DNA from: Pontiellaceae bacterium B12219
GTDB lineage: Bacteria; Verrucomicrobiota; Kiritimatiellia; Kiritimatiellales; Pontiellaceae
Assembly: GCA_029432795.1 (NCBI GenBank)
Contig: JARNMJ010000010.1
Span: 1-64,000 of the forward strand
Length of the DNA stretch: 64,000 nt
Direction: 5' to 3'
This document shows, piece by piece, positions 1 to 64,000 of this stretch. The position numbers and the translations under genes are program-made. The notes under the pieces were generated by a model that worked only from the letters and a program-made list of their open reading frames with translations, did no database searches and was not told the DNA's origin. Numbering within the stretch: position 1 is the stretch's first letter; each line of letters begins with the position of its first letter.

Positions 1-231
1 TTAAGTCGAGTCGCCATAAGTCCAATCCGTTAAGACTGATCCAGTCTGTCACAGATATCTTAAATCTGAAATGGATAAGTCCGACAGACTGCTAGAATCT
101 GTTCATTATTTCTTCCTTTTTCTCCAGAATGTGACATTTGATCGGAAATTGTATCAATCTCAGACAGCATTCGTGTGGTAATGCCATCATAGTGTTTTTT
201 CATGCCTGTCATAATTTTTGGCCCTGATATC
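1..231. other. Non-coding stretch at window edge
   Basis: No convincing gene. It lies downstream of the methyltransferase gene, which reads toward it. It contains a small hairpin (AGACT-GATCC-AGTCT near 35-49) and several copies of 'AAGTCC'/'AATCTG'-like words. The one short reading frame here (reverse strand) shows no family features and is treated as noise. Confidence 0.5.
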
Positions 232-1065
232 TTATTTGATGCCCACCACATAGGCGACCCAGCCCTGGACGTTTTCGTAGGTTTTCCGGAGGCGGTAGAT
301 TTCGTCGGACTCGCCTTCGTCGTTAAAGTCGTGCAGATAAACTTCGGCTTTGGAGAAACCTGCTTCCTCCAGAAGCTCCTGCAGTTCCATCAGCGTCCAG
401 AGGCGCCATTCATAGGTGAAGGCTTTTTCAATTTTTCCAAAGCCTGGAACTTTAAAGTGAATGTGGCAGGTGGTGTCGTGGTTGATCGGATTATACGCGG
501 CCTGATCCCAGATATATTCGAAGTCGGGAATTTCGATGCCTTCCGGAGTGGTAAGGCCGGGAATCTCGCGGACATCGTCGCATTTCGCGGTAACGGATTC
601 TGTTCCGCCGTAGATATCGAGAACAAACAGACCTTCTTTGTTCAGCGATTTATAGACCTGTTTGAAATAGTTCCGCAGGACGTTGCGCTGTTTAAAAACA
701 CAGAATGAAAAGTTCAGGGCAAAGGCCAGATCCACCTTGGGCGTGTTTACTTCCAGTACATCGCCGCAGATGAGATGCAGCCGAGCGGCTTGCTTTTCAG
801 TCAGTTCGGATACGTTGTATTTAATGCCCCAGTCGAGGGTGGGCTGATGGTAATCGATGCCCCAGGCTTCGTGCAGTTTACTGCGCTGCACCCAGCGGGC
901 GGCGAGCTTGGCGGTTCCGCAGAAGTCTTCGCGCACCGTCAGGGGTTTGCGTTTCCAATGTCGGGTATAGACCCGTTTCCCGAAGTCGAGGTCGGTGTCT
1001 ACATTTTGAACGGAGGCTTCGTAGAGCCAGTGAATATCTGGGCGATTCTTTTTTTTCTTAGTCAT
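232..1065 (-). CDS. Class I SAM-dependent methyltransferase family protein
   Basis: 277 residues, probably a cytoplasmic methyltransferase of unknown substrate. After a basic start (TKKKKNRPDIHWLYEASVQN) comes a Rossmann-type core: a degenerate SAM motif (VREDFCGTAKLAARWV, about residues 44-59), an acidic strand end (EAWGIDYHQPTLDWG), the LHLICGDVLEV strand, and LDIYGG, placed as in class I enzymes. The 'REDFCGTAKLA' signature recurs in uncharacterised methyltransferases. The C-terminal half (YEWRLWTLMELQELLEEAGF) is typical of the last two strands of the fold. The ATG at 1065 is chosen because the family starts there; no strong ribosome site is visible. It stands alone, with 177 bp to the next gene. 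Confidence 0.75.
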   Translation of the reverse strand: MTKKKKNRPDIHWLYEASVQNVDTDLDFGKRVYTRHWKRKPLTVREDFCGTAKLAARWVQRSKLHEAWGIDYHQPTLDWGIKYNVSELTEKQAARLHLICGDVLEVNTPKVDLAFALNFSFCVFKQRNVLRNYFKQVYKSLNKEGLFVLDIYGGTESVTAKCDDVREIPGLTTPEGIEIPDFEYIWDQAAYNPINHDTTCHIHFKVPGFGKIEKAFTYEWRLWTLMELQELLEEAGFSKAEVYLHDFNDEGESDEIYRLRKTYENVQGWVAYVVGIK

Positions 1066-1129
1066 GATGTGAATTCCGTGATTTGCCTATACGGGGTGCG
1101 TAAGCAGATGCATTGGAAAAATTAATTCT

Positions 1130-1213
1130 GATTGCCGATTTGTGGTACTCAAGCGGGGTCGGCCTTGCTTTTTGCAAGGCTGTCGCGGATTGACCAATCG
1201 AAAATCGGCAATC
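1130..1213. repeat. Intergenic inverted repeat with inner hairpin
   Basis: GATTGCCGATTT (1130-1141) is repeated exactly inverted as AAATCGGCAATC (1202-1213). Between them sits a second hairpin, GCCTTGC-TTTTT-GCAAGGC (1162-1180). It lies between two genes on the same strand. It could be a structured RNA, a weak terminator for the phosphatase gene upstream, or a small mobile repeat. The sequence alone does not decide. Confidence 0.6.
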
Positions 1214-1242
1214 AAATATCGGAAATACTAGACGTAGTCGCA

Positions 1243-2031
1243 TTAGATGCACTTGGTGTAAATGGCCTGCAGTCCTTCAATAAGATGTTCGTTGGAGCAG
1301 AGTGCCGTTGCGCCGTGGAGATCTCCCTTGCGGGGATACGTGGTCATGGTTGCTCCAGCCTGCTGGGCAATCAATCCGCCGGCGACATAGTCCCAGAGAA
1401 AAATGCCGGTTTCAAAAAAGCCGTCGCAGGTTCCATCTGCCACGCGGCAGAGGTCGAGAGCGGCGGCACCGTTGATGCGCACTTTTTTGGTGTTCAATGC
1501 GAGCTCGCGGAACATATCCAAATGCGGTTCATACGTATTTTCCATCTCTTTTGAAAGGCCGGTGAAAATCATCGAGCGTTCCAGTGTATTCGTTTTGGAA
1601 ACGCTGATCGGAACACCGTTGAGTTTGGCGACGTCTTCAATGTGTGCAGTATAATAGCTGCCGAAATCCGGGGCATAAACACAGCCCGCAACGACCTGCT
1701 GATTTTTCCGGACCGCAATGGACGAGCACCAGTATTCAAACCCATGAGAAAAGTTCAGGGTCCCGTCGATCGGATCGATGATCCATTCGTAGGGTGATGA
1801 ATGATTCGGGGCTTCATCTTCCTCGCCAAGAATTCCATGGTCGGGAAACTCCGATTGAATTATGGCTTCGGCTTTTTTCTGGCACTCAACATCGAGCACC
1901 AGTTTGACGTCGTGCGCGAGGTTTTCGTTAGTTTCAAGTCGGCGGTCTTTGTTTTCGAACGCGTGTTTTCCTGCGGCTTCTGCTGCGCAGACTGCCACGT
2001 CGAGCAAGTGGGTTAAGGTGATATCATTCAT
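1243..2031 (-). CDS. Inositol monophosphatase family protein
   Basis: 262 residues from the ATG at 2031; a TTG start at 2073 is possible but falls inside a palindromic repeat. It belongs to the metal-dependent, lithium-sensitive phosphatase family (inositol monophosphatase, SuhB, CysQ-like). The metal-binding motifs are all present: GILGEEDE, the DPIDGTLNFSHG signature (DPIDGTxN) and the late LWDYVAGGLIAQQAG (WD-x2-AG) motif. Length is normal for the family. The likely reaction is hydrolysis of a sugar or inositol phosphate, or 3'-phosphoadenosine 5'-phosphate; the substrate cannot be read from sequence. It is cytoplasmic, with no signal peptide. Confidence 0.88.
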   Translation of the reverse strand: MNDITLTHLLDVAVCAAEAAGKHAFENKDRRLETNENLAHDVKLVLDVECQKKAEAIIQSEFPDHGILGEEDEAPNHSSPYEWIIDPIDGTLNFSHGFEYWCSSIAVRKNQQVVAGCVYAPDFGSYYTAHIEDVAKLNGVPISVSKTNTLERSMIFTGLSKEMENTYEPHLDMFRELALNTKKVRINGAAALDLCRVADGTCDGFFETGIFLWDYVAGGLIAQQAGATMTTYPRKGDLHGATALCSNEHLIEGLQAIYTKCI

Positions 2032-2067
2032 GGGGGTATTAAGCTGAACCCTGCCGGACTTGGCAAC

Positions 2068-2082
2068 TTCCAATCGTTGGAA
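2068..2082. repeat. TTCCAA-N3-TTGGAA palindrome, copy 1
   Basis: TTCCAATCGTTGGAA, extending to a 19-bp palindrome with ACT/AGT flanks. It lies between the gene ending at 2097 and the inositol-phosphatase start. One of eight exact copies in the window. Confidence 0.85.
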
Positions 2083-2096
2083 GTCGAGCTTCCCGC

Positions 2097-2666
2097 TTAT
2101 TTTGAAACGGTGTTATCGAAGGAGGGGTCGCATGCCCGCGGAGTGCTGAAAACGATATTGGCAATGATGGCTTTGCGCAGTTCCGCTTTGTTGCGAAGGG
2201 AATAGTGGATGGTTCCGGCATTGCTGCTTTTCATCTGGGAAGCCGGCATGCGCAAGGAACTGAAACCGGAAGAGAGGGGAGGTATGGCAGCCATTGCTGT
2301 TTTCAGCGATGAGGCATGCAATTCCATCGGTTCTGTTTTGCGGATATTTTCCATCGTCGGCATCGGAATAATTTCGGCCACGGGTTCGGGGTCGGAATCT
2401 GATGTTTCCGCTGTTTCAAACTCTTCCTGTTCTCTGATGTAGTCCGGCCGCTCGAACCCTTTCGGCCAGTCGGGAACCGGCGTTGGTGCGGGTTCAAGTG
2501 TGCCTGCCAGTTTTTCGAAAAAGTCTTCGAGAGAGGAGGGCCCTGATTTTTTCGGCTTTTCCCCGGCAGGCGCAGCAGTTCCCTTCACGCCCTTTTCGAG
2601 CACGAATTTCACGAGGTTGATCACCGCAATTACGATGAAAATTAAGAATGGAATTAAGTCATCCAT
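2097..2666 (-). CDS. Hypothetical single-pass membrane protein of the floA operon
   Basis: 189 residues, family not recognised. Residues about 4-24 (IPFLIFIVIAVINLVKFVLEK) form a single N-terminal membrane helix. The rest is a low-complexity, proline- and acid-rich cytoplasmic tail (APTPVPDW, SDSDPEPVAEIIPMP) and a short basic C-terminal segment (HYSLRNKAELRKAIIANIVFSTPR). 'NKAELRKAIIANIVFSTPRA' resembles short C-terminal tails of other PVC membrane proteins. It follows floA on the same strand, about 80 bp away across an inverted repeat, so it may belong to the membrane-raft operon. Function unknown. Confidence 0.6.
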   Translation of the reverse strand: MDDLIPFLIFIVIAVINLVKFVLEKGVKGTAAPAGEKPKKSGPSSLEDFFEKLAGTLEPAPTPVPDWPKGFERPDYIREQEEFETAETSDSDPEPVAEIIPMPTMENIRKTEPMELHASSLKTAMAAIPPLSSGFSSLRMPASQMKSSNAGTIHYSLRNKAELRKAIIANIVFSTPRACDPSFDNTVSK

Positions 2667-2675
2667 AGCAATGAT

Positions 2676-2741
2676 GAATTTAGAAGTCAGAATGAAGAAT
2701 GGTCTGCGGGAGAATGATTCTTCATTCTGAAATCTGCATTC
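2676..2741. repeat. Large imperfect inverted repeat between floA and its downstream gene
   Basis: TCAGAATGAAGAAT (2687-2700) is perfectly inverted at 2717-2730 with a 16-nt loop. The match continues imperfectly outward to about 25-nt arms. It could form a strong RNA hairpin that separates expression of floA from the downstream gene, or it could be a small dispersed repeat. There is no T-tract suited to a terminator on the minus strand. Confidence 0.65.
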
Positions 2742-2745
2742 TTAA

Positions 2746-3765
2746 TTATTTCCCTTTTCCTTCAGGTTCGTCATCCCCACCGGCGAGTGATTCGCGCATG
2801 GAGGTGTCGGCCATAATGTTCTGCATGCGGTAGAAATCCATCACACCCAGATTGCCCTGACGGAAGGCTTCGGCCATGGCCAGCGGAACTTCGGCCTGTG
2901 CTTCAATCACTTTCGCCTGCATTTCCTGCACGCGGGCGCGCATTTCCTGCTCGGTGGCAATGGCCATGGCGCGACGGCCTTCGGCTTCGGCCTGCCGCAT
3001 AATCTTGTCGGCATCGGCGCGGTCGGTTTCAAGTTTGGCTCCCACGTTGGAGATCTGCCCGACGCCCGCCACTGAAATGTCGGCGATATCGATTGAAACA
3101 ATTTCGAAGGCGGTCTGGGCATCCAGTCCGCTTTCGAGCACCTTGCGGCTGATGGAATCCGGGTTTTCGAGCACGTTCTTATAGGAGGCCATCGAACCGA
3201 TGGCGCTGACGATGCCCTGGCCCACACGGGCAATAATGGTTTCTTCTGTGGCACCGCCGACGAGGCGTTCGAGATTGGTTCGAACCGTTACACGCGCTTT
3301 TACGAGAAGACGAATGCCATCTTTGGCAACGGCGTCGAGCATTCCATTGGAAGAGCTTGCGCCGGGGCAGTCGATGACTTTCGGGTTCACGGAGGTCTGT
3401 ACGGCGTCCACAATATTACGACCGGCCAGGTCAATTGCGGCGGCCTGCTGGAAGGTCAGTGCAATGTTGGCTTTGTCGGCGGCAATCAGTGCGCGGACCA
3501 CATTCTGCATGCTTCCGCCGGCCAGATAGTGCGCCTCAAGAATGCTGCAGTTCATTTCGATGCCGGCTTTTGCCGCGGAAATATAGGTGAGCACGACCTG
3601 GTTTGGAGGCACGCGGCGCAGCCGCATTCCGACGAGGTCGCCCCAGACTTTGACTTTTACACCGGAGAAGGTTGCACGCACCCACAGTCCAATGACGGGA
3701 AGCACAAAGACCAGAAAGGCTAAAACCAGTGCTGCTAGAATGATTATTGCGGGCCATGAGTTCAT
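2746..3765 (-). CDS. floA: Flotillin-like protein FloA
   Basis: 339 residues, the expected length for the FloA (former UPF0365/YqfA) family of membrane-microdomain scaffolds. Residues about 5-28 form the membrane helix. The SPFH-like core follows, with family-typical stretches [45 protein letters not shown] and [12 protein letters not shown]. The C-terminal third is an Ala/Glu-rich coiled coil ([25 protein letters not shown]) that drives oligomerisation. The start ATG overlaps the stop of the upstream gene (ATGA) and has a strong GGAGGA site. Together with NfeD two genes upstream it makes the known nfeD-floA pair; here a bactofilin-like membrane protein is inserted between them. Confidence 0.95.
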
Positions 3766-4943
3766 TTCTTATCCTCCTCGGAGTTGAATTTTTCGTCTCT
3801 TAATTCTTCAAGTTTTTTCAAATTATGCGGGACCTGCAGGATCAATCGCCGCTTCTCAAGCAGGGAGAGAATAAGCGATCCCATGCCGAGCCACAAGACT
3901 ATCATTTGAACCGGTACGCCGATCGCCGGGAAAATGGTGGACGCATAGATGACCGCAAGGCCCAGCGCCATTGCCGCAAGAACGAATCCGATTGAACTGT
4001 TTTTCCTGCGCAACAGCATGGTCCCGACCGTGAGGCCCATGATGATACGGCTGAGATAGACCATAATTCCCCAGGAGGTAAGCAGTAAGGCACCGAGCGG
4101 CACGCCGACCAGCGAGGAAATGCTCATGATTCCAAAGATTGGAAGGGCGCCTGAAGCCAATAAACCCACCAGCAGACATTTCAGCGGGGAACGTTTAATC
4201 AGCTGCGTAGCCATGGCCGTGGTCATAGGGAAGAGGGTAATGAACGGAATTCCGGCGATGAATGCCGCCATAAACCAGATCCCTATTTTGTACAGGCGGG
4301 CAGAGGTGAGCAGAGCGGGCGGGAGAATACGCTGCAGTCGCCCGTCAATGATGCCCTCGTCGGGATAGAGAATTTTAGGGGCTTTATAAAGCAGATCGCC
4401 CTGCAGACGGGTGCCGGGCGTGAGCAGAATATCCTGCGAGGTGATCCGTGTGTTTCCGCCGATGGTGCCGGCCAGTGTGGCAATCCGGGAGGCGGTGATG
4501 CTGGCATCGCCTTCAATCAGACCTTCCTGCACGACGCTGTTGGCCAGAATCAGGGCATCGCCTTCAATAACTGCATTGGTGCTGATGACGACTGTATCGG
4601 CAATTACCATGAGGTTGCCGGCAACCGCACCGTTTATTTTTACGGTTTGGGAAAACAGCCGGAGATTTCGTTCGCAGACCCCGTTGAGTGCGGCCTCTAT
4701 CGATGCGGCACCGGTTACATTTCCGTTGTATCTTCCGTTCAGAATGAGCGGACTGCCGGTGATGATGTTGAGGTCGTTTTCAAAGGTGCCATCGGTGGTG
4801 GAGATTGCTGAGAGGACCCAGACTTCATCTTCGACAATGGAGGTGCTGCCAATCAGATAGGTATTGGTTGCAATAAATTCCGTGGCGTGAGCCTGCAGAG
4901 TGAAAAGCGTGAGCGCAGTGGCTAGGATACATTTAATGTTCAT
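3762..4943 (-). CDS. Bactofilin-like polytopic membrane protein
   Basis: 393 residues. Residues 1-20 look like a signal peptide ([15 protein letters not shown]). About 25-200 form a beta-helix-like stretch with bactofilin/polymer-forming character: repeated short strands such as [19 protein letters not shown] and [21 protein letters not shown]. About 215-375 hold four or five hydrophobic helices ([38 protein letters not shown] and others), and the tail is charged. Known proteins with this layout are annotated 'polymer-forming cytoskeletal/membrane protein'. The signal peptide places the polymer-forming part outside the cytoplasm, unlike classical bactofilins. It is translationally coupled to floA (ATGA) and starts 4 nt after nfeD. 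Role inferred: envelope scaffold working with FloA. Confidence 0.75.
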
Positions 4944-4947
4944 GAAT

Positions 4948-5418
4948 TTATGCCTTCACAACGGTGATGTTTCCGCCGGAGGTTGAAGAAACTTTGATGG
5001 CACCACCGGCCTCGATCCATTCGCCATCGGCGATGACGTCGAAGCGTTTCCCGTTAAAGCGGGCAATGCCGGAAGGACGTAAGGTGGAAACCGCTTCGCC
5101 AACGGCTCCGATTTCAAGCTCGATGGTTTTGTGCGATTTATATTCCGCAGAGTTGGCCTGCAGCGAAAGCGTTTTTCCCATGCGGCTTTTCGGGAAATAT
5201 TTAATCCAGACGACAAAAGTCAGTACGCCGAAAATCAGCAGGGAAAGGGCACTGATCAGGTTCCAGGGCTCGGAAAAGTTGCGCCAGCCGACGGTGGCAG
5301 CAACCAGCCAGGCCGCGCAACCGAAGATGCCGAGAATACCGCCCGGCACAATAATTTCCAGACCGATCAGAATGAAGCCGGTCAGCAGCAGGGTCAGATA
5401 AAGGGTTATAGGTTCCAT
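4948..5418 (-). CDS. NfeD family protein
   Basis: 156 residues, short-form NfeD. Three hydrophobic segments are visible: about 4-25 (LYLTLLLTGFILIGLEIIVPGG), 28-45 and 52-75. A C-terminal OB-fold-like beta domain follows (IGAVGEAVSTLRPSGIARFNGKRFDVIADGEWIEAGGAIKV), as in short NfeD proteins. NfeD proteins pair with flotillin/stomatin-type proteins, and here floA is two genes downstream on the same transcript. It is probably the first gene of the raft operon; the 105 bp upstream hold no other gene. Confidence 0.9.
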   Translation of the reverse strand: MEPITLYLTLLLTGFILIGLEIIVPGGILGIFGCAAWLVAATVGWRNFSEPWNLISALSLLIFGVLTFVVWIKYFPKSRMGKTLSLQANSAEYKSHKTIELEIGAVGEAVSTLRPSGIARFNGKRFDVIADGEWIEAGGAIKVSSTSGGNITVVKA

Positions 5419-5523
5419 AAGCGGAATAGTAGAGAACGGACGGAATAATGGAAGGTTGGATTATGGGAGAGTTCGCCGGCCATTCAGCCCGGTTTTCAGC
5501 TGGGCCATACCACGGGGCGGTTG

Positions 5524-5832
5524 TTAATAGGACCCGGTTTCTTCCGGAAAGTGGAAAATGGTTTCGTTGGTGCGGGCATAGCCGACTTCGTGCGCAACTT
5601 TTTCGACAAAGCTGGGGTCGGAGGTGAAACGGCGCTGTTTTTCCTTGAGATCCTGTTCCGCCGAAAGGGTCACGCTGATGCGCTGCTGCAGTTCATCGTG
5701 CTTTTCCTGATATTCCTGCAATTGTTTCACCTTCGGTTGAAAGGCCAGAACAACCCCGACGCCTGCCATGAAGATGATGGCAACGAGTACGATCCGGTTG
5801 ATCAGATTCCAATATTTTTCCGTCTGTTGCAT
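5524..5832 (-). CDS. FtsB/DivIC-like septum formation initiator protein
   Basis: 102 residues from the ATG at 5832; a longer frame to 5910 exists but its extra N-terminus is not typical. Short basic N-terminus, one membrane helix (IVLVAIIFMAGVGVVLAF, about 16-33), then a coiled coil (KVKQLQEYQEKHDELQQRISVTLSAEQDLKEKQR) and a C-terminal motif (FVEKVAHEVGYARTNETIFHF). This matches the 'septum formation initiator' family, where the R-x-x-x-GYxRPxE-type end contacts the divisome. It would help link FtsQ/FtsL-type proteins at the septum. No division genes lie next to it, so the role rests on architecture. Confidence 0.8.
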   Translation of the reverse strand: MQQTEKYWNLINRIVLVAIIFMAGVGVVLAFQPKVKQLQEYQEKHDELQQRISVTLSAEQDLKEKQRRFTSDPSFVEKVAHEVGYARTNETIFHFPEETGSY

Positions 5833-5959
5833 GGGTTTTGTGAGCCGTGAAAGTTGAGCCGTAAAATATAACGGGAATTCCGGAATCAACAAGTCCGTTT
5901 GCCATAGCAATTTCCGACCTGCTGATCTCCGGAAAGACCTACAGGCTTAAGAAAGAATA

Positions 5960-7129
5960 TTATAAACCGTAGGCTTTGATGAAGCGCTCTGTATCGAAAT
6001 GCTGCTCAAACAAGTCAACAATTGAGGCGTGTTTTATCCGGTCGTACAGCTGCAGTTTGGTGTTGCTGAAGCATTTGTAGAGTGTTGCATCCGTATCGGC
6101 GGTATCCTGCATGACTGCAATACAGGGCAGGGCACTGTTTGCAAGCGTCTGTATGCTTTCAAGGTCCGGCATTGAATCGGTGGCGCAGGTAATGATAATC
6201 CCGCCGAGCTTGTCACCGCCGAGTTTATTGTTGAAATCGATAATGCGTTGCAGACGGCGGTGGGATCCGGATGCAATCACGGCAATATCGCGCGGCCGCA
6301 GACTGGTTTCCGGATTAAAGACATCGATGTCTTGCGAAATGATTTTCACCTTGCGGCACGGCTGGTGCCAGGCTCCGGGACATTTTCCGCCTTTGATGGT
6401 GCGGTGGTCCTTGAAACTGTGGCTGATCAAATGCATGGAGGGGTTGTTCAGATATTTAACCGTTGGCATATAGCCGAAGACTTTCAGCGAGGGGGTCCAC
6501 TCCGGGAAAATACGATCGAGCGCCTTTTCGGTGAGCACCTCCGACATCGAGTCCAGTTTCGATGGCAGCACTTTATTAAAGAGCACGCCGGCCACCTGGC
6601 TGTGGTGATGGGCGAAATAGGAAAGGTCAACTTCCAGCTCGTCAAGTGTACGGCCAATGCCGCCTCCTACGAGATACAGAATTTTGGCACCCAGCAGATT
6701 TGCGACCCGTGCATTGGAAAGCCCGACCACCGAACCCACGCCCGGGTGTCCGGTGCCTTCAGCAATGATCAGCTTTTTGTCGGATAAGGAGACCATGGTT
6801 TCGTGAATATTTTTTTCAAACCGGGCGGTGATTTCTTTCTGGCTGCTTCCGGTGATGTATTCCTTGGTGACGCCGGAAACCACGCGGACCGGAGAAAGCA
6901 TGCCCATGTCGGGCATGTCGAGCCCGGTAAATTCTTTGACGATACGCACATCTTTATCGATTTTCTGACCGTTCGGCAGGGTGATCATTTCCTGACCGAC
7001 GGGTTTGAAATAGCCGATATCCGCCGGGTCGATGATTTTACTGATCGCTGAAATGAGGCCAAGACTGGTGACGGTTTTCCCAGCGTGCTGACGCTCGCCG
7101 GCAATGAATACAACTGGGGGGTTCTTCAT
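5960..7129 (-). CDS. BioD-like P-loop / DRTGG domain protein
   Basis: 389 residues from the ATG at 7129. The N-terminal domain is a dethiobiotin-synthetase-like P-loop NTPase: FIAGERQHAGKTVTSLGLI holds the Walker A motif near residues 8-21, and LIIAEGTGHPGVGSVVGLSNARVANLLGAKILYLVGGGIGRT is the family signature around the Walker B region. The later part (about 215-320) resembles a DRTGG regulatory domain, as in the N-terminus of long phosphotransacetylases. There is no acetyltransferase domain, so this is not a Pta enzyme. Its ATG overlaps the stop of the upstream oxidoreductase (ATGA), so the two are translated together. The function of this family is unknown; a nucleotide-sensing role is an inference. 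Confidence 0.75.
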   Translation of the reverse strand: MKNPPVVFIAGERQHAGKTVTSLGLISAISKIIDPADIGYFKPVGQEMITLPNGQKIDKDVRIVKEFTGLDMPDMGMLSPVRVVSGVTKEYITGSSQKEITARFEKNIHETMVSLSDKKLIIAEGTGHPGVGSVVGLSNARVANLLGAKILYLVGGGIGRTLDELEVDLSYFAHHHSQVAGVLFNKVLPSKLDSMSEVLTEKALDRIFPEWTPSLKVFGYMPTVKYLNNPSMHLISHSFKDHRTIKGGKCPGAWHQPCRKVKIISQDIDVFNPETSLRPRDIAVIASGSHRRLQRIIDFNNKLGGDKLGGIIITCATDSMPDLESIQTLANSALPCIAVMQDTADTDATLYKCFSNTKLQLYDRIKHASIVDLFEQHFDTERFIKAYGL

Positions 7130-8892
7130 GATGCGCTCTCCGGTTTTTCTGCAGTGTTGTGGATCGAGGGTTCGATGCAAAGGGAAACTTTCTGCAGATT
7201 GATGGCATCGACGGGGCAGGCTTTCAGGCAGGCGCCGCAGCGAATACACTCATCCTGATTAATCCAGATCAGATTCATTTCGCGAACGTAGTCAGTGGAT
7301 TCGAAGGCCACCACTTTCCCGCCGTCATCGTGTTCGATGGTTTTCAGCATCAGAATACACTCAGGGCGCGGCTTGGCTTTCAGGCACCAGTCGCACTTGA
7401 TGCATTTGTCCTGATCGATCTCAAATTTATAGTGGCAGCGATAGCAACGATTTGCTTCCTGAACGGCACTTTTTTCATCATAGCCGATTTCAACTTCTCC
7501 CATTAAACTGCGGTCGGCGACGGGGCGAACGGGCATATGCTGCCGGGGAATGCGGTCCATTTCGGGAGTGCGGCCGGTGATGGTGGCGGGTTCAACCTGA
7601 ACGGATTTTTTCAGACGTATTTCGCCCATCAGAAAGTGATCCACCTTTTCGGCGATGGTTTTGGCATGGCCGATGGCGTCGATCAGCGAAGACGCGCCGG
7701 AAGCATAATCGCCGGCAGCAAAGATTTTTCCGAGTTGTTCCAGACTCTGGAACTCTGTGGTTTCACTTTCCCAGGCGTGGTCCGGAAACTGGCCGGTTGC
7801 CAGCAGGACGGTATCGGCCGGAACATCGAATTCTTCGTGGGTGCCGGTACGGTGAAACCGCATGCCGGTGAGACGTCCGTCATTTTCCAAATAGGCGATC
7901 GGCGTGGCGTGGCATTCGAGCGGGATGCCTTCGGCATCGAGCTCTTCCAGTTCGCCGGGTGTTACACGCATGACGTCTTTGGAGCGGCGATACAGCACCT
8001 TGAGATCCCATTGTGCGGTTTGGGCGCCGAGCCGCTGGGCGGTACGGGCACAATCCATGGCGGTGAATCCGCCGCCAATGACAATCACGTTCTGCCCGAT
8101 CGCTGCCGCCCCGTTTTCATTCACATCCAGCAGAAAATCGAGTCCATGGCGAATGCCGGGAAGTTCATGGCCGGGAATATTCAGCAGATTGGGTTTGAGG
8201 GTTCCGGCGGCCATCACGACGGCATCGAAGTCTTCCAATAGCTGGATGGTGGTCAGATCGCTTCCAATGGTTGTATTGCACCGGATTTCAATGCCGAGTC
8301 CGGTGATCTGGGCGATTTCGCGGTCGATGATTTCGCGCGGCAACCGGAATTCAGGAATGCCCTGGTTCAACATACCGCCGGGCGTGCCGTGTTTTTCAAA
8401 AACAGTGACCGAATGGCCGAGCAGTTTGAGGTTGCGCGCGGCGGTCAGCCCGGCCACGCCGGAACCGATGACGGCGACTTTTTTTCCAGAGTCTGGAAAC
8501 CACGGATCAAGCAAAACGGGTTCCGAACCCTGGAAATCGGCGGCGGAACGTTTGGAAAAGCAGATCGCCACGGAATCGCCGAGGCCGTCATAGCCGTGGC
8601 GGCAGGCCGATTCGCAGGGGCGTGAGCAGACGCGGCCCAGCACAGCGGGAAAGACGTTTTCGATGAGATTAATCCGGTAGGCTTCCGCCGGCTTTCCTTC
8701 CGCAACTGCTGTCAGGTAGGCCGGAATATCGGTTCCGGCAGGGCAGGCTTTCTGGCAGGGAATATTGGTTTCCAACCATTGGAAATCTTTGGCGGCCGTT
8801 CCTTTTCCGGTTTTTACCGAGAGTTCGGCAGTGGGGGAATGCGGCCGCTCTACGGGCTTGAATAGGTTCTTGATTTGTCCTGAAAAATCCAT
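7126..8892 (-). CDS. GltD-like FAD/NAD(P) oxidoreductase with Fe-S domains
   Basis: 588 residues from the ATG at 8892. The N-terminal Fe-S helical domain of the glutamate-synthase small-subunit type has CQKACPAGTDIPAYL and CSRPCESACRHG. Next come an FAD site (AVIGSGVAGLTAARNL, about 155) and an NAD(P) site (VIVIGGGFTAMDCARTAQRLG). The C-terminal ferredoxin-like domain has two cysteine sets: CIKCDWCLKAKPRPEC, where the fourth Cys is unusually spaced, and the canonical CIRCGACLKACPVDA. No glutamate-synthase large subunit lies nearby, so it more likely moves electrons between NAD(P)H and ferredoxin or another partner. It is co-transcribed and translationally coupled with the DRTGG protein downstream. 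Confidence 0.85.
   Translation of the reverse strand: MDFSGQIKNLFKPVERPHSPTAELSVKTGKGTAAKDFQWLETNIPCQKACPAGTDIPAYLTAVAEGKPAEAYRINLIENVFPAVLGRVCSRPCESACRHGYDGLGDSVAICFSKRSAADFQGSEPVLLDPWFPDSGKKVAVIGSGVAGLTAARNLKLLGHSVTVFEKHGTPGGMLNQGIPEFRLPREIIDREIAQITGLGIEIRCNTTIGSDLTTIQLLEDFDAVVMAAGTLKPNLLNIPGHELPGIRHGLDFLLDVNENGAAAIGQNVIVIGGGFTAMDCARTAQRLGAQTAQWDLKVLYRRSKDVMRVTPGELEELDAEGIPLECHATPIAYLENDGRLTGMRFHRTGTHEEFDVPADTVLLATGQFPDHAWESETTEFQSLEQLGKIFAAGDYASGASSLIDAIGHAKTIAEKVDHFLMGEIRLKKSVQVEPATITGRTPEMDRIPRQHMPVRPVADRSLMGEVEIGYDEKSAVQEANRCYRCHYKFEIDQDKCIKCDWCLKAKPRPECILMLKTIEHDDGGKVVAFESTDYVREMNLIWINQDECIRCGACLKACPVDAINLQKVSLCIEPSIHNTAEKPESAS
8770..8784. repeat. TTCCAA-N3-TTGGAA palindrome, copy 2
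   Basis: TTCCAACCATTGGAA inside the oxidoreductase gene, near its 5' end; it extends by one base pair on each side. Confidence 0.85.
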
Positions 8893-8953
8893 AGGGCCTA
8901 ATCCTATCCAGACGGAATAAGAATGCGAGCAATTTAGATTAGGTCTTAACAAT

Positions 8954-8986
8954 AAAAAAGGCCGCCCCGCCGGAGCGGGACGACCT
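8954..8986 (-). terminator. Intrinsic terminator of the giant secreted-protein gene
   Basis: On the minus strand a 12-bp stem (8975-8986 with 8959-8970, three G-T pairs), loop TCCG, followed by a run of six T. It sits just past the stop at 9007. Confidence 0.88.
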
Positions 8987-9006
8987 CAGGGTGCTGTCAG
9001 GCGGTG

Positions 9007-12000
9007 TTACTCCGCTTTTACGCGGTAGAACATCTGGTTATAAGCTTCATGAACCGTGTCGGTGTAAACCCCGTCCACAATATTGGACGCCACCGGTTCG
9101 AATGCGCCGGAGGTCAGGTTGGTGGAAAACTCCACCATGTAGGTTCTTCCGGAGGAGGTCACCCATTCCAGCACACCGTCGTTGAACCCGGTAATGACCA
9201 GCCAGGAGGATCCGTCCACCGGCGAGGTGCCGGCGTAGAATTCGTCGGCGTTGGAAATTCCGTCGCCGTCGAAGTCGTCGCTGCCGAGCACATCGAAGAT
9301 ATCTCCAATGGCGTCGCCACCGTCGGCATCCACAATCTGCTGTTCGAAGCCGTCGTCGAGCCCGTCATTATCCGCATCGGCAAAGACCTCGAGGTCGAGC
9401 CATACGAGACGATGATCGGAACTTCCGTCGGCCTTCGTGAGGTAGTAGTGGATGTCGGTACGGGATGGCCAGTAGACGCCGCCGTTGTGCAGGATGATGC
9501 CATAGCTGACGCCCGGCAGCACATAGTCTGCCCGAAGTCCCCAGCTAGCAGTATCATCGGTGTCGCCGGTATCTTCCTGGCTGCCTGCACTTTCCGGAAC
9601 GAAGGCCGCATTCACGTGGGGGTTGGTCAGGAGCTGGTCGATGGCGTTGTTGTAACTGTCGCCTTCGTCCGCATCCGCATTCTGGTCGCCCATGATCACG
9701 AAGCGCGATCCGGAAGCCAGCTGGTTGGTGACGCCTGCATCGTCATAGATGTAGGCTCCCGCGCCCGGAGTGACGTAGTCTGCCCAGAAACGGATTTCGT
9801 CGTGATTGCGTTTGCCGTTCCAGTCGAACACGTTTGCATCCACATCCGCGTCGCCGTCGTCGAACGTCGGCGGAGTCGGGTGTGAAGCGAGCACGTGTAC
9901 AGTTTCCCCATTCACGTCCACCGGAATATCCCAGTGGCTCTTGGAAGAGAGACGGAATACGTCAAGTTCAGCGGTGGAATAATAGTCCGTTGTGCCATCG
10001 TTCGGCAGCAGCGCACCCGGCATGTCTTTCCAGAGGAATTTCTGGAAGGTGCGGGCGTTGGCGGCATCGATCGGATATTTCGAGAGCAGCACCATACCGT
10101 ACTGACCCGGGAATTCTCCGAAGCCGAAACAGTCATCGGCCGTACCGGAATTGCCGTCGTTGTTCAGGTCGAACCCGGAATCGATCCCCGTGTTGGATTC
10201 CGCAAGGAATACATAGGGGAATACAATCGGCGGCGCACCGTTCTGGCTGATTTCCAGATAGTTGGATTTCAGCCGTTCCACGGCCTGCATTGTGGCATCG
10301 TAGTCGAACTCATTGAGCAGCACGATGTCCGGGTTGGTGCGCTGGATGATCTCCGCCACTTTCTGGACCTGCTCGCTGTCACGCGAAGCGAGCTCTGCGG
10401 TGATGTCACCTTCCGCACTGCGGTTCAGGTAGGCGTTGTAGGTTGCGATCCGCAGGTTGCCCTCTTTGCCCGGCAGTACCGAACCATAGGTGACCTGCAG
10501 CACGTCCACGAGATCCGCCTGGGTCTGGACCACCTGGTTGCTTTCCGCATCCGTTACCGTCAGCGAGACCGTATATAGGCCGGCATCTTCATACAGGTGG
10601 ATCGGGTTTGCCTCGGTGGAGGTTTCGCCATCGCCGAAGTTCCAAAGGTAGGAATAGGGCGTTGTGCCGCTGGTTACATACGGAACGAAGGTCACCGGTT
10701 CGATGGTGGTGTAGTCCGACTGATCGATTGTGAAGTTCACGCTCAGTCCCATGTCGCCGGTGCGCACGATGCGGATGTTGTCCACACCCAGCAGACGGCC
10801 GTCGCCGGGGCCTGTGCCCGTGGTGGTGTAACGGAACGCCACGGTTACGGCACCTACGTAGGCAGAGAGATCCACCGACGCCGACGTCCAGGCACCGTAA
10901 AGATCCCCGGTATCGATGGTGGTGGCCTGCCAGCTTCCGTTAGTGATGTCGGCCGGATAGTCCGTGGTCACCATCACTTCGAGGGATGGGCCGTCGTATT
11001 GGCTGAAGATGTCAAACTGCAATTCGGCATTCGCACCGGCATCGAGTTTCACGATCGGGCCGACGAGCCAGTCCACACTGTTGGTGTCTGCTCCGTATCC
11101 GTTGGCGAAGGCGCCTTTCTGTTCGGCTTCGGTATCGAGGCCCCAGTCGATATTACTCTGTAGGCTGTTGGCGGTAAAGCTCGAATCACCGAGCGTATCG
11201 GCATCATCGAAGTCCTCGCTCATGTAGGTATGGGCATTGGCTCGGAACATAATATTGTCCACCTCCCAGACCCGACTTTGACCGCCACCGGTTCCGGCGG
11301 AGGTGTAACGGAAGGCCACACGCATGTTTTCGCTTTCCGATTCAACCTTCACATTGTCCACGCCGATGCGCGCCCCGCCACCGCTTCCGGTGCTGGTTGT
11401 GGTGTAGCGGAAGGCAACGTTAACGCTGGTGCCCGCGTATGCGGACAGGTCAACAGCAATGTCCTCCCAGGCACCCCAGAACAGATCGCTGTCCAGCGGG
11501 ATGGTGAAGGAATCCCAGGTGCCGTTTACCAGTGGATCGCCGGTTCCGGTGTAGTTGGTCGAAACCAGCACTTCGAGGTCCGGGCCGCCGTATTGGTGGT
11601 ACATCTGGAATTTCAGGGCACCCGCCGCGCCTTCCGGCAGTACAAACGCCGGGGAAATCAGCCAGTCATCGCTGAGGGCATCTGCACCGAATCCATTGGC
11701 AACCATGCCGTACTGGCCGCCGCGTTCTTCGTGCACCCAGTCGGCGTTGCTGGAACGGCTGAATTGTGTGAAGGAACCGATGCCGCCTTCAAACTCTTCG
11801 AGGGCCATCAGCGAAAAGTCGAGTTCGCCGCTGGTTTCAAAGGCATAGCCGCCGGTTGAAGGCATCATGGCCGGGAGGGTCCACCAGCCGGCTTCGGACG
11901 GGCTGCTCATGGTTTCCGGATCATAGTTGCCGGAAGCAAGCATTTCGATTTCCGGTCCGTCATAGTTATAGGCCAGATCCGCCGCGATGGTTTCATCCAT

Positions 12001-14460
12001 GTAAACGTTCAGGTTGAACGCCGGGGTGATGAGCCAATCGATACTGGCGGTATCGGCTCCGTATCCGTTGATACGTGCGAACCACAGGCCGCTGCCGGAC
12101 GGATATTCATAGGTTTCCCAGTCGGCGTTGCTGGCCTCGCTGTGCGTGATCATCGGGCCGAAGCTGCCGGTATCGAAATCTTCGCTCCAGACGACCGGCA
12201 CATTGGCAACCAGCGTGGTGACGGCGACCGTGTCCGAGAAATCGGAAATTCCGAACGGACTGAAAGCCCGCACTTTGTATGTGTAAGCCGTGCTTTCATT
12301 CAGCAGACCGTCGGCGAAGCCTTCGGTGTCCGGAACGAGGCGCGGCTCGTAGATTTCCCAGTTGCTGTCGGCCACTTTCCGCCACAGTTCATAGCCCACT
12401 TCGTTGGTGGCCACGTCGGCCCAGGTGAGTTCAATGTCCGCCACGGAGAGGGCGGTGCCGACCAGGTTGGTCGGGGCTTCCGGTACCGGCCCGGTCACGC
12501 GGGATTCGGTGCCGATCAGCGCGAGATCGAAGCTACTGTCGGAACTGCCGCCGCTGCTCTGGTGCACTTCAACGGCAACCACATTGGTTCCTGCCACGAG
12601 GAGCGCCGGATCAAGCGTCAGCTCATAATATTCATTTTCATCGCCGGCATCGTTGGCGGTGGTGATGTAGGTAATTTCACCGTTCGGCATACTGGAGCGC
12701 GCGGCTTCGATACCGTTGATGTAAACCACGGCCCCGTCATCGCGCAGTAGTTGTGCGTTGAGTTTGATGACGTCCGCTGGATCCGTGACATTGAAGGTTT
12801 TACGGAAGTAGGCGGTGATGTGTTTGTCGGATGCATTCGCGCCGTAGCTGATGACGGTCACTTCGTCGCCGTCGCCGTAACCAAGCTGTGCGTCGCCAGC
12901 CATCCATGTGCTGTCGTCAAAGGCAAGGACGGTCCAGTTGGTTCCCTGGTCGGAACCGTCGTCGAGATAGTTCCACTCGGCCCCGGGGGCAATATATTCG
13001 TTCTGCTCAACGTCCGCACCGCGGAAGATGCCGCCGAGAGAATCGTTCGGATAGATGGTGAGGACTTCGCCGGAAAGCGGCTGCCAGAGGTCGAGGCCGT
13101 CCGGCATGGCGTAGGGGTCGAGATCCTGCTCGGCCTGCGTGAGCGGGGTAACGGTTTCCGGATCGTAGAGGTTTCCGGCATTGAATTCGTCAATGCTGCC
13201 GAACCGCACCGTGCGGATATCCATTTTCGGTTCCGGTGCGGTGTGTACCTGGATCAGCTTAAACTGCCAGAAGGAGTCGGAGGCGAGGGTCCAGGTTTTA
13301 TCGTCGTCCATCGGGCGGGTCGGAGCACCCCAGCTGCCTTCACCGATAAACAAAGTTCCGTTGGTGAGGTTGCGGGTGAAATTCTGAAAGCTGCCCGGTG
13401 CGGTGCTGGGTTCCAACGGGTAGGTGTATTTGGTCATGTGGGTGTCGGACTCAACCGCCAGATCCATGCCGTAGTTGTAGAACGCATCCGCCCAGGCGGC
13501 GATGCGACCGGTCCCTTCCGCTTTGCCGCTGGTGTGCGGGCGCATGGGGCGGTGGTAGCTGGCGACCTGCCAGGTCGCTGCGTTGGATGCCTTGGCGAGT
13601 TCGTTGGAGAGCCATGCAGTCTGGGCATCCCATGCGGCTGCGCTCTGACCGTCGAAGGCTCCGTATCCCACGCCCGGTTCCAATTCGGAGTTCAGGGCCC
13701 AGACACGCATCTGGTCGCCGCCAACCGGGAAATGGCCGTAGGCATCCGGGTTCTGGACGTTGAAGATGCGCTGCATCATGTCGACCATGTCGTTTTCGTG
13801 GTTCCCATGTTGCGGAATGATGGGATAGATGCGGCCGTCGGAGCTGATGGTGGCCTGCCACTCGTCGAGCCACTGACGCCATTCGTCGTTGGTTCCGTCA
13901 TCCATATAGTCGCCGCCGTAGACAATAAAGAGCGGGCGGATACGCGAGATGAGGTTCATGCCCCAGCGCCGCGGATCGTCGTTGGTGCGGGAGTCGCCGC
14001 CGGCCACAAAGGTGAAATCCGAGGGTGTGTCCGGTGCGGTTTTAAACCACATGGGTGAACTCGCCCCTTCCGAATCGAGGATCTCGAAATAGTAGGCGGT
14101 GTCGGCCGAAAGTCCGGTCAGATCGATGAAGTGGCTGGTGAAGGGCGAACCTTCCGCCGTCAGGGCGTTGTCATAATAATGACTGACGACCGAGGTGTTG
14201 GTTGCTGCTCCGGTCATGCCCGCGTTGGTGCTGTACCGCACGCCGACGGGTGTGCCGCTGGATTGTTCCCAGCCGATGGTTGCTGTACTCGCCGGATCGT
14301 CTGTCCATACCAGACGGTATCGTTCGGTCGCTGCATTAACGATGGACGGCATCGCCAGGCTCAGAGCGGCTAATGCGGCGGCTGCCGCAAAACCTCTCTT
14401 TATTCGGGGGCTATTGTGCCGCATTGAATGTGCGGCACGGGTATGTTCTGAGCTGTGCAT
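9007..14460 (-). CDS. Giant secreted phosphoesterase / EEP nuclease-phosphatase multidomain protein
   Basis: 1817 residues. The ATG at 14460 is chosen because AGGAGG lies 9 nt upstream; a signal peptide follows (1-43, ending PSIVNA). Approximate order: purple-acid-phosphatase-like Fn3 domain (44-140); calcineurin-type metallophosphoesterase (150-360: GGDSR, YGGDYMDDG, QHGNHEND, ESDTH); galactose-binding-like domain (480-650); Fn3 (660-750); three MAM/'choice-of-anchor J'-like beta sandwiches (760-860, 890-1040, 1080-1230), each with NGYGAD...DWLI/V and VAFRYTT motifs; PKD (1240-1317, YLWNFGDGETST); endonuclease/exonuclease/phosphatase domain (1330-1690: RIATYNAYLNR, DIVLLNEFDYD, MGDQNADAD, SSDHRLVWLDLE); calcium-binding thrombospondin type 3 repeats (1700-1745); C-terminal beta tail. 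Probably an extracellular or surface enzyme releasing phosphate from organophosphates or DNA. It is monocistronic with its own terminator. Confidence 0.88.
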   Translation of the reverse strand: MHSSEHTRAAHSMRHNSPRIKRGFAAAAALAALSLAMPSIVNAATERYRLVWTDDPASTATIGWEQSSGTPVGVRYSTNAGMTGAATNTSVVSHYYDNALTAEGSPFTSHFIDLTGLSADTAYYFEILDSEGASSPMWFKTAPDTPSDFTFVAGGDSRTNDDPRRWGMNLISRIRPLFIVYGGDYMDDGTNDEWRQWLDEWQATISSDGRIYPIIPQHGNHENDMVDMMQRIFNVQNPDAYGHFPVGGDQMRVWALNSELEPGVGYGAFDGQSAAAWDAQTAWLSNELAKASNAATWQVASYHRPMRPHTSGKAEGTGRIAAWADAFYNYGMDLAVESDTHMTKYTYPLEPSTAPGSFQNFTRNLTNGTLFIGEGSWGAPTRPMDDDKTWTLASDSFWQFKLIQVHTAPEPKMDIRTVRFGSIDEFNAGNLYDPETVTPLTQAEQDLDPYAMPDGLDLWQPLSGEVLTIYPNDSLGGIFRGADVEQNEYIAPGAEWNYLDDGSDQGTNWTVLAFDDSTWMAGDAQLGYGDGDEVTVISYGANASDKHITAYFRKTFNVTDPADVIKLNAQLLRDDGAVVYINGIEAARSSMPNGEITYITTANDAGDENEYYELTLDPALLVAGTNVVAVEVHQSSGGSSDSSFDLALIGTESRVTGPVPEAPTNLVGTALSVADIELTWADVATNEVGYELWRKVADSNWEIYEPRLVPDTEGFADGLLNESTAYTYKVRAFSPFGISDFSDTVAVTTLVANVPVVWSEDFDTGSFGPMITHSEASNADWETYEYPSGSGLWFARINGYGADTASIDWLITPAFNLNVYMDETIAADLAYNYDGPEIEMLASGNYDPETMSSPSEAGWWTLPAMMPSTGGYAFETSGELDFSLMALEEFEGGIGSFTQFSRSSNADWVHEERGGQYGMVANGFGADALSDDWLISPAFVLPEGAAGALKFQMYHQYGGPDLEVLVSTNYTGTGDPLVNGTWDSFTIPLDSDLFWGAWEDIAVDLSAYAGTSVNVAFRYTTTSTGSGGGARIGVDNVKVESESENMRVAFRYTSAGTGGGQSRVWEVDNIMFRANAHTYMSEDFDDADTLGDSSFTANSLQSNIDWGLDTEAEQKGAFANGYGADTNSVDWLVGPIVKLDAGANAELQFDIFSQYDGPSLEVMVTTDYPADITNGSWQATTIDTGDLYGAWTSASVDLSAYVGAVTVAFRYTTTGTGPGDGRLLGVDNIRIVRTGDMGLSVNFTIDQSDYTTIEPVTFVPYVTSGTTPYSYLWNFGDGETSTEANPIHLYEDAGLYTVSLTVTDAESNQVVQTQADLVDVLQVTYGSVLPGKEGNLRIATYNAYLNRSAEGDITAELASRDSEQVQKVAEIIQRTNPDIVLLNEFDYDATMQAVERLKSNYLEISQNGAPPIVFPYVFLAESNTGIDSGFDLNNDGNSGTADDCFGFGEFPGQYGMVLLSKYPIDAANARTFQKFLWKDMPGALLPNDGTTDYYSTAELDVFRLSSKSHWDIPVDVNGETVHVLASHPTPPTFDDGDADVDANVFDWNGKRNHDEIRFWADYVTPGAGAYIYDDAGVTNQLASGSRFVIMGDQNADADEGDSYNNAIDQLLTNPHVNAAFVPESAGSQEDTGDTDDTASWGLRADYVLPGVSYGIILHNGGVYWPSRTDIHYYLTKADGSSDHRLVWLDLEVFADADNDGLDDGFEQQIVDADGGDAIGDIFDVLGSDDFDGDGISNADEFYAGTSPVDGSSWLVITGFNDGVLEWVTSSGRTYMVEFSTNLTSGAFEPVASNIVDGVYTDTVHEAYNQMFYRVKAE

Positions 14461-14643
14461 TTCAGTTTTCCTCCTAGTTGGAAAGCGACCGGTTTTATTT
14501 TCCGGGCATTGCGCTTTCCGGGTTATGATTTGGGTTAAATTCGTTTTCGAAAAAGCACTGAAAGCAGTGTCTTTCGAAAACAATAAATGAACCCTGAGGA
14601 GGGGCTGTTAGCAGGAGCCTAAGACCTTATGAGTAAAAGGTGA

Positions 14644-15330
14644 CTAGTTTACTCGGGTAATGTGAGGGTTGGTCGTGTCGGCGTTTGAGGAATGTTTGGA
14701 ACCTATTACGACATTCGTTTTTTCGAATGCTTTTAATTGTTCGAGCATGGCGGCGTCGTTTTTCAAGTCTCCGCCCAGGCGACCATATTCGATGATGGCT
14801 TCCTCATAGGACCAGTTTTGAACTTTCATACGATAGGCCGCGCCGAAAATTCCGGCGCGATGTGAACCGCCTTTGCAATGGACAAAGAAGGGGCCTGATT
14901 CATTTTCCAGGACCCGAAAGTAAGTTTCGAAATCTTCTGCGGTAGGGCCGGGATTGACGAACGGAATTTCAACCAGGTTAAAGCCGTATGTTTCACAGAA
15001 AGCCCGTTCTTCCTCCGAGGGCGTAATACTGATGATGGTTTTAATGCCAATCTCATCAAAGGCTTCGAGGGCAAGGTCCGGGGCATAGGGCTCGCCACCC
15101 CGGTAGAAAGAATTGTCGTATTTCACAACATAATTCATAAGGCCTACCAGATGGCCCATTACCCGGTAGTTTTCATTTTCAGGGGGCAGAATGACTTTTT
15201 CGTTTTGATGGGTTGCGCCGGAAATGCCGTCAACCACTTTTGGGTGTTCTGTCGTTTTGCTCTGGCAGGCGGTCAGCATTGTGAATAGAGCGGCGGATAC
15301 AAAAAGTGATAAGGTTGGAATAAGTTTCAT
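14644..15330 (-). CDS. Lipoprotein with protein-tyrosine-phosphatase-like domain
   Basis: 228 residues. A lipoprotein signal peptide ends in LTAC (Cys22), so the protein is likely anchored in the outer or inner membrane. The body is a dual-specificity/tyrosine-phosphatase-like fold: YDNSFYRGGEPYAPD, then DEIGIKTIISI, and the active-site P-loop HCKGGSHRAGIFGAAYRM, a full HCx5R motif. The second loop residue set (NPGPTAEDF) is where a general acid would sit. Extracytoplasmic relatives act on phosphoinositides, phytate or phosphoproteins; the substrate is unknown. It is divergent from the DtxR-like gene (170 bp shared upstream region). Confidence 0.82.
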   Translation of the reverse strand: MKLIPTLSLFVSAALFTMLTACQSKTTEHPKVVDGISGATHQNEKVILPPENENYRVMGHLVGLMNYVVKYDNSFYRGGEPYAPDLALEAFDEIGIKTIISITPSEEERAFCETYGFNLVEIPFVNPGPTAEDFETYFRVLENESGPFFVHCKGGSHRAGIFGAAYRMKVQNWSYEEAIIEYGRLGGDLKNDAAMLEQLKAFEKTNVVIGSKHSSNADTTNPHITRVN

Positions 15331-15499
15331 AATACGGTTCCCAAGGTTGAATACGCAGACTGTTCAATATTTCCAGGGTGGGAGTAAATGGGGGTATCGT
15401 TAAAAATTGATCAAATTGTTAACGAGCCACAAATGATCGGGGGATGGGAACTGATAAATACTGGAGGCCTGGAGTTGTCACACCAGTTTAGTTTTTGAT

Positions 15500-15997
15500 A
15501 TGCATCTTCGCATGAACCCTCCCGTATTAAGTGCCAGTCTTGAGGATTATCTGGAGACGATTTTCTTTCTCTCTCGAGAGGAGGAAAAGACGCGTCCGAA
15601 GGATATCGCGGATCGTCTGCATGTTCGGGCGGCTTCGGTGACGGGTGCGCTGAAGGCACTGGCGGATAAGGGGTTGGTGAATTATGCTCCTTACGCGTCG
15701 GTTACGTTGACCGATCAGGGTCGGTCGATCGCCTCCAAGATTGCGGGAAAACATGAAGCATTACTGCATTTTTTCACGCAGGTTCTGGGGGTTGAGGCTT
15801 CGGAGGCGGAAGAGTTTGCCTGCTCGATGGAGCACTCGATTCCAGACCATATATTGCAACGGCTGGTCCGTTTTGCGGAATATACGGAAAAGTGCCCGAA
15901 TTTTAATGCAAACTGGCAGGAGAATGCAGAGGAATATTTCTGCCGGGCACAGGGATGCGAATCCGGACGCTGCGAAAAATGCCGGTTGGTTGATTAA
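15500..15997 (+). CDS. DtxR/MntR-family metal-dependent regulator
   Basis: 165 residues; a second ATG at 15512 is an equally good start. N-terminal winged helix (SASLEDYLETIFFLSREEEKTRPKDIADRLHVRAASVTGALKALADKGLVNY), then a dimerisation domain with the metal-ligand motif ACSMEHSI (Cys, Glu, His arranged as in DtxR/IdeR). There is no SH3-like third domain, as in MntR. The tail is unusual: CRAQGCESGRCEKCRLVD, five Cys within about 20 residues including a CxxC pair, which could bind another metal. It would bind DNA with Fe(II) or Mn(II) as co-repressor. No transporter gene is adjacent; the divergent neighbour is the phosphatase lipoprotein. Confidence 0.87.
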   Translation: MHLRMNPPVLSASLEDYLETIFFLSREEEKTRPKDIADRLHVRAASVTGALKALADKGLVNYAPYASVTLTDQGRSIASKIAGKHEALLHFFTQVLGVEASEAEEFACSMEHSIPDHILQRLVRFAEYTEKCPNFNANWQENAEEYFCRAQGCESGRCEKCRLVD

Positions 15998-16014
15998 CTT
16001 CCAGTGCCTGAAAC

Positions 16015-18537
16015 TCAGTTCAGGTAGCGGTTGATCATATCGAAGAGGGCCTCTTTTTTAACCGGCTTCGGCACATAGTCGTCCATGCCGGCTTCCAGAC
16101 ATTTTTCCCGGTCGCCCTGCATGGCATTGGCGGTGAGCGCAATAATCGGGATGCGCGATCCGGCACTTTGCTCATTTTCAAAGGTGCGGATTTGCCGGGA
16201 TGCTTCATAGCCATCCATGCGCGGCATCTGGCAGTCCATAAAGATGAGGTCGTACTGCACATCGGACATTATTTTATGCAAAGCGACTTCTCCGTTTTCT
16301 GCCACATCCACTTCGAAGCCACCTTTGGAGAGCATACGCTTTGCGACGGTCTGATTGACCAGATTATCTTCTGTAACCAGAATTCGCCGTGATTCAACCT
16401 TTGTAATGGAGGAACGTTCCATGGTTGGTTTCGGAGTGGTTTGCGGCAGCGGGCTGGCGACCGGGGCATCGAGTTCATAACCCAGCGCACCGGCAGTTTT
16501 AATCAGCAGATTCGAGAGCCGGATCGGTTTAATCAGGTTTGCAGTCAGACCGGCACGGTCCAGCGTTCGGAAATCGCGGTTGGTGATGGAGCAGATGACA
16601 AAGAGGGGGAGCTGCTTGAATCCGGGGCGCAGGAAAAAGGGAGCGTCTGTGTTGCAGGCCAGATGTTCGCTGATGAAGATGAGCCGATATGGGGTTTCGC
16701 TCGCTTTCTGTTCTGCCTCTTTCAGTGTTCCGGAAATCTCGGCGGTGAGGCCCCAGCGGTTCAGCCATTCCGCCAATGAATGCCCCATAATTTTCTTTTC
16801 ATCAATAATCAATACCGGCTCATGTTTAAACAGGGAGGCGTCGATGACGGAGTGGCAGGGTGTTTGCGGAACAGGCAAATTCAGCCGGAACCAGAATACG
16901 GAGCCTTTGCCCAATTCGCTTTCCATGCCGATTTTTCCGCCCATCAGGTTGACCAGCTGTTTGCAAATGGCCAGCCCGAGTCCGGTGCCTCCGAATTCGC
17001 GGGTCGTGGAGGAATCGCCCTGGGAAAACTTTTTGAACAGCTGGGGCAATTCGTCGCGGGATACACCGATGCCGGTATCTTTGATGGTGAACTGGATCGA
17101 GGTTTCGCTCTCGGTTCCGGCAACGGCTTCAATATCAATGAGCACATAGCCTTCTTTGGTGAATTTCAGTGCGTTGCTTGCAAGGTTCATGAGAATCTGC
17201 CGAATGCGTCCCAGATCGCCTACCACATAGGCCGGGGTGTTCGGAGAATAACGCAGGATGAGCTCGACCCCTTTTTCAAGGGCGGTGGGCGTCAGCAGAT
17301 CGGTGATGTGTTCGCAGATCTCGCGTAAATCGAAGGGTTTGCATTCCAGGTCCAGTTTTCCGGCTTCAATTTTAGAGAAGTCCAGAATGTCGTTCAGCAG
17401 GGTCAGCAGTGAATCGCCTGAGGTTTGGATGATCCGCAGATATTCCCGTTGATCTGCAGAGAGCTCGCTGTCGTTCAGCAGGCTGGCGGTTCCGATGATT
17501 CCATTCATCGGAGTGCGGATCTCGTGACTCATACTGGCGAGAAAATCGGATTTTGCGCGGGTGGCCTGTTCTGCCCGTTCCCGGGCAACGAGCAGCTGCC
17601 GGTTGGCCTGTTCGAGACTTTCCCGCGCATCGTTGGCGTCTTCCATCATACCCATAATGATATGCTGATTTTCTTCCAGCTCGCGGCTGCGCTTGTCGAG
17701 CAACCGATTGGCTTCTTTCATTTCAAGCTCGTACTCTTTCCGGTCGGTGATTTCAAGCAGGGTTCCGGCCATGCGGATTGGGGTCTGCTCTGAATCGCGC
17801 TCAATCACGCGTCCGCGGTCGAGCACCCAGATCCAGTCCGAGGGGCCGCGTTTGAGACGATACTCGCAGGCATAGGTTTCGGTCTGCCCGTTCATATGCT
17901 GGATCAGCGTGCGGTTCAGTTTTTCGTAGTCATCCGGATGCGTGTATTCTTTGCGCCAGTCCATTTCTGGGTCCAACTCATTCACCTGAAATCCGAGAAT
18001 GGCTCCGAACCGTTCATTAAACGTGTAGCTGTTTCGCGAAATATTCCAATCCCAGTATCCCAGGTCGCCGCCATGAAGAATAAGCTCCATATTGTCGCGT
18101 GCGCGTGCGGCTTCAGCTTCGATTCGCTTGCGCTCAATGATCTCGCGTTTGAGTTCGGCATTATAGCGCTCGGCATCTTCCATTATGCTCAGCAGGGCCT
18201 TGCGATGTTTTTTCAGGTCGAGTGTTTCGGTTTCCAGAAACTCATTGGCTCTCATGAGCTCCTGAACCACATTGAGTGTGTCGTGCAGTTCGCTATTGCG
18301 CTCATACTCTTCGTCTTCCAGATTCCCGCCAATGAGACGGCCGAGCATGTAGCCGAGAATAATCATGAGAATGACGGCGACGGCCATGAGTAATGGCAGA
18401 TTTACATTATCCTGTTTTGACAGGAGAAAGGTGCTGGCGGCCAATAGCATGGATGCAAGCGAAAAGATAACGGCAAAGATGCGCCCGAGGCGCCCTTTGA
18501 TTTGCGGTCTGGCCGGAATTTTTTTGTGCGTGCTCAT
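16015..18537 (-). CDS. Hybrid sensor histidine kinase with one PAS and two receiver domains
   Basis: 840 residues, inner membrane. Two helices (about 19-40 and 48-68) with almost no periplasmic loop, a coiled coil, a PAS/PAC domain (about 145-270, GDLGYWDWNISRNSYTFNERFG), another coiled coil, then HisKA with the H-box FLASMSHEIRTPMNGIIG and HATPase_c (DTGIGVSRDEL, FGGTGLGLAI). The first receiver (about 585-700) lacks an obvious phospho-acceptor Asp (RLIFISEH) and is likely a pseudo-receiver. The second (about 720-838) is intact: EDN, IFMDCQMPRMDG, ALTANA. No response-regulator gene lies beside it, so phosphotransfer would end in this receiver or a distant Hpt protein. It is third in a tight operon, 3 nt after the previous stop. 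Confidence 0.92.
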   Translation of the reverse strand: MSTHKKIPARPQIKGRLGRIFAVIFSLASMLLAASTFLLSKQDNVNLPLLMAVAVILMIILGYMLGRLIGGNLEDEEYERNSELHDTLNVVQELMRANEFLETETLDLKKHRKALLSIMEDAERYNAELKREIIERKRIEAEAARARDNMELILHGGDLGYWDWNISRNSYTFNERFGAILGFQVNELDPEMDWRKEYTHPDDYEKLNRTLIQHMNGQTETYACEYRLKRGPSDWIWVLDRGRVIERDSEQTPIRMAGTLLEITDRKEYELEMKEANRLLDKRSRELEENQHIIMGMMEDANDARESLEQANRQLLVARERAEQATRAKSDFLASMSHEIRTPMNGIIGTASLLNDSELSADQREYLRIIQTSGDSLLTLLNDILDFSKIEAGKLDLECKPFDLREICEHITDLLTPTALEKGVELILRYSPNTPAYVVGDLGRIRQILMNLASNALKFTKEGYVLIDIEAVAGTESETSIQFTIKDTGIGVSRDELPQLFKKFSQGDSSTTREFGGTGLGLAICKQLVNLMGGKIGMESELGKGSVFWFRLNLPVPQTPCHSVIDASLFKHEPVLIIDEKKIMGHSLAEWLNRWGLTAEISGTLKEAEQKASETPYRLIFISEHLACNTDAPFFLRPGFKQLPLFVICSITNRDFRTLDRAGLTANLIKPIRLSNLLIKTAGALGYELDAPVASPLPQTTPKPTMERSSITKVESRRILVTEDNLVNQTVAKRMLSKGGFEVDVAENGEVALHKIMSDVQYDLIFMDCQMPRMDGYEASRQIRTFENEQSAGSRIPIIALTANAMQGDREKCLEAGMDDYVPKPVKKEALFDMINRYLN

Positions 18538-18540
18538 GCG

Positions 18541-19410
18541 TTAGTCAATTTTATCGATGTTGTATCGCGGTGTTTTATTTTGCAGGCGGAGCTGTTCATT
18601 GACCTCTGCTTTGAGTTCAATAATTCGCGATTCACGGCCGGTGGTTACAGTATTAAAGCGTTCGAGATCGGCAATGGCATCTTTAAGTTCTTCCTCCCGG
18701 ATTTTCTGTGTTTCCATGTCGCGCTGAAGGAGGGCGTTCATTTTGGAAAGTGTTGCCGAAGATCGTTTTTTGGATTGGCCGACAAGGAGAATGAGCGGAA
18801 TGGCTAAAACCAGCATGCTGAATCCGCCGATGGTCAGACGCCGAGCCTCCTCGTCGAGCTGCTGTTCAAGGAGCCGGCCGTCATCGGAGGCCAGAAAGGC
18901 CGTTCCTTTCAGGGGGCCTGCAGCGCGGTAAAGAATGGCATAACGTATTGTGCCGAAGGGTTGCGGCGTGGTTGTGAACAAACGGGTTGCATCCTGTTTT
19001 TCATCCGCCATGGCCAGCAGCACCGTCTGAAGATCTTCGGGGGGCGGACTGTTTTCCAGAATTTCCATAAAGCTGTTGAGCTCGTTCGAAACGGAGACCT
19101 GTACTGTGCAGCGGTTGGGGGTCACTTCAACAATACTTAAGGCCCCTGACAGACCGTGGCGCAATGGCATGAGTCGCTGCCGATATGCTTCCACATCCGA
19201 AGCGTCTGTGGTTGCAGTCTCCATTTCATAGGTTTCCTGCAGTGCCCTGACAGTTTCCAGCAGCGTTTCATCCGCCTGATTCGTCAGCACTGTTTTATGG
19301 GAACAGTAGGAGAGCAGCGAGAAGAGCAGTCCTCCGGAAGCATAGATCGCAACGGCGAAAATAAAGAGCCCGTGCCTTCGCCTGGAAGAGGTTTTCTTTG
19401 GTTCCGTCAT
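18541..19410 (-). CDS. Membrane sensor protein with periplasmic domain, no kinase domain
   Basis: 289 residues. A basic N-terminus, TM1 (about 14-34, GLFIFAVAIYASGGLLFSLLSY), a periplasmic region of about 165 residues, TM2 (about 193-212, GGFSMLVLAIPLILLVG), then a cytoplasmic coiled coil. It ends with 'DLERFNTVTTGRESRIIELKAEVNEQL...PRY', a signature usually found next to PAS or kinase domains. It has no catalytic domain. The start overlaps the stop of the upstream PAS gene (TAATG) and the kinase gene follows 3 nt later, so the three are almost certainly made together. Likely a sensory subunit feeding the hybrid kinase; the ligand is unknown. Confidence 0.72.
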   Translation of the reverse strand: MTEPKKTSSRRRHGLFIFAVAIYASGGLLFSLLSYCSHKTVLTNQADETLLETVRALQETYEMETATTDASDVEAYRQRLMPLRHGLSGALSIVEVTPNRCTVQVSVSNELNSFMEILENSPPPEDLQTVLLAMADEKQDATRLFTTTPQPFGTIRYAILYRAAGPLKGTAFLASDDGRLLEQQLDEEARRLTIGGFSMLVLAIPLILLVGQSKKRSSATLSKMNALLQRDMETQKIREEELKDAIADLERFNTVTTGRESRIIELKAEVNEQLRLQNKTPRYNIDKID

Positions 19411-20933
19411 TAAAAGTTTTCCGTCGTTGTTTTATATTTTTTAGGTTGTCCGAGCTGTTTATGCAGTGCGTTGATTTCTTCTTTAAGCTCCAGAGTCCGG
19501 CGTTCGCGGCCCCGCATCAGTTGGTTGAAACGCTCCATGTCCTCAAGAGTTCGTTTCAGCCGGTCTTCCGCCCGGTTCTGTTCCGTCACATCGCGCCAGA
19601 CCCCGAGCACACCGACCGATCGGCCGCCTTCGTCGCGTAAAGGAATCTTGCTGCATTCCCGCCAGCCGATGCTTCCATCGGCGCGGGTGTTCGACAGGAT
19701 AAAGTTGAACAACGGGTGGTTATTGCGAATCACCTCCTGATCCCGCTCAATAATCTGCAGGGCATCCCCATGTGGAAAGAGATCGAACGGGGTGTGTCCC
19801 ACAACATCCTCATAGGAGCTCAGTCCGCATTCGCGCATGAATGTTTTATTGCAGCCCAGATAGACGGAATCTTTATCCTTCCAGAAAACAGACATGGGAA
19901 TGGTGTCCATAATCAGCTGCAGCATCTGCTGAGATTCCCGCAGGGCATTTTCCGTTTCTTTCCGTCGGGCAATATCGCGCGCCACGCCGAAGATTGCTGT
20001 CCGGTTTTGCCAGTAGCCCTGAAAAACATTCATCTCCACCGGAATGGAACTTCCGGATTTTGTCTGGAGGGGCATGCCGACGGTGGTGGATGCTTCACTT
20101 TGCATTCGGGCAATAACCCGATAGATCTCCGACTGCTTTTCGGGGCTGTAGAGTTCGAAGACACTCATATCCTTCAGCTCTTGATCCGTATACCCCAACC
20201 GCTTTTTTACTATTGGATTGGTATACAGCAACCGCCCATCCATATCGCAAATCAGTAGGAAATCGTCGATCGTTTTAAATAGATTGTGAAAATTGCGGTT
20301 TTCTTCAACGAGGGCAATTTCCATGTTTTTATTCGCAGAGACGTCTTGCAGAAAACCGTCCCAAACCAATACGTCGCCTTCTGCGGAAGGAACTGCACTG
20401 ACGTTCAGCCACTTCAGCTTTCCGGAAATATCGAGTATCCGCATTTCAAAGTTTACCGGAGCCATATTAGTTCGCGATTCCTCAAAGCTGTTCCGCAGGA
20501 CCGGGAGGTCTGCTTCGTAGACATGATCATATACGCGTTTCGGATCGAGATTCTCCTGTTCGTGCTCAAATCCGAGAATGCGGGTATAACCTTTGCTCAG
20601 GTATGGAAAGTGAAAGGCTCCGTCGGCAGTGCGGGTGAGCTGGAAGATGGCCCCGTTGGGAAGATTGTCTCCTGTAAGGCGGATATGCCGTTCACTGTTT
20701 GCAAGGGCCGTACTCTTCTGCAGGAGTTCCCGGCGGATCTGACGGAAATGAATCAGAATGCCGATAAGTAATAAAATCGTTGAAGCCAACACGATAATAA
20801 TAATGTCGTATGGGGTCAGATTACTCAGGTTACTGAATGGCGTTGACGCTTCTGAAAGATCCGCGCCGGCTGGCAGGAGGGCCGTGAGGGTCGGTAAAGC
20901 AAAGCGTGTATGTGCTGGTTTTGATCTGGTCAT
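19410..20933 (-). CDS. Membrane-anchored triple-PAS protein, no kinase domain
   Basis: 507 residues. One membrane helix near 43-63 (DIIIIVLASTILLLIGILIHF) is followed by three PAS/PAC units at about 85-205, 215-335 and 345-465 (for instance FGVARDIARRKETENALRESQ and VLGVWRDVTEQNRAEDRL as PAC ends). The C-terminus is 'DMERFNQLMRGRERRTLELKEEINALHKQLGQP', nearly the same signature as the next gene's end. There is no histidine kinase, GGDEF or other output. It is first in the operon with the sensor and hybrid kinase genes, and probably acts as a cytosolic input platform for that kinase. Confidence 0.8.
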   Translation of the reverse strand: MTRSKPAHTRFALPTLTALLPAGADLSEASTPFSNLSNLTPYDIIIIVLASTILLLIGILIHFRQIRRELLQKSTALANSERHIRLTGDNLPNGAIFQLTRTADGAFHFPYLSKGYTRILGFEHEQENLDPKRVYDHVYEADLPVLRNSFEESRTNMAPVNFEMRILDISGKLKWLNVSAVPSAEGDVLVWDGFLQDVSANKNMEIALVEENRNFHNLFKTIDDFLLICDMDGRLLYTNPIVKKRLGYTDQELKDMSVFELYSPEKQSEIYRVIARMQSEASTTVGMPLQTKSGSSIPVEMNVFQGYWQNRTAIFGVARDIARRKETENALRESQQMLQLIMDTIPMSVFWKDKDSVYLGCNKTFMRECGLSSYEDVVGHTPFDLFPHGDALQIIERDQEVIRNNHPLFNFILSNTRADGSIGWRECSKIPLRDEGGRSVGVLGVWRDVTEQNRAEDRLKRTLEDMERFNQLMRGRERRTLELKEEINALHKQLGQPKKYKTTTENF

Positions 20934-20971
20934 ATAGGTTCCGAATAACTACAGCAAATGATATGCTAGTT

Positions 20972-21553
20972 TCATGCCGGAATCAAAAAGGAAATCAAGT
21001 GCTCATGTAACTCACAGAGCGGGAGCCCGACAACATTCGTGTAGGAACCCCGGATCTCCTGCACCATATGGGCGGCTCCGCCCTGAATTGCATAGGCTCC
21101 GGCTTTGTCCATCGGGCAGCCGGTTTCGATGTAGCTGAGCACCTCTTTTTTTTCCAGTGTCCGGAAAACAACCTGTGTGGCCACAGAAAAAACATCGGTG
21201 CGGCCGCCCCGGCGGATGCACACCCCGGTAATGACCTCATGCGTTTTTCCGGAGAGCGCACTGAGCATTTCAAACGCATCCTGCTCATCGGTCGGTTTGC
21301 CGAGTATGCGGTTGTTTTGCACCACAATCGTATCGGCGGCAATAAAGACGGTTGATGCATCGTCCGCCACGGCCGCCGCTTTTTCGAAAGCCAGCCGTTC
21401 GGCGAATGCACGCGGCGGCTCATCCGGGCGCGGCGTTTCATCAATATCCGGGCTTCGGATTTCAAATTCAAGACCGAGTGAGGCCAGCAGTTCGCGGCGT
21501 CGCGGCGAGGCACTGGCTAAAACCAGTTTTCCAAGGTTTGGGTAAATATGCAT
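20972..21553 (-). CDS. maf: Maf family nucleotide pyrophosphatase
   Basis: 193 residues, normal family length. The signature LVLASASPRRRELLASLGLEFE starts at residue about 11. The conserved DIDETPRPDEPP and FIAADTIVVQNNRILGKPTDEQDA segments carry the catalytic Asp/Lys residues, and GAYAIQGGAAHMV is present. Maf/YhdE-type proteins hydrolyse dTTP, UTP or modified pyrimidine/7-methyl-GTP nucleotides, cleaning the pool; they can affect septation when overproduced. The exact subfamily is not decided here. It diverges from the gene at 21610. Confidence 0.92.
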   Translation of the reverse strand: MHIYPNLGKLVLASASPRRRELLASLGLEFEIRSPDIDETPRPDEPPRAFAERLAFEKAAAVADDASTVFIAADTIVVQNNRILGKPTDEQDAFEMLSALSGKTHEVITGVCIRRGGRTDVFSVATQVVFRTLEKKEVLSYIETGCPMDKAGAYAIQGGAAHMVQEIRGSYTNVVGLPLCELHEHLISFLIPA

Positions 21554-21609
21554 GAACAGACATTATGTTGCAGAGCAGACTATTAAAAGCCTGATTTGCG
21601 TGGCATAAA

Positions 21610-22833
21610 ATGAGGATGAAAGCAGTTGAAATCCTTCTCGGCGGCGTGCCGTTCGGACGAAACAATGTGGGCGATGAGGCCATATTGGAATGCTTTGTCG
21701 GTATTCTGCGCGACGTTGCGCCGGGCTGTTCTATTACGGTGAGTACCGATAATCAGGAGGAAACCCAGAAGCATTTGTCGGTAGCGACAGTGCCGCTTTT
21801 CGGGTTCAGTCCACCCTATAGCCGCCTCCAGATGGAGGAGTGTATTGCCAACGCTGATGTGTTTATCTGGCCCGGTGCCACGGGGTTGTCTGACTATCCC
21901 GAAATTCCTTTGCGTATGCTTGAAATCGCGCATGAGCACAATACACGAACCGTCGTTTGGGGGGTTGGAATGAATGATAGGCTCAATCCTTATCTGTATC
22001 GCATTCTCCCCGGGAAGCGGAAAATGTTACTGACCCTGCTCTCGTTGCTGACGCTGAATCGAATCAACTTTATCCAACGGTTGGAAAATAAGGCGGAGGC
22101 GCGCGCAAAGGGTAAAATTGTTGCCGAGTTAAATCGCTGCGATCTCGTTGTGCTTCGCGATTCCGAAACGCTGGCTGCCGTGCACCAATGCGGCCACGTT
22201 CCCGATGCCATCGTGGGGGCGGATTCTGCCGAACTGCTGGCGCCGGCCGAGTGGAGCAGCATTGTGCTTTCCCGTGAAGCAGAGGCTGTGCTGGCTTCCG
22301 GTGTTCGGAAAATCGGACTGTGTATCTCGGCGCAGCGGAAACTGGTGCATGAGCAGGAGCTGATCGACTTTCTCGACCGTTTGGCCGACCGCGATTACCG
22401 CATTGTGTTTCTCCCGATGAATCATTCCACCGATGCGCCGCTCATGGAAAGCATGCGCGACCGCATGAAAAACAGAGGCCATTCTGTGGTGATCGGCGGG
22501 AAGCGTGCCCCGAGCGAAATTCTGGCCATTGCCGGGAAACTCGATATTGTAATCAGCAGTCGCCTGCATCTGCTCATTCTGGCATCCGTGCTGCACGTTC
22601 CAATCATTGGAATCAGTCGGGGCAGTAAAGTGGACAATTTTATGACCGCTTTCGGGCAAACCTCAGCCGGCAGTGTCGATGAATGCGATTTCGACCATAT
22701 GCAGAAAGAACTCGACCGCCTCATCGACAGCCGTGAAGAATTCAGAGAGGTCAGTACGGCTGTTCATGAAATGCTGCTCCAGCGATTGGAAAAAGCAAAA
22801 GGCCGACTGCGCGCTTTACTGCAAAGTTGCTAA
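21610..22833 (+). CDS. Polysaccharide pyruvyl transferase family protein
   Basis: 407 residues; a second ATG at 21616 is possible. The family signature begins at the N-terminus (ILLGGVPFGRNNVGDEAILECF). Later motifs include VFIWPGATGLSDYPEIPLRM, VVWGVGMND, LVVLRDSETLAAV and the C-terminal ISSRLHLLILASVLHVPIIGIS, which corresponds to the conserved 'R-H' pocket. Members add ketal pyruvate from PEP to sugars of exopolysaccharides or cell-wall polymers. No other glycan genes are near, so its acceptor is unknown. Its 3' end overlaps the convergent oxidoreductase gene by 18 nt. An exact TTCCAA palindrome lies in the ORF. Confidence 0.88.
   Translation: MRMKAVEILLGGVPFGRNNVGDEAILECFVGILRDVAPGCSITVSTDNQEETQKHLSVATVPLFGFSPPYSRLQMEECIANADVFIWPGATGLSDYPEIPLRMLEIAHEHNTRTVVWGVGMNDRLNPYLYRILPGKRKMLLTLLSLLTLNRINFIQRLENKAEARAKGKIVAELNRCDLVVLRDSETLAAVHQCGHVPDAIVGADSAELLAPAEWSSIVLSREAEAVLASGVRKIGLCISAQRKLVHEQELIDFLDRLADRDYRIVFLPMNHSTDAPLMESMRDRMKNRGHSVVIGGKRAPSEILAIAGKLDIVISSRLHLLILASVLHVPIIGISRGSKVDNFMTAFGQTSAGSVDECDFDHMQKELDRLIDSREEFREVSTAVHEMLLQRLEKAKGRLRALLQSC
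22598..22612. repeat. TTCCAA-N3-TTGGAA palindrome, copy 3
   Basis: TTCCAATCATTGGAA inside the pyruvyl transferase gene. A 13-bp near copy, TCCAACGGTTGGA, occurs earlier in the same gene at 22073-22085. Confidence 0.85.
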
Positions 22834-24183
22834 ATACTGAGCAACGTCTTCGGCAGTGGTTTCCGGCGAAAGAAGCGCCTTCAGGTTCAACCGCCCCTGG
22901 ACCGCCTTGCGAACCGGCTTCATCAGTTTCAGTTTTCCGATCAGCAGACATCCGACAAACCGGTCATCGCGGAACATAAACATCCGGTACCCGCCGTCCG
23001 CATGATCTTCAATCATCCGATAGCTGCCATCCGTCGCCTTAATTATTCCAATACTCAGCATCGGTTTACCCAGCACTTTCAGTAGATGCGAACGTGGAAT
23101 CCCGCCGAATTCGGTGGGAATACCCGCCGCATTCATTCCCGCAATCTTTCCCATATAAAGGGCCGGCGACCATGCGCCATACCGAACCCCATCATGTTCC
23201 GCCACATCGCCTACCGCATAAATATCGGGGTTGGTTGTCCGCAGAAAATTATCCACCAAGACGCCTTTCTTGACCGTCAGGCCGGCCTCTTCAAGCAAAT
23301 CGGTATTGGCCCGGTCACCTGCCGTAATCACCACCACCTCCGCCGGAAGCAGCTGCCCGCGCTTCAGGTGCACGCCCGTCACATGCCCGTCGCCGATGAG
23401 GCAGTCGGCAATCGCATCCGTGACGACATCGATATTAAGCGTACTCAGATGTTGGGCCAGCACCTTGCTGCCTTCCGGGTTCAGCTGCATCGGCATCAGA
23501 TAATCAAACGCTTCGAGGACCGTCACATCGGCATCCTGTTTTGCCAATGCGCCCGCTGTTTCCATCCCCAGGATACCTCCGCCGATACAAACCACCTTCG
23601 TTCCCGGTTTCACGATGCTCAGAATTTGGCGGACATCTTCAACCGTCCGCACCGTGAAAACATGCTTTAAATCAGTGCCGGGAACAGGCGGAACCCATGG
23701 GTGCGATCCCGTTGCCACAATCAGTTTGTCGAACTGAATGGATTCATCATTATCCAGATGCACCGCCTTTTCTGTCAGTACAATCCGATCCACCGAAACG
23801 CCGCGCATTAGATGAATCGCGTGCTCCTCAAACCATTCCGGAGCGTGAAGCGGTAAATTCTTTTCCTGGAATTCTCCTGCCAGCAGGCGCGTCAGATTCA
23901 GGCGCATGTAGGGAATTTCATCCTCTTTTGAAATCAGAAAAATTTCCGCATTCGGGGCATGCTCCCGGATGGCTTCCGCTGCCGATACACCCGCAATTCC
24001 TGCGCCGATAATCACAAAATGATCCTGCCCGACATCCCGGCGCTCAGGCCGCAGCGTCATTTCAATTTCCTTGAAATCCCCGGCTTTGGCCTCACAGATC
24101 GGGCAGATATCCGGTGCTGATTCTCCATAGTGAATATAGCCGCAAACGGAGCAACGGTAGGTCTTTTCGGTATTTTTTTCCAT
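22816..24183 (-). CDS. Rubredoxin-fused NAD(P)H/FAD oxidoreductase
   Basis: 455 residues. An N-terminal rubredoxin-like module of about 40 residues (YRCSVCGYIHYGESAPDICPICEAK, two CxxC knuckles) is fused to a pyridine-nucleotide disulfide oxidoreductase. The FAD site is HFVIIGAGIAGVSAAEAI, the NAD site VVCIGGGILGMETAGALAKQ, and the second flavin motif IYAVGDVAEHDG. Such fusions are NADH:rubredoxin oxidoreductases, or components that reduce oxygen/peroxide-detoxifying partners (flavodiiron proteins, rubrerythrin) in anaerobes and microaerophiles. The rubredoxin first loop is longer than in classic rubredoxin and resembles the rubrerythrin-type knuckle. It is monocistronic and convergent with the pyruvyl transferase. 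Confidence 0.9.
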   Translation of the reverse strand: MEKNTEKTYRCSVCGYIHYGESAPDICPICEAKAGDFKEIEMTLRPERRDVGQDHFVIIGAGIAGVSAAEAIREHAPNAEIFLISKEDEIPYMRLNLTRLLAGEFQEKNLPLHAPEWFEEHAIHLMRGVSVDRIVLTEKAVHLDNDESIQFDKLIVATGSHPWVPPVPGTDLKHVFTVRTVEDVRQILSIVKPGTKVVCIGGGILGMETAGALAKQDADVTVLEAFDYLMPMQLNPEGSKVLAQHLSTLNIDVVTDAIADCLIGDGHVTGVHLKRGQLLPAEVVVITAGDRANTDLLEEAGLTVKKGVLVDNFLRTTNPDIYAVGDVAEHDGVRYGAWSPALYMGKIAGMNAAGIPTEFGGIPRSHLLKVLGKPMLSIGIIKATDGSYRMIEDHADGGYRMFMFRDDRFVGCLLIGKLKLMKPVRKAVQGRLNLKALLSPETTAEDVAQYLATLQ

Positions 24184-24420
24184 CGGGTCCTCTCAAAGCA
24201 GTAAGTTGAATGGAAAGAAGTATCATGATGAAGCTGTCTTTATCAGCAAAAAACCATGTTCACAGACAATATCGGCATTTCAGTCTATTTGAGGATGCAG
24301 ATGTGTGCCGAAGTTTCACTCTGCGGTTGCCTTGCCTGGCGTTTCCCAAAGCTTGTTCAGGTTTATGGGATCAGATCATCAAATGAAGGATCTACTACTC
24401 TAATTAATTCGGGATCATAA
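24184..24420. other. Intergenic region upstream of the hipBST operators
   Basis: 237 bp between two divergent genes. It must hold the promoter of the rubredoxin-oxidoreductase gene on the minus strand. I see no further repeats or RNA structure I can name. Confidence 0.4.
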
Positions 24421-24438
24421 TATACCCGATAGGGTTCA
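24421..24438 (+). promoter_or_regulatory. hip operator repeat 1
   Basis: TATACCCGATAGGGTTCA, first of three related boxes with an ACCC-N4-GGGT palindromic core. It is spaced 40 bp from box 2. A TTGACT hexamer follows at 24441-24446. Likely HipB-binding site. Confidence 0.82.
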
Positions 24439-24460
24439 TTTTGACTAAAAAAACAATTGC

Positions 24461-24478
24461 TATACCCGAACGGGTTTA
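24461..24478 (+). promoter_or_regulatory. hip operator repeat 2
   Basis: TATACCCGAACGGGTTTA; the best palindrome of the three (ACCCG-AA-CGGGT). It probably overlaps the promoter of the operon and is likely bound by HipB. Confidence 0.85.
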
Positions 24479-24501
24479 GTATTTGTTTTTTTGAATAATT
24501 T

Positions 24502-24519
24502 TATACCCGAAGGGGGATA
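24502..24519 (+). promoter_or_regulatory. hip operator repeat 3, overlapping the hipB leader
   Basis: TATACCCGAAGGGGGATA, ending 2 nt before the hipB start codon and 41 bp from box 2. The AGGGGG doubles as the ribosome-binding site, so HipB bound here would block both transcription and access to the start. Confidence 0.82.
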
Positions 24520-24521
24520 GT

Positions 24522-24746
24522 ATGACTGATCCACTAATTAACTTTATCAAAGAACGACGCCGCTCAATCGGGCTGACCCAAAAGGACCTGGCCGACCGGG
24601 CCGGTGTAGGGTTGCGTTTTATTCGCGATTTGGAACAAGGCAAAGAATCGTTGCGACTCGATAAAGTAAATCAGGTCCTCGCTCTTTTCGGGCATCGGAT
24701 GGCGCCTGTTGCTTTCCGGATGGAGGTTGATCATGAGAAAGGCTGA
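24522..24746 (+). CDS. hipB: HipB-like XRE-family antitoxin/repressor
   Basis: 74 residues, a minimal helix-turn-helix of the XRE/Cro type: IKERRRSIGLTQKDLADRAGVGLRFIRDLEQGKESLRLDKVNQVLALFGH. The recognition helix is AGVGLRFIRDLEQG. It would bind the three operator boxes directly upstream and repress the operon. It is the first gene of a three-gene split-HipA operon and overlaps the next gene by 14 nt. It is shorter than E. coli HipB (88 residues), lacking the C-terminal extension that contacts HipA, as expected when a separate HipS protein does the neutralising. Confidence 0.88.
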   Translation: MTDPLINFIKERRRSIGLTQKDLADRAGVGLRFIRDLEQGKESLRLDKVNQVLALFGHRMAPVAFRMEVDHEKG

Positions 24747-25062
24747 AATCTACTTGCAGGATCGTCTTGCTGGAATGCTGGAGGAAAATGACTCTGGGTA
24801 TCTATTCTCTTATTCATCAGATTATCTAAGGTCCGAAAATGCAATAGCCATCAGCCTGTCACTTCCGCTTCAGAAAGAAGCTCTCGAAGACAAACGACTG
24901 TTCCCGTTCTTTGATGGGTTAATTCCGGAAGGCTGGCTGCTCGATATTGCAGAGAGCACTTGGAAACTCAATTCGCGGGATCGCATGGGCCTGCTTTTGG
25001 CCTGCTGCCGAGATTGCATCGGAGCTGTTTCAATACGACCAGTGGAGACGGTAGATGAGTAA
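24733..25062 (+). CDS. hipS: HipS-like protein (HipA N-subdomain as a separate protein)
   Basis: 109 residues from the ATG at 24733, which follows GGAGG. It corresponds to the N-terminal subdomain 1 of HipA ('couple_hipA' domain): KAEIYLQDRLAGMLEENDSGYLFSYSSDYL, SLSLPLQKEA, LFPFFDGLIPEGWLLDIA, and SRDRMGLLLACCRDCIGAVSIRP. In ordinary HipA this is joined to the kinase; here it is a separate gene overlapping hipB by 14 nt and the kinase gene by 8 nt. In the described HipBST system of enteropathogenic E. coli, HipS and not HipB neutralises the kinase. The Trp in PEGWLL is a candidate contact. Confidence is high from order and size. Confidence 0.86.
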   Translation: MRKAEIYLQDRLAGMLEENDSGYLFSYSSDYLRSENAIAISLSLPLQKEALEDKRLFPFFDGLIPEGWLLDIAESTWKLNSRDRMGLLLACCRDCIGAVSIRPVETVDE

Positions 25063-26002
25063 TTCAACCTGTCATATATGTCTCCAGCCGCTGGAAAATG
25101 GAATGCTCTATCATAGAGCCTGTTGTAAAACTCTGTTCGGTTCAGCCAAGCCACCCACCTTTCCCTATGCGTGGGAGGACCTCAATAAACTGGCGGAACA
25201 GATCGTTAGTCAGCACATAACAATCCCGGGCGTGCAACCCAAGCTTTCCATGCATCTTGAAAAAGGAGGGCGGACGAGGGATTCACGTTTGACACTGGTT
25301 GGATTGGAAGGCGGATATATTCTCAAACCACCGGTTGCAGTATATCCGGAAATGCCGGAACTCGAACACGTCACGATGCGCATGGCCAGATGCTTCGGAA
25401 TCCAAACGGCAGCGTGCGGTTTAATTATGATGGATGACGGCCAACTGGCTTTCATTACAAAACGCATGGATCGGGCAGGTGAAAAAAAACTTCATATGGA
25501 AGACATGTGCCAGCTAACCGATCGGTTGACCGAACAGAAATACCGGGGCTCCCTTGAGCAGGTTGGCAGGGCAATTCTTCAACATTGCGACAACGCGCTG
25601 TTCGATGCGCTCCGTTTTTTCGAGGTTGCCGTCTTCAGCTTTCTGACCGGAAATGCAGACATGCACCTGAAAAACTTTTCACTCCTATATCAGCCCGGCG
25701 GCGCAGTTGGGCTTTCTCCTGCATATGATTTACTCCCCACCCAGTTGCTGCTCCCGAAAGATATAGAAGAATCAGCCCTCACCATCAATGGCCGCAAACG
25801 ACGCTTAGGGCGTTCAGACTTCCTTCGCCTTGCCGCATCGCTCCGCCTGAATGAAAAACAGGTTGCCAATGTGTTCTCGCGTTTTAGTGACAATCTTTCC
25901 GTAGCCTTCCAGACATTGGAATCCGGTCTCTGCTCGCAAGCGATGAAAGAACGGTACGCTGCCCTTATACAGGAAAGAGCGAAACGGCTAGGAACGGACT
26001 AA
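25055..26002 (+). CDS. hipT: HipT-like serine/threonine kinase toxin
   Basis: 315 residues, HipA-like kinase without the N-subdomain. N-terminal Cys/His cluster (CHICLQPLENG...YHRACC, about 6-29) could bind zinc. The loop VPGVQPKLS-like segment (IPGVQPKLSMHL, about 58-69) is the ATP/autophosphorylation loop. ITKRMDR, the catalytic loop LTGNADMHLKNFSLL (Asp, His, Asn) and the metal-binding LSPAYDLLPT match HipA kinases. The family phosphorylates tRNA synthetases (GltX for HipA, TrpS for E. coli HipT) and stops translation; the target here cannot be told from sequence. Coupled to hipS by an 8-nt overlap. All key residues look intact, so it should be active. Confidence 0.9.
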   Translation: MSNSTCHICLQPLENGMLYHRACCKTLFGSAKPPTFPYAWEDLNKLAEQIVSQHITIPGVQPKLSMHLEKGGRTRDSRLTLVGLEGGYILKPPVAVYPEMPELEHVTMRMARCFGIQTAACGLIMMDDGQLAFITKRMDRAGEKKLHMEDMCQLTDRLTEQKYRGSLEQVGRAILQHCDNALFDALRFFEVAVFSFLTGNADMHLKNFSLLYQPGGAVGLSPAYDLLPTQLLLPKDIEESALTINGRKRRLGRSDFLRLAASLRLNEKQVANVFSRFSDNLSVAFQTLESGLCSQAMKERYAALIQERAKRLGTD

Positions 26003-26140
26003 TGATTATATTTAGCAATACCGTTAGAGCCGACCCTTTTCGGGAAGGTTTGGAAAAATTCGGGGTTTTCATAGCCTTCTACTGAAGGAGCTATGTTCGG
26101 GCCTGAGGATGGAGTAATGCATCTATCCCTACCTCAGATG

Positions 26141-26176
26141 AAAAAAGCTCCTGATCGATAAACAATCAGGAGCTTT
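26141..26176 (-). terminator. Intrinsic terminator downstream of tRNA-Thr
   Basis: On the minus strand AAAGCTCCTGAT pairs perfectly with ATCAGGAGCTTT across a 9-nt loop (26144-26176), followed by six T. It begins 5 nt after the tRNA 3' CCA, so it most likely ends that transcript. Read on the plus strand it could also slow transcription leaving hipT, though it lacks a T-tract there. Confidence 0.85.
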
Positions 26177-26180
26177 AAAA

Positions 26181-26255
26181 TGGAGCCGGCGGTCAGAGTC
26201 GAACTGACGACCAACGGATTACAAATCCGTTGCTCTGCCACTGAGCTACGCCGGC
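26181..26255 (-). tRNA. tRNA-Thr (TGT)
   Basis: 75 nt including an encoded CCA. The acceptor stem GCCGGCG/CGCCGGC is perfect. The D arm (GCTCAGTGGCAGAGC), an anticodon stem ACGGA/TCCGT with loop TTTGTAA, and the T arm with GTTCGACTC are all present. The central loop triplet TGT reads ACA threonine codons, with possible wobble to other ACN codons. Confidence 0.96.
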
Positions 26256-26482
26256 AGAAGTTTTGCTCGCGAAGGAGTTCCTTCGGTTGAAAAACGAAGT
26301 GCGGATTATGCGAATATTCGTTCGGGAGTCAACCCCCGATAAATGTTTTCTATTGCGACGGGCTTCCTCTGTTTAAATCGCGCTGAAATGAAGGGGGTGT
26401 AGGTGAAAGGGAACCGCTGACTTACGAAAATTATGAAGGGATCTGGCGGCTGACTGGAGGGCTGGGTCTTGTTGCATTAAAT
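26256..26482. other. Intergenic region, nothing further recognised
   Basis: About 230 bp between the tRNA and the enolase terminator. It should contain the tRNA promoter on the minus strand. No reading frame or repeat stands out. Confidence 0.4.
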
Positions 26483-26509
26483 AAAAAAAGGCGACCCGGA
26501 AGGGTCGCC
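26483..26509 (-). terminator. Intrinsic terminator of enolase
   Basis: Minus-strand stem GGCGACCC/GGGTCGCC (26490-26509) with a TTCC loop and a T-tract of seven. It lies 46 nt past the eno stop codon. Confidence 0.93.
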
Positions 26510-26555
26510 TCTTTTGTTCGCGGAAACAGCCCGGAGGACCGTTCTGCGATTTCAG

Positions 26556-27854
<1,299 letters not shown>

Positions 27855-28026
27855 TTAAAAATTCAATACTTCCCCAAAAACGAGCGGCGAATATATCGGT
27901 GGCCCTAATGGGGAGCAACCAAATAAGGATTGGAATTCCGTGTGCGAGCCGCCTTTTTTTAAAAAAAGGTGCAATGCGAGTCCGTATTTGCGGGAGGCCT
28001 CAAAAGGGGGCAGTTTTGGGGATTCG

Positions 28027-29427
28027 CTACCACTTAATCACACTCATGCGATCACTTGTGGCATAACGCATGGCGGAGGCTGGCACCCATCGAACTGCAA
28101 AGCGGGGGCCCCAGCTGTCGGAAATGGCAAATTCGCTCGTTTGTCGGTTATAGCCGATGATCAGGCAGATGTGTCCGTTTTCCTGAGTGTCTTCGGCTTG
28201 TCCGGCATTGTTCTTTTTCAGTTTCAGTTCTTTCCCGTTTCGCTGAGCGGTATTTTTCATGACTTCTGCCTGAAAAGCGGGGGTGCTTAGGAAGGTCCAC
28301 ATGATCGGCAGGCCCTGATCAATGTATTCGGCAATGGAGTTCGGTTCGGGCATGCTTCCAATATATTCGCTTTTGCGGCCATGGGCTGAGAGCAGGTCGC
28401 CGGTGGCATCGCTCATGCCGTAAAGGGTTGTGCCGCCGCCAACACCGGTGCCGGCGGCAAGAGCGAGAAGGTACATATCGGCCGGAATTCCGATGTAGCG
28501 AAGATATCGTTCGTACGTTGCGGGCAGGCAATAGCCTTTCGGGCCCTGATTAATCATCGGGATATTGCCGATCAGCACGTCGCCGTTCGCTGCGCGTTCA
28601 ACGCAGGAGGCCATGCGTTCTTTCAGCTCATTTTCCTTGAGTTTTTCCATGCGTCCGGCGCGTTCCGCGCGCTCGATCGGCATGATGCGCAGGGCGGCAT
28701 ATTTTCCTTCCTGCATCGTTAGCATAATCGCGTGGGTATTCCAGTCCCACCGCCACACTTTTTCGCGGAGATTTCCCTTCCCGAGGGTATCGCGGCGCGG
28801 CTCTCCCAGAACAGGTTTGAGCACATCATGCACCCGCATGCCGCTGGCCTCGATTTTTTCGGCCATTTCTTCAAGCAGATCCGGATTGATTTCTCTTCGG
28901 GATCCATTTTGTTCCGGGGGCAGTTTGATGTCTCCCTGATTGAGAAAGACAAACGAGAGGGATTCAACATGTTCTTTGCCGCCATAGAGTACGGTGGTGT
29001 AAACCGGTTCGGTGAGCACACTGGCTTCTCCGAGAGGATAGCTTCGGTGGTTTTCCATGAAGTCGGTCTTCGACTCCAGTTTCAGCTGCATTCGCTGGGC
29101 GGCTTCCTCTGTTGGATCATCCCAAAGCAGCGGATCTTTCCACAGCTCGATGCCGAACAGCGCATTCATTTCCTGCCAGGTAACCGGATGCGGGGTGAAG
29201 GGCAGGGCAAGCAGACGCTCCAGTTCTGCAATATCCGCTGCAATAAATGCGCTGAATGGAACGGTGACCACTTTTCCCCGGTAGGTCTTGAGCACGACCG
29301 TCCGGTCCGGATTGACCCGGATAACACGGGCTTCAACCTCTTTCCCATCGGTGCTGGTCCAGATTGCTGCCCGGGTCAAGAGGGGCGAGAGGATCAGGAA
29401 TAAGGAGATTGTGAATATGAATTTCAT
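28027..29427 (-). CDS. Secreted SHD1-domain protein with C39-like cysteine peptidase fold
   Basis: 466 residues with a signal peptide (1-20, ending LLTRAA). Residues about 22-72 resemble an SHD1 domain, a small beta barrel common in Planctomycetes and Verrucomicrobia (WTSTDGKEVEARVIRVNPDRTVVLKT). A middle region of unknown fold follows. The C-terminal part (about 290-466) is papain/C39-like: GPKGYCLPATYERYLRYIG places a Cys after an oxyanion-type Gln (MINQGPKGYC), GHICLIIGYN supplies His and ISDSWG the Asp/Asn. Likely an exported peptidase or peptidase-like binder with unknown substrate. It lies upstream of eno on the same strand with 193 bp between. Confidence 0.72.
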   Translation of the reverse strand: MKFIFTISLFLILSPLLTRAAIWTSTDGKEVEARVIRVNPDRTVVLKTYRGKVVTVPFSAFIAADIAELERLLALPFTPHPVTWQEMNALFGIELWKDPLLWDDPTEEAAQRMQLKLESKTDFMENHRSYPLGEASVLTEPVYTTVLYGGKEHVESLSFVFLNQGDIKLPPEQNGSRREINPDLLEEMAEKIEASGMRVHDVLKPVLGEPRRDTLGKGNLREKVWRWDWNTHAIMLTMQEGKYAALRIMPIERAERAGRMEKLKENELKERMASCVERAANGDVLIGNIPMINQGPKGYCLPATYERYLRYIGIPADMYLLALAAGTGVGGGTTLYGMSDATGDLLSAHGRKSEYIGSMPEPNSIAEYIDQGLPIMWTFLSTPAFQAEVMKNTAQRNGKELKLKKNNAGQAEDTQENGHICLIIGYNRQTSEFAISDSWGPRFAVRWVPASAMRYATSDRMSVIKW

Positions 29428-29634
29428 TTTATGAAACTAACAGAATCCAAACGGCTTTTCAGAATAAATAATTGAGCGCAGCGACTGGTATGGTCAGAAT
29501 GGGTTGATTCAGAACAAAAAGCAGCTAGACTGCCTGCCTATGTTTAGATTGGGTCTAAAATCGATAAGGTCCGAAGGGATCCTGCACGGAGTACCCGAAG
29601 ACGTTCCTGCTATAGTCCGAATGGAGTTTTTATA

Positions 29635-31200
29635 ATGCCGAAGAAAAAATGGACCTCCCGCAGAATTGCACGGGATATCGTCATCTTGCTGGTTGTGCTG
29701 TCCACTGCGGTCATTGCTCCCGTGGCGTATCTGGCATCGCAGGTGCGTCAGGATATATCCGAGGAATTTATCCAGAATGCCACGAGTCAGGCGGTCAGTC
29801 AGTTTCTCACCATGAGCGGTTCCATGGAGGCCACACTGGGGCTGGTACGGGACTGGGGTTCCTCGGAAGCCCTTTCAACTGCAAAAACCGATGCGCTTAC
29901 CCGTCTGCTCTTTCCAATCTTCGGAAGAGAGAAGCTGCTCGACGGTATTTCGATTGCTGATATTGATGGTAACAGTTTTCGGATCTACCATGCCGACGAG
30001 GGCTACCGTTCGAACCGGATCAGCGATTCGGGAACGCGGCGGATTTCAGAAATAACCGACTGGAACGAAGAGTTTCAGCCCTCGGCACAGATTTCCACCA
30101 ATACGTTGTACGATCCGCGCAACCGCCCCTGGTTTGCTCCGGCTCTGGCCACCGATGAAATTTTCTGGACTGAGCCGTATACCTTCTTAACCACCGGCGA
30201 TGTCGGGATTACCGCATCCATGTCCTATTTGCGTAAGAAAGACAATAAGCAGGTTGTGATTGCTTTTGATGTCCTCGTCGATGACCTGTTTGAGCAAATG
30301 CAGCGTCTCGCTCCCAGCGATAACAGTCTGATTTATATTTTCCGCAGAGACGCCAGCCTCTACGTACCAAAGTCCGAAAGTTTGCAGGCCGCCTTTGTTC
30401 CCATCGGCGATGCTGGAAGCGATCTGGTTCGCAAGGTGCATTCCAGTTGGTTTGGGGATCAGGAGATCATCGATCGGGTCATCTCGGTGGTGCATGAGGG
30501 GCAGCTTTGGTGGTGCGGCTTCCGGCCGCTGGATCCTGACCGAAAAACAACCTGGATTGCCGTTATGGTGCCGGAACGCGATATTCTCGGCCATGCCGGG
30601 CAGCGTTCAAAACGCCTTTGGTTCATCGGTCTGGCCTCCGTTCTCGTTGCCACCGGCCTGGCGGTTTGGATGGTACGCCGCTATGGCCGCCCCAATGATG
30701 CCTCCGGCGCATTTGACCGGGAGCATCCGGAAGAAAGTATCCGGGCCATCATTGCCTCTGGTGAAAGTCGCTACGTCGAATTCAAGTCCACCATGCGGAT
30801 GAATCTGCACACTGAAAAGCCGGGGAAGGAAATCGAAATGGCCTGGATGAAAGGCGTCGCCGCTTTTCTTAATACCGATGGCGGAATTCTTCTGCTCGGC
30901 GTCACCGACGATGGCGAGATTACCGGCCTCGAACGCGATGTTTTTGAAAACGACGACAAATGCCGCCTGCATTTCAAGAATCTCATTGCAAAGCACATCG
31001 GAGCCGACCTCTCCAAATATATCCGTTTCATCATGGTTCCAATGGCTGGAAAAACCGTGGGTGTGGTTCGGTGCGACCGGGCATCCGAACCCGTCTTCGT
31101 GAAAGACGGAAACAAAGAACACTTCTACATTCGCAACGGTCCGTCTTCCGACGAGCTGCCCGTCAGCCAGGCCCTCAACTACATAAAACACCGCGAATAA
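29635..31200 (+). CDS. Transmembrane sensor with dCache-like domain and cytoplasmic Schlafen AlbA_2 domain
   Basis: 521 residues. TM1 at about 14-36, a periplasmic region of about 285 residues with dCache features (SIADIDGNSFRIYHADEGYRSNRI, YDPRNRPWFAPALATDEIFWTEPYTFLTTGDVGITASM, WIAVMVPERDIL), then TM2 at about 327-347 and a linker. A Schlafen AlbA_2 domain spans about 378-495: ESRYVEFKSTMR (E and K of the conserved pair), KGVAAFLNTDGGILLLGVTDDGEITGLE, and FYIRNGPSSDEL. This is the layout of a chemoreceptor or histidine kinase, but the output domain is a nucleic-acid-binding or nuclease-like module. The ATG at 29635 has a GGAG-containing leader. Function is unknown; a signal-responsive nucleic-acid protein is inferred. 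Confidence 0.82.
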   Translation: MPKKKWTSRRIARDIVILLVVLSTAVIAPVAYLASQVRQDISEEFIQNATSQAVSQFLTMSGSMEATLGLVRDWGSSEALSTAKTDALTRLLFPIFGREKLLDGISIADIDGNSFRIYHADEGYRSNRISDSGTRRISEITDWNEEFQPSAQISTNTLYDPRNRPWFAPALATDEIFWTEPYTFLTTGDVGITASMSYLRKKDNKQVVIAFDVLVDDLFEQMQRLAPSDNSLIYIFRRDASLYVPKSESLQAAFVPIGDAGSDLVRKVHSSWFGDQEIIDRVISVVHEGQLWWCGFRPLDPDRKTTWIAVMVPERDILGHAGQRSKRLWFIGLASVLVATGLAVWMVRRYGRPNDASGAFDREHPEESIRAIIASGESRYVEFKSTMRMNLHTEKPGKEIEMAWMKGVAAFLNTDGGILLLGVTDDGEITGLERDVFENDDKCRLHFKNLIAKHIGADLSKYIRFIMVPMAGKTVGVVRCDRASEPVFVKDGNKEHFYIRNGPSSDELPVSQALNYIKHRE

Positions 31201-31212
31201 CCGCCCCGTGGC

Positions 31213-31252
31213 GATAACAGATAAGTTCACGATCGTGAACTTATCTGTTATC
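31213..31252. repeat. Perfect 40-bp palindrome
   Basis: GATAACAGATAAGTTCAC (31213-31230), centre GATC, then the exact inverted complement to 31252, so every base pairs across the axis. It sits 13 nt after the stop of the Schlafen/dCache gene and ends 11 nt before the tatD start codon. No T-tract follows. In RNA it is an 18-bp stem; in DNA it is a cruciform or dimeric protein site. Confidence 0.92.
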
Positions 31253-31263
31253 TGAGATTTAAT

Positions 31264-32031
31264 ATGAATTTATTCGATGCCCATAATCACATTCAGGACG
31301 AACGGCTTTTTCCAGACCTTGGAAAGGTGATGCAGCGCGCTGTGCATGCCGGCGTGGTGAAGATGGGCGTGAAAGGCTGCTCCGAAACGGACTGGCGGAA
31401 GGTAATTCAGATTGCGGAGACGTACGAAGGCATTTATCCGTCGTTCGGCCTGCACCCCTGGTTTATTTCCGACCGCTCTCCCGAATGGTTCCAGACTTTG
31501 GAAAACCTTTTAGCCCAGTTTCCCAATGCGGGCGTTGGTGAAATCGGAATTGACCATGTCATTGACGACCGCGACGACGCCGATCAGGAGAAGGTCTTTT
31601 TCCAGCAGTTGGAACTCGCCCGGAAATTGGAGCGTCCGGTATCCATTCATTGCCGCCGCGCCTGGGGACGGTTGATCGAATTGCTCGATCAGTTCGGAAA
31701 ATTACCGTGCGGTATGCTGATTCACTGTTTCGGTGGATCGGCCGAAATTGCAACGGAGCTTGTGAAACGCGGGGGCTATATTTCTTTTTCCGGCTCTATC
31801 ACCCGCCCGAATGCGCGAAAAGCCGGCCCGGCCGTTCGCGTCGTACCCGATGAGCGAATCCTCATCGAAACCGATGCCCCTGATATTCTTCCCACAACCG
31901 CCGCAGGCCCTCTGAATGAGCCCGCGAATGTGAAGCTGGTGCTGGAAAAGGCCGCTGAATTTCGCGGCATTTCGGAAGAGGCATTGGCGGAATTGACCTT
32001 CACGAATGCGGAACGGTTCTTTGGCTTTTAA
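31264..32031 (+). CDS. TatD family metal-dependent hydrolase
   Basis: 255 residues, normal length. TIM-barrel amidohydrolase-like nuclease family. The metal-binding residues are in place: FDAHNHIQD (two His), GVGEIGID (Glu), PVSIHCRRAWG (His), MLIHCFGGS (His), and IETDAPDI (Asp). TatD/YcfH enzymes act as 3'-5' exonucleases on DNA/RNA or as D-aminoacyl-tRNA deacylases. It follows the perfect palindrome and may be co-transcribed with the gene upstream. Confidence 0.92.
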   Translation: MNLFDAHNHIQDERLFPDLGKVMQRAVHAGVVKMGVKGCSETDWRKVIQIAETYEGIYPSFGLHPWFISDRSPEWFQTLENLLAQFPNAGVGEIGIDHVIDDRDDADQEKVFFQQLELARKLERPVSIHCRRAWGRLIELLDQFGKLPCGMLIHCFGGSAEIATELVKRGGYISFSGSITRPNARKAGPAVRVVPDERILIETDAPDILPTTAAGPLNEPANVKLVLEKAAEFRGISEEALAELTFTNAERFFGF

Positions 32032-32109
32032 AAACTGAAGCGGCTGGTTGAGATAAGAGGTATTTTCTTGGTGCTGAACAGTTTGCGAAGGAATTCGGAG
32101 TGGAGGTAA

Positions 32110-33462
32110 CTAAACGGTCTGGGAGTAGCGGCCTTTGCGGTTTTCATTCTGGAGATAGGCATCGAACCGCATGGCGATGATGCGGATGAAGAGACGACCG
32201 AGCGGAGTGACGCGCAGGCCCTTTTCTTCGCGTTGCAGCAGGCCGTCGGCTTCGAGATCGTCGAGCGAGGCGATGTCGGTTTTAAAATAGTCGGTGAAGT
32301 CAACACCGAGTTCCGCCGAGAGTTCGGCATAGTCGATATAGAGATTACACATGATATGCATAATGGCGGCATAGCGGATTTCGTCGTCATCGGTCATGGC
32401 GTAGCCTCGGACGAGCGGGAGCTTTCCGGCATCGAGAGCGGCATAGTAAGGTCCGATATCTTTTTCGTTCTGGAAATAGCATCCGCCGGCATGGGAAATG
32501 GAGGACATGCCGAAACCGTGCAGATCAATTCCTTTGAGCGTGCTGTAGCCCTGGAAGTTACGCTGAAGCGTGCCGTCATGGAGAGCAACGGCCATGGCAT
32601 CGTCCGGCTTTGCAAAGTGGTCCATGCCGATATAGACGTAGCCCGCGCCTGTCAGTTTTTCGATGGCGAGCTGGAGCAGCTGCAATTTGGTTTCGGTGTC
32701 GGGCAGTTTCGGCTCGAGCGCTTTCTGGAACGGTTTGATCCAGGGAATATGGGCATAGCTGTAGACGGCTAAGCGGTCGGGCGAAAGCGTGAGCACATCG
32801 TCGATCGTCTGGTTGAATGACTCCAATGTTTGGGAGGGCAATCCATAGATCAGGTCGAAGTTGATGGATTTCATATCGCATTCGCGCAACCACTGCGTGG
32901 CCTGCGCGACGACTTCCAACGGCTGGATGCGGGCAATGGTTTTCTGCACCTCGGGGTTGGTGTCCTGTACGCCGAGCGACGCGCGGTTGAATCCGGCACG
33001 TTGAAGGGCCTGTACTTTCTCGAGTGTCAGGTCGCGCGGGTCGATTTCTGCGCCGGCTTCGACGGTGGCGGAAACGGTGAAATTGGAATGGATGAGCTCG
33101 CCCAATTGATCGAGCTCTTTTTCGGTCAGAAAGGTGGGTGTCCCGCCGCCGAGTTGAATCTGAATGACTTCAGAACCGGAAGCCATCTTCGCCTTGCGCA
33201 GTTCAATTTCTTTCTGCAGATATTGCAGATAGACCCCGCTGCGGTCCTGCTGCCCGGTGACAATATTGGTGCAACCGCAATAGAGGCATTGCCGTTTGCA
33301 GAAGGGCAGGTGGAAATAGAGCGATAGTGGGGAAACTGGAAATCTGAAATCTGAAATCTGAAACTCTTCCGTAAAATGCGTCGCCGGGGGATAGGACGTG
33401 TAGCGCGGGCCCGGCTGGTTGTATTTCCGAAGCTGATCGAGACTGACGTTTATTTTGTTCAT
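32110..33462 (-). CDS. hemN: Oxygen-independent coproporphyrinogen III oxidase
   Basis: 450 residues, full-length HemN. A radical SAM enzyme that oxidatively decarboxylates coproporphyrinogen III in haem synthesis without oxygen. The cluster motif CKRQCLYCGC supplies Cys55, 59, 62 plus the extra Cys64 seen in true HemN. Others: QLGGGTPTFLTEKEL, EIDPRDLT, FNRASLGVQDTNPEVQ, NFDLIYGLPSQTLESF, and the C-terminal HemN domain with YIGMDHFAKPDDAM. The segment EFQISDFRFPVS (about 33-44) is partly encoded by a 3 x 7-bp tandem repeat. The start overlaps the hemE stop (ATGA). Confidence 0.95.
   Translation of the reverse strand: MNKINVSLDQLRKYNQPGPRYTSYPPATHFTEEFQISDFRFPVSPLSLYFHLPFCKRQCLYCGCTNIVTGQQDRSGVYLQYLQKEIELRKAKMASGSEVIQIQLGGGTPTFLTEKELDQLGELIHSNFTVSATVEAGAEIDPRDLTLEKVQALQRAGFNRASLGVQDTNPEVQKTIARIQPLEVVAQATQWLRECDMKSINFDLIYGLPSQTLESFNQTIDDVLTLSPDRLAVYSYAHIPWIKPFQKALEPKLPDTETKLQLLQLAIEKLTGAGYVYIGMDHFAKPDDAMAVALHDGTLQRNFQGYSTLKGIDLHGFGMSSISHAGGCYFQNEKDIGPYYAALDAGKLPLVRGYAMTDDDEIRYAAIMHIMCNLYIDYAELSAELGVDFTDYFKTDIASLDDLEADGLLQREEKGLRVTPLGRLFIRIIAMRFDAYLQNENRKGRYSQTV
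33341..33361. repeat. In-frame 3 x 7-bp tandem repeat in hemN
   Basis: Three exact copies of AATCTGA (plus strand) in the hemN coding sequence, adding seven in-frame codons that read as FQISDFR. The same words (TCTGAAATCTG) occur in the inverted repeat near 2730. Confidence 0.88.
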
Positions 33463-34502
33463 TTAAATTTCTGTACCGTTGCTGTGATGGCCTGAATGGT
33501 CTCCAGGTTTGCTTCGGGCGGAACGCCGTGGCCGAGATTGAAAATGAAGCCATCGCGCCCGCGCATGCTTTCACAAATGCGGACGGCTTCTGCCGCTGCC
33601 GCTTCCGGGGTTGCAATGAGCAGGGCGGGGTCGAGGTTGCCCTGAACGGCAACGTCGGCCGGAATGGTGTCGGCGGTTTCTCGCAGATCGATGCTCCAGT
33701 CAATGCCGAGCACATTCCCGCCGGTCTGAACGACCTTGCGCCAGTTATGGTGGACGTTACGCGCAAATACAATGGTTGGAACCTTGCCGCCGATGGCGTC
33801 GACAATCTGCTGCATCCAGATGCCGGAATATCTCCAGAATAAATTGGGGGCGAGGGTGCCGCCCTGACTGTCAAAAATCTGAATGACATCCGCGCCGGCT
33901 TCAATCTGAGCTTTAATGTAAACAATGGTGGCTTTTGTGATTTTTTCGAGCAGACTGAAGAAGAGTTTGGGCTCGTTGTAGAGCATGGCGCGGGAGCGCA
34001 GGTTTTCGCGGGAGCTGCCGCCTTCAACCATGAAAGAGGCGAGCGTCCAGGGGGAGCCGGCAAAGCCGATGATGGCGTGTTTGTTGCCCAATTCGTTCCG
34101 GGTCAGTTTAATCGCTTCGGGAGTGTAACCAATGTGGTCAAGCACACGGGAGGGATCCAGCCTGTCGATATCCGCTTTGGAGTTGAGTGCGAAATCAACC
34201 TTCACACCGCCCTGATCGAGCAGTTCATATTTTGCACCCATGGCTTCGGAAATCACGAGAATATCGGAAAAGACGACGGCGGCATCGTAGCCGAACCGGC
34301 GGATGGGCTGAAGTGTGACTTCTGCCGCGAGTTCCGGATTCTGGACAAGCTCGGTGAACTTGTAACCTTCCTTGAGTTTCATATATTCGGGCAGCGAACG
34401 GCCGGCCTGGCGCATCATCCAGATGGGCGGTCGATCGGTTGAGTCGCATTTACAGGCGCGCAAAAAGCGCTCACGGCAGGTCATTGTATTTTCTTCGCTC
34501 AT
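33459..34502 (-). CDS. hemE: Uroporphyrinogen decarboxylase
   Basis: 347 residues, full length. It removes four carboxylates from uroporphyrinogen III to give coproporphyrinogen III, the substrate of the next gene's product. Signatures: PPIWMMRQAGRSLPEY near residue 20, GFAGSPWTLASFMVEGG, and FNLGHGVPPEANLETI at the C-terminus; the catalytic Asp is in FSDILVISEAMG. It is translationally coupled with hemN, giving an anaerobic haem segment. Confidence 0.97.
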   Translation of the reverse strand: MSEENTMTCRERFLRACKCDSTDRPPIWMMRQAGRSLPEYMKLKEGYKFTELVQNPELAAEVTLQPIRRFGYDAAVVFSDILVISEAMGAKYELLDQGGVKVDFALNSKADIDRLDPSRVLDHIGYTPEAIKLTRNELGNKHAIIGFAGSPWTLASFMVEGGSSRENLRSRAMLYNEPKLFFSLLEKITKATIVYIKAQIEAGADVIQIFDSQGGTLAPNLFWRYSGIWMQQIVDAIGGKVPTIVFARNVHHNWRKVVQTGGNVLGIDWSIDLRETADTIPADVAVQGNLDPALLIATPEAAAAEAVRICESMRGRDGFIFNLGHGVPPEANLETIQAITATVQKFK

Positions 34503-34571
34503 AGGTGGTGCTTTATGCCATAGGCGGGAAAGGTGATCAAATCATTAGCCCATTAATGGGAGGGCACAAAA

Positions 34572-34586
34572 TTCCAATGATTGGAA
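34572..34586. repeat. TTCCAA-N3-TTGGAA palindrome, copy 4
   Basis: TTCCAATGATTGGAA, intergenic between the Rid-like gene and hemE. Confidence 0.85.
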
Positions 34587-34622
34587 GAATCCAGGCATTG
34601 GCACTCCGGGAAGGAAGGAGAG

Positions 34623-35738
34623 CTAGTTGACCTTTACCGCGTCGAGTTCAATTTCGAACAGGAGGTCGTGTCGGCAGACATCGGCATGTGAAATGGCCAC
34701 AGGGAGATTGGGAATGCCGTGTCTGTCGCAATATTCACTGAGCAGGTGCGCTTCGCTGTCGTCTTTAAAATAGGCAATGGCACGGGCGGTATCGCTCCAG
34801 TCCATGTCGCGCGATTTCAGGATTTCGTGCACCACTTCCATGGTGAGTTCAATCTGCTTTTCAGTATTGCCGAGGTGTACCGTTGCACCGCCGGGTTCGA
34901 TGCTGGCGGTGCCGGAAATGGTGAGCAAACGTGAGCCCGGCTGATCGATTTCAACTGCACGGGCAAAGGAACTTTTATAGTCGAGCGCAGGGCATTGCAG
35001 CGGTGATGGAACGGCAAATACTTTTACGCCGTCGTGTTTCGGTTTAACGGCGAGCAAGGCGCAGACCATTTCCTCGCCGGCTGCCGATCCGGCGCCGATG
35101 CCGGTGCTGGCGGGGACCATTTTTTCGAACGTGCCGCGTTCGCGGAAGAACTTTGTGCGGACAGCATTAAATTCGTCGTACCAATCGAGCAGATTATTCA
35201 GATAGAGCCAGGTGCGGGCAATGTCGGTGAATTCCATATCGGCCTGTTTCAGGAGGGCTTCCATTTTTTCAAAAACGGCCTGGGCCTGTTCTTCGCGGTC
35301 GAGGGTCAGGTCGTCGGCCCGAATGTCGCCGAGCAGGCAGTAACGGGCGTCGTCGGTGTCGTACCAGTTGCCGACTTTGCGGTCGCCATCCATCACCGGG
35401 TGAAGCTCTGCGCCGGATAGGGCAATAAACTGGGTGCCGGTGACGGTGGTTCCGGAGCAGGCATCGCCGTGCAGCAGGGTTAGCGGCCAATCAAGCTGTT
35501 TGATGGCGGATACGGCTTTAGGATAAAACTGGCGACCGCCGAACACATATTGAAATGCGATTTTGGCATTACGGGCCGCCATTTCTGCCGAGACCTGATC
35601 AAACACGTCGTGCATATTTTCTTCGGAAGCCTGAGCGGTGGTGAAATAGGCTTTCACCCCGTCGTGCGGAAACTCCACAATCTGGAGACTGTTTTTTGTG
35701 TTCATATCTTTTGTGTCCATGTCCAAAATCCCGTTCAT
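34623..35738 (-). CDS. Rid-family (YjgF-like) two-domain protein
   Basis: 371 residues; the start is uncertain since four Met codons fall within the first 12 residues (MNGILDMDTKDMNTK). The C-terminal half has Rid-domain features (ILKSRDMDWSDTARAIAYFKDD, LPVAISHADVCRHDLLFEIELDAV). The N-terminal half is of the chorismatase/FkbO-like Rid-fold type (GTQFIALSGAEL, TDIARTWLYLNNLLDWYDEFNAVRTKFF, PASTGIGAGSAAGEEMVCALLAV). Related proteins are either enamine/imine deaminases or pteridine/chorismate-type enzymes. No biosynthetic genes flank it, so the substrate is unknown. Confidence 0.72.
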   Translation of the reverse strand: MNGILDMDTKDMNTKNSLQIVEFPHDGVKAYFTTAQASEENMHDVFDQVSAEMAARNAKIAFQYVFGGRQFYPKAVSAIKQLDWPLTLLHGDACSGTTVTGTQFIALSGAELHPVMDGDRKVGNWYDTDDARYCLLGDIRADDLTLDREEQAQAVFEKMEALLKQADMEFTDIARTWLYLNNLLDWYDEFNAVRTKFFRERGTFEKMVPASTGIGAGSAAGEEMVCALLAVKPKHDGVKVFAVPSPLQCPALDYKSSFARAVEIDQPGSRLLTISGTASIEPGGATVHLGNTEKQIELTMEVVHEILKSRDMDWSDTARAIAYFKDDSEAHLLSEYCDRHGIPNLPVAISHADVCRHDLLFEIELDAVKVN

Positions 35739-35920
35739 CGTCTTACCCCAATTCTGATAGCGCAGTTAGTATAGCTGAAGCAAACCTGTTTCCCTTGATG
35801 TGGATCAATTTCTGGCTATTTCGTTTTCACCACAATGATAGAACGAATGGAGAAGCGGGAGGTGGACATGCGAAGCCATTTATAGAGCAGGATTGCGGGG
35901 TGCTCCTGTTTACTGGTTTC

Positions 35921-35954
35921 AAAAAAAAGAACCGCCGGGAGAGGCGGTTCTTTT
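35921..35954 (-). terminator. Intrinsic terminator of PPi-PEPCK gene
   Basis: Minus-strand stem AAGAACCGCC/GGCGGTTCTT (35927-35952) with a 6-nt loop and a T-rich tail. It is located 17 nt past the stop at 35971. Confidence 0.93.
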
Positions 35955-35970
35955 ATGACGCGATGCGGAC

Positions 35971-38900
35971 TTACCGTGCGATCGGGTCGGCGCCGATTGT
36001 TCCGACGAGTTCGGCCAGAAAGGCATCGGTTTCAACATAGGCGAGTCGTTTTTCAACGGTTTCCAGCCGCTCTTTGCAGTTGAGCTGGTTGACTTCGGAG
36101 ACATTGTGTTTCTGGCTGATGAAGTCTTTCAGGTACTCAATATGGAGTCGGCAGGCAGCCGCTTTCCGGGCCTGTTTAATTTTCAGGCGTTCATGGTACC
36201 AGTCGCTGTCAATGACGGCATCGCGATCGAACAGATTCCGGATTTCCGGATCGTTGATGGTTTTGCCTTCGTAGGAACCGGTTGCCATAATATACACCAA
36301 CGCCTTTAGCGGCGGGATAAAGCTGTCAATCGATCCGTCCTCAATATAGCGCGTGGCGATCAGCTGCTGGGTTTCAACGATGTTGTTGATGCCATCGACA
36401 TACTCTTCCATATTCTGCAATTCAGGTTTGAGCATGTCTTCTTCAAATACTGTGCTGGGCACTTCGAAGATTTTTCCGACGTAGTCGTTAACAAAGGTTT
36501 CGGTGATGCGGTAGCCGAGGCGGCTGGCATATACCGTTTTTCCTTCGAACTCGAAGTCTTCCAGTTTTTCAAGCTGCCCGGCGGCGATCATATTTTTCGG
36601 ATCACGTTCGTGCACATTGAGTCGGCACCAGAGCTCCGGAATCAGAAGGCTGATATCGTGTTCAACTTTATGTTTTCTGCCGATGTAACCTGCCGCTGTG
36701 GTAAAGCCGTTGCTGCCGGTCAGGATGAACGAAAGCAGGGCGTTGTTCAGGTCGGCCGTGGAGGGCAGTGCATTGAAGGGGCCTTTGGTCAGAGCGCCTT
36801 CGGTGCCGGCGCCAGTGGTGGACGGCGATTTTCCGGTCAGGCTGCAGATGAAGTCCATGAACAGTTCCGGCAGTTCCTGGTAGTGGATCGGACCGTAAAC
36901 GGCGAGCGGACGGATGCCCGGTTCGGCCGGATTGTTACGGCGTCCCGGGAGAACGGCATTGACCGCCATATAGAGCGGATCGCCCGCTTTGATTTTGCGG
37001 AAAAGGCGGGCCGATATCAGGGCCAGATATTTCGGCATGCCGTCGATGAGATCCGGGCGGGTCTGCAGATAGCGTGGGTTTTTGGTCGGTACGCCATCGA
37101 CAATACGCGGGGATGCGGAATCCACAAACAGCTGTTCCTCATTTTTAGATTGCGCGGTTTTTTTGATCAGTTTGCGCATCGGCCGGGTGTACTGGTGATA
37201 CATGACCGAATGGTCGAGAATATCCTGCGCAACGTCTTTGGTCAGCGGTTCAAAATTGGAGAGAAAGTTATTCGGGCTGGCCAGATCGCTTTCCGCCTGT
37301 TTATCAAAACCGCGGTTTACGGCCTCGTCCGGGCGCTGGAAAAGGCGGAATTCGCAGTTTTCGACGATCTTCACGCTCTTGCTGTCAGCATAGGCCGGAT
37401 TCAGATCCTTCAACCGTTGCGAAGGGACCACGATGGAGGCGGAAATGTCGTCTTCCCACTGTATTTTTTCCGCCGGAATGAAGTCTGTCCGCAGTTTGCT
37501 GGTGCGCCAGATGCCATCGGTGTTCATGCCGATGCGCAGATAATTTCCGAGGGTTTTTCTGCCATCGAATTTCAGTTCATGGCCCTGTTCGCCGTTGATG
37601 AAATCAACGCCGAGGTGTGACCGCCAGTCGGAGCCCCATTCCAGCTTGTAGAACCGTTTGAGCAGGAAGACCAGCCCTTTGATACGGTTGGGAATGCTTT
37701 CGAGCCAGTCGTTGAATTCGTCAGTATTTTCTTCCGACGGATTCAGCAGTTTAATCACCGAGCCGAGCGATCGTTCGTTGCCGAGCAACGGGCGGGTGAC
37801 GTGGCTTGCATCGCGCGGCACTTTAAAGCGGGTGCTGAAATCGTGGTCCAGAATTTCCTGGACGGCATCGAGATCCTTTTCGAAATCGGCCATAAAAACG
37901 GAGCCGGAAATCATGGCATCGGTGAGGGACTTGGAAATCTCGGACTTTCCTCCACCGGAAACGGTGCAGGGTTTGTGGCAAAGAGTGCCTTCGGCAACGG
38001 TTCCTACCAGGCGCCAGGTGCCGGCGGAGGGGCTCTGCTGCAGTGTGACGCGATAGCCGGAAGGATAAATAAATACGCGGTCCTGCAAGAGCTTAAGGTG
38101 TTGCGTTTTGCCGGCTTTCGTCCAGGTGACACTCTGGTCGGGAATGCTGAATTCCGCCGTTTCCGGAACGAAGAAGACGTTCGGATGTTCAATATCCGTG
38201 GCATATCCTTCCGGGTGAATAGTGATGGCATCGCCCATCACGTGCAGCACATTGGCCATGGTATGGTTAAGGGCGGTCAGGGTGCCGTCGGGGGAGAAGC
38301 GTTCCGCCAGGTTATATTGGGGGAGAGCCAGCGCTCCGCCGGCATGTTCTTCCTCGCAAAGTCCGTAGAGGTTGGCCGCAAAACCGATCTGGGTTTTGAC
38401 TTCTTTTTTACAGTAACCAAAATAGTTGTCAGCAATCAGGGTAACTATCACTCCGCTTTCGTTGCGCGCTGTGACCTTGAATGGGGTGCCGTCGTTATAG
38501 AGTTCGTCCGGAGAGATCCAGCACATGCCGTCGCGTTTCTGCCGTTCGGTGGCATCGTCCACATAGGGCAGACCGAGTTCTTTCTTTTTCAGTCCGCAGA
38601 TGTGCGGCGCAAGAATGACGCAGCCGGTGTAGCCGGTCCAGGTGTTGGGTTCAAGGCCGGCATCGTTTTCGGGCAGGAAAGGATCGCCGGCATTGCCGAA
38701 GATGGACTCTACAAAATCGAGGTTACAGGCATAATTTCCCGGCGCGAAAAAGCGTACTTCCATATTCTTTTCCGGCAGAAATCCCGGAACATCCGGGCTG
38801 ACAATCGGGCGCAGCAGCAGGGAGAGGTGGCAGGCAGCTTTGTCTGCCTGGTCGGAGGTAAAGGGCAGTTCCATCTGGTCCTGCGGCGGAGCCAGAGCAA

Positions 38901-39420
38901 TTTCGAGCAGTTTGGCATAGGTTTTTTTCGGCACTTCCAGTTTGTCGGCCGGAACCGGGAAGCCTCCTTCAGCAATATGAAAAACGCCTTTCGTGGTGCG
39001 GCGGTCGTGTTTCGGATTATGCAGAACGCCCTGCTTAATGCGGTAGGATTCAATTCCGTTGGCGAGATAGGTTTCTTTGTGCGGCGGCAGCGAAAGTTCG
39101 CGGGCCAGGCCATGGCGATCCAGAGTTAGCGTGCGGTTCGGCAGCATGGGAACCTCTTCGCAGACATCGCCGAGATAGTCGTTCAGGAAGTGCTGAATCC
39201 GCTGGTCAACCGGGCAGAGATAGTCGTGCAGAATTCGGTTCTTTTCCTTGATGTTATTGATCAGATCAAGCGCAACATCCAGCTCGCGGCCGTCGCTTTT
39301 TTCATAAATCGGTTGATCCAGTGCAGACAGTTTCAGGTTGATATAGGAAATCATCGCCTTGCGGTGGGTTTTTGAGGCCATTTTGACCCCGATACCTAAT
39401 GATTTTTTCAAGTCTTTCAT
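35971..39420 (-). CDS. Pyrophosphate-dependent phosphoenolpyruvate carboxykinase (PPi-PEPCK)
   Basis: 1149 residues, the distinctive length of PPi-PEPCK, about twice that of ATP or GTP enzymes. It interconverts PEP + CO2 + phosphate and oxaloacetate + pyrophosphate. Conserved family stretches recalled from the Propionibacterium and Entamoeba enzymes include GVLHNPKHDRRTTKGVFHI (about 131), NLDFVESIFGNAGDPFLPEN, GVIVTLIADNYFGYCKKEVK, the P-loop-like CHKPCTVSGGGKSEISKS (about 482), RSLGSVIKLL, and ELPELFMDFICSLTGKSPST (about 845). GGAGA precedes the ATG at 39420. Standalone gene with terminator. It would give PEP-oxaloacetate conversion that spares ATP. Confidence 0.92.
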   Translation of the reverse strand: MKDLKKSLGIGVKMASKTHRKAMISYINLKLSALDQPIYEKSDGRELDVALDLINNIKEKNRILHDYLCPVDQRIQHFLNDYLGDVCEEVPMLPNRTLTLDRHGLARELSLPPHKETYLANGIESYRIKQGVLHNPKHDRRTTKGVFHIAEGGFPVPADKLEVPKKTYAKLLEIALAPPQDQMELPFTSDQADKAACHLSLLLRPIVSPDVPGFLPEKNMEVRFFAPGNYACNLDFVESIFGNAGDPFLPENDAGLEPNTWTGYTGCVILAPHICGLKKKELGLPYVDDATERQKRDGMCWISPDELYNDGTPFKVTARNESGVIVTLIADNYFGYCKKEVKTQIGFAANLYGLCEEEHAGGALALPQYNLAERFSPDGTLTALNHTMANVLHVMGDAITIHPEGYATDIEHPNVFFVPETAEFSIPDQSVTWTKAGKTQHLKLLQDRVFIYPSGYRVTLQQSPSAGTWRLVGTVAEGTLCHKPCTVSGGGKSEISKSLTDAMISGSVFMADFEKDLDAVQEILDHDFSTRFKVPRDASHVTRPLLGNERSLGSVIKLLNPSEENTDEFNDWLESIPNRIKGLVFLLKRFYKLEWGSDWRSHLGVDFINGEQGHELKFDGRKTLGNYLRIGMNTDGIWRTSKLRTDFIPAEKIQWEDDISASIVVPSQRLKDLNPAYADSKSVKIVENCEFRLFQRPDEAVNRGFDKQAESDLASPNNFLSNFEPLTKDVAQDILDHSVMYHQYTRPMRKLIKKTAQSKNEEQLFVDSASPRIVDGVPTKNPRYLQTRPDLIDGMPKYLALISARLFRKIKAGDPLYMAVNAVLPGRRNNPAEPGIRPLAVYGPIHYQELPELFMDFICSLTGKSPSTTGAGTEGALTKGPFNALPSTADLNNALLSFILTGSNGFTTAAGYIGRKHKVEHDISLLIPELWCRLNVHERDPKNMIAAGQLEKLEDFEFEGKTVYASRLGYRITETFVNDYVGKIFEVPSTVFEEDMLKPELQNMEEYVDGINNIVETQQLIATRYIEDGSIDSFIPPLKALVYIMATGSYEGKTINDPEIRNLFDRDAVIDSDWYHERLKIKQARKAAACRLHIEYLKDFISQKHNVSEVNQLNCKERLETVEKRLAYVETDAFLAELVGTIGADPIAR

Positions 39421-39512
39421 CGTAATCTCCGTTTATAGAGTGGGCTGTTGAGATCTGGAAAATAGGCGGGAATTTGCGAAAACCAAGCCAAATTGCCGAA
39501 TTTTTCGGTATT

Positions 39513-41108
39513 TTAATGTGACAAAAATGTTCCGCCGTGGGCGTTTGTATGCTTTCCGTTTTCCAATGCATGGAAGCCGTTCACAAACACATGTTCCATT
39601 CCTTCCGACAGTTGGTGGGGATCGGCATAGGTGGTTTTTTCCTTAATACGGGCGGGGTTGAAAATGAGAATATCGGCGGCGTAACCTTCTTTCAGAATTC
39701 CACGCTTTGGAAGATTGAACTGGGCCGCCGGAAGGCCGGTCATTTTATAGATTGCTTCTGAGAGCGGAACGGTTTTTCCATCCAGCGATGCCCGGAGAAA
39801 TTTCGTATGGCTTCCGTAAGCGCGGGGATGTGGATGGTCGTGGCTTAGGGGCCCCCAGGGTGCGCGCATGGAACCGTCGGACCCCAGGGAAACGTAGGGT
39901 TCAGCCAGTACGCGCCACATATTTTCGTCCGACATGCTGAAAAAGATGCCGCCGGTTTTCAGGTCGTCCTCATCGATCAGGTGCAGCACGGCATCGACCG
40001 GTTTCATTTTCAAGGCTTCGGCAACTTCCGGCAGATACTTTCCTTTAAAGGCTTCGAATTTGGTGGAGCCGACCATCACGTTGTCCCAATGGTCGTCCGG
40101 GTTATCGAGCAGTTCGGCGCGGATTTTGTTCCGAACGCTGGAATCGCGCAATCGTTCGAGAATGGCATCGCGCCCGCCATAGGTGGCCCATTGCGGGAGT
40201 ACAATATCGAGGTCGGTGCATCCTGCGGTGTAGGGATAGCGGTCGGATCCGATTTCCATGCGTTGCTTTGCATCGCGGATTTTTGCGAGGGCGGATTCGA
40301 GTTTTTTCCAATTTCCGGAGCCGGAGGCTTTCAGGTGGGAAATCTGGAGGCGGGCCCCGGAGCGTTCGGCAATGTCGATCGCTTCATCAATGGCTTCGAG
40401 CAGGCCGTCGGATTCGGAGCGCATATGGGTGGTATAGAGTCCGCCGTGTTTAGCGGCAATTTTTGAGAGCTCAATAATTTCTTCGCGTGGGACGGCTGAG
40501 CCCGGCGGGTAGGCGAGGCCGGAGCTGAGCCCGATGGCGCCTTCGTCGAAGGCCTGTTCCAGAGTTTGGAGCATGGTTTTCATTTCGTCCGGAGTGGCGG
40601 CGCGGGGTTCGTAGCCGCAGATACCGGCGTGCAGCGTGTTATGCCCGATCAAAAGCGCCACATTAATGGCCGGTTGTGCTTCGGCGTAGCGCTCGCGATA
40701 GTCCGCCACGGTTTTCCAGGGCGGATTGGCTGCAGGGGCAGGGCGGGAGTTGGGGGTGCGAAGGCGGGAGTAGTCTTTGTCGAGCCAGTCGGAGGGCATT
40801 TTATAGTCGCCGTTGAGCGGGGCGGCCGATGCGCCGCAGTTTCCGCAGATTTCGGTGGTGATGCCTTGATACACCTTTGATGCGGCGCCGGGTTCGAGCA
40901 GTAGATAGGTATCGGAATGGGAGTGTGCATCAATAAATCCGGGACAAACGGTTAATCCGGCGGCATCAACCGTTTTTTTTGCCTCCGAAGCCGAAAGTTC
41001 GCCCATTTTTGTAACAACTCCGTCGTTAATGCCTATATCACAGTGCTTTACGTTTTCTGGTGTTCCGTCGTATACGGCGCCGTTCGTGATTTTTATATCG
41101 AATTTCAT
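39513..41108 (-). CDS. N-acyl-D-amino-acid deacylase family amidohydrolase
   Basis: 531 residues from the Met at 41108 (MKFDIKITNGAVYDG); a TTG start at 41153 would add 15 residues. D-aminoacylase branch of the amidohydrolase superfamily: the small N-terminal beta domain, then the metal motif DAHSHSDTYLL, EICGNCGASAAPL, IGLSSGLAYPPGS, TTHMRSESDGLLEAI (His), LQISHLKASG (His) and SLGSDGSMRAPWGPLSH (Asp). These zinc enzymes remove N-acyl groups from D-amino acids or dipeptide-like molecules. It has no signal peptide. It stands alone and is divergent from the amtB operon, so a nitrogen-scavenging role is plausible but inferred. Confidence 0.88.
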   Translation of the reverse strand: MKFDIKITNGAVYDGTPENVKHCDIGINDGVVTKMGELSASEAKKTVDAAGLTVCPGFIDAHSHSDTYLLLEPGAASKVYQGITTEICGNCGASAAPLNGDYKMPSDWLDKDYSRLRTPNSRPAPAANPPWKTVADYRERYAEAQPAINVALLIGHNTLHAGICGYEPRAATPDEMKTMLQTLEQAFDEGAIGLSSGLAYPPGSAVPREEIIELSKIAAKHGGLYTTHMRSESDGLLEAIDEAIDIAERSGARLQISHLKASGSGNWKKLESALAKIRDAKQRMEIGSDRYPYTAGCTDLDIVLPQWATYGGRDAILERLRDSSVRNKIRAELLDNPDDHWDNVMVGSTKFEAFKGKYLPEVAEALKMKPVDAVLHLIDEDDLKTGGIFFSMSDENMWRVLAEPYVSLGSDGSMRAPWGPLSHDHPHPRAYGSHTKFLRASLDGKTVPLSEAIYKMTGLPAAQFNLPKRGILKEGYAADILIFNPARIKEKTTYADPHQLSEGMEHVFVNGFHALENGKHTNAHGGTFLSH

Positions 41109-41327
41109 AGCCGATATTCTACGCGAAACAGGAGGTAACCATAGGAAAAACAACGCTTTATTGAGAATATGGGTTATATTAAATACAAAAATGTAACACT
41201 GTATATCTAAAAAACATAAATGGTGTATGTGGCTGATTGATTTACAATAGGTGTTGGTTGGTTAAATATTTTTAAATGATTGATATGTATGCATTAACAA
41301 AATTATAAGTCCGCTGAATAACGCGCT
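41109..41327. other. AT-rich intergenic region upstream of the amtB promoter
   Basis: AT-rich spacer between the divergent amidohydrolase gene and amtB. Enhancer-type activator sites for the sigma-54 promoter would be expected here; I see no clear NtrC-type palindrome. No gene. Confidence 0.4.
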
Positions 41328-41343
41328 TGGCATACCTGTTGCA
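41328..41343 (+). promoter_or_regulatory. Sigma-54 (-24/-12) promoter of amtB-glnK
   Basis: TGGCAT-ACCTG-TTGCA matches the RpoN consensus TGGCAC-N5-TTGCA with one mismatch and exact spacing. The predicted start is about 12 nt downstream near 41355, leaving a leader of about 55 nt before the amtB ribosome site (AGGAGGA). Confidence 0.9.
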
Positions 41344-41410
41344 ATAAGGGCTTCCATAAGTCGCGGATAGGGTGTCCCGGCAATGTTAGAAACCTCTAGG
41401 AGGATGTACG

Positions 41411-42871
41411 ATGAAAATGAAGTGGATGAAAATCCCGGCATTAATGGCAGCGGCGATTGTGCTGGGACTAACCGTGCCGACTATGGCGCAGGACGCTGTG
41501 GAGGCAGAAGCGGTGGCTGTGGCTGCTGCGGAAATGGCAATGGATGCTGGAGTAACAGCAACTGATGCCGCTCTTACAGCGGAAGTGGCGCTGGAAGCGA
41601 CAGAAGAATCGGCATTTGATGCTGAAGTTATTGCCGGAGAGTGGGCATACGCCATTGATAATATGTTCTTATTGTTCTGTGCGGTGCTGGTGCTGTTTAT
41701 GCAGGCGGGATTTGCCTTGGTTGAGTCCGGTTTCAACAGCGCGAAGAACACGGTGAATATTCTGTTTAAAAACCTGATGGATTTGTCGATCGGCATGATT
41801 CTCTATTTTATCATCGGGTATGGCCTGATGTATCCGGGCGACGGCAACGGCTGGTTGGCCTTTGGCCAGTTCGGCATCGGCGGCAATGGAGCTGATATTG
41901 CTGAAGCGGGTGCTTTGACGCTGCAGGTGGACTGGTTGTTCCAGGTGGCCTTCGCGGCAACGGCTGCAACGATTGTTTCCGGTGCGGTTGCAGGTCGTCT
42001 TAAATTCAGTGCATATCTGGTGTACAGTGCGGTTCTGACTGCGATCATCTATCCGATTTCCGGCTATTGGAAATGGGGCGGCGGCTGGCTCGATCAGATG
42101 GGCTTCTACGATTTTGCCGGTTCTTTGGTGGTGCATGCCTGCGGTGGTTTTGCTGCTCTGGCGGCTGCCATTGTGCTCGGCCCGCGTATCGGACGCTTCG
42201 GTAAGGATGGTAAGCCCAGAGCAATGCCGGGCCATAACCTGCCGCTCGCTACATTGGGTGTCTTTATTCTGCTTATCGGCTGGTTTGGTTTCAACCCGGG
42301 CTCACAGTTGGCGATTGTCGGAAAAGACAATACCGAAGCGGTTACGCTGATTGCAGTGAATACGCTGCTGGCTGCCGGTGCCGGTGCGGTTCTCGCTATG
42401 ATCGTTACTTGGGTCATGCATAAAAAGCCGGATCTGACTATGGCGGCCAACGGAATCCTGGCCGGTCTGGTGGGCATCACTGCCAACTGCGACGGAGTAA
42501 CCAATGTGGAAGCCATCATCATTGGCTCAGTTGCCGGTATTCTGGTGGTCTTCGGGGTTAAGCTGCTCGACAAATTGCGGATTGATGATCCGGTTGGTGC
42601 CTTCCCTGTGCATGGTCTCTGCGGTGTCTGGGGCGGTATTGCCACAGCGCTCTTCGGTTCCTATGGCGACGGCTACGGAAACTGGGTGGCTCAGATCACC
42701 GGTTCCATTGCCATCCCGCTCTGGTCCTTCGTCACCATGTTCATTCTGTTCATGATCCTGAAAAAAGTCGGCATGCTCCGCGTCAGCAAGGAAGAAGAAC
42801 TCCGCGGGCTGGATATTGGCGAGCACGGCGAAGAAGCCTACCACGGTTTCCAGATCTTTACCTCTAACTAA
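41411..42871 (+). CDS. amtB: Ammonium transporter AmtB
   Basis: 486 residues. Signal peptide 1-26 (TVPTMA-Q), then a mature N-terminal extension of about 50 residues, very rich in Ala and Glu (DAVEAEAVAVAAAEMAMDAG), before the first membrane helix at about residue 82 (NMFLLFCAVLVLFMQAGFALVESG). Eleven helices follow. The twin His of the pore are in VVHACGGFAAL and FPVHGLCGVWGG, and the signature GFNPGSQLAI is present. It conducts ammonium as a trimer in the inner membrane and is blocked by GlnK. Sigma-54 promoter upstream, glnK 26 nt downstream. Confidence 0.97.
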   Translation: MKMKWMKIPALMAAAIVLGLTVPTMAQDAVEAEAVAVAAAEMAMDAGVTATDAALTAEVALEATEESAFDAEVIAGEWAYAIDNMFLLFCAVLVLFMQAGFALVESGFNSAKNTVNILFKNLMDLSIGMILYFIIGYGLMYPGDGNGWLAFGQFGIGGNGADIAEAGALTLQVDWLFQVAFAATAATIVSGAVAGRLKFSAYLVYSAVLTAIIYPISGYWKWGGGWLDQMGFYDFAGSLVVHACGGFAALAAAIVLGPRIGRFGKDGKPRAMPGHNLPLATLGVFILLIGWFGFNPGSQLAIVGKDNTEAVTLIAVNTLLAAGAGAVLAMIVTWVMHKKPDLTMAANGILAGLVGITANCDGVTNVEAIIIGSVAGILVVFGVKLLDKLRIDDPVGAFPVHGLCGVWGGIATALFGSYGDGYGNWVAQITGSIAIPLWSFVTMFILFMILKKVGMLRVSKEEELRGLDIGEHGEEAYHGFQIFTSN

Positions 42872-42897
42872 CCGGCTCATAGGAAAGGAGTATTAAA

Positions 42898-43239
42898 ATG
42901 AAACTGATAATTGCCTATGTGCAGCCTGAACAGCTCAACGAAGTGAAGCAGAGCCTGTACGAAAAAGAAGTCTATAAAATGTCTGTGACCAACGCCATGG
43001 GCTGCGGCCAGCAGAAAGGCTACCACGAAACCTATCGCGGCGCGGACATCGAGGTGAACCTGCTCAAGAAAGTTCGTATTGAGATCGCGGTGAACGATGC
43101 CTTTGTTGACACCACGGTGGAAGCCATCATTTCCGGTGCCCGCACCGGGAACATCGGTGACGGTAAGATCTTTATTCTGGATCTGCCGGAGTGCATTCGC
43201 ATCCGTACCGGAGAAAAAGGTCAGGATGCCGTAGGTTAA
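42898..43239 (+). CDS. glnK: P-II nitrogen regulatory protein GlnK-like
   Basis: 113 residues. Trimeric P-II protein that binds ATP/ADP and 2-oxoglutarate and plugs AmtB. Conserved: the B-loop [12 protein letters not shown] and the C-loop RIRTGE. The T-loop reads [24 protein letters not shown]: Gln39 and Tyr46 are kept, but position 51, the uridylylated Tyr in enteric P-II proteins, is Ile. So GlnD-type modification at that site is impossible; control would be by ligand binding only. The pairing with amtB supports GlnK over GlnB. Confidence 0.95.
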
Positions 43240-43249
43240 AGCGTGTTTT

Positions 43250-43316
43250 AGGGCGGTCGGGTCCGTGCGATTTCCTTTCGCATCCTCGAGGGACTTTACC
43301 GGGTCCGGCCGCCTGT
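43250..43316 (+). promoter_or_regulatory. Structured RNA between glnK and the porin gene
   Basis: GGCGGTCGGGTCCG at about 43252 can pair with CGGGTCCGGCCGCC at about 43300-43315, with an inner hairpin TGCGA-TTTCCT-TCGCA. There is no strong T-tract. It may be an attenuating or transcript-stabilising structure that sets porin levels apart from amtB-glnK. Confidence 0.5.
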
Positions 43317-43362
43317 TTAATTCAATCAAGTAAATAAACAGACAGATAGAAGGAGATTCAAA

Positions 43363-44094
43363 ATGAAAAAAATTATTACGACAACAATTGCTACTGGACT
43401 CGTTGCAGGTTTTGCATCCGCTCAGGTGAGTGTGACGATGGATGTGGCATCTGCATATGTATTTCGCGGTGTCACCCTGAATGATGGGGCGGTATTCCAG
43501 CCGGGTATCGAAGTTGCCGGTTTTGGTTTGGCGGAAGAGTATGGTTCCGTTGTGGCCGGAGCATGGGGTAACTGGGATTTTGATGACTACAATGGCGGAG
43601 GTCAGAAGGATACGTTCTCTGAAACGGACTGGTATGCATCGTACAGCCTGCCGGCTCTCGTTGATGGTCTCGATTTATTCATCGGATACTGTGAATACGG
43701 ATATGGTGCGGGATCAGCTGATAAAGAAGCAAATATCGGTGCCGGGTATGAAATCGCCGGAGTTGGTTTGGGCGTAACGTATTATCAGGGTGTAGGCGGT
43801 CTGATTGGAACGTCTTCCTATCTTGAGTTTGCTGCCGGGTATGGATATGACTTCACAGACGAACTGAGCGGATCTCTTGATGCCCGTATCGGTTTTGCTG
43901 ATCAGGACGGTGGTGAGTCAGGTTTCCAGGATTATGATATCGGTGCAAGTCTCGGCTATGTGCTTTCTGAAAGCTGGAGCGTTGGTGCTTCTGTTATGTA
44001 CATCGGACAGGGCGATGACAAAGTGCTGCCTGATGGAGTGGGCGCTTATGATGTCGACTTTGTCGGCATGGTTGGCCTGGCTTACGAAATGTAA
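43363..44094 (+). CDS. TorF-family putative porin, copy 1
   Basis: 243 residues with a signal peptide (1-20, GLVAGFASA-Q). Outer-membrane beta-barrel of the TorF putative porin type: an N-terminal strand with ASAYVFRGVTLND, alternating aromatic strands throughout, and a C-terminal 'VGLAYEM'. The conserved end, SVGASVMYIGQGDDKV...YDVDFVGM, is shared with the second porin at 55823. It lies downstream of amtB-glnK and ends in a terminator. Likely an outer-membrane channel for nitrogen-rich small molecules or ammonium; specificity is inferred from context only. Confidence 0.85.
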   Translation: MKKIITTTIATGLVAGFASAQVSVTMDVASAYVFRGVTLNDGAVFQPGIEVAGFGLAEEYGSVVAGAWGNWDFDDYNGGGQKDTFSETDWYASYSLPALVDGLDLFIGYCEYGYGAGSADKEANIGAGYEIAGVGLGVTYYQGVGGLIGTSSYLEFAAGYGYDFTDELSGSLDARIGFADQDGGESGFQDYDIGASLGYVLSESWSVGASVMYIGQGDDKVLPDGVGAYDVDFVGMVGLAYEM

Positions 44095-44120
44095 GAAACA
44101 CAGATTGTTCTGTTGTTCAA

Positions 44121-44147
44121 AGCGTCCCTGCGGGGGCGCTTTTTTTT
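44121..44147 (+). terminator. Intrinsic terminator of porin copy 1
   Basis: Stem AGCGTCCC/GGGGCGCT with a short loop and eight T. Nearly the same hairpin follows porin copy 2 at 56594. Confidence 0.94.
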
Positions 44148-44406
44148 ATGCCTTTAGCGGGTGGAGGCAATTTGTCTGGATTTTGTTGAGTTGTGTCTTG
44201 AGGGGGCATCATTGTGTGGCGCCATCTATTACATAGATGTTTGTTTTTGGAGTGCCTGATCAATATGAGCACATAATTGTATTTATTTGTTTTCGGTGAA
44301 GTTGTTGGAGCTCTTGTTGTTTTAGCGACAAAAGTATGGTGTAAGCTCATTATATATGGGTATTTAATGTTTTTTATAGTTGGGTTGATCTGTGGGTTCT
44401 TATCGA
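44148..44406. other. AT-rich upstream region of the guanidine/urea operon
   Basis: AT-rich spacer of about 260 bp. No reading frame is convincing, and I find no guanidine-I, -II or -III riboswitch motif that I recognise. It presumably carries activator sites for the sigma-54 promoter that follows. Confidence 0.4.
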
Positions 44407-44422
44407 TGGCGCGCTTCTTGCA
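44407..44422 (+). promoter_or_regulatory. Sigma-54 promoter of the guanidine/urea operon
   Basis: TGGCGC-GCTTC-TTGCA, matching TGGCAC-N5-TTGCA at all but one position with exact spacing. It is 68 nt before the first gene. An imperfect inverted repeat, TATAG-N5-CTGTA (44449-44463), lies just downstream of the expected start point and could be an operator. Confidence 0.9.
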
Positions 44423-44489
44423 TAGATTTGGATAATACTAAAAAAGTATATAGTAGTACTGTAGAGGATGAGGAACCCAAATCAGGAGC

Positions 44490-45485
44490 ATGAACAAAAT
44501 GAAGAATACAATAGCATCAATGGTGAAACCGACCGCAATGGTCCTCACGCTCATAGCCGGCATTTCAACCGCCGTAGCGGAACCGCTGAAGATTGCATAC
44601 AGCGATTGGCCGGGCTGGGTGGCCTGGGATATCGCCAAGGAAAAAGGATTTTTTGAAAAGCAGGGCGTGGACGTTGAGCTGCTCTGGTTTGAATATGTAG
44701 CATCCATGGATGCATTTGCGGCCGGAAAAGCAGATGCGGTCTGTGTGGCCAATGGCGATTCCATGGTGCTGAATGCCACCGGCGCCCGCAATGTCATGAT
44801 TCTGGTGAATGATTATAGTAACGGTAATGATAAGATTGTGGCTCGATCTGGAATTACCGATGTGAAAGAACTGAAAGGAAAAAAGGTCGGTGTTGAGATC
44901 GGGTTCCTCAGTCACGAGTTGCTGATGAAAGCATTGCTGGACAACGGTATGACGGACAAGGACGTTGAGCTGATCAACATGCCGACCCATCAGGCCGCAC
45001 AGGTGCTCGCTTCCGGCGATGTGGATGCGATTGTCGCCTGGCAGCCCCATTCCGGCATGGCGCTCAAAGCATCCGAAGGTTCAACCGCAGTGTACACCAC
45101 GGCCGATGCGCCCGGCATCATTTATGACACCCTCGCGGTGGCTCCGGGCAGCCTGCTCAAGCGAAAGGATGACTGGCAGAAAGTGACCGCCGCCTGGTAC
45201 GACGTGATTGATTATATGAACGATCCGGCCAACGAAGAGGAAATGCTGGAAATCCTGTCGGCCCGGGTTGGTCTGAGTCCGGCGGAATACAAGCCCTTTC
45301 TTTCCGGCACCAAAATGCTGAGCAAGGCGGATGCGCTGAAGGTTCTGGAAAAAGACGAAGGGTTTGAGTCCCTCTATGGGTCCTGCACGGTGGTGAACGA
45401 TTTCTTCGTGGCGAACAAAGTGTATGAAGAGCCGGTCAACGTGAATCGCTGTATTGATCCTTCATTCACCGAAGCGGTTAAATAA
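44490..45485 (+). CDS. ABC transporter substrate-binding protein of the urea/guanidine-carboxylase cluster
   Basis: 331 residues with an N-terminal signal (about 1-30, LIAGISTAVA). NitT/TauT-type periplasmic binding fold: LKIAYSDWPGWVAWDIAKEKGFFEKQGVDVEL, VKELKGKKVGVEIGFLSHELL, and GDVDAIVAWQPHSGMAL. The subfamily is found with urea carboxylase genes. The YSDWPGW segment would be part of the ligand pocket. Given the neighbouring pathway, the ligand is more likely guanidine or a close analogue than urea, which is an inference. First gene of the operon behind the sigma-54 promoter. Confidence 0.88.
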   Translation: MNKMKNTIASMVKPTAMVLTLIAGISTAVAEPLKIAYSDWPGWVAWDIAKEKGFFEKQGVDVELLWFEYVASMDAFAAGKADAVCVANGDSMVLNATGARNVMILVNDYSNGNDKIVARSGITDVKELKGKKVGVEIGFLSHELLMKALLDNGMTDKDVELINMPTHQAAQVLASGDVDAIVAWQPHSGMALKASEGSTAVYTTADAPGIIYDTLAVAPGSLLKRKDDWQKVTAAWYDVIDYMNDPANEEEMLEILSARVGLSPAEYKPFLSGTKMLSKADALKVLEKDEGFESLYGSCTVVNDFFVANKVYEEPVNVNRCIDPSFTEAVK

Positions 45486-45573
45486 CCTTCTCCTCAACTC
45501 CTCAGACAGGCCGGCGTGAAGCCAGCCTGTCGAAACCTGAATTGTCAGAAAAATTTCAACGTGCCGGGGCGTT

Positions 45574-46587
45574 ATGGCTAATACAGAAGAAAAATGGTTT
45601 AGATTTGGAAAAGGACTTTCACAGAAGCGGGTGCGGGGGCTGACTGTGGCTTCCTTCATCCTGCCACTGCTGCTATGGGCAGCGATCAGCTACCTTCCAA
45701 TTTGGCAGCCGGAAGTGATGATCAAAGAAACGGGCGATACGATTTATTTTGAAACGGGCGACCGGGTTGATGCTGAAACTTTTCAGCTTGAAAATGAAAA
45801 GCTGACGGCTGCCGGCGATCTTCCAATGGTTGGAAAACGGGTGAACCCGGTTTATTTTCCGGCACCGCACCAAGTGACTAAAGCACTCTATTCCGCATTT
45901 GCCAGCGAGCCGCGCCGCGAAGGCGATCCCTGGTTTTATGAAAGTGTCGCCCACAGTGTGAAAGTGGTGTTCTGGGGGTTTATTCTCTCGTCGATTATTG
46001 GTGTTCCGCTGGGAATCATGTGCGGTGTTTTCAGTTTCTTTTCCCGATTGATTGAACCGTTTGTTGAATTCTTTCGCTATTTTCCTGCTCCGGTTTTCGG
46101 TGCATTGGCCGTTGCCATTCTCGGAATCAACGATGCCCCGAAAGTGGCGATCATTTTCATCGGGACCTTTTTTCAACAGGTGCTGGTGATTGCCAATACC
46201 ACGCGCACGGTCGATTTTGCTCTGGTCGAGGCCGCCCAGACGCTTGGCGCAAAACCGGGGCGGTTGCTCTTTAAAGTAGTGATTCCTTCCGTGCTGCCGA
46301 AGCTTTATATGGATATGCGCATTCTGCTCGGTTGGGCCTGGACCTACCTCATTGTGGCCGAGGTGGTCGGCACCAGCACGGGGATCAGTTGGTTCATTAA
46401 CCAGCAGGCAAAATACCGCATGTTCGAAAACGTGTATGCCGCCATTCTGGTGCTCGGTTTCATCGGGCTCGGAACCGATATGATTCTCGGGGCCATCGGC
46501 CGCGAGCTCTTTGCCTGGGAGGATGGCAAGCGTTCGTTCCTCAGCCGAATGCTGAATAAAAACAAATCGACGCCGGTGGAGGTCTGA
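45574..46587 (+). CDS. ABC transporter permease of the guanidine/urea cluster
   Basis: 337 residues. A first helix (about 28-45), a periplasmic region of about 85 residues with beta character, then the five-helix permease core starting near residue 125 ([19 protein letters not shown]). The cytoplasmic EAA loop is [25 protein letters not shown]. The long insertion after TM1 is typical of the permeases that pair with urea-carboxylase-cluster binding proteins. It contains an exact TTCCAA palindrome. The ATPase gene follows after 2 nt. Confidence 0.9.
45821..45835. repeat. TTCCAA-N3-TTGGAA palindrome, copy 5
   Basis: TTCCAATGGTTGGAA inside the permease gene. A core near copy, TCCAATGGTTGGA, lies at 47023-47035 in the ATPase gene. 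Confidence 0.85.
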
Positions 46588-46589
46588 TC

Positions 46590-47489
46590 ATGAATATGCC
46601 CAACAAACTGAATCTGCCGAGTTACAAAGAGCAGTCCGCCGAAGTGAAAGCGCGTCTGGATTTCATTAAACGCCAGCCGGTGGTGCTGGAGATTGATAAG
46701 CTGGTGAAGGAATTCCCGACCGAAGAGGGCGTGCGCCGGATTCTCAACGGCGTTTCCTTTAAGGTGCATAAGCGCGAGTTTATGTCGATCATCGGGCCGT
46801 CGGGATGTGGAAAATCCACGCTGATCCGGATGCTGGCCTGTCTGGAAGATATCACCGACGGGCTGATTCTGCTCGATACCTATCCGGTCACTGAGCCCGG
46901 CGCCGATCGCGGCATGGTTTTTCAAAAGTACACGCTCTTCCCGTGGTTGACCGTGAAGAAGAATGTGATGTTCGGCCTCGAAGTCGCAAACAAGAGTGCA
47001 TTTGATGCCGAGCGCGATGCGCTCCAATGGTTGGATATTGTCGGGTTGGAAGACTATGCCGATCTCTATCCCGCTCAGCTTTCCGGCGGCATGCAGCAGC
47101 GGGTGGCGATTGCGCGCGCCCTCGCCAATAAACCGAAGGTGCTGTTGATGGACGAGCCCTTTGGTGCGCTGGATGCGCAGACCCGCGCCAAGATGCAGGC
47201 CTATCTGCTGCAGATCCGCGAGAAAATCGACATCACCATCATTTTCATCACGCACGATCTCGACGAAGCGGTATATCTTTCTGATCGTGTGCTTGTGCTG
47301 AAAGCCAATCCCGGAGAAATACAGGAAATGGTGGAAGTGCCGGTCGGGCGTCCGCGTTCGCCGGAGCAGTTTTTGTCGCCGGAATTTCTGACAACCAAAA
47401 TTCGCCTCGAAGAGTTAATCCATCCGTCGGTCGATGAATCGAAGGATGATTTTGAAGTCGTGAAAATGGTTGCGACGGAAGAGCAGTAG
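46590..47489 (+). CDS. ABC transporter ATP-binding protein of the guanidine/urea cluster
   Basis: 299 residues. Walker [10 protein letters not shown] at 69-77, Q-loop [13 protein letters not shown], signature [15 protein letters not shown], Walker [13 protein letters not shown] and switch His in [16 protein letters not shown]. The N-terminal 35 residues before the domain and the C-terminal 50 after it are extra relative to the NitT/TauT norm. It energises the transporter encoded by the two previous genes. It ends 13 nt before the regulator gene. Confidence 0.93.
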
Positions 47490-47502
47490 CGAGGAAAGAA
47501 GA

Positions 47503-47952
47503 ATGTCGAAAGAAAAACAGAACTACAAACGTTTCAGCGTAACCATGCCGGCCGAGCTCTACGACGAACTCGAGCAGATGACGAAGGATCGGGGAATTGA
47601 TAACCGTTCGATGATGATTGCGGATCTCGTGAACCGCGAGTTGCTGAAATACAAACAGCAGGACCGCACCCGGGTCATGGCCGGCACACTGACCATTTCC
47701 TACGATGCCTCGGCCAATGACAGCGCCAACAAGCTGATCGCCCTGCGCCGCGCCTATCTCACAGAAGTCATTTCCACATTTCAGGTGATGCTTGAAGATG
47801 GCAAGAATCTCGAAATATGGCTGGTGCAGGGTGAGGTGGAAAAACTTTATACCCTGTTGTCAGAAGCCCTGCAGTCCGGGAAAAGCATGATGGGGCAAAT
47901 CACCTTTGCCGATGCCATTCTTCCGCCGCTTCGGGCCAACTCCAAAATCTAA
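47503..47952 (+). CDS. NikR-like ribbon-helix-helix regulator lacking nickel ligands
   Basis: 149 residues from the ATG at 47503, preceded by GAGGAAAG. N-terminal ribbon-helix-helix (KRFSVTMPAELYDELEQMTKDRGIDNRSMMIADLVNREL) followed by an ACT-like domain as in NikR (AGTLTISYDASANDSANKLIALRRAYLTEVISTFQVMLEDGKNLEIWLVQGEVEKLYTLLSEAL). By my alignment with E. coli NikR, the four nickel ligands (His76, His87, His89, Cys95) are all replaced, by Arg/Ala, Gln, Met and Asn. It therefore likely senses something else. Sitting between the transporter and the catabolic genes, it is the obvious candidate local regulator of the operon. Confidence 0.8.
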   Translation: MSKEKQNYKRFSVTMPAELYDELEQMTKDRGIDNRSMMIADLVNRELLKYKQQDRTRVMAGTLTISYDASANDSANKLIALRRAYLTEVISTFQVMLEDGKNLEIWLVQGEVEKLYTLLSEALQSGKSMMGQITFADAILPPLRANSKI

Positions 47953-47968
47953 AGAAAGGATGCAGAAC

Positions 47969-48694
47969 ATGAATGAAATACCCACAGATAAAATAAGTTA
48001 TGAAACGGTCGTTTCCGGAGGTTGGAACTTTTCTCAAATCATTCGTCGCGGGCGTACGGTCCGTCTCACCGATCTCGAAGGCGGTGCGAATGTCTCCGCG
48101 CTATTCTATAATGCGGACAACTACACCGAGCGCTACAATATGGGCGACACGCTGAAAATTCAGCATATCTCCTCGCTCTTCAAAAATGCCTGTATCTATT
48201 CCGATATGGGCCGTGTGCTGATGAGTGTGACGGATTCTTCCTGCGACTGGCACGATGTCATCTGCGGCGTGACCTATCGCGAAGACATCCTTAAACGCTT
48301 CGGTGTGAAATCCTATCAGGAATCGCACAACGATTTTTATCGCAATGGATTTGATTCGCTCACCGTCGAGCTCGCCAAATACGGTATGACCAAACGCGAC
48401 TTTACCAACGTGGTGAACTTTTTCTCGAAGACACTCATTAACGAAGCGGGTGATCTGTCTTTTGTGGAAAATTATTCCCCCGCCGGAAGTTATGTGGATC
48501 TGCGGGCTGAAATGGATACATTACTGGTGCTCGACACCGGGATGCATCCGCTGAATCCCTCCACTGAATATCTCAGAAAACCGGTAAAAATTACCCTGTT
48601 TGAAAGCGATCCCGCTGCGGCCGATGATCCGTGCCGCCTGTTATGCCCCGAAAACGAACGCGGCTTCACCAACTCCGAAACTTACTATCTCTAG
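47969..48694 (+). CDS. DUF1989 protein, urea-carboxylase-associated (carboxyguanidine deiminase subunit candidate)
   Basis: 241 residues from the ATG at 47969; the longer frame to 47906 overlaps the regulator. DUF1989 family, urea-carboxylase-associated type. Visible: ISYETVVSGGWNFSQIIRRGRTVRLTDLEGGANVSALFYN, SLFKNACIYSDMGRVLMSVTDSSCDWHDVICG (Cys/His/Asp cluster that may bind metal), NFFSKTLINEAGDLSFVENYSPAGSYVDLRAEMDTLLVL. In published guanidine-degrading bacteria two such proteins form carboxyguanidine deiminase (CgdAB), converting carboxyguanidine to allophanate and ammonia. The next gene is the partner, 11 nt away. Confidence 0.88.
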   Translation: MNEIPTDKISYETVVSGGWNFSQIIRRGRTVRLTDLEGGANVSALFYNADNYTERYNMGDTLKIQHISSLFKNACIYSDMGRVLMSVTDSSCDWHDVICGVTYREDILKRFGVKSYQESHNDFYRNGFDSLTVELAKYGMTKRDFTNVVNFFSKTLINEAGDLSFVENYSPAGSYVDLRAEMDTLLVLDTGMHPLNPSTEYLRKPVKITLFESDPAAADDPCRLLCPENERGFTNSETYYL

Positions 48695-48705
48695 GAGATC
48701 CGATT

Positions 48706-49356
48706 ATGAGCGAATTGAAAGAAAGTACTCTTGTGGAAAAAAACGCCCGGCTGAGCGAAACCGTTCCGGCAGGAACCTATTGGATGAAAGTGGTAAAAAA
48801 GGGCGAGACTCTTCGAATCACCGATTTGGAAGGCAACCAGGCGGCCGACACGCTCTTCTTTAATGCCAACAATACCGACGAGCGCTACCACGCCAACAAC
48901 ACGCTGCGCATGCAAAGCAATGTCTACATCAAGTTGGGCACGGCCATCCGTTCCAACGAGAATAAGGTGATGATGACCATTACGGCCGATACCTGCGGGC
49001 GGCACGATACACTCGGCAGTGCCTGTTCCTGCGAAAGCAACACCTCGCGCTATGCGCACGACAAGCGCTACATGCACAGTTGCCGCGATACTTTTCTGCA
49101 GGCCATTACCGACTGGGGTATGGGCATGAATAAGCGCGACCAGGTTTGCAATATTAACTTTTTCATGAATGTGCCGGTGAATCCGGAAGGCGGATCCAAC
49201 TTTGCCGATGGAATTTCGGGAGCCGGTAAATATGTGGAAATGGTTGCTGAGATGGACACGATTGTTCTGCTCTCGAACTGCCCGCAGCTCAACAACCCCT
49301 GCAACGCTTATAACCCGACGCCGGTTCAAATGACGGTTTGGGAAAAGGGAGCGTAA
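48706..49356 (+). CDS. DUF1989 protein, second carboxyguanidine deiminase subunit candidate
   Basis: 216 residues from the ATG at 48706, with AGGAG upstream. Paralogous to the preceding protein: LRITDLEGNQAADTLFFNANNTDERYHANNTLRMQ, then MMTITADTCGRHDTLGSACSCESN (rich in Cys/His), MHSCRDTFLQAITDWGMGMNKRDQVCNINFFMNVPVNPEGG, SGAGKYVEMVAEMDTIVLLSNCPQLNNPCN. The two paralogues share the DLEG and AEMDT anchors and would form the hetero-oligomer needed for activity. One nt separates it from the carboxylase gene. Confidence 0.88.
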   Translation: MSELKESTLVEKNARLSETVPAGTYWMKVVKKGETLRITDLEGNQAADTLFFNANNTDERYHANNTLRMQSNVYIKLGTAIRSNENKVMMTITADTCGRHDTLGSACSCESNTSRYAHDKRYMHSCRDTFLQAITDWGMGMNKRDQVCNINFFMNVPVNPEGGSNFADGISGAGKYVEMVAEMDTIVLLSNCPQLNNPCNAYNPTPVQMTVWEKGA

Positions 49357-49357
49357 C

Positions 49358-52300
49358 ATGTTTTCAAAAGTACTCGTTGCAAACCGCGGTGAAATTGCCT
49401 GCCGGATCATTCGGACGTTGCGGGAAATGGGCATCACATCGGTTGCGGTCTATTCCGACGCCGATGCCGATGCTGAACACGCGGCTTTGGCGGATGAAGC
49501 CTATAACATTGGCCCCGCGCCGGCGAAAGACAGCTATCTGAACACGGCAAAGATTCTGGAAGTCATGCAGGAAAACGGCGTCGAAGCCGTGCATCCGGGC
49601 TACGGCTTCCTGAGCGAAAATGTGGAGTTCAGTCAGGCGTGTGCGGAAATCGGCGTTGAATTCATCGGTCCGGAGGAAAAACATATTCTCGAGTTCGGGC
49701 TCAAACATCGGGCACGCGATCTGGCAGAGGCCGCCGGTGTTCCGCTCGTGCCTGGAACCGGCCTGCTCAACAGCGAGAGCGAAGCGCTCGAAGCCGCCGA
49801 AAAAATCGGCTATCCGATCATGCTCAAAAGCACCGCCGGCGGCGGTGGCATCGGCATGCGCATTTGCAACAGTTCCGATGAGCTGGAAGCGCACTACGAA
49901 ACCATCAAGCGCCTTGGCAAAAACTATTTTAAGGACGAGGGGCTGTTCCTCGAAAAATACATCAAAACCTCGCGCCATATTGAAGTGCAGGTTTTCGGCA
50001 ATGGCAAAGGCCGGGTCACCGTTCTCGGCGAGCGCGACTGTTCCGTGCAGCGCCGGAATCAGAAGGTGATTGAAGAAACGCCCGCGCCGAATATTTCAGA
50101 AGAAACCCGGCGCGCGCTTCATGCAGCGGCCAAAGTGCTGACCGAAAAAGTGGCCTACCGTTCCGCCGGCACCGTCGAATTTATCTACGACACCGAAACC
50201 GAAGAATTCTATTTTCTCGAAGTGAATACCCGTCTGCAGGTGGAGCACGGCATTACCGAAGAAGTGTTTGGCGTCGACCTCGTGCGCTGGATGGTGGAAC
50301 TGGCCGCGGGCGAAGATCCAACGGTTGGAATCGGCGAACTTGAACCGACCGGCTGTGCCATGGAGTTCCGGGTGTATGCCGAAGATCCGGGCAAAGAATA
50401 TCAGCCGTCCAGCGGCACGATTACAAAAGCCGAGTTTCCGGAAAATATCCGCTGCGATAAATGGATCGAAACCGGAACGGAGGTGTCAGCGTTCTATGAC
50501 CCCTTGTTGGCCAAAGTCATCGTCAAAGGCGCAGACCGTAAGGAAACGATCGCCAAGTCGATCGATGCGCTGACGGCCACAAAAGTTTACGGATTCGAAA
50601 CCAATATTCATCTGATGAAACAGGTGCTTGAAAACGAAACCTTTCGGAAGGGTGAGGTCTTTACCGGATTGCTCAACACCTTTTCCTATGAGGTGAACAC
50701 GATTGAAGTCGTGATTCCGGGCACGCAGACCACGGTGCAGGATGTGCCGGGCCGTACCGGATTCTGGGGCGTCGGCGTTCCGCCGTCCGGACCGATGGAT
50801 ATGCTCAATTTCCGCATGGCCAATCGGCTGGTCGGAAATGTGGAAGAGGCCGCTGCATTGGAAATGACGATGTCCGGCGGAAGTTATACATTCAATACCA
50901 ATTCGACGGTGGCTGTAACCGGTGGCGATCTGACGGTGATGCTTAACGACAAAACGGTTCCGTTGTTTGAAGCCATTGAAGTACATGCGGGCGGTACGCT
51001 GAGCATCAGCGCTTTCTACAAGGGCCAGCGGGCCTATCTTGCCGTACGCGGCGGGCTGGATGTGCCGGATTATCTGGGCAGTAAATCGACCTTCATTCTG
51101 GGGAAATTCGGCGGGCATGCCGGCCGTGCATTGATGGCGGGCGATGTGCTGCATATCGGCAATGCGGTTTCCAGGGATTGGAACATGAAGCAACTGCCGG
51201 AAGCGGCCCGGCCCGAAATTTCCAACCATTGGAAAATCGGTGTGATGTATGGTCCGCATGGCGCACCGGATTTCTTTACCGAAAAGGATATCGAAACCTT
51301 TCTGCAGCATGAATGGGAAGTGCACTTCAACTCGTCGCGCACCGGCGTCCGTCTGATTGGCCCGAAGCCGGAATGGGCGCGGACCGACGGCGGCGAAGCG
51401 GGATTGCATCCCTCGAACATTCATGACAATGCCTATGCCATCGGCGCGGTCGACTTTACCGGCGACATGCCGGTGATCCTCGGCCCCGACGGCCCGAGCC
51501 TCGGGGGCTTTGTCTGCCCGGTCACGGTGATCGGTGCCGAGCTTTGGAAGGTAGGTCAGCTGAAGCCGGGCGACACGGTTCAGTTTATTCCGGTGGCATT
51601 GGAAGAAGCCGGAGAGCTGCACGCGGAAAATGAAGCGCTGGTTGAGTCCGGCGAACCGATGACCGTTCCGAAATACACAACAATTGATCAGACGCCGGCG
51701 GTGATTGCATCGTGGAATGAAGACGATGAATTTGAAAAAGTGGTCTGCCGCCAGGCGGGCGATCAATATCTGCTGTTGGAATTCGGTCCGCTGCAACTGG
51801 ATCTGCGTCTGCGGTTTAAGGTGCATGCCTGGAACCTGAAGTTTGAGGAGTTGAATCTGCCCGGCGTGATTGATCTGACGCCCGGCATCCGCTCGTTCCA
51901 GATTCATTTCGACCCGAAGGTGTTGCCACGCACCAAGCTGTTGGATCTGATTGATTCGCTCATGATTGAACTGGGGGAAAATCCTCCGGAAGAAGTGGAA
52001 TCACGCATCGTTTATCTGCCGCTGAGCTGGGACGATCCGCAGACGCGGCTGGCGATTGAAAAATATATGTCTTCCGTTCGGAAAGACGCGCCGTGGTGTC
52101 CGAGTAATATCGAATTCATCCGCCGCATCAACGGGCTGGATTCCATTCAGGACGTGCAGGATATTCTGTTCGATGCCAGCTATATTGTAATGGGGCTGGG
52201 CGATGTCTATCTCGGCGCGCCGGTGGCCACGCCGGTCGATCCGCGGCATCGGTTGGTGACGACCAAATATAATCCGGCGCGAACCTGGACGCCGGAAAAT

Positions 52301-52951
52301 GCGGTGGGTATCGGCGGCGCCTATATGTGTGTCTACGGCATGGAAGGACCGGGCGGATATCAGTTCGTCGGCCGTACTGTTCAAATGTGGAACCGCTACA
52401 ACATTACCCGCGAATTCGAATCCGGTAAGCCGTGGCTGCTCCGCTGTTTTGATCAGGTTCGGTTTTATCCGGTTTCGGGGGACGAGTTGATGCAGATGCG
52501 TCGCGATTTTCCGAAGGGCCGCTTCTCGCTGAAGATCGAAAAAATGACCTTCAATATTAATGAATACAACCAGTTTCTGGTCGACGAAGCGGAAGGCATT
52601 GAGGTCTTTAAAACGAAGCAGCAGGAATCCTTTGCGGCAGAATATCAGCACTGGGTGGATAACGATTTGCTGACGTTTGAGGAAGCGGTGAATGAAGCAT
52701 CGGCCGAAGAGAATGAAGTGGAAGAAGGAACGGTTCCGGTGACGGCGTCCGTGGCCGGTAGTGTTTGGCAGTTTAAGGTGGAAGTCGGTGATGCAATTGA
52801 GGATGGCGCAGAAGTCGCGGTGCTGGAAAGTATGAAAACCGAAATCCCGGTTTCGGTCACCTGCTCCGGTAGCGTTGCGCAGGTGTTCTGCAAAGCGGGC
52901 GACACCGTAAAACAGGGGCAGGTCGTCTGCACCATCCGCCCGAACGTATAA
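49358..52951 (+). CDS. Biotin-dependent guanidine/urea carboxylase
   Basis: 1197 residues in a single chain. Biotin carboxylase with ATP-grasp (1-450: KVLVANRGEIACRIIRTLRE, MLKSTAGGGGIGMRI, EVNTRLQVEHGITEEV), then a carboxyltransferase half built of PxpC/KipA-like (about 455-765, DVPGRTGFWGVGVPPSGPMD) and PxpB/KipI-like (about 795-1030) segments, and a biotin carrier domain with biotin Lys1160 in LESMKTEI. Classically annotated urea carboxylase; enzymes encoded beside the DUF1989 pair have been shown to prefer guanidine. This one is therefore called guanidine carboxylase by context. It has near-adjacent coupling with the deiminase genes and holds one exact TTCCAA palindrome. Confidence 0.93.
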   Translation: MFSKVLVANRGEIACRIIRTLREMGITSVAVYSDADADAEHAALADEAYNIGPAPAKDSYLNTAKILEVMQENGVEAVHPGYGFLSENVEFSQACAEIGVEFIGPEEKHILEFGLKHRARDLAEAAGVPLVPGTGLLNSESEALEAAEKIGYPIMLKSTAGGGGIGMRICNSSDELEAHYETIKRLGKNYFKDEGLFLEKYIKTSRHIEVQVFGNGKGRVTVLGERDCSVQRRNQKVIEETPAPNISEETRRALHAAAKVLTEKVAYRSAGTVEFIYDTETEEFYFLEVNTRLQVEHGITEEVFGVDLVRWMVELAAGEDPTVGIGELEPTGCAMEFRVYAEDPGKEYQPSSGTITKAEFPENIRCDKWIETGTEVSAFYDPLLAKVIVKGADRKETIAKSIDALTATKVYGFETNIHLMKQVLENETFRKGEVFTGLLNTFSYEVNTIEVVIPGTQTTVQDVPGRTGFWGVGVPPSGPMDMLNFRMANRLVGNVEEAAALEMTMSGGSYTFNTNSTVAVTGGDLTVMLNDKTVPLFEAIEVHAGGTLSISAFYKGQRAYLAVRGGLDVPDYLGSKSTFILGKFGGHAGRALMAGDVLHIGNAVSRDWNMKQLPEAARPEISNHWKIGVMYGPHGAPDFFTEKDIETFLQHEWEVHFNSSRTGVRLIGPKPEWARTDGGEAGLHPSNIHDNAYAIGAVDFTGDMPVILGPDGPSLGGFVCPVTVIGAELWKVGQLKPGDTVQFIPVALEEAGELHAENEALVESGEPMTVPKYTTIDQTPAVIASWNEDDEFEKVVCRQAGDQYLLLEFGPLQLDLRLRFKVHAWNLKFEELNLPGVIDLTPGIRSFQIHFDPKVLPRTKLLDLIDSLMIELGENPPEEVESRIVYLPLSWDDPQTRLAIEKYMSSVRKDAPWCPSNIEFIRRINGLDSIQDVQDILFDASYIVMGLGDVYLGAPVATPVDPRHRLVTTKYNPARTWTPENAVGIGGAYMCVYGMEGPGGYQFVGRTVQMWNRYNITREFESGKPWLLRCFDQVRFYPVSGDELMQMRRDFPKGRFSLKIEKMTFNINEYNQFLVDEAEGIEVFKTKQQESFAAEYQHWVDNDLLTFEEAVNEASAEENEVEEGTVPVTASVAGSVWQFKVEVGDAIEDGAEVAVLESMKTEIPVSVTCSGSVAQVFCKAGDTVKQGQVVCTIRPNV
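51220..51234. repeat. TTCCAA-N3-TTGGAA palindrome, copy 6
   Basis: TTCCAACCATTGGAA in the carboxylase gene, with an extra T/A pair outside. A 13-bp core near copy, TCCAACGGTTGGA, lies at 50317-50329 in the same gene. Confidence 0.85.
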
Positions 52952-52994
52952 ATGAGTTAACCACGGAATACATAGAATACACGGAAGAGATGAA

Positions 52995-54761
52995 ATGAAA
53001 AATTTACAGATTAGTTCCCTGCTCAAAGGGTATGCCGATGGTGCCTTTACGATCAGCGATGTTGTTTTCCAATGTTTGGATGTGGCGGAGAAGCTGCCGA
53101 AGGAAGTGTGGATCCGGAAGCTGACGGCGGAAGAGGTGGCGGTGTATGTCCGGGCCCTGGAAGGGGAATCGCCGGAAACGAAGCCGCTTTATGGCATTCC
53201 GTTTGTGATTAAGGACAATATTGATTTGGCCGATATTCCATCGACCGCGGGCTGCCCGGATTTTGAATATCTGCCGAAGCAATCGGCGCATGTGGTGGAA
53301 CAATTGATTCAGGCCGGTGCCATTCCGCTCGGGAAGACCAATCTCGATCAGTTTGCCACGGGTCTGGTCGGAACGCGTTCGCCCTATGGGGCCTGCCCCA
53401 ACCATTTTGATCCCGATTATATTTCCGGCGGTTCCAGCAGTGGTTCGGCGGTTGCTGTGGCCGGCGGATGTGCCAGCTTTTCGCTCGGTACGGACACCGC
53501 CGGCTCCGGCCGTGTGCCGGCGGCATTTAATAATTTGATCGGGCTGAAACCGTCGAAAGGATTGCTGAGCTGCTCCGGTGTGGTGCCGGCCTGCAAGAGC
53601 CTCGACTGCGTTTCGATTTTTGCGCTCGATGCGGCCGATGCACAGGCGGTTTTCAAGGTGGCCGCTCATTTTGATGCGGACGACTGCTATGCCCGCGAGC
53701 TGGCTCAGGCGCCGACCCTTTCCAGGGGCTGGACGTTTGGCGTTCCCAAAATGGAACAACTGAAGTTTTTTGGAAACGAGGAATATAAAGCCGCCTTTTT
53801 GAAGAGTGTTGCGATGCTGGAAAAGGCGGGGGGAACGCAGGTGGAAATTGATTTTCAGCCCTTCCTCGATGCGGCGAATCTGCTCTATTCCGGTCCGTGG
53901 GTGAATGAGCGCTATGCGGCGGTTGGCGATTTTATCGAGGCCAATCCGGATGCTGTGCTGGAAACCACGCGCACGATCATTCTCTCCGGCCTGCAGATTC
54001 CTGCGCCGGAAGTCTTTGAATCGATGTATAAATTGCAGGCGTTTAAACGCATGACTGACCGGATCATGAATTCGGTGGATATGATCGTTACGCCGACCGC
54101 GGGCACCTGCTACACGATTGATGAAGTGAATGCCGACCCCATTCAGCTGAATACGAATCTGGGCTTTTATACCAACTACATGAATTTGCTGGATTACGCG
54201 GCGATTGCGGTTCCGACGGCGCTGACTTCTTCGCTTCCGTTTGGAGTGACGCTGGTGTCGTTTGCCGGGCACGATTTGAAACTGCTGCAACTGGCCGATC
54301 GCCTGCATCAAGTGACCGGATTGTCTGTTGGGAAAACGCAGCATCGTCCGGTGCCGCTTGTTCCGGTTCTCAATGACGGAATGGTGGATGTTGCTGTTTG
54401 CGGCGCGCATCTGAACGGCTATCCGCTGCACCATCAGCTGACCGATTTGAAAGCGACCTTTGTGGGATCAGCGGAGACGGCTCCCGAGTACCGGATGTAT
54501 GCCTTCGAAACCGGCGGCGTGGCGAAGCCCGGCCTGATTCGCGATGCGGAAAAGGGCGGGGGAATCTATCTGGAAATCTATCGGCTCAGCCACGAAGCTT
54601 TCGGCAAATTTGTCAGCTGCATTCCTGCACCGCTCGGTATGGGCAAAGTAACATTGAAAGACGGCCGTACGGTTGCCGGATTTATTGCTGAGCCGATGGT
54701 GGAACAGATCGGCGAAGAGATCACGCAGCTTGGTGACTGGCGGAAATTTGCCGGCAAGTAG
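52995..54761 (+). CDS. atzF: Allophanate hydrolase
   Basis: 588 residues, full AtzF/DUR1-type length. Amidase-signature domain (about 1-440) with the Ser-cisSer-Lys triad: Lys73 in FVIKDNID, the cis-Ser in GGSSSGSAVAVA (147-148) and the nucleophile Ser171 in GTDTAGSGRVPAAFN. The C-terminal AtzF domain (about 455-588, GAHLNGYPLHHQLTDLKATFVG, YRMYAFETGGVAKPGLIR) finishes hydrolysis. The reaction is allophanate to two ammonia and CO2, the last step after the carboxylase and deiminase. It is 43 nt from the carboxylase. A one-mismatch TTCCAA palindrome sits at 53067-53081. Confidence 0.96.
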   Translation: MKNLQISSLLKGYADGAFTISDVVFQCLDVAEKLPKEVWIRKLTAEEVAVYVRALEGESPETKPLYGIPFVIKDNIDLADIPSTAGCPDFEYLPKQSAHVVEQLIQAGAIPLGKTNLDQFATGLVGTRSPYGACPNHFDPDYISGGSSSGSAVAVAGGCASFSLGTDTAGSGRVPAAFNNLIGLKPSKGLLSCSGVVPACKSLDCVSIFALDAADAQAVFKVAAHFDADDCYARELAQAPTLSRGWTFGVPKMEQLKFFGNEEYKAAFLKSVAMLEKAGGTQVEIDFQPFLDAANLLYSGPWVNERYAAVGDFIEANPDAVLETTRTIILSGLQIPAPEVFESMYKLQAFKRMTDRIMNSVDMIVTPTAGTCYTIDEVNADPIQLNTNLGFYTNYMNLLDYAAIAVPTALTSSLPFGVTLVSFAGHDLKLLQLADRLHQVTGLSVGKTQHRPVPLVPVLNDGMVDVAVCGAHLNGYPLHHQLTDLKATFVGSAETAPEYRMYAFETGGVAKPGLIRDAEKGGGIYLEIYRLSHEAFGKFVSCIPAPLGMGKVTLKDGRTVAGFIAEPMVEQIGEEITQLGDWRKFAGK

Positions 54762-54902
54762 TCGCCTCCTCTTCCATTGACTAAGCGACTTTTATGAAGA
54801 GGTCATCGTGGATGATTTTTTTTGAGCCCGATTATGAAAATCAGATTTTTTAAATATCGATTCGAAGAAATCTCGAATAACCCAGCGGAAGCATAGGGGA
54901 AA

Positions 54903-55520
54903 ATGAAAAGAAACTTTATTGAGGGTCAGCCGGCGCTGTTGGTGATTGATATCCAGGGCCCGCTTTTTATAGATCACAGCGAGGAAGCGATTCCCTGTAT
55001 GGAAGGTTTTGATGAGCGAATGGCAAAGTCGGCAAAGCTCATTAAAAAGGCGCGTGAAAACGACATTCCGGTCATCTTTATCCAGGAGGTGCATCGGCCG
55101 GATCTGAGTGACATCGGTCGGGAACTGGATGGCGCGGAAGACGTTCACTGCCTCGAAGATGATCCGAACACGGAAATAAATGTGGAGGTGCTCGATTTCC
55201 GTCCGACGGATTATCGGATCAGGAAACGCCGCTATTCCGCCTTCTTCGGAACGGATCTGGAAATTCTGCTGAAGGGGCTGAAGGTTGATACGTTAATTCT
55301 GTGCGGTTGTCTGACCGATGTCTGTGTGCACTATACCTTTGTGGACGGGCATCAGCACGACTATTTCTGTCGGGTGGTCGAAGACTGTGTGGCCGGTTCT
55401 TCTCTGGATGCGCACGAAGCATCGCTCAATGCGATGGAATATCTGCAGGCCGGGGCGCGAAGCCATCTGGAAAATGTGTTGAACGAATTTGGGCAATATG
55501 GAGCGCGCAGGATCGCCTAG
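54903..55520 (+). CDS. Isochorismatase-family cysteine hydrolase
   Basis: 205 residues. Cysteine-hydrolase family with catalytic Asp in LLVIDIQGPLF (about residue 19), Lys in IRKRRYSAFFG, and Cys in LILCGCLTDVCVHYTFVDGHQHDYFC. Two acidic segments (VHRPDLSDIGRELDGAEDVHCLEDDPNTEI) lie before the Lys. The family includes biuret hydrolase, N-carbamoylsarcosine amidase, ureidoacrylate amidase and nicotinamidase. Following allophanate hydrolase in an island of urea-like nitrogen compounds, biuret hydrolase (biuret to allophanate) is an attractive guess but not proven. It is separated from the previous gene by 141 bp and may have its own promoter. Confidence 0.85.
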   Translation: MKRNFIEGQPALLVIDIQGPLFIDHSEEAIPCMEGFDERMAKSAKLIKKARENDIPVIFIQEVHRPDLSDIGRELDGAEDVHCLEDDPNTEINVEVLDFRPTDYRIRKRRYSAFFGTDLEILLKGLKVDTLILCGCLTDVCVHYTFVDGHQHDYFCRVVEDCVAGSSLDAHEASLNAMEYLQAGARSHLENVLNEFGQYGARRIA

Positions 55521-55822
55521 CGCACTTCGGAGGTTCTCGTTTCTTCGGTGATTTTCAGGCCTTTGGTGCAGCTGATGTACCGTTTTTCTATTGCTGTTGA
55601 AATACGCATCAATACGGATGTTTTTCTTGTGTTCAGATCATGGAACTTCTTGTGGTGGGTGAAGGGGATTTTAAGTAAATGCCCCTAGATGTAGTAAACT
55701 AAAGAATTGACAACAATGCTTGTCCGGTGCTACTTCACGACCAACCTCGAGGAGCCCGTATTGGCAGCGGTTGTAGGTGTCGATCGGGTTTGTGTTAGTA
55801 AACGCAAGTCAAAGGAGATCGC
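55521..55822. other. Intergenic region with a probable sigma-70-type promoter for the second porin
   Basis: 302 bp. A TTGACA hexamer at 55708-55713, with a weak -10 candidate (GCTACT/CTACTT, about 55729) about 16-17 bp downstream, would drive the porin gene at 55823, whose ribosome site is AAAGGAGA. I see no sigma-54 -24/-12 match here, unlike the other cluster starts. Confidence 0.45.
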
Positions 55823-56569
55823 ATGAAAAAGGTACTCATAACAGCAGTGGCAGCAGGTCTGGTTACCGGTGGAGCAATGGCTGGATCAAATGGTTCAGTG
55901 GATTTTGTTAGTGCTTACGTATATCGCGGAACCACGATATCAGATGAGTTCAATCTTCAGCCTTCGATTGAGTTGTACGGTTTCGGCATGCCCGAAGAGT
56001 ATGGTGAATTCATTGCCGGAGCCTGGGGGACGCTTGCTCCTTTCTCTGATGGATTTGAAACCCCGTATGAAACGGACTGGTATGTAACCTACATGCTTCC
56101 GGAACTGGCCGATGGGCTGGATCTTTCAGTGGGTGTGCTGGAGTACATGTACAGCGGTGCTGAAAATGAACTCGAATTGAATGTTGCGGCCGGTTATGGC
56201 TTTGGCGATTTCTATTTGGCGGCATCGCTCAATTACATGAGTTTTAATCAGGGGCCCATCGATGCAACGGAAGGGCAGATCTATGTTCCGGTTTCATTGG
56301 ACTGGACCACGGAGCTTTCGGAAGACCTCGAGGGGACGGTCGGCGGTCTGGTTTCCTATATGAAGCAGGGCGATGGAAATGAAAGTGCGGGCCTGAAAGA
56401 TGGATTCAACAGCTACGAAATCTACGGAGCCCTGAACTATGCGTTGGGCGACGTATGGTCGCTCGGCGGTTCCTTGGTCTACATTGGTCAGGGTGATGAT
56501 AAAGTATTGAGCGATGCCGCGTATGATGTTGATTTGGTGGGCATGCTCAGCCTCAGCTGTGAAATGTAA
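55823..56569 (+). CDS. TorF-family putative porin, copy 2
   Basis: 248 residues with a signal peptide (1-20, GLVTGGAMA-G). Same architecture as the porin at 43363: VSAYVYRGTTISDEFNLQPSIELYGFGMPEEYGEFIAGAWG aligns to the corresponding stretch there, and the end YIGQGDDKVL...AYDVDLVGM is almost identical. Middle strands differ more, suggesting a different channel content. It sits between the guanidine/urea cluster and the polyamine operon. Probably an outer-membrane channel for one of these compounds. It is followed by a terminator like that of copy 1. Confidence 0.85.
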   Translation: MKKVLITAVAAGLVTGGAMAGSNGSVDFVSAYVYRGTTISDEFNLQPSIELYGFGMPEEYGEFIAGAWGTLAPFSDGFETPYETDWYVTYMLPELADGLDLSVGVLEYMYSGAENELELNVAAGYGFGDFYLAASLNYMSFNQGPIDATEGQIYVPVSLDWTTELSEDLEGTVGGLVSYMKQGDGNESAGLKDGFNSYEIYGALNYALGDVWSLGGSLVYIGQGDDKVLSDAAYDVDLVGMLSLSCEM

Positions 56570-56593
56570 TCGGTTTATAACCTGAATGAAAAA

Positions 56594-56620
56594 AGCGTCC
56601 CGACCGGGGCGCTTTTTTTT
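56594..56620 (+). terminator. Intrinsic terminator of porin copy 2
   Basis: Stem AGCGTCCC/GGGGCGCT, loop GACC, then seven T. It is the near twin of the terminator at 44121. Confidence 0.94.
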
Positions 56621-56621
56621 G

Positions 56622-56636
56622 TTCCAATCATTGGAA
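56622..56636. repeat. TTCCAA-N3-TTGGAA palindrome, copy 7
   Basis: TTCCAATCATTGGAA, intergenic, starting 2 nt after the terminator T-tract. Confidence 0.85.
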
Positions 56637-56741
56637 TACCCGGCTGGAAACAGCCTCCCGAGGTTGGAAATTTTTGGCTGGTTTTCTGTATTTTCATGGA
56701 TCTGGATGGTGGGCTGAATGAGACAAAAATGAACTAAAAGT

Positions 56742-56757
56742 ATTGTATACATACAAT
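56742..56757. promoter_or_regulatory. Candidate activator site upstream of the polyamine operon
   Basis: Inverted repeat ATTGTA-TACA-TACAAT about 125 bp before the -24/-12 promoter, with a related half (TTATACATACA) at about 56778-56788. The distance is right for an enhancer-binding activator. The binding protein is unknown. Confidence 0.45.
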
Positions 56758-56881
56758 TATGAATGTAATTCGTGTTTTGTTATACATACATCGGTGAATG
56801 TTTGGTGTTATTTGTAATTAATTTATAGATAGGGTGTTAGGGGGTTCTAGGTTTGCCGGTTAATTCTGAGGGAACGGGGTT

Positions 56882-56897
56882 TGGCATACTGTGTGCA
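56882..56897 (+). promoter_or_regulatory. Sigma-54 promoter of the polyamine operon
   Basis: TGGCAT-ACTGT-GTGCA: -24 element as in the amtB promoter, correct 5-nt spacing, -12 element with GTGC instead of TTGC. The predicted start is near 56910, about 66 nt before the first gene. Confidence 0.8.
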
Positions 56898-56975
56898 CTG
56901 GTGGTGTTCAGGATGCGGATCATATAAACGCGGGGCGTATCCCGTATTTTTAAAACCTCATAAGGAGAATGAAAC

Positions 56976-58010
56976 ATGAAGGTAACACTGAGTGCACTGG
57001 CTATCGGATCAATGGTTGCTCTTTCAGCTACGGCGAAAGAGGAATTGAATATCTACATCTGGACGGAATATACCGAGCCGGAACTGACGAAAGCATTTGA
57101 AGAAATGTATGACTGCAAAGTCATTGAATCGAACTATGAAAACTGCGAGGAAATGGTGGCGAAACTGCAGGCCGGCGGAGTGTCGCAGTACGACATGGTT
57201 TTCCCTTCCGACTACATTGTTCCATCGATGATTGAACTCGGCCTGCTGAGCGAGCTGGATCATTCAAAAATTCCAAACCTTGGAAATCTCACGGACACCT
57301 TTTCATCCCCCAGTTTTGATGAAGGCAATAAATATTCTGTCGCGTATCAGTGGGGGACGGTCGGGCTGATTTATGATTCCGAAAAAGTCACTGAACCGAT
57401 CGATTCCTGGAAACCGATTCTGGAGTCCGAAGGCGGCACGCGGTTTGCACTGTTTGATTCAGAACGTGAGATGACCGGAATTGCGCTGACATATCTGGGC
57501 TATTCCATGAACACCACGAATAAAAAAGAGCTGATGGAAGCGGCGAATCTGCTGATTAAGGCGAAGAAGAAAAAAGGCTATTCGGGATTTGTTGCGAACG
57601 TAGGCGGTTTTTCGAAGGTCCAGGCCGGAACCTTGGATATGTCCTTTTGCTATAGTGGAGATGCCTTTGCAAACATTGAAGAAAGTCCGAACCTGAAGTA
57701 TGTCATTCCGAAGGAAGGCACAGTGGTTTGGTGCGACAGTATGTGCATCACCAAAGAGGCACCGAACAAAGAGCTGGCGTACAAATACATCAACTTCATT
57801 TTGGATGCCAAAAACGGCGCGCAGCTTTCGAACTACATCGCGTTCGCCACGCCGAACAAAGCCTCGCTGCCCATGATCGATAAGGCTCTGCTGGAAAATC
57901 CATCAGTTTATCCGGATGCGGAAACCGAAGAGAAGCTTGAGTTCATTCTGGATGCCGGTGCCAATACAGCGATGTATGGCGAACTCTGGAAAATGATTAA
58001 AACCCGCTAG
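56976..58010 (+). CDS. potD: Spermidine/putrescine ABC transporter substrate-binding protein
   Basis: 344 residues with a signal peptide (about 1-20, ALSATA). PotD/PotF-type fold: ELNIYIWTEYTEPELTKAFEEMYDCKV, YDMVFPSDYIVPSMIELGLLSELDHSKIPN, VAYQWGTVGLIYDSEKV, LDMSFCYSGDAF, and VWCDSMCITKEAPN. The aromatic and acidic pocket residues typical for polyamines (W, Y, D) are visible in these segments. AAGGAGAA precedes the ATG. It opens the polyamine operon; specificity could be putrescine, agmatine or spermidine. It carries an exact TTCCAA palindrome. Confidence 0.92.
   Translation: MKVTLSALAIGSMVALSATAKEELNIYIWTEYTEPELTKAFEEMYDCKVIESNYENCEEMVAKLQAGGVSQYDMVFPSDYIVPSMIELGLLSELDHSKIPNLGNLTDTFSSPSFDEGNKYSVAYQWGTVGLIYDSEKVTEPIDSWKPILESEGGTRFALFDSEREMTGIALTYLGYSMNTTNKKELMEAANLLIKAKKKKGYSGFVANVGGFSKVQAGTLDMSFCYSGDAFANIEESPNLKYVIPKEGTVVWCDSMCITKEAPNKELAYKYINFILDAKNGAQLSNYIAFATPNKASLPMIDKALLENPSVYPDAETEEKLEFILDAGANTAMYGELWKMIKTR
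57271..57285. repeat. TTCCAA-N3-TTGGAA palindrome, copy 8
   Basis: TTCCAAACCTTGGAA in the potD-like gene. Confidence 0.85.
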
Positions 58011-58087
58011 TACTGCGAACACCTTTGGAGGGGCAGCGGCCTCGACGCCTGAGCCCCTCCTGCAATGCCTAACCCGAAGTGTGACCC

Positions 58088-58975
58088 ATGAGTAAAGTAA
58101 AAGTAGCCGTAACCCAAATGACCTGCAGTGAGGATTTCGGGGCGAATATCGATAAAGCTGAAAAGCTGGTCCGAGAAGCCGCTGCGCAGGGCGCGCAGAT
58201 TATCCTGCTGCAAGAACTCTTCGAAGGCCCCTATTTCTGCAAACTTCAGAAGTATGAATATTTTTCCGATGCCCACGAAGCCACGCTGGAGGATTCGTTC
58301 CTGAAGCGGTTTTCCGATCTGGCGAAGGAGCTCAGTGTGGTGCTGCCGATCAGCTTTTTTGAACGGGCCGGTAAGGCGACCTATAACTCAATGGCCATGA
58401 TGGATGCCGATGGAACGATGATGGGGATCTATCGCAAGATTCATATTCCGCAGGGATCGGGCTATGAAGAAAAATACTATTTCGCACCGGGCGATCTCGG
58501 CTTCAAGGTCTGGGATACGGCCTATGCCAAAATCGGCGTTGGAATTTGCTGGGACCAGTGGTATCCGGAAACCGCCCGCAGTCTGGCGCTCCTGGGTGCC
58601 GATATTTTGTTCTACCCGACGGCCATCGGTTCTGAACCGTACACGCCGGATTACGATTCTTCCGATCATTGGAGACGGACGCAGCAGGGTCACGCCGCCG
58701 CCAACCTTGTTCCGGTGTGTGCATCCAACCGCATCGGAACCGAGCGCGATGAGGATATTGAAATGACCTTCTACGGCCGCTCGTTCATCACCGATGAAAC
58801 GGGGGCGCTGGTGGCTGATGCCGACCGTGAAACCGAAGGCGTCTGGACGGCGGAATTTGATTTTGAAGCGATGCGCGACTTCCGCTCGGGCTGGGGATTT
58901 TTCCGGGATCGCCGGCCCCAGCATTACGGTGCGCTGTTAACCCACGACGGCGTGAACCGCGTCGCAGGAATTTAA
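58088..58975 (+). CDS. aguB: N-carbamoylputrescine amidase
   Basis: 295 residues, full length. Nitrilase-superfamily enzyme converting N-carbamoylputrescine to putrescine, CO2 and ammonia. The triad is Glu43 (LLQELFEGPYFC), Lys117 (YRKIHIPQG) and Cys154 (GVGICWDQWYPE). The stretches EKYYFAPGD, FYPTAIGSEP and the C-terminal WGFFRDRRPQHYG are typical of AguB. It lies between the binding-protein and ATPase genes of the transporter, 9 nt before the latter, and the matching agmatine deiminase begins at 63577. Confidence 0.96.
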   Translation: MSKVKVAVTQMTCSEDFGANIDKAEKLVREAAAQGAQIILLQELFEGPYFCKLQKYEYFSDAHEATLEDSFLKRFSDLAKELSVVLPISFFERAGKATYNSMAMMDADGTMMGIYRKIHIPQGSGYEEKYYFAPGDLGFKVWDTAYAKIGVGICWDQWYPETARSLALLGADILFYPTAIGSEPYTPDYDSSDHWRRTQQGHAAANLVPVCASNRIGTERDEDIEMTFYGRSFITDETGALVADADRETEGVWTAEFDFEAMRDFRSGWGFFRDRRPQHYGALLTHDGVNRVAGI

Positions 58976-58984
58976 GGAGACGTC

Positions 58985-60004
58985 ATGGATCTGAAGGTAT
59001 TTGCAGTCTGTAAAAGCTACGGCGATGTTGAAGCGCTGAAGTATGTTGAGCTGAAAGTGGAGAAGGGCGAGTTCTTTACGTTGCTGGGCCCGTCCGGCTG
59101 CGGAAAAACGACCTTGCTTCGTGTTGTGGCCGGTCTGGAAATGGCCGACAGCGGCATGGTGATGCTCGGTGGTGAAGCGATCACCTGGAAGCCGGCCAAT
59201 GAGCGGCCGGTGAATACGGTGTTCCAGAGCTACGCGCTCTTCCCGCACCTGACCGTTTTGGAAAATATCAGCTTCGGGCTGATTTCGCGCAAGATCCCGA
59301 AAGCAGAGGCCATCATCAAAGCCAAAGAGATGCTCGATCTGGTACAGCTCGATGGGTTTGGAGACCGTAAACCGGATCAGATGTCCGGCGGGCAGCGCCA
59401 GCGGGTGGCGCTGGCCCGTGCTCTGGCCAACGAACCGGAATTGCTGCTGCTCGATGAGCCGATGTCGGCGCTCGATGCCAAGTTGCGGGTGCAGGTGCAG
59501 ATTGAATTGCGGCAGATTCAGCAGCGGTTGGAAAAAACCTTTATCATGGTCACACACGATCAGCAGGAAGCCCTGACTGTTTCCGATCGGATGGCGGTGA
59601 TGAATGTCGGCGAAGTGGCGCAGATGGGCGATGTGCGCGAAGTGTATGATCGGCCGAAATCTAAATTTGTGGCCGACTTCCTCCAGACCCAGAACTTTAT
59701 CGAAGCTGAACGGGTGGCGGATCATCGCATCAGGACCACCTATGGCGAATGGGCGGTTACCGACCCCGTTCCATGGGAAAAAGGAACCGTTACGGTTCGC
59801 CCTGAAAATCTGAGTGTTACCTCCGATTCCGCGGCCTGCACGTTTAAGGGGCGCGTTGAAACCTCGCTCTATCGGGGCTGCTATCAGGAGCTCTTTTTAG
59901 ACAACGGGCTGCAGGTGGAAACCGAGTCGGTGAGGCCTTTTGCCAAAGGCGAAGAAGTGATGGTGAACGTACCTCAGGAAGCGGTGGTGATGCTCAATGA
60001 CTAA
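58985..60004 (+). CDS. potA: Polyamine ABC transporter ATP-binding protein
   Basis: 339 residues. Walker A GPSGCGKTT (35-43), Q-loop VFQSYALFPHLTV, signature MSGGQRQRVALARAL, Walker B LLLLDEPMSALD, switch His FIMVTHDQQEALTVSDRM. The C-terminal third (about 240-339) is the TOBE-type regulatory domain of PotA proteins (VTVRPENLSV, GCYQELFLDNGLQVETE). It overlaps the permease start by 8 nt. Confidence 0.96.
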   Translation: MDLKVFAVCKSYGDVEALKYVELKVEKGEFFTLLGPSGCGKTTLLRVVAGLEMADSGMVMLGGEAITWKPANERPVNTVFQSYALFPHLTVLENISFGLISRKIPKAEAIIKAKEMLDLVQLDGFGDRKPDQMSGGQRQRVALARALANEPELLLLDEPMSALDAKLRVQVQIELRQIQQRLEKTFIMVTHDQQEALTVSDRMAVMNVGEVAQMGDVREVYDRPKSKFVADFLQTQNFIEAERVADHRIRTTYGEWAVTDPVPWEKGTVTVRPENLSVTSDSAACTFKGRVETSLYRGCYQELFLDNGLQVETESVRPFAKGEEVMVNVPQEAVVMLND

Positions 60005-60944
60005 CGAAAATAAAAACGTACCGGAAAAAGATAAACCGGATGGAAGCTATACGGTTTTTCATGGCGCTTTGGTTAAGAAAAAAGTGCTGTCCCGTCGTGC
60101 TTTCAGTTTTGTTTCTCCGGGCTTTCTGTGGTCGCTGATCTTTTTGGTGATTCCCTGCCTCGCGCTGTTTGCCGTAAGTTTTGCCTCCCGTGGCGACTAC
60201 GGCCAGATTGAATGGAACTTTTCCATTGATAACATGAAACGGCTGGCCGGTTTCGGCTACTTTGGATGGTCTGCGGATAACCTGCTGATCGTCTGGCGCA
60301 GTATTGTGGTGGCTGTGGTCACCACCTTCCTGTGTGTGGTGCTGTCCTATCCGCTCGCCTTTTTTCTGGTGAGTCGCCCGGATAAAAGCCGCACGGTCTG
60401 GCTAACGCTGCTGCTGATTCCGTTCTGGACCAATCTGGTGATCCGCACCTATGCCTGGTTTCTGGCGCTTGCACCGAATATGCCCCTGGCTAAATTGTTG
60501 GCCGAAGTTGGAGCCATTGAGCCGGGAACCGCGCTCTACCCCAGCACGTTTGCGGTGTATATCGGCATGGTTTCCATGTTCCTTCCGTTTGTCGCCCTGC
60601 CGCTCTATACGGCCGTGGAGAAAATGGACTGGGCGCTGGTGGAAGCCGCCCGCGATTTATACTCCGGCGGATGGCGCGTTTTCCGTCATGCCATTCTGCC
60701 GCAGACCATGCCCGGCCTTTCGGTGGGCATCACGCTGACCCTCGTGCCGGCCATGGGCATGTTTGTCGTTCCGGATATGCTCGGCGGTTCCCGCTACATG
60801 CTGATCGGAAACCTGATTCAGCAGCAGTTCGGCACCTCGCGGGATTGGCCGTTCGGTGCAGCACTCAGTCTGGTGCTGATGTTCTTAACCTTGTCTGCAC
60901 TGATGGCATCGCGCCGGCATGAACTGAAGAAAAAGGAGGCCTGA
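59997..60944 (+). CDS. potB: Polyamine ABC transporter permease 1
   Basis: 315 residues. About 37 cytoplasmic residues, then six membrane helices starting at LWSLIFLVIPCLALFAVSF. The EAA motif is LVEAARDLYSGGWRVFRHAILPQTMPG. The PotB/PotH-type layout has the long loop after TM1. It is translationally coupled with potA and ends 2 nt before potC. Confidence 0.94.
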   Translation: MTNENKNVPEKDKPDGSYTVFHGALVKKKVLSRRAFSFVSPGFLWSLIFLVIPCLALFAVSFASRGDYGQIEWNFSIDNMKRLAGFGYFGWSADNLLIVWRSIVVAVVTTFLCVVLSYPLAFFLVSRPDKSRTVWLTLLLIPFWTNLVIRTYAWFLALAPNMPLAKLLAEVGAIEPGTALYPSTFAVYIGMVSMFLPFVALPLYTAVEKMDWALVEAARDLYSGGWRVFRHAILPQTMPGLSVGITLTLVPAMGMFVVPDMLGGSRYMLIGNLIQQQFGTSRDWPFGAALSLVLMFLTLSALMASRRHELKKKEA

Positions 60945-60946
60945 TC

Positions 60947-61756
60947 ATGAGACGCGGAAATTCAACCGGAATCACCATGACGTCTGTGGGAGTCTTCATC
61001 CTGTTCTACATTCCGTTGCTGTGCGTGGCGATGTTCTCGTTCAATGCCAATAAGTTTGGTTTGACCTGGGGAGGTTTTACGTTCGACTGGTACGCCAAAA
61101 TGTTCCACAACGAGGTCATTATGAAAGCGGCCTGGAATACCCTGCTTCTTGCGGTTGTATCCACGCTGCTATCCACCGTGCTGGGTACCATGCTGGCAAT
61201 CGGGATGTATCGCTTCCCCTGGAAAAAGAAGACCATGGGAAAGCTCGATATGCTGCTCCATCTGCCGGTGGTTACGCCCGACATCATCTTTGCCGTGGCG
61301 TTGGTCATTGCGTTCAGTGCGATCCGCCATTTTACGGGGCTGTTTGAATTGGGTATGCCTTCCATGATTGTCGGGCACGTCACGTTCCAGATTTCTTTCG
61401 TAGCCTTGGTGGTGCGTGGTCGGCTGGAGATGATCGGACACGATGTGGAAGAAGCGGCGTATGATCTGTATGCCGACCACAAGCGCGTGCTGTTCAAAAT
61501 TTTGCTGCCGCTGCTGAAGCCGGGCATCATGGCCGGGGCGATGCTGGCCTTCACACTTTCGCTCGACGATTTTGTGATCAGCTTTTTCACAGCCGGCCCG
61601 AAATCCACCACCCTGCCGCTCTTTATCTATTCCGCCTTGAAACGCGGCGTGACGCCGGAGATCCACGCGCTCTCCACCATCATCATGATTCTGACCATTG
61701 TGTTGGTGCTGGCGATGCAGAAGTTTACAGCCAAAAACGGCGGGGAGATGCACTAG
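60947..61756 (+). CDS. potC: Polyamine ABC transporter permease 2
   Basis: 269 residues, six membrane helices. GVFILFYIPLLCVAMFSFNANKFGLTWGGFTFDWYAKMF is the PotC/PotI start signature; the EAA motif is VEEAAYDLYADHKRVLFKILLPLLKPG; the conserved LAFTLSLDDFVISFFTAGP follows. Pairs with potB to make the channel. Spaced 2 nt from potB. Confidence 0.95.
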   Translation: MRRGNSTGITMTSVGVFILFYIPLLCVAMFSFNANKFGLTWGGFTFDWYAKMFHNEVIMKAAWNTLLLAVVSTLLSTVLGTMLAIGMYRFPWKKKTMGKLDMLLHLPVVTPDIIFAVALVIAFSAIRHFTGLFELGMPSMIVGHVTFQISFVALVVRGRLEMIGHDVEEAAYDLYADHKRVLFKILLPLLKPGIMAGAMLAFTLSLDDFVISFFTAGPKSTTLPLFIYSALKRGVTPEIHALSTIIMILTIVLVLAMQKFTAKNGGEMH

Positions 61757-61874
61757 ATGATTTGGAATCTTCAAAGACAGGATTGTGCCTACACCCCGAT
61801 ACCACGGGGTTTCCAATCCCTGAAAAACCACTGATTTAATGAATTGAAACGCGCAGGTGCGCAGGAGAAATGAC

Positions 61875-63221
61875 ATGCCAAGAAATATTGAAAACGCTAA
61901 AGCTGAAGTACAATGGATCAATAATATCGTTACGGGTAAAACCGAACTGACGCAGGATGTGAAGGAGGAAATTTCGAGTAAAACGGTCGAAAACTTTCGC
62001 GACCATATTAACAAAGGGTTTCTGGAATACCGTAAGTCCGCCACCATCGCCGGCGATTTTGCCATGACAGAATGGTCCGGGCAGGGCTCTATCATCACCG
62101 ACATTCTGGGCCGCGAATTTATTGATATGCTCGGTGGCTACGGACTCTACAGCCTGGGTATCCGCCATCCGAAAGTGGTCGAAGCCGTGAATGCCCAGCT
62201 GAACCGTTCTCCGCAGTATTCGCAGGAGCTGCTCGATCCGCTGCGCGCCCAGCTCGGACAGGTGCTCGGTGAACTGACGCCGGGCGATATCCAATATGGT
62301 TTCTTTGCCAACTCCGGTACGGAAGGCGTGGAAGGCGCGCTGAAACTGGCCAAGCTGCATACCGGTAAATCCGGCTTTATTTCAACCATTGGAAGTTTCC
62401 ACGGCAAGACCGCCGGTTCGCTTTCGGTGATGGGTAAATCGGTCTATCGCAAACCACTGCTTCCACTCCTTGGAAACGTGAAATATGCGCCGTACGGAGA
62501 TGCGGATGCGATGGAAGCTGAATTGAAGAAAGCGCAGATCGTCGGCGACGATATTGCAGGCATCATTGTCGAACCGGTTCAGGGGGAAGCAGGCGCGATT
62601 GTTCCGCCGGCGGATTACTGGCCGCGTCTGCGCGAAATGTGCGATCGCTATGGCGTATTGCTGATTGCCGACGAAGTACAGACGGGCTTCGGGCGTGTGG
62701 GGGAAATGTTCGGGGTCGATTGCTGGGACGTCGCGCCCGATATCATGGCTTTTGGTAAAGCACTCGGCGGCGGCGTGGTTCCATGCAGTGGATTCATGTC
62801 CACCGCGAAGATTTGGGAATGCATGGAACCGAATCCGTTTATGCACACGACGACGACCGGCGGTAACCCGCTCGCCTGTGCATCAGCACTCGCGGCCATT
62901 GGCGTGATGCTGGAAGAAGACACGCCGAAACAGTCGGCTGAAAAAGGGATCTACATGACGGCCAAGCTCAATGAACTGAAGGATAAGTATCCGGGCATGA
63001 TCAATGAAATCCGCGGTAAAGGGCTGTTGATCGGTGTTGAGTTTGCTGATGGCGAGGTGGGCTACAAAGTGGTGGCCGGCATGTTCAAGCGCGGCGTCCT
63101 CACCGGCGGCACGTTGAACAATGCGCAGACCATCCGCATTGAACCGGCATTGACGGTTCCGTATGAACTGCTCGATAAGACCATCGAAGTCATGGAAGAA
63201 GCCATTAAAGAAGTGATGTAA
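61875..63221 (+). CDS. patA: Putrescine aminotransferase
   Basis: 448 residues from the ATG at 61875, preceded by CAGGAGAAATG. Class III PLP aminotransferase, close to E. coli PatA (YgjG): HINKGFLEYRKSATIAGDFAMTEW, DMLGGYGLYSLGIRHPKVVEAV, SQELLDPLRAQLG, FFANSGTEGVEGALKLAK, the PLP segment LIADEVQTGFGRVGEMF, the Schiff-base Lys in MAFGKALGGGVVPCSGF, and THTTTTGG-like HTTTTGGNPLACASAL. It moves an amino group from putrescine to 2-oxoglutarate, giving 4-aminobutanal. One-mismatch TTCCAA palindromes at 62380-62394 and 62461-62475. Confidence 0.94.
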   Translation: MPRNIENAKAEVQWINNIVTGKTELTQDVKEEISSKTVENFRDHINKGFLEYRKSATIAGDFAMTEWSGQGSIITDILGREFIDMLGGYGLYSLGIRHPKVVEAVNAQLNRSPQYSQELLDPLRAQLGQVLGELTPGDIQYGFFANSGTEGVEGALKLAKLHTGKSGFISTIGSFHGKTAGSLSVMGKSVYRKPLLPLLGNVKYAPYGDADAMEAELKKAQIVGDDIAGIIVEPVQGEAGAIVPPADYWPRLREMCDRYGVLLIADEVQTGFGRVGEMFGVDCWDVAPDIMAFGKALGGGVVPCSGFMSTAKIWECMEPNPFMHTTTTGGNPLACASALAAIGVMLEEDTPKQSAEKGIYMTAKLNELKDKYPGMINEIRGKGLLIGVEFADGEVGYKVVAGMFKRGVLTGGTLNNAQTIRIEPALTVPYELLDKTIEVMEEAIKEVM

Positions 63222-63226
63222 TTCGA

Positions 63227-63562
63227 ATGAAACTTGGATGGTTTATTCTCACCTTTTCCATGCTGCTGGATGTATTTGCCTGCATCATGTCAAAGCAGCT
63301 CGCCGGGCTTCGCCGCCCGGGGCTGCTGGTGGCCGTGGCTGCCAGCTATATGCTTTCGATGGCGCTGTTCGCCTACTGCATGAAGGTGTTGCCCATCGGG
63401 CCGGCCTTTGCCATCTGGTCGGGCATCGGAATGGTGTTGATTGCCATACTGTCCATGGTCCTTTACCGCCAGATTCCTGATGGTCCGGCCCTTGTTGGAA
63501 TGGGCTTCATCGTGTTGGGAACGGTGGTTCTGAGTACGATGTCGAAAATGCAAGTGCACTGA
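63227..63562 (+). CDS. Small multidrug resistance (SMR) family transporter
   Basis: 111 residues, four membrane helices. Aligned with EmrE: TM2 VAVAASYMLSMALFAYCMKVLPIGPAFAIWSGIGMVLI closely follows the family pattern (IPTGIAYAIWSG). The essential membrane Glu of TM1 (Glu14 of EmrE) is replaced by Asp (SMLLDVFACIMSK, Asp15). SMR relatives export guanidinium (Gdx), quaternary cations, or spermidine (MdtJI). Encoded 5 nt after the putrescine aminotransferase and 15 nt before agmatine deiminase, it may export a cationic polyamine or guanidino compound; this is inference from context. Confidence 0.88.
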   Translation: MKLGWFILTFSMLLDVFACIMSKQLAGLRRPGLLVAVAASYMLSMALFAYCMKVLPIGPAFAIWSGIGMVLIAILSMVLYRQIPDGPALVGMGFIVLGTVVLSTMSKMQVH

Positions 63563-63576
63563 TTCTGGAGAACAAA

Positions 63577-64000
63577 ATGTTTACTCAAATGAAAACAAAT
63601 ACCCCGAAAGCGGACGGATATTATATGCCGGCCGAATGGCAGAAGCATGAAGCCTGCTGGATGGCGTGGCCGTATGATAATACGGCCTGGCGGGGGCATC
63701 ATCGTGAAGCGAAACGTTCGATTGCCACGCTGGCCAATTCGATTAGCGAATTCGAACCGGTAAAAATGCTGGTGCCGCGTGATGCCCTCGATGAAGTGGA
63801 GCGCTATGTCGGTAAGGGCGTGGAGATTGTGCCCTGCGCCATTGATGATGCCTGGACACGCGATACCTGTCCTTCCTTTCTGCTGCACAAAGAAGACGCC
63901 CGGTTGGCGGGAGTCAACTGGCGTTTTAACGGTTGGGGCGAAATGGAATATGCCAACTGGGGAAAAGACAAGGAACTGGCGCGCCGGGTGTGTCAGGTGC
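63577..64000 (+). CDS. aguA: Agmatine deiminase, 5' part (truncated by window end)
   Basis: 141 codons present of an expected ~350-370; the gene runs off the window. Starts at ATG 63577 (CTGGAG upstream) or ATG 63589. The N-terminus fits agmatine deiminase of the porphyromonas-type/AguA family: DGYYMPAEWQKHEACWMAWPYD, VKMLVPRDALDEVERY, VEIVPCAIDDAWTRDTCPSFLL (the DDAWTRD signature), VNWRFNGWGEMEYANWGKDKELARRV. It hydrolyses agmatine to N-carbamoylputrescine and ammonia, supplying AguB. The catalytic Cys lies beyond the window. Confidence 0.94.
   Translation, partial: MFTQMKTNTPKADGYYMPAEWQKHEACWMAWPYDNTAWRGHHREAKRSIATLANSISEFEPVKMLVPRDALDEVERYVGKGVEIVPCAIDDAWTRDTCPSFLLHKEDARLAGVNWRFNGWGEMEYANWGKDKELARRVCQV

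Follow-up and report, generated by a model that had tools for sequence, protein, structure and literature searches.

A NikR-derived regulator without nickel ligands as a candidate guanidine-responsive repressor of bacterial guanidine operons

The 64,000-nucleotide stretch of Pontiellaceae bacterium B12219 DNA analyzed here (the window) encodes a NikR-like protein without nickel ligands, the gene of which lies 13 bp downstream of an ABC transporter ATPase gene and 16 bp upstream of the first DUF1989 gene, all on the same strand. This arrangement raises the question of what a relative of a nickel sensor controls, and to which signal it responds, once the metal site is gone. The operon consists of the following genes.

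44490..45485, + strand: ABC transporter substrate-binding protein (Pfam NMT1_2; NCBIfam SsuA and ABC_peri_uca matches below cut-off)
45574..46587, + strand: ABC transporter permease (Pfam BPD_transp_1)
46590..47489, + strand: ABC transporter ATPase (Pfam ABC_tran)
47503-47952, + strand: NikR-like regulator without nickel ligands (open reading frame of 149 amino acids)
47969..48694, + strand: DUF1989 protein UAAP1, likely a carboxyguanidine deiminase subunit (TIGR03425, 297 bits, over cut-off)
48706..49356, + strand: DUF1989 protein UAAP2, likely a carboxyguanidine deiminase subunit (TIGR03424, 316 bits, over cut-off)
49358..52951, + strand: guanidine (urea-family) carboxylase with Asp699 (TIGR02712, 1838 bits)
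52995..54761, + strand: allophanate hydrolase (TIGR02713, 741 bits, over cut-off)

The UAAP1/UAAP2 pair, the carboxylase, and the allophanate hydrolase occur together in this operon, and all four exceed their NCBIfam cut-offs. By profile the carboxylase is a urea carboxylase, yet alignment with 3va7/5i8i places Asp699 at the Asn position of the Kluyveromyces lactis (K. lactis) enzyme. According to a recent review, guanidine carboxylases possess Asp and urea carboxylases Asn at this carboxyltransferase site (PMC12186494). The guanidine-type Asp was present in the carboxylase of every relative locus with a readable site, and the same residue in the window disfavors urea as the operon substrate. 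Gene order was the same in close Pontiella relatives. The earlier note had placed the regulator inside a guanidine operon, and the same-strand UAAP1/UAAP2, Asp699-containing carboxylase, and allophanate hydrolase genes bear this out; as a prediction from gene content and this diagnostic residue, assignment of the operon to the guanidine pathway is well supported. Directly upstream on the same strand (41411-43239), and also at the related loci L001 and L002, are amtB and glnB (P-II), consistent with nitrogen control of the neighborhood. On the 3′ side of the operon, positions 54903-55520 (+ strand) encode an isochorismatase-type hydrolase with weak matches to biuret amidohydrolase and RutB, which one relative retains farther downstream (L002, 19422-20009).

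The regulator itself has two domains in the order found in NikR, and both Pfam matches are above cut-off.

47530..47640, + strand: ribbon-helix-helix (RHH) DNA-binding domain, residues 10-46 (Pfam RHH_1), DNA-contact positions R/S/T retained
47680..47862, + strand: NikR_C domain, residues 60-120 (Pfam NikR_C)

RHH_1 scored 22.3 bits against a cut-off of 20.5, and NikR_C scored 38.8 bits against 22 (E 1.1e-9), in agreement with the earlier description of the protein as a NikR derivative with RHH and ACT-like halves. The NCBIfam NikR models also matched, all under their curated cut-offs (best 65.2 of 105 bits). The best alignment to a solved structure (phmmer, E 1.4e-16) was to Pyrococcus horikoshii (P. 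horikoshii) NikR, 2bj1, and it covers residues 10-127, including the nickel-site region. In the alignment, His76, His87, His89, and Cys95 of E. coli NikR correspond to R83, Q94, M96, and N102. Because the nickel site was tested and is absent, the window protein should not be classed as a NikR. Two residues of NikR_C, E98 and Q109, were invariant in alignment A2. A structure model built with four close sequences was of low confidence (pLDDT 54), and Foldseek searches with it gave NikR and aspartokinase regulatory domains as top matches, none of them significant. A search of the window genome for further NikR_C proteins found none.

Splitting the related sequences by the HHHC ligand motif gave 33 nickel-type NikRs and 44 others tied to guanidine operons, the latter including one relic and one truncated copy. 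In the tree, all 40 of the guanidine-linked rows fell on one side of a branch with 100/100 support, in a clade with hosts in the Verrucomicrobiota/Kiritimatiellota group, the Alphaproteobacteria, and Acinetobacter. Cys95 was lost in 44/44 guanidine-linked members, a result that is partly built into the HHHC split. Three differences are independent of that split: NikR position 102 is Q in 43/43 guanidine-linked proteins versus R/K in 33/33 nickel-type proteins; E occupies position 91 in 41 of the 44 guanidine-linked proteins, against D or small residues in the nickel-type set; and 43 of the 44 carry an LPP-type tail, which none of the 33 has. The residues of the former nickel site differ widely among subgroups, which read HHHY, HLHS, AHFS, RHLT, RHLV, RHQT, and, for the window clade, RQMN at the ligand positions; Arg replaces His76 in 21 of the 44 members. 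The earlier statement that all nickel ligands have been lost thus applies to the window clade only; elsewhere in the family His87 frequently persists, and in one subgroup all three His residues do. This pattern suggests a stepwise loss with Cys95 first, which may have run from HHHY/HLHS through RHLT/RHLV/RHQT to RQMN.

The retained His residues bear on the possibility that the regulator still senses nickel or another metal by means of different residues, thereby linking the operon to metal status. Metal binding is possible in the HHHY subgroup and in those with His87, but in the window clade all four ligands are missing, and none of the 44 members has kept Cys95. Searches of the window operon with Pfam and NCBIfam profiles revealed no known nickel enzyme or transporter, and genome G130 encodes a separate HHHC NikR in addition to its guanidine-operon regulator. 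We regard metal sensing as quite improbable.

The association of the regulator with guanidine genes was examined in a phylum survey of 388 genomes, with UAAP2 over its cut-off as the marker. The relatives recovered were close orthologues and a full-length set at 26-37% identity with guanidine-operon genes as neighbors. UAAP2 exceeded the cut-off in 44 of the genomes, and in 37 of these the regulator was encoded in the same cluster; the exceptions were G002, G009, G011, G070, G089, G112, and G211. In the window genus, the regulator was present in 5/5 genomes with UAAP2 and absent from 5/5 without it. Fisher's exact test gave a p value of about 5e-45, which shows only the one-sidedness of the table, since zero regulators were entered outside UAAP2 genomes (the G085 relic was not counted) and relatedness was ignored. 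Of 27 weaker matches in the phylum that were taken from genomes without UAAP2 or from another contig in G130, 26 were HHHC proteins and one was a relic. Outside the phylum, plasmid-collection records placed the regulator in guanidine operons of Novosphingobium, Sphingobium, Asticcacaulis, and Acinetobacter. Co-occurrence with DUF1989-carboxylase clusters, which had been proposed as a check, is thus strong both in the phylum and in Proteobacteria.

The relic, an HHHY-type regulator interrupted by a stop (L123, 4498-4830, - strand), is located in genome G085, which has no UAAP2 match, and regulator and operon seem to have been lost together there. Such a broken copy, along with the loss of ligands, is what one might cite for a decaying NikR that merely resides in the operon. 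Nearly all members, however, have open frames, clade-specific residues, and a conserved operator (described below), they are conserved over lineages, and the one broken copy sits in a genome lacking the UAAP2 match; we find decay hardly credible.

Guanidine operons without the regulator were also encountered. The notion that these are urea carboxylase operons was rejected, as the same Asp is present there. Loci L075-L080, from two families, have three DUF1989 genes in a row and lack both the NikR-like regulator and the operator. In another regulator-less operon (L081, 6942-9149), creatininase-like and glutamine-synthetase-like genes, recognized by eye, lie between the ABC ATPase and UAAP1 genes and may mark the use of a related guanidino compound.

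Two control elements were identified upstream of the window operon.

44407..44423, + strand: sigma54 (-24/-12) promoter, TGGCGCG-cttc-TTGCAT, matching 8/8 consensus positions
44432..44459, + strand: putative operator, ATAATAC-N14-GTAGTAC (7-14-7), an 11/12 match to GTAnTAC-N14-GTAnTAC that is conserved in Pontiella relatives

Sigma54-like promoters (at least 7/8 positions, no farther than 200 bp from the transporter gene) were present in 36 of 40 operons versus 2.5 expected. The window operator begins at about +1, the expected start, of the sigma54 promoter. Alignment of Pontiella promoters revealed the sigma54 promoter followed by a conserved half-site pair, and the same pair recurs in other families, in their divergent intergenic regions, as well as in Alphaproteobacteria; some subgroups retain GTATGA/TCATAC half-sites in place of GTAnTAC. 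The layout is identical to that upstream of nikA in E. coli K-12, GTATGAC-N14-GTCATAC. The 44400-44490 region singled out for footprinting in the earlier note does hold a conserved NikR-type operator. The window has no other good consensus match, and a degenerate pattern matched the genome exactly at three places, this site and two that look repetitive. Across 42 regulator-bearing loci, 61 sites agreed with the consensus at 11 or 12 of 12 positions versus 2.2 in shuffled sequences, a score that was partly tuned on the scanned loci, which are related and non-independent. Fifty of these sites, spread over 35 loci, preceded an operon gene by no more than 400 bp, and seven loci had no site at the 11/12 threshold. 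A cleaner measure came from 18 loci held out of motif derivation, where 20 half-site pairs were spaced by 21 bp, compared with 7 pairs for all 36 remaining spacings between 8 and 44 bp combined. No operator sites were found upstream of operon genes in seven regulator-less guanidine loci, and none in seven NikR loci. These findings give good support to GTAnTAC-N14-GTAnTAC as the likely DNA target of the regulator. Regulator and operator each appear dispensable, because 7/44 operons lack the former and seven regulator-bearing loci lack the latter.

Taken with the distribution, these features make it probable that the protein is a NikR-derived local regulator dedicated to the operon for taking up and degrading guanidine, a putative repressor that would be released by guanidine or a pathway intermediate. 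A tetramer would occupy both half-sites, its two RHH dimers two helical turns apart. Since the window operator starts near +1 of the sigma54 promoter, the bound regulator would block transcription, and the promoter would contribute control by nitrogen status. Release would follow when a small molecule of the guanidine pathway bound the NikR_C region where the ancestor bound nickel.

The same operator could also be read without any effector, the protein serving as an RHH repressor or autoregulator of constant activity that fixes basal expression while signals arrive via sigma54, an enhancer-binding protein, and GlnB. The sigma54 promoters upstream of nearly all guanidine operons, the amtB and glnB genes adjoining the window operon, and the wide variation of former nickel-site residues among subgroups would all fit such a role. 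A NikR_C domain that merely held dimers together would not be expected to be kept with the clade-specific invariant residues E98 and Q109, however, and a guanidine sensor of their own is the rule among the other guanidine operons on record (PMC12186494). We judge constant repression unlikely.

Riboswitches are the sensors described for this pathway: a 2025 review lists them as the only known guanidine receptors besides transporters and enzymes (PMC12186494). The window gave no Rfam match to a guanidine riboswitch, Guanidine-I was not found in the window genome, and a riboswitch was accordingly rejected as the control element of the window operon. A scan limited to Guanidine-I found none in 46 genomes selected by UAAP2 match, scans with all classes found no riboswitch in six regulator-less clusters, and no known riboswitch was detected in the scanned clusters of the L075-L080 type. 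When a few regulator-bearing loci were searched with all Rfam classes, the sole riboswitch recovered was Guanidine-I in an Acinetobacter baumannii record, 5′ of UAAP1-UAAP2-carboxylase. In this record (L089; 1860-1887, 1922-2017, 8838, 14192) an operator is situated directly upstream of the riboswitch, and a second operator precedes the regulator and allophanate hydrolase genes, so that a protein and an RNA apparently control a single pathway together. Because both elements share this pathway in Acinetobacter, a related signal for regulator and riboswitch is supported.

If the NikR-derived repressor does respond to such a signal, it would fill the role that guanidine riboswitches have in other bacteria. 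We tentatively suggest that guanidine or an intermediate of its pathway has taken the place of nickel at the old metal site, which would make these proteins the first family of guanidine-sensing transcription factors. With equal reserve, the regulator could then be seen as a replacement for the riboswitch in Verrucomicrobiota and in Sphingomonadales/Caulobacterales, and as acting alongside it in Acinetobacter. As the operon encodes a transporter and enzymes for guanidine, guanidine is the simplest candidate ligand, and we would rank it first, followed by carboxyguanidine or allophanate. R83 of the window clade is not obviously a good fit to a guanidinium cation and makes an anionic intermediate possible. 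The true ligand might accordingly be a downstream intermediate (carboxyguanidine or allophanate) or urea rather than guanidine, a variant of the same repressor model. The pathway intermediates are anionic, and a carboxylate could be bound by the Arg that replaces His76; this Arg is not universal, being absent from the HHHY, HLHS, and AHFS subgroups, and carboxyguanidine is unstable and would be a poor inducer. We consider this variant rather doubtful.

Compared with known systems, the window regulator shares with E. coli NikR and its nik operator, and with P. horikoshii NikR, the RHH and NikR_C domains, the DNA-contact residues, and the 7-14-7 operator. It differs in the replacement of all four nickel ligands in the window clade, in the family-wide changes from R/K102 to Q and from D91 to E and the extra LPP-type tail, in half-sites that are GTAnTAC in most subgroups rather than the GTATGA of NikR, and in being tied to guanidine instead of nickel genes. 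Operons controlled by Guanidine-I have the same pathway genes (UAAP1/UAAP2, carboxylase, allophanate hydrolase, ABC transporter), whereas the window operon has a protein regulator and no riboswitch was found in the window or, for Guanidine-I, in the UAAP2 genomes of the phylum; Acinetobacter has both. That an RHH protein can bind both DNA and a small molecule has a precedent in the c-di-GMP-binding CdbA, which differs in being described as a nucleoid protein (PMC7156744).

The 2025 review anticipates that guanidine-binding transcription factors may yet be discovered (PMC12186494). In the openly licensed papers searched, neither NikR nor CopG was found connected with a guanidine or urea carboxylase, and the earlier remark that such a regulator is undescribed agrees with that literature. 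In many bacteria a former nickel sensor appears to have been turned into a switch reserved for the genes of guanidine degradation, and the family is a candidate for being the first known protein sensor of guanidine. With a defined candidate operator in hand, the question of a guanidine-binding transcription factor becomes directly testable, and the protein is a possible biosensor for guanidine. The family also provides a natural series (HHHC, HHHY, RHLT, RQMN) in which a metal sensor loses its metal site and keeps the geometry of its DNA target. Another NikR-like protein without a full nickel site, unconnected with guanidine, was noted in Parabacteroides, where a protein annotated nikR (L099, 2992-3393) has QQYC at the ligand positions and is encoded between SusCD and a TonB receptor.
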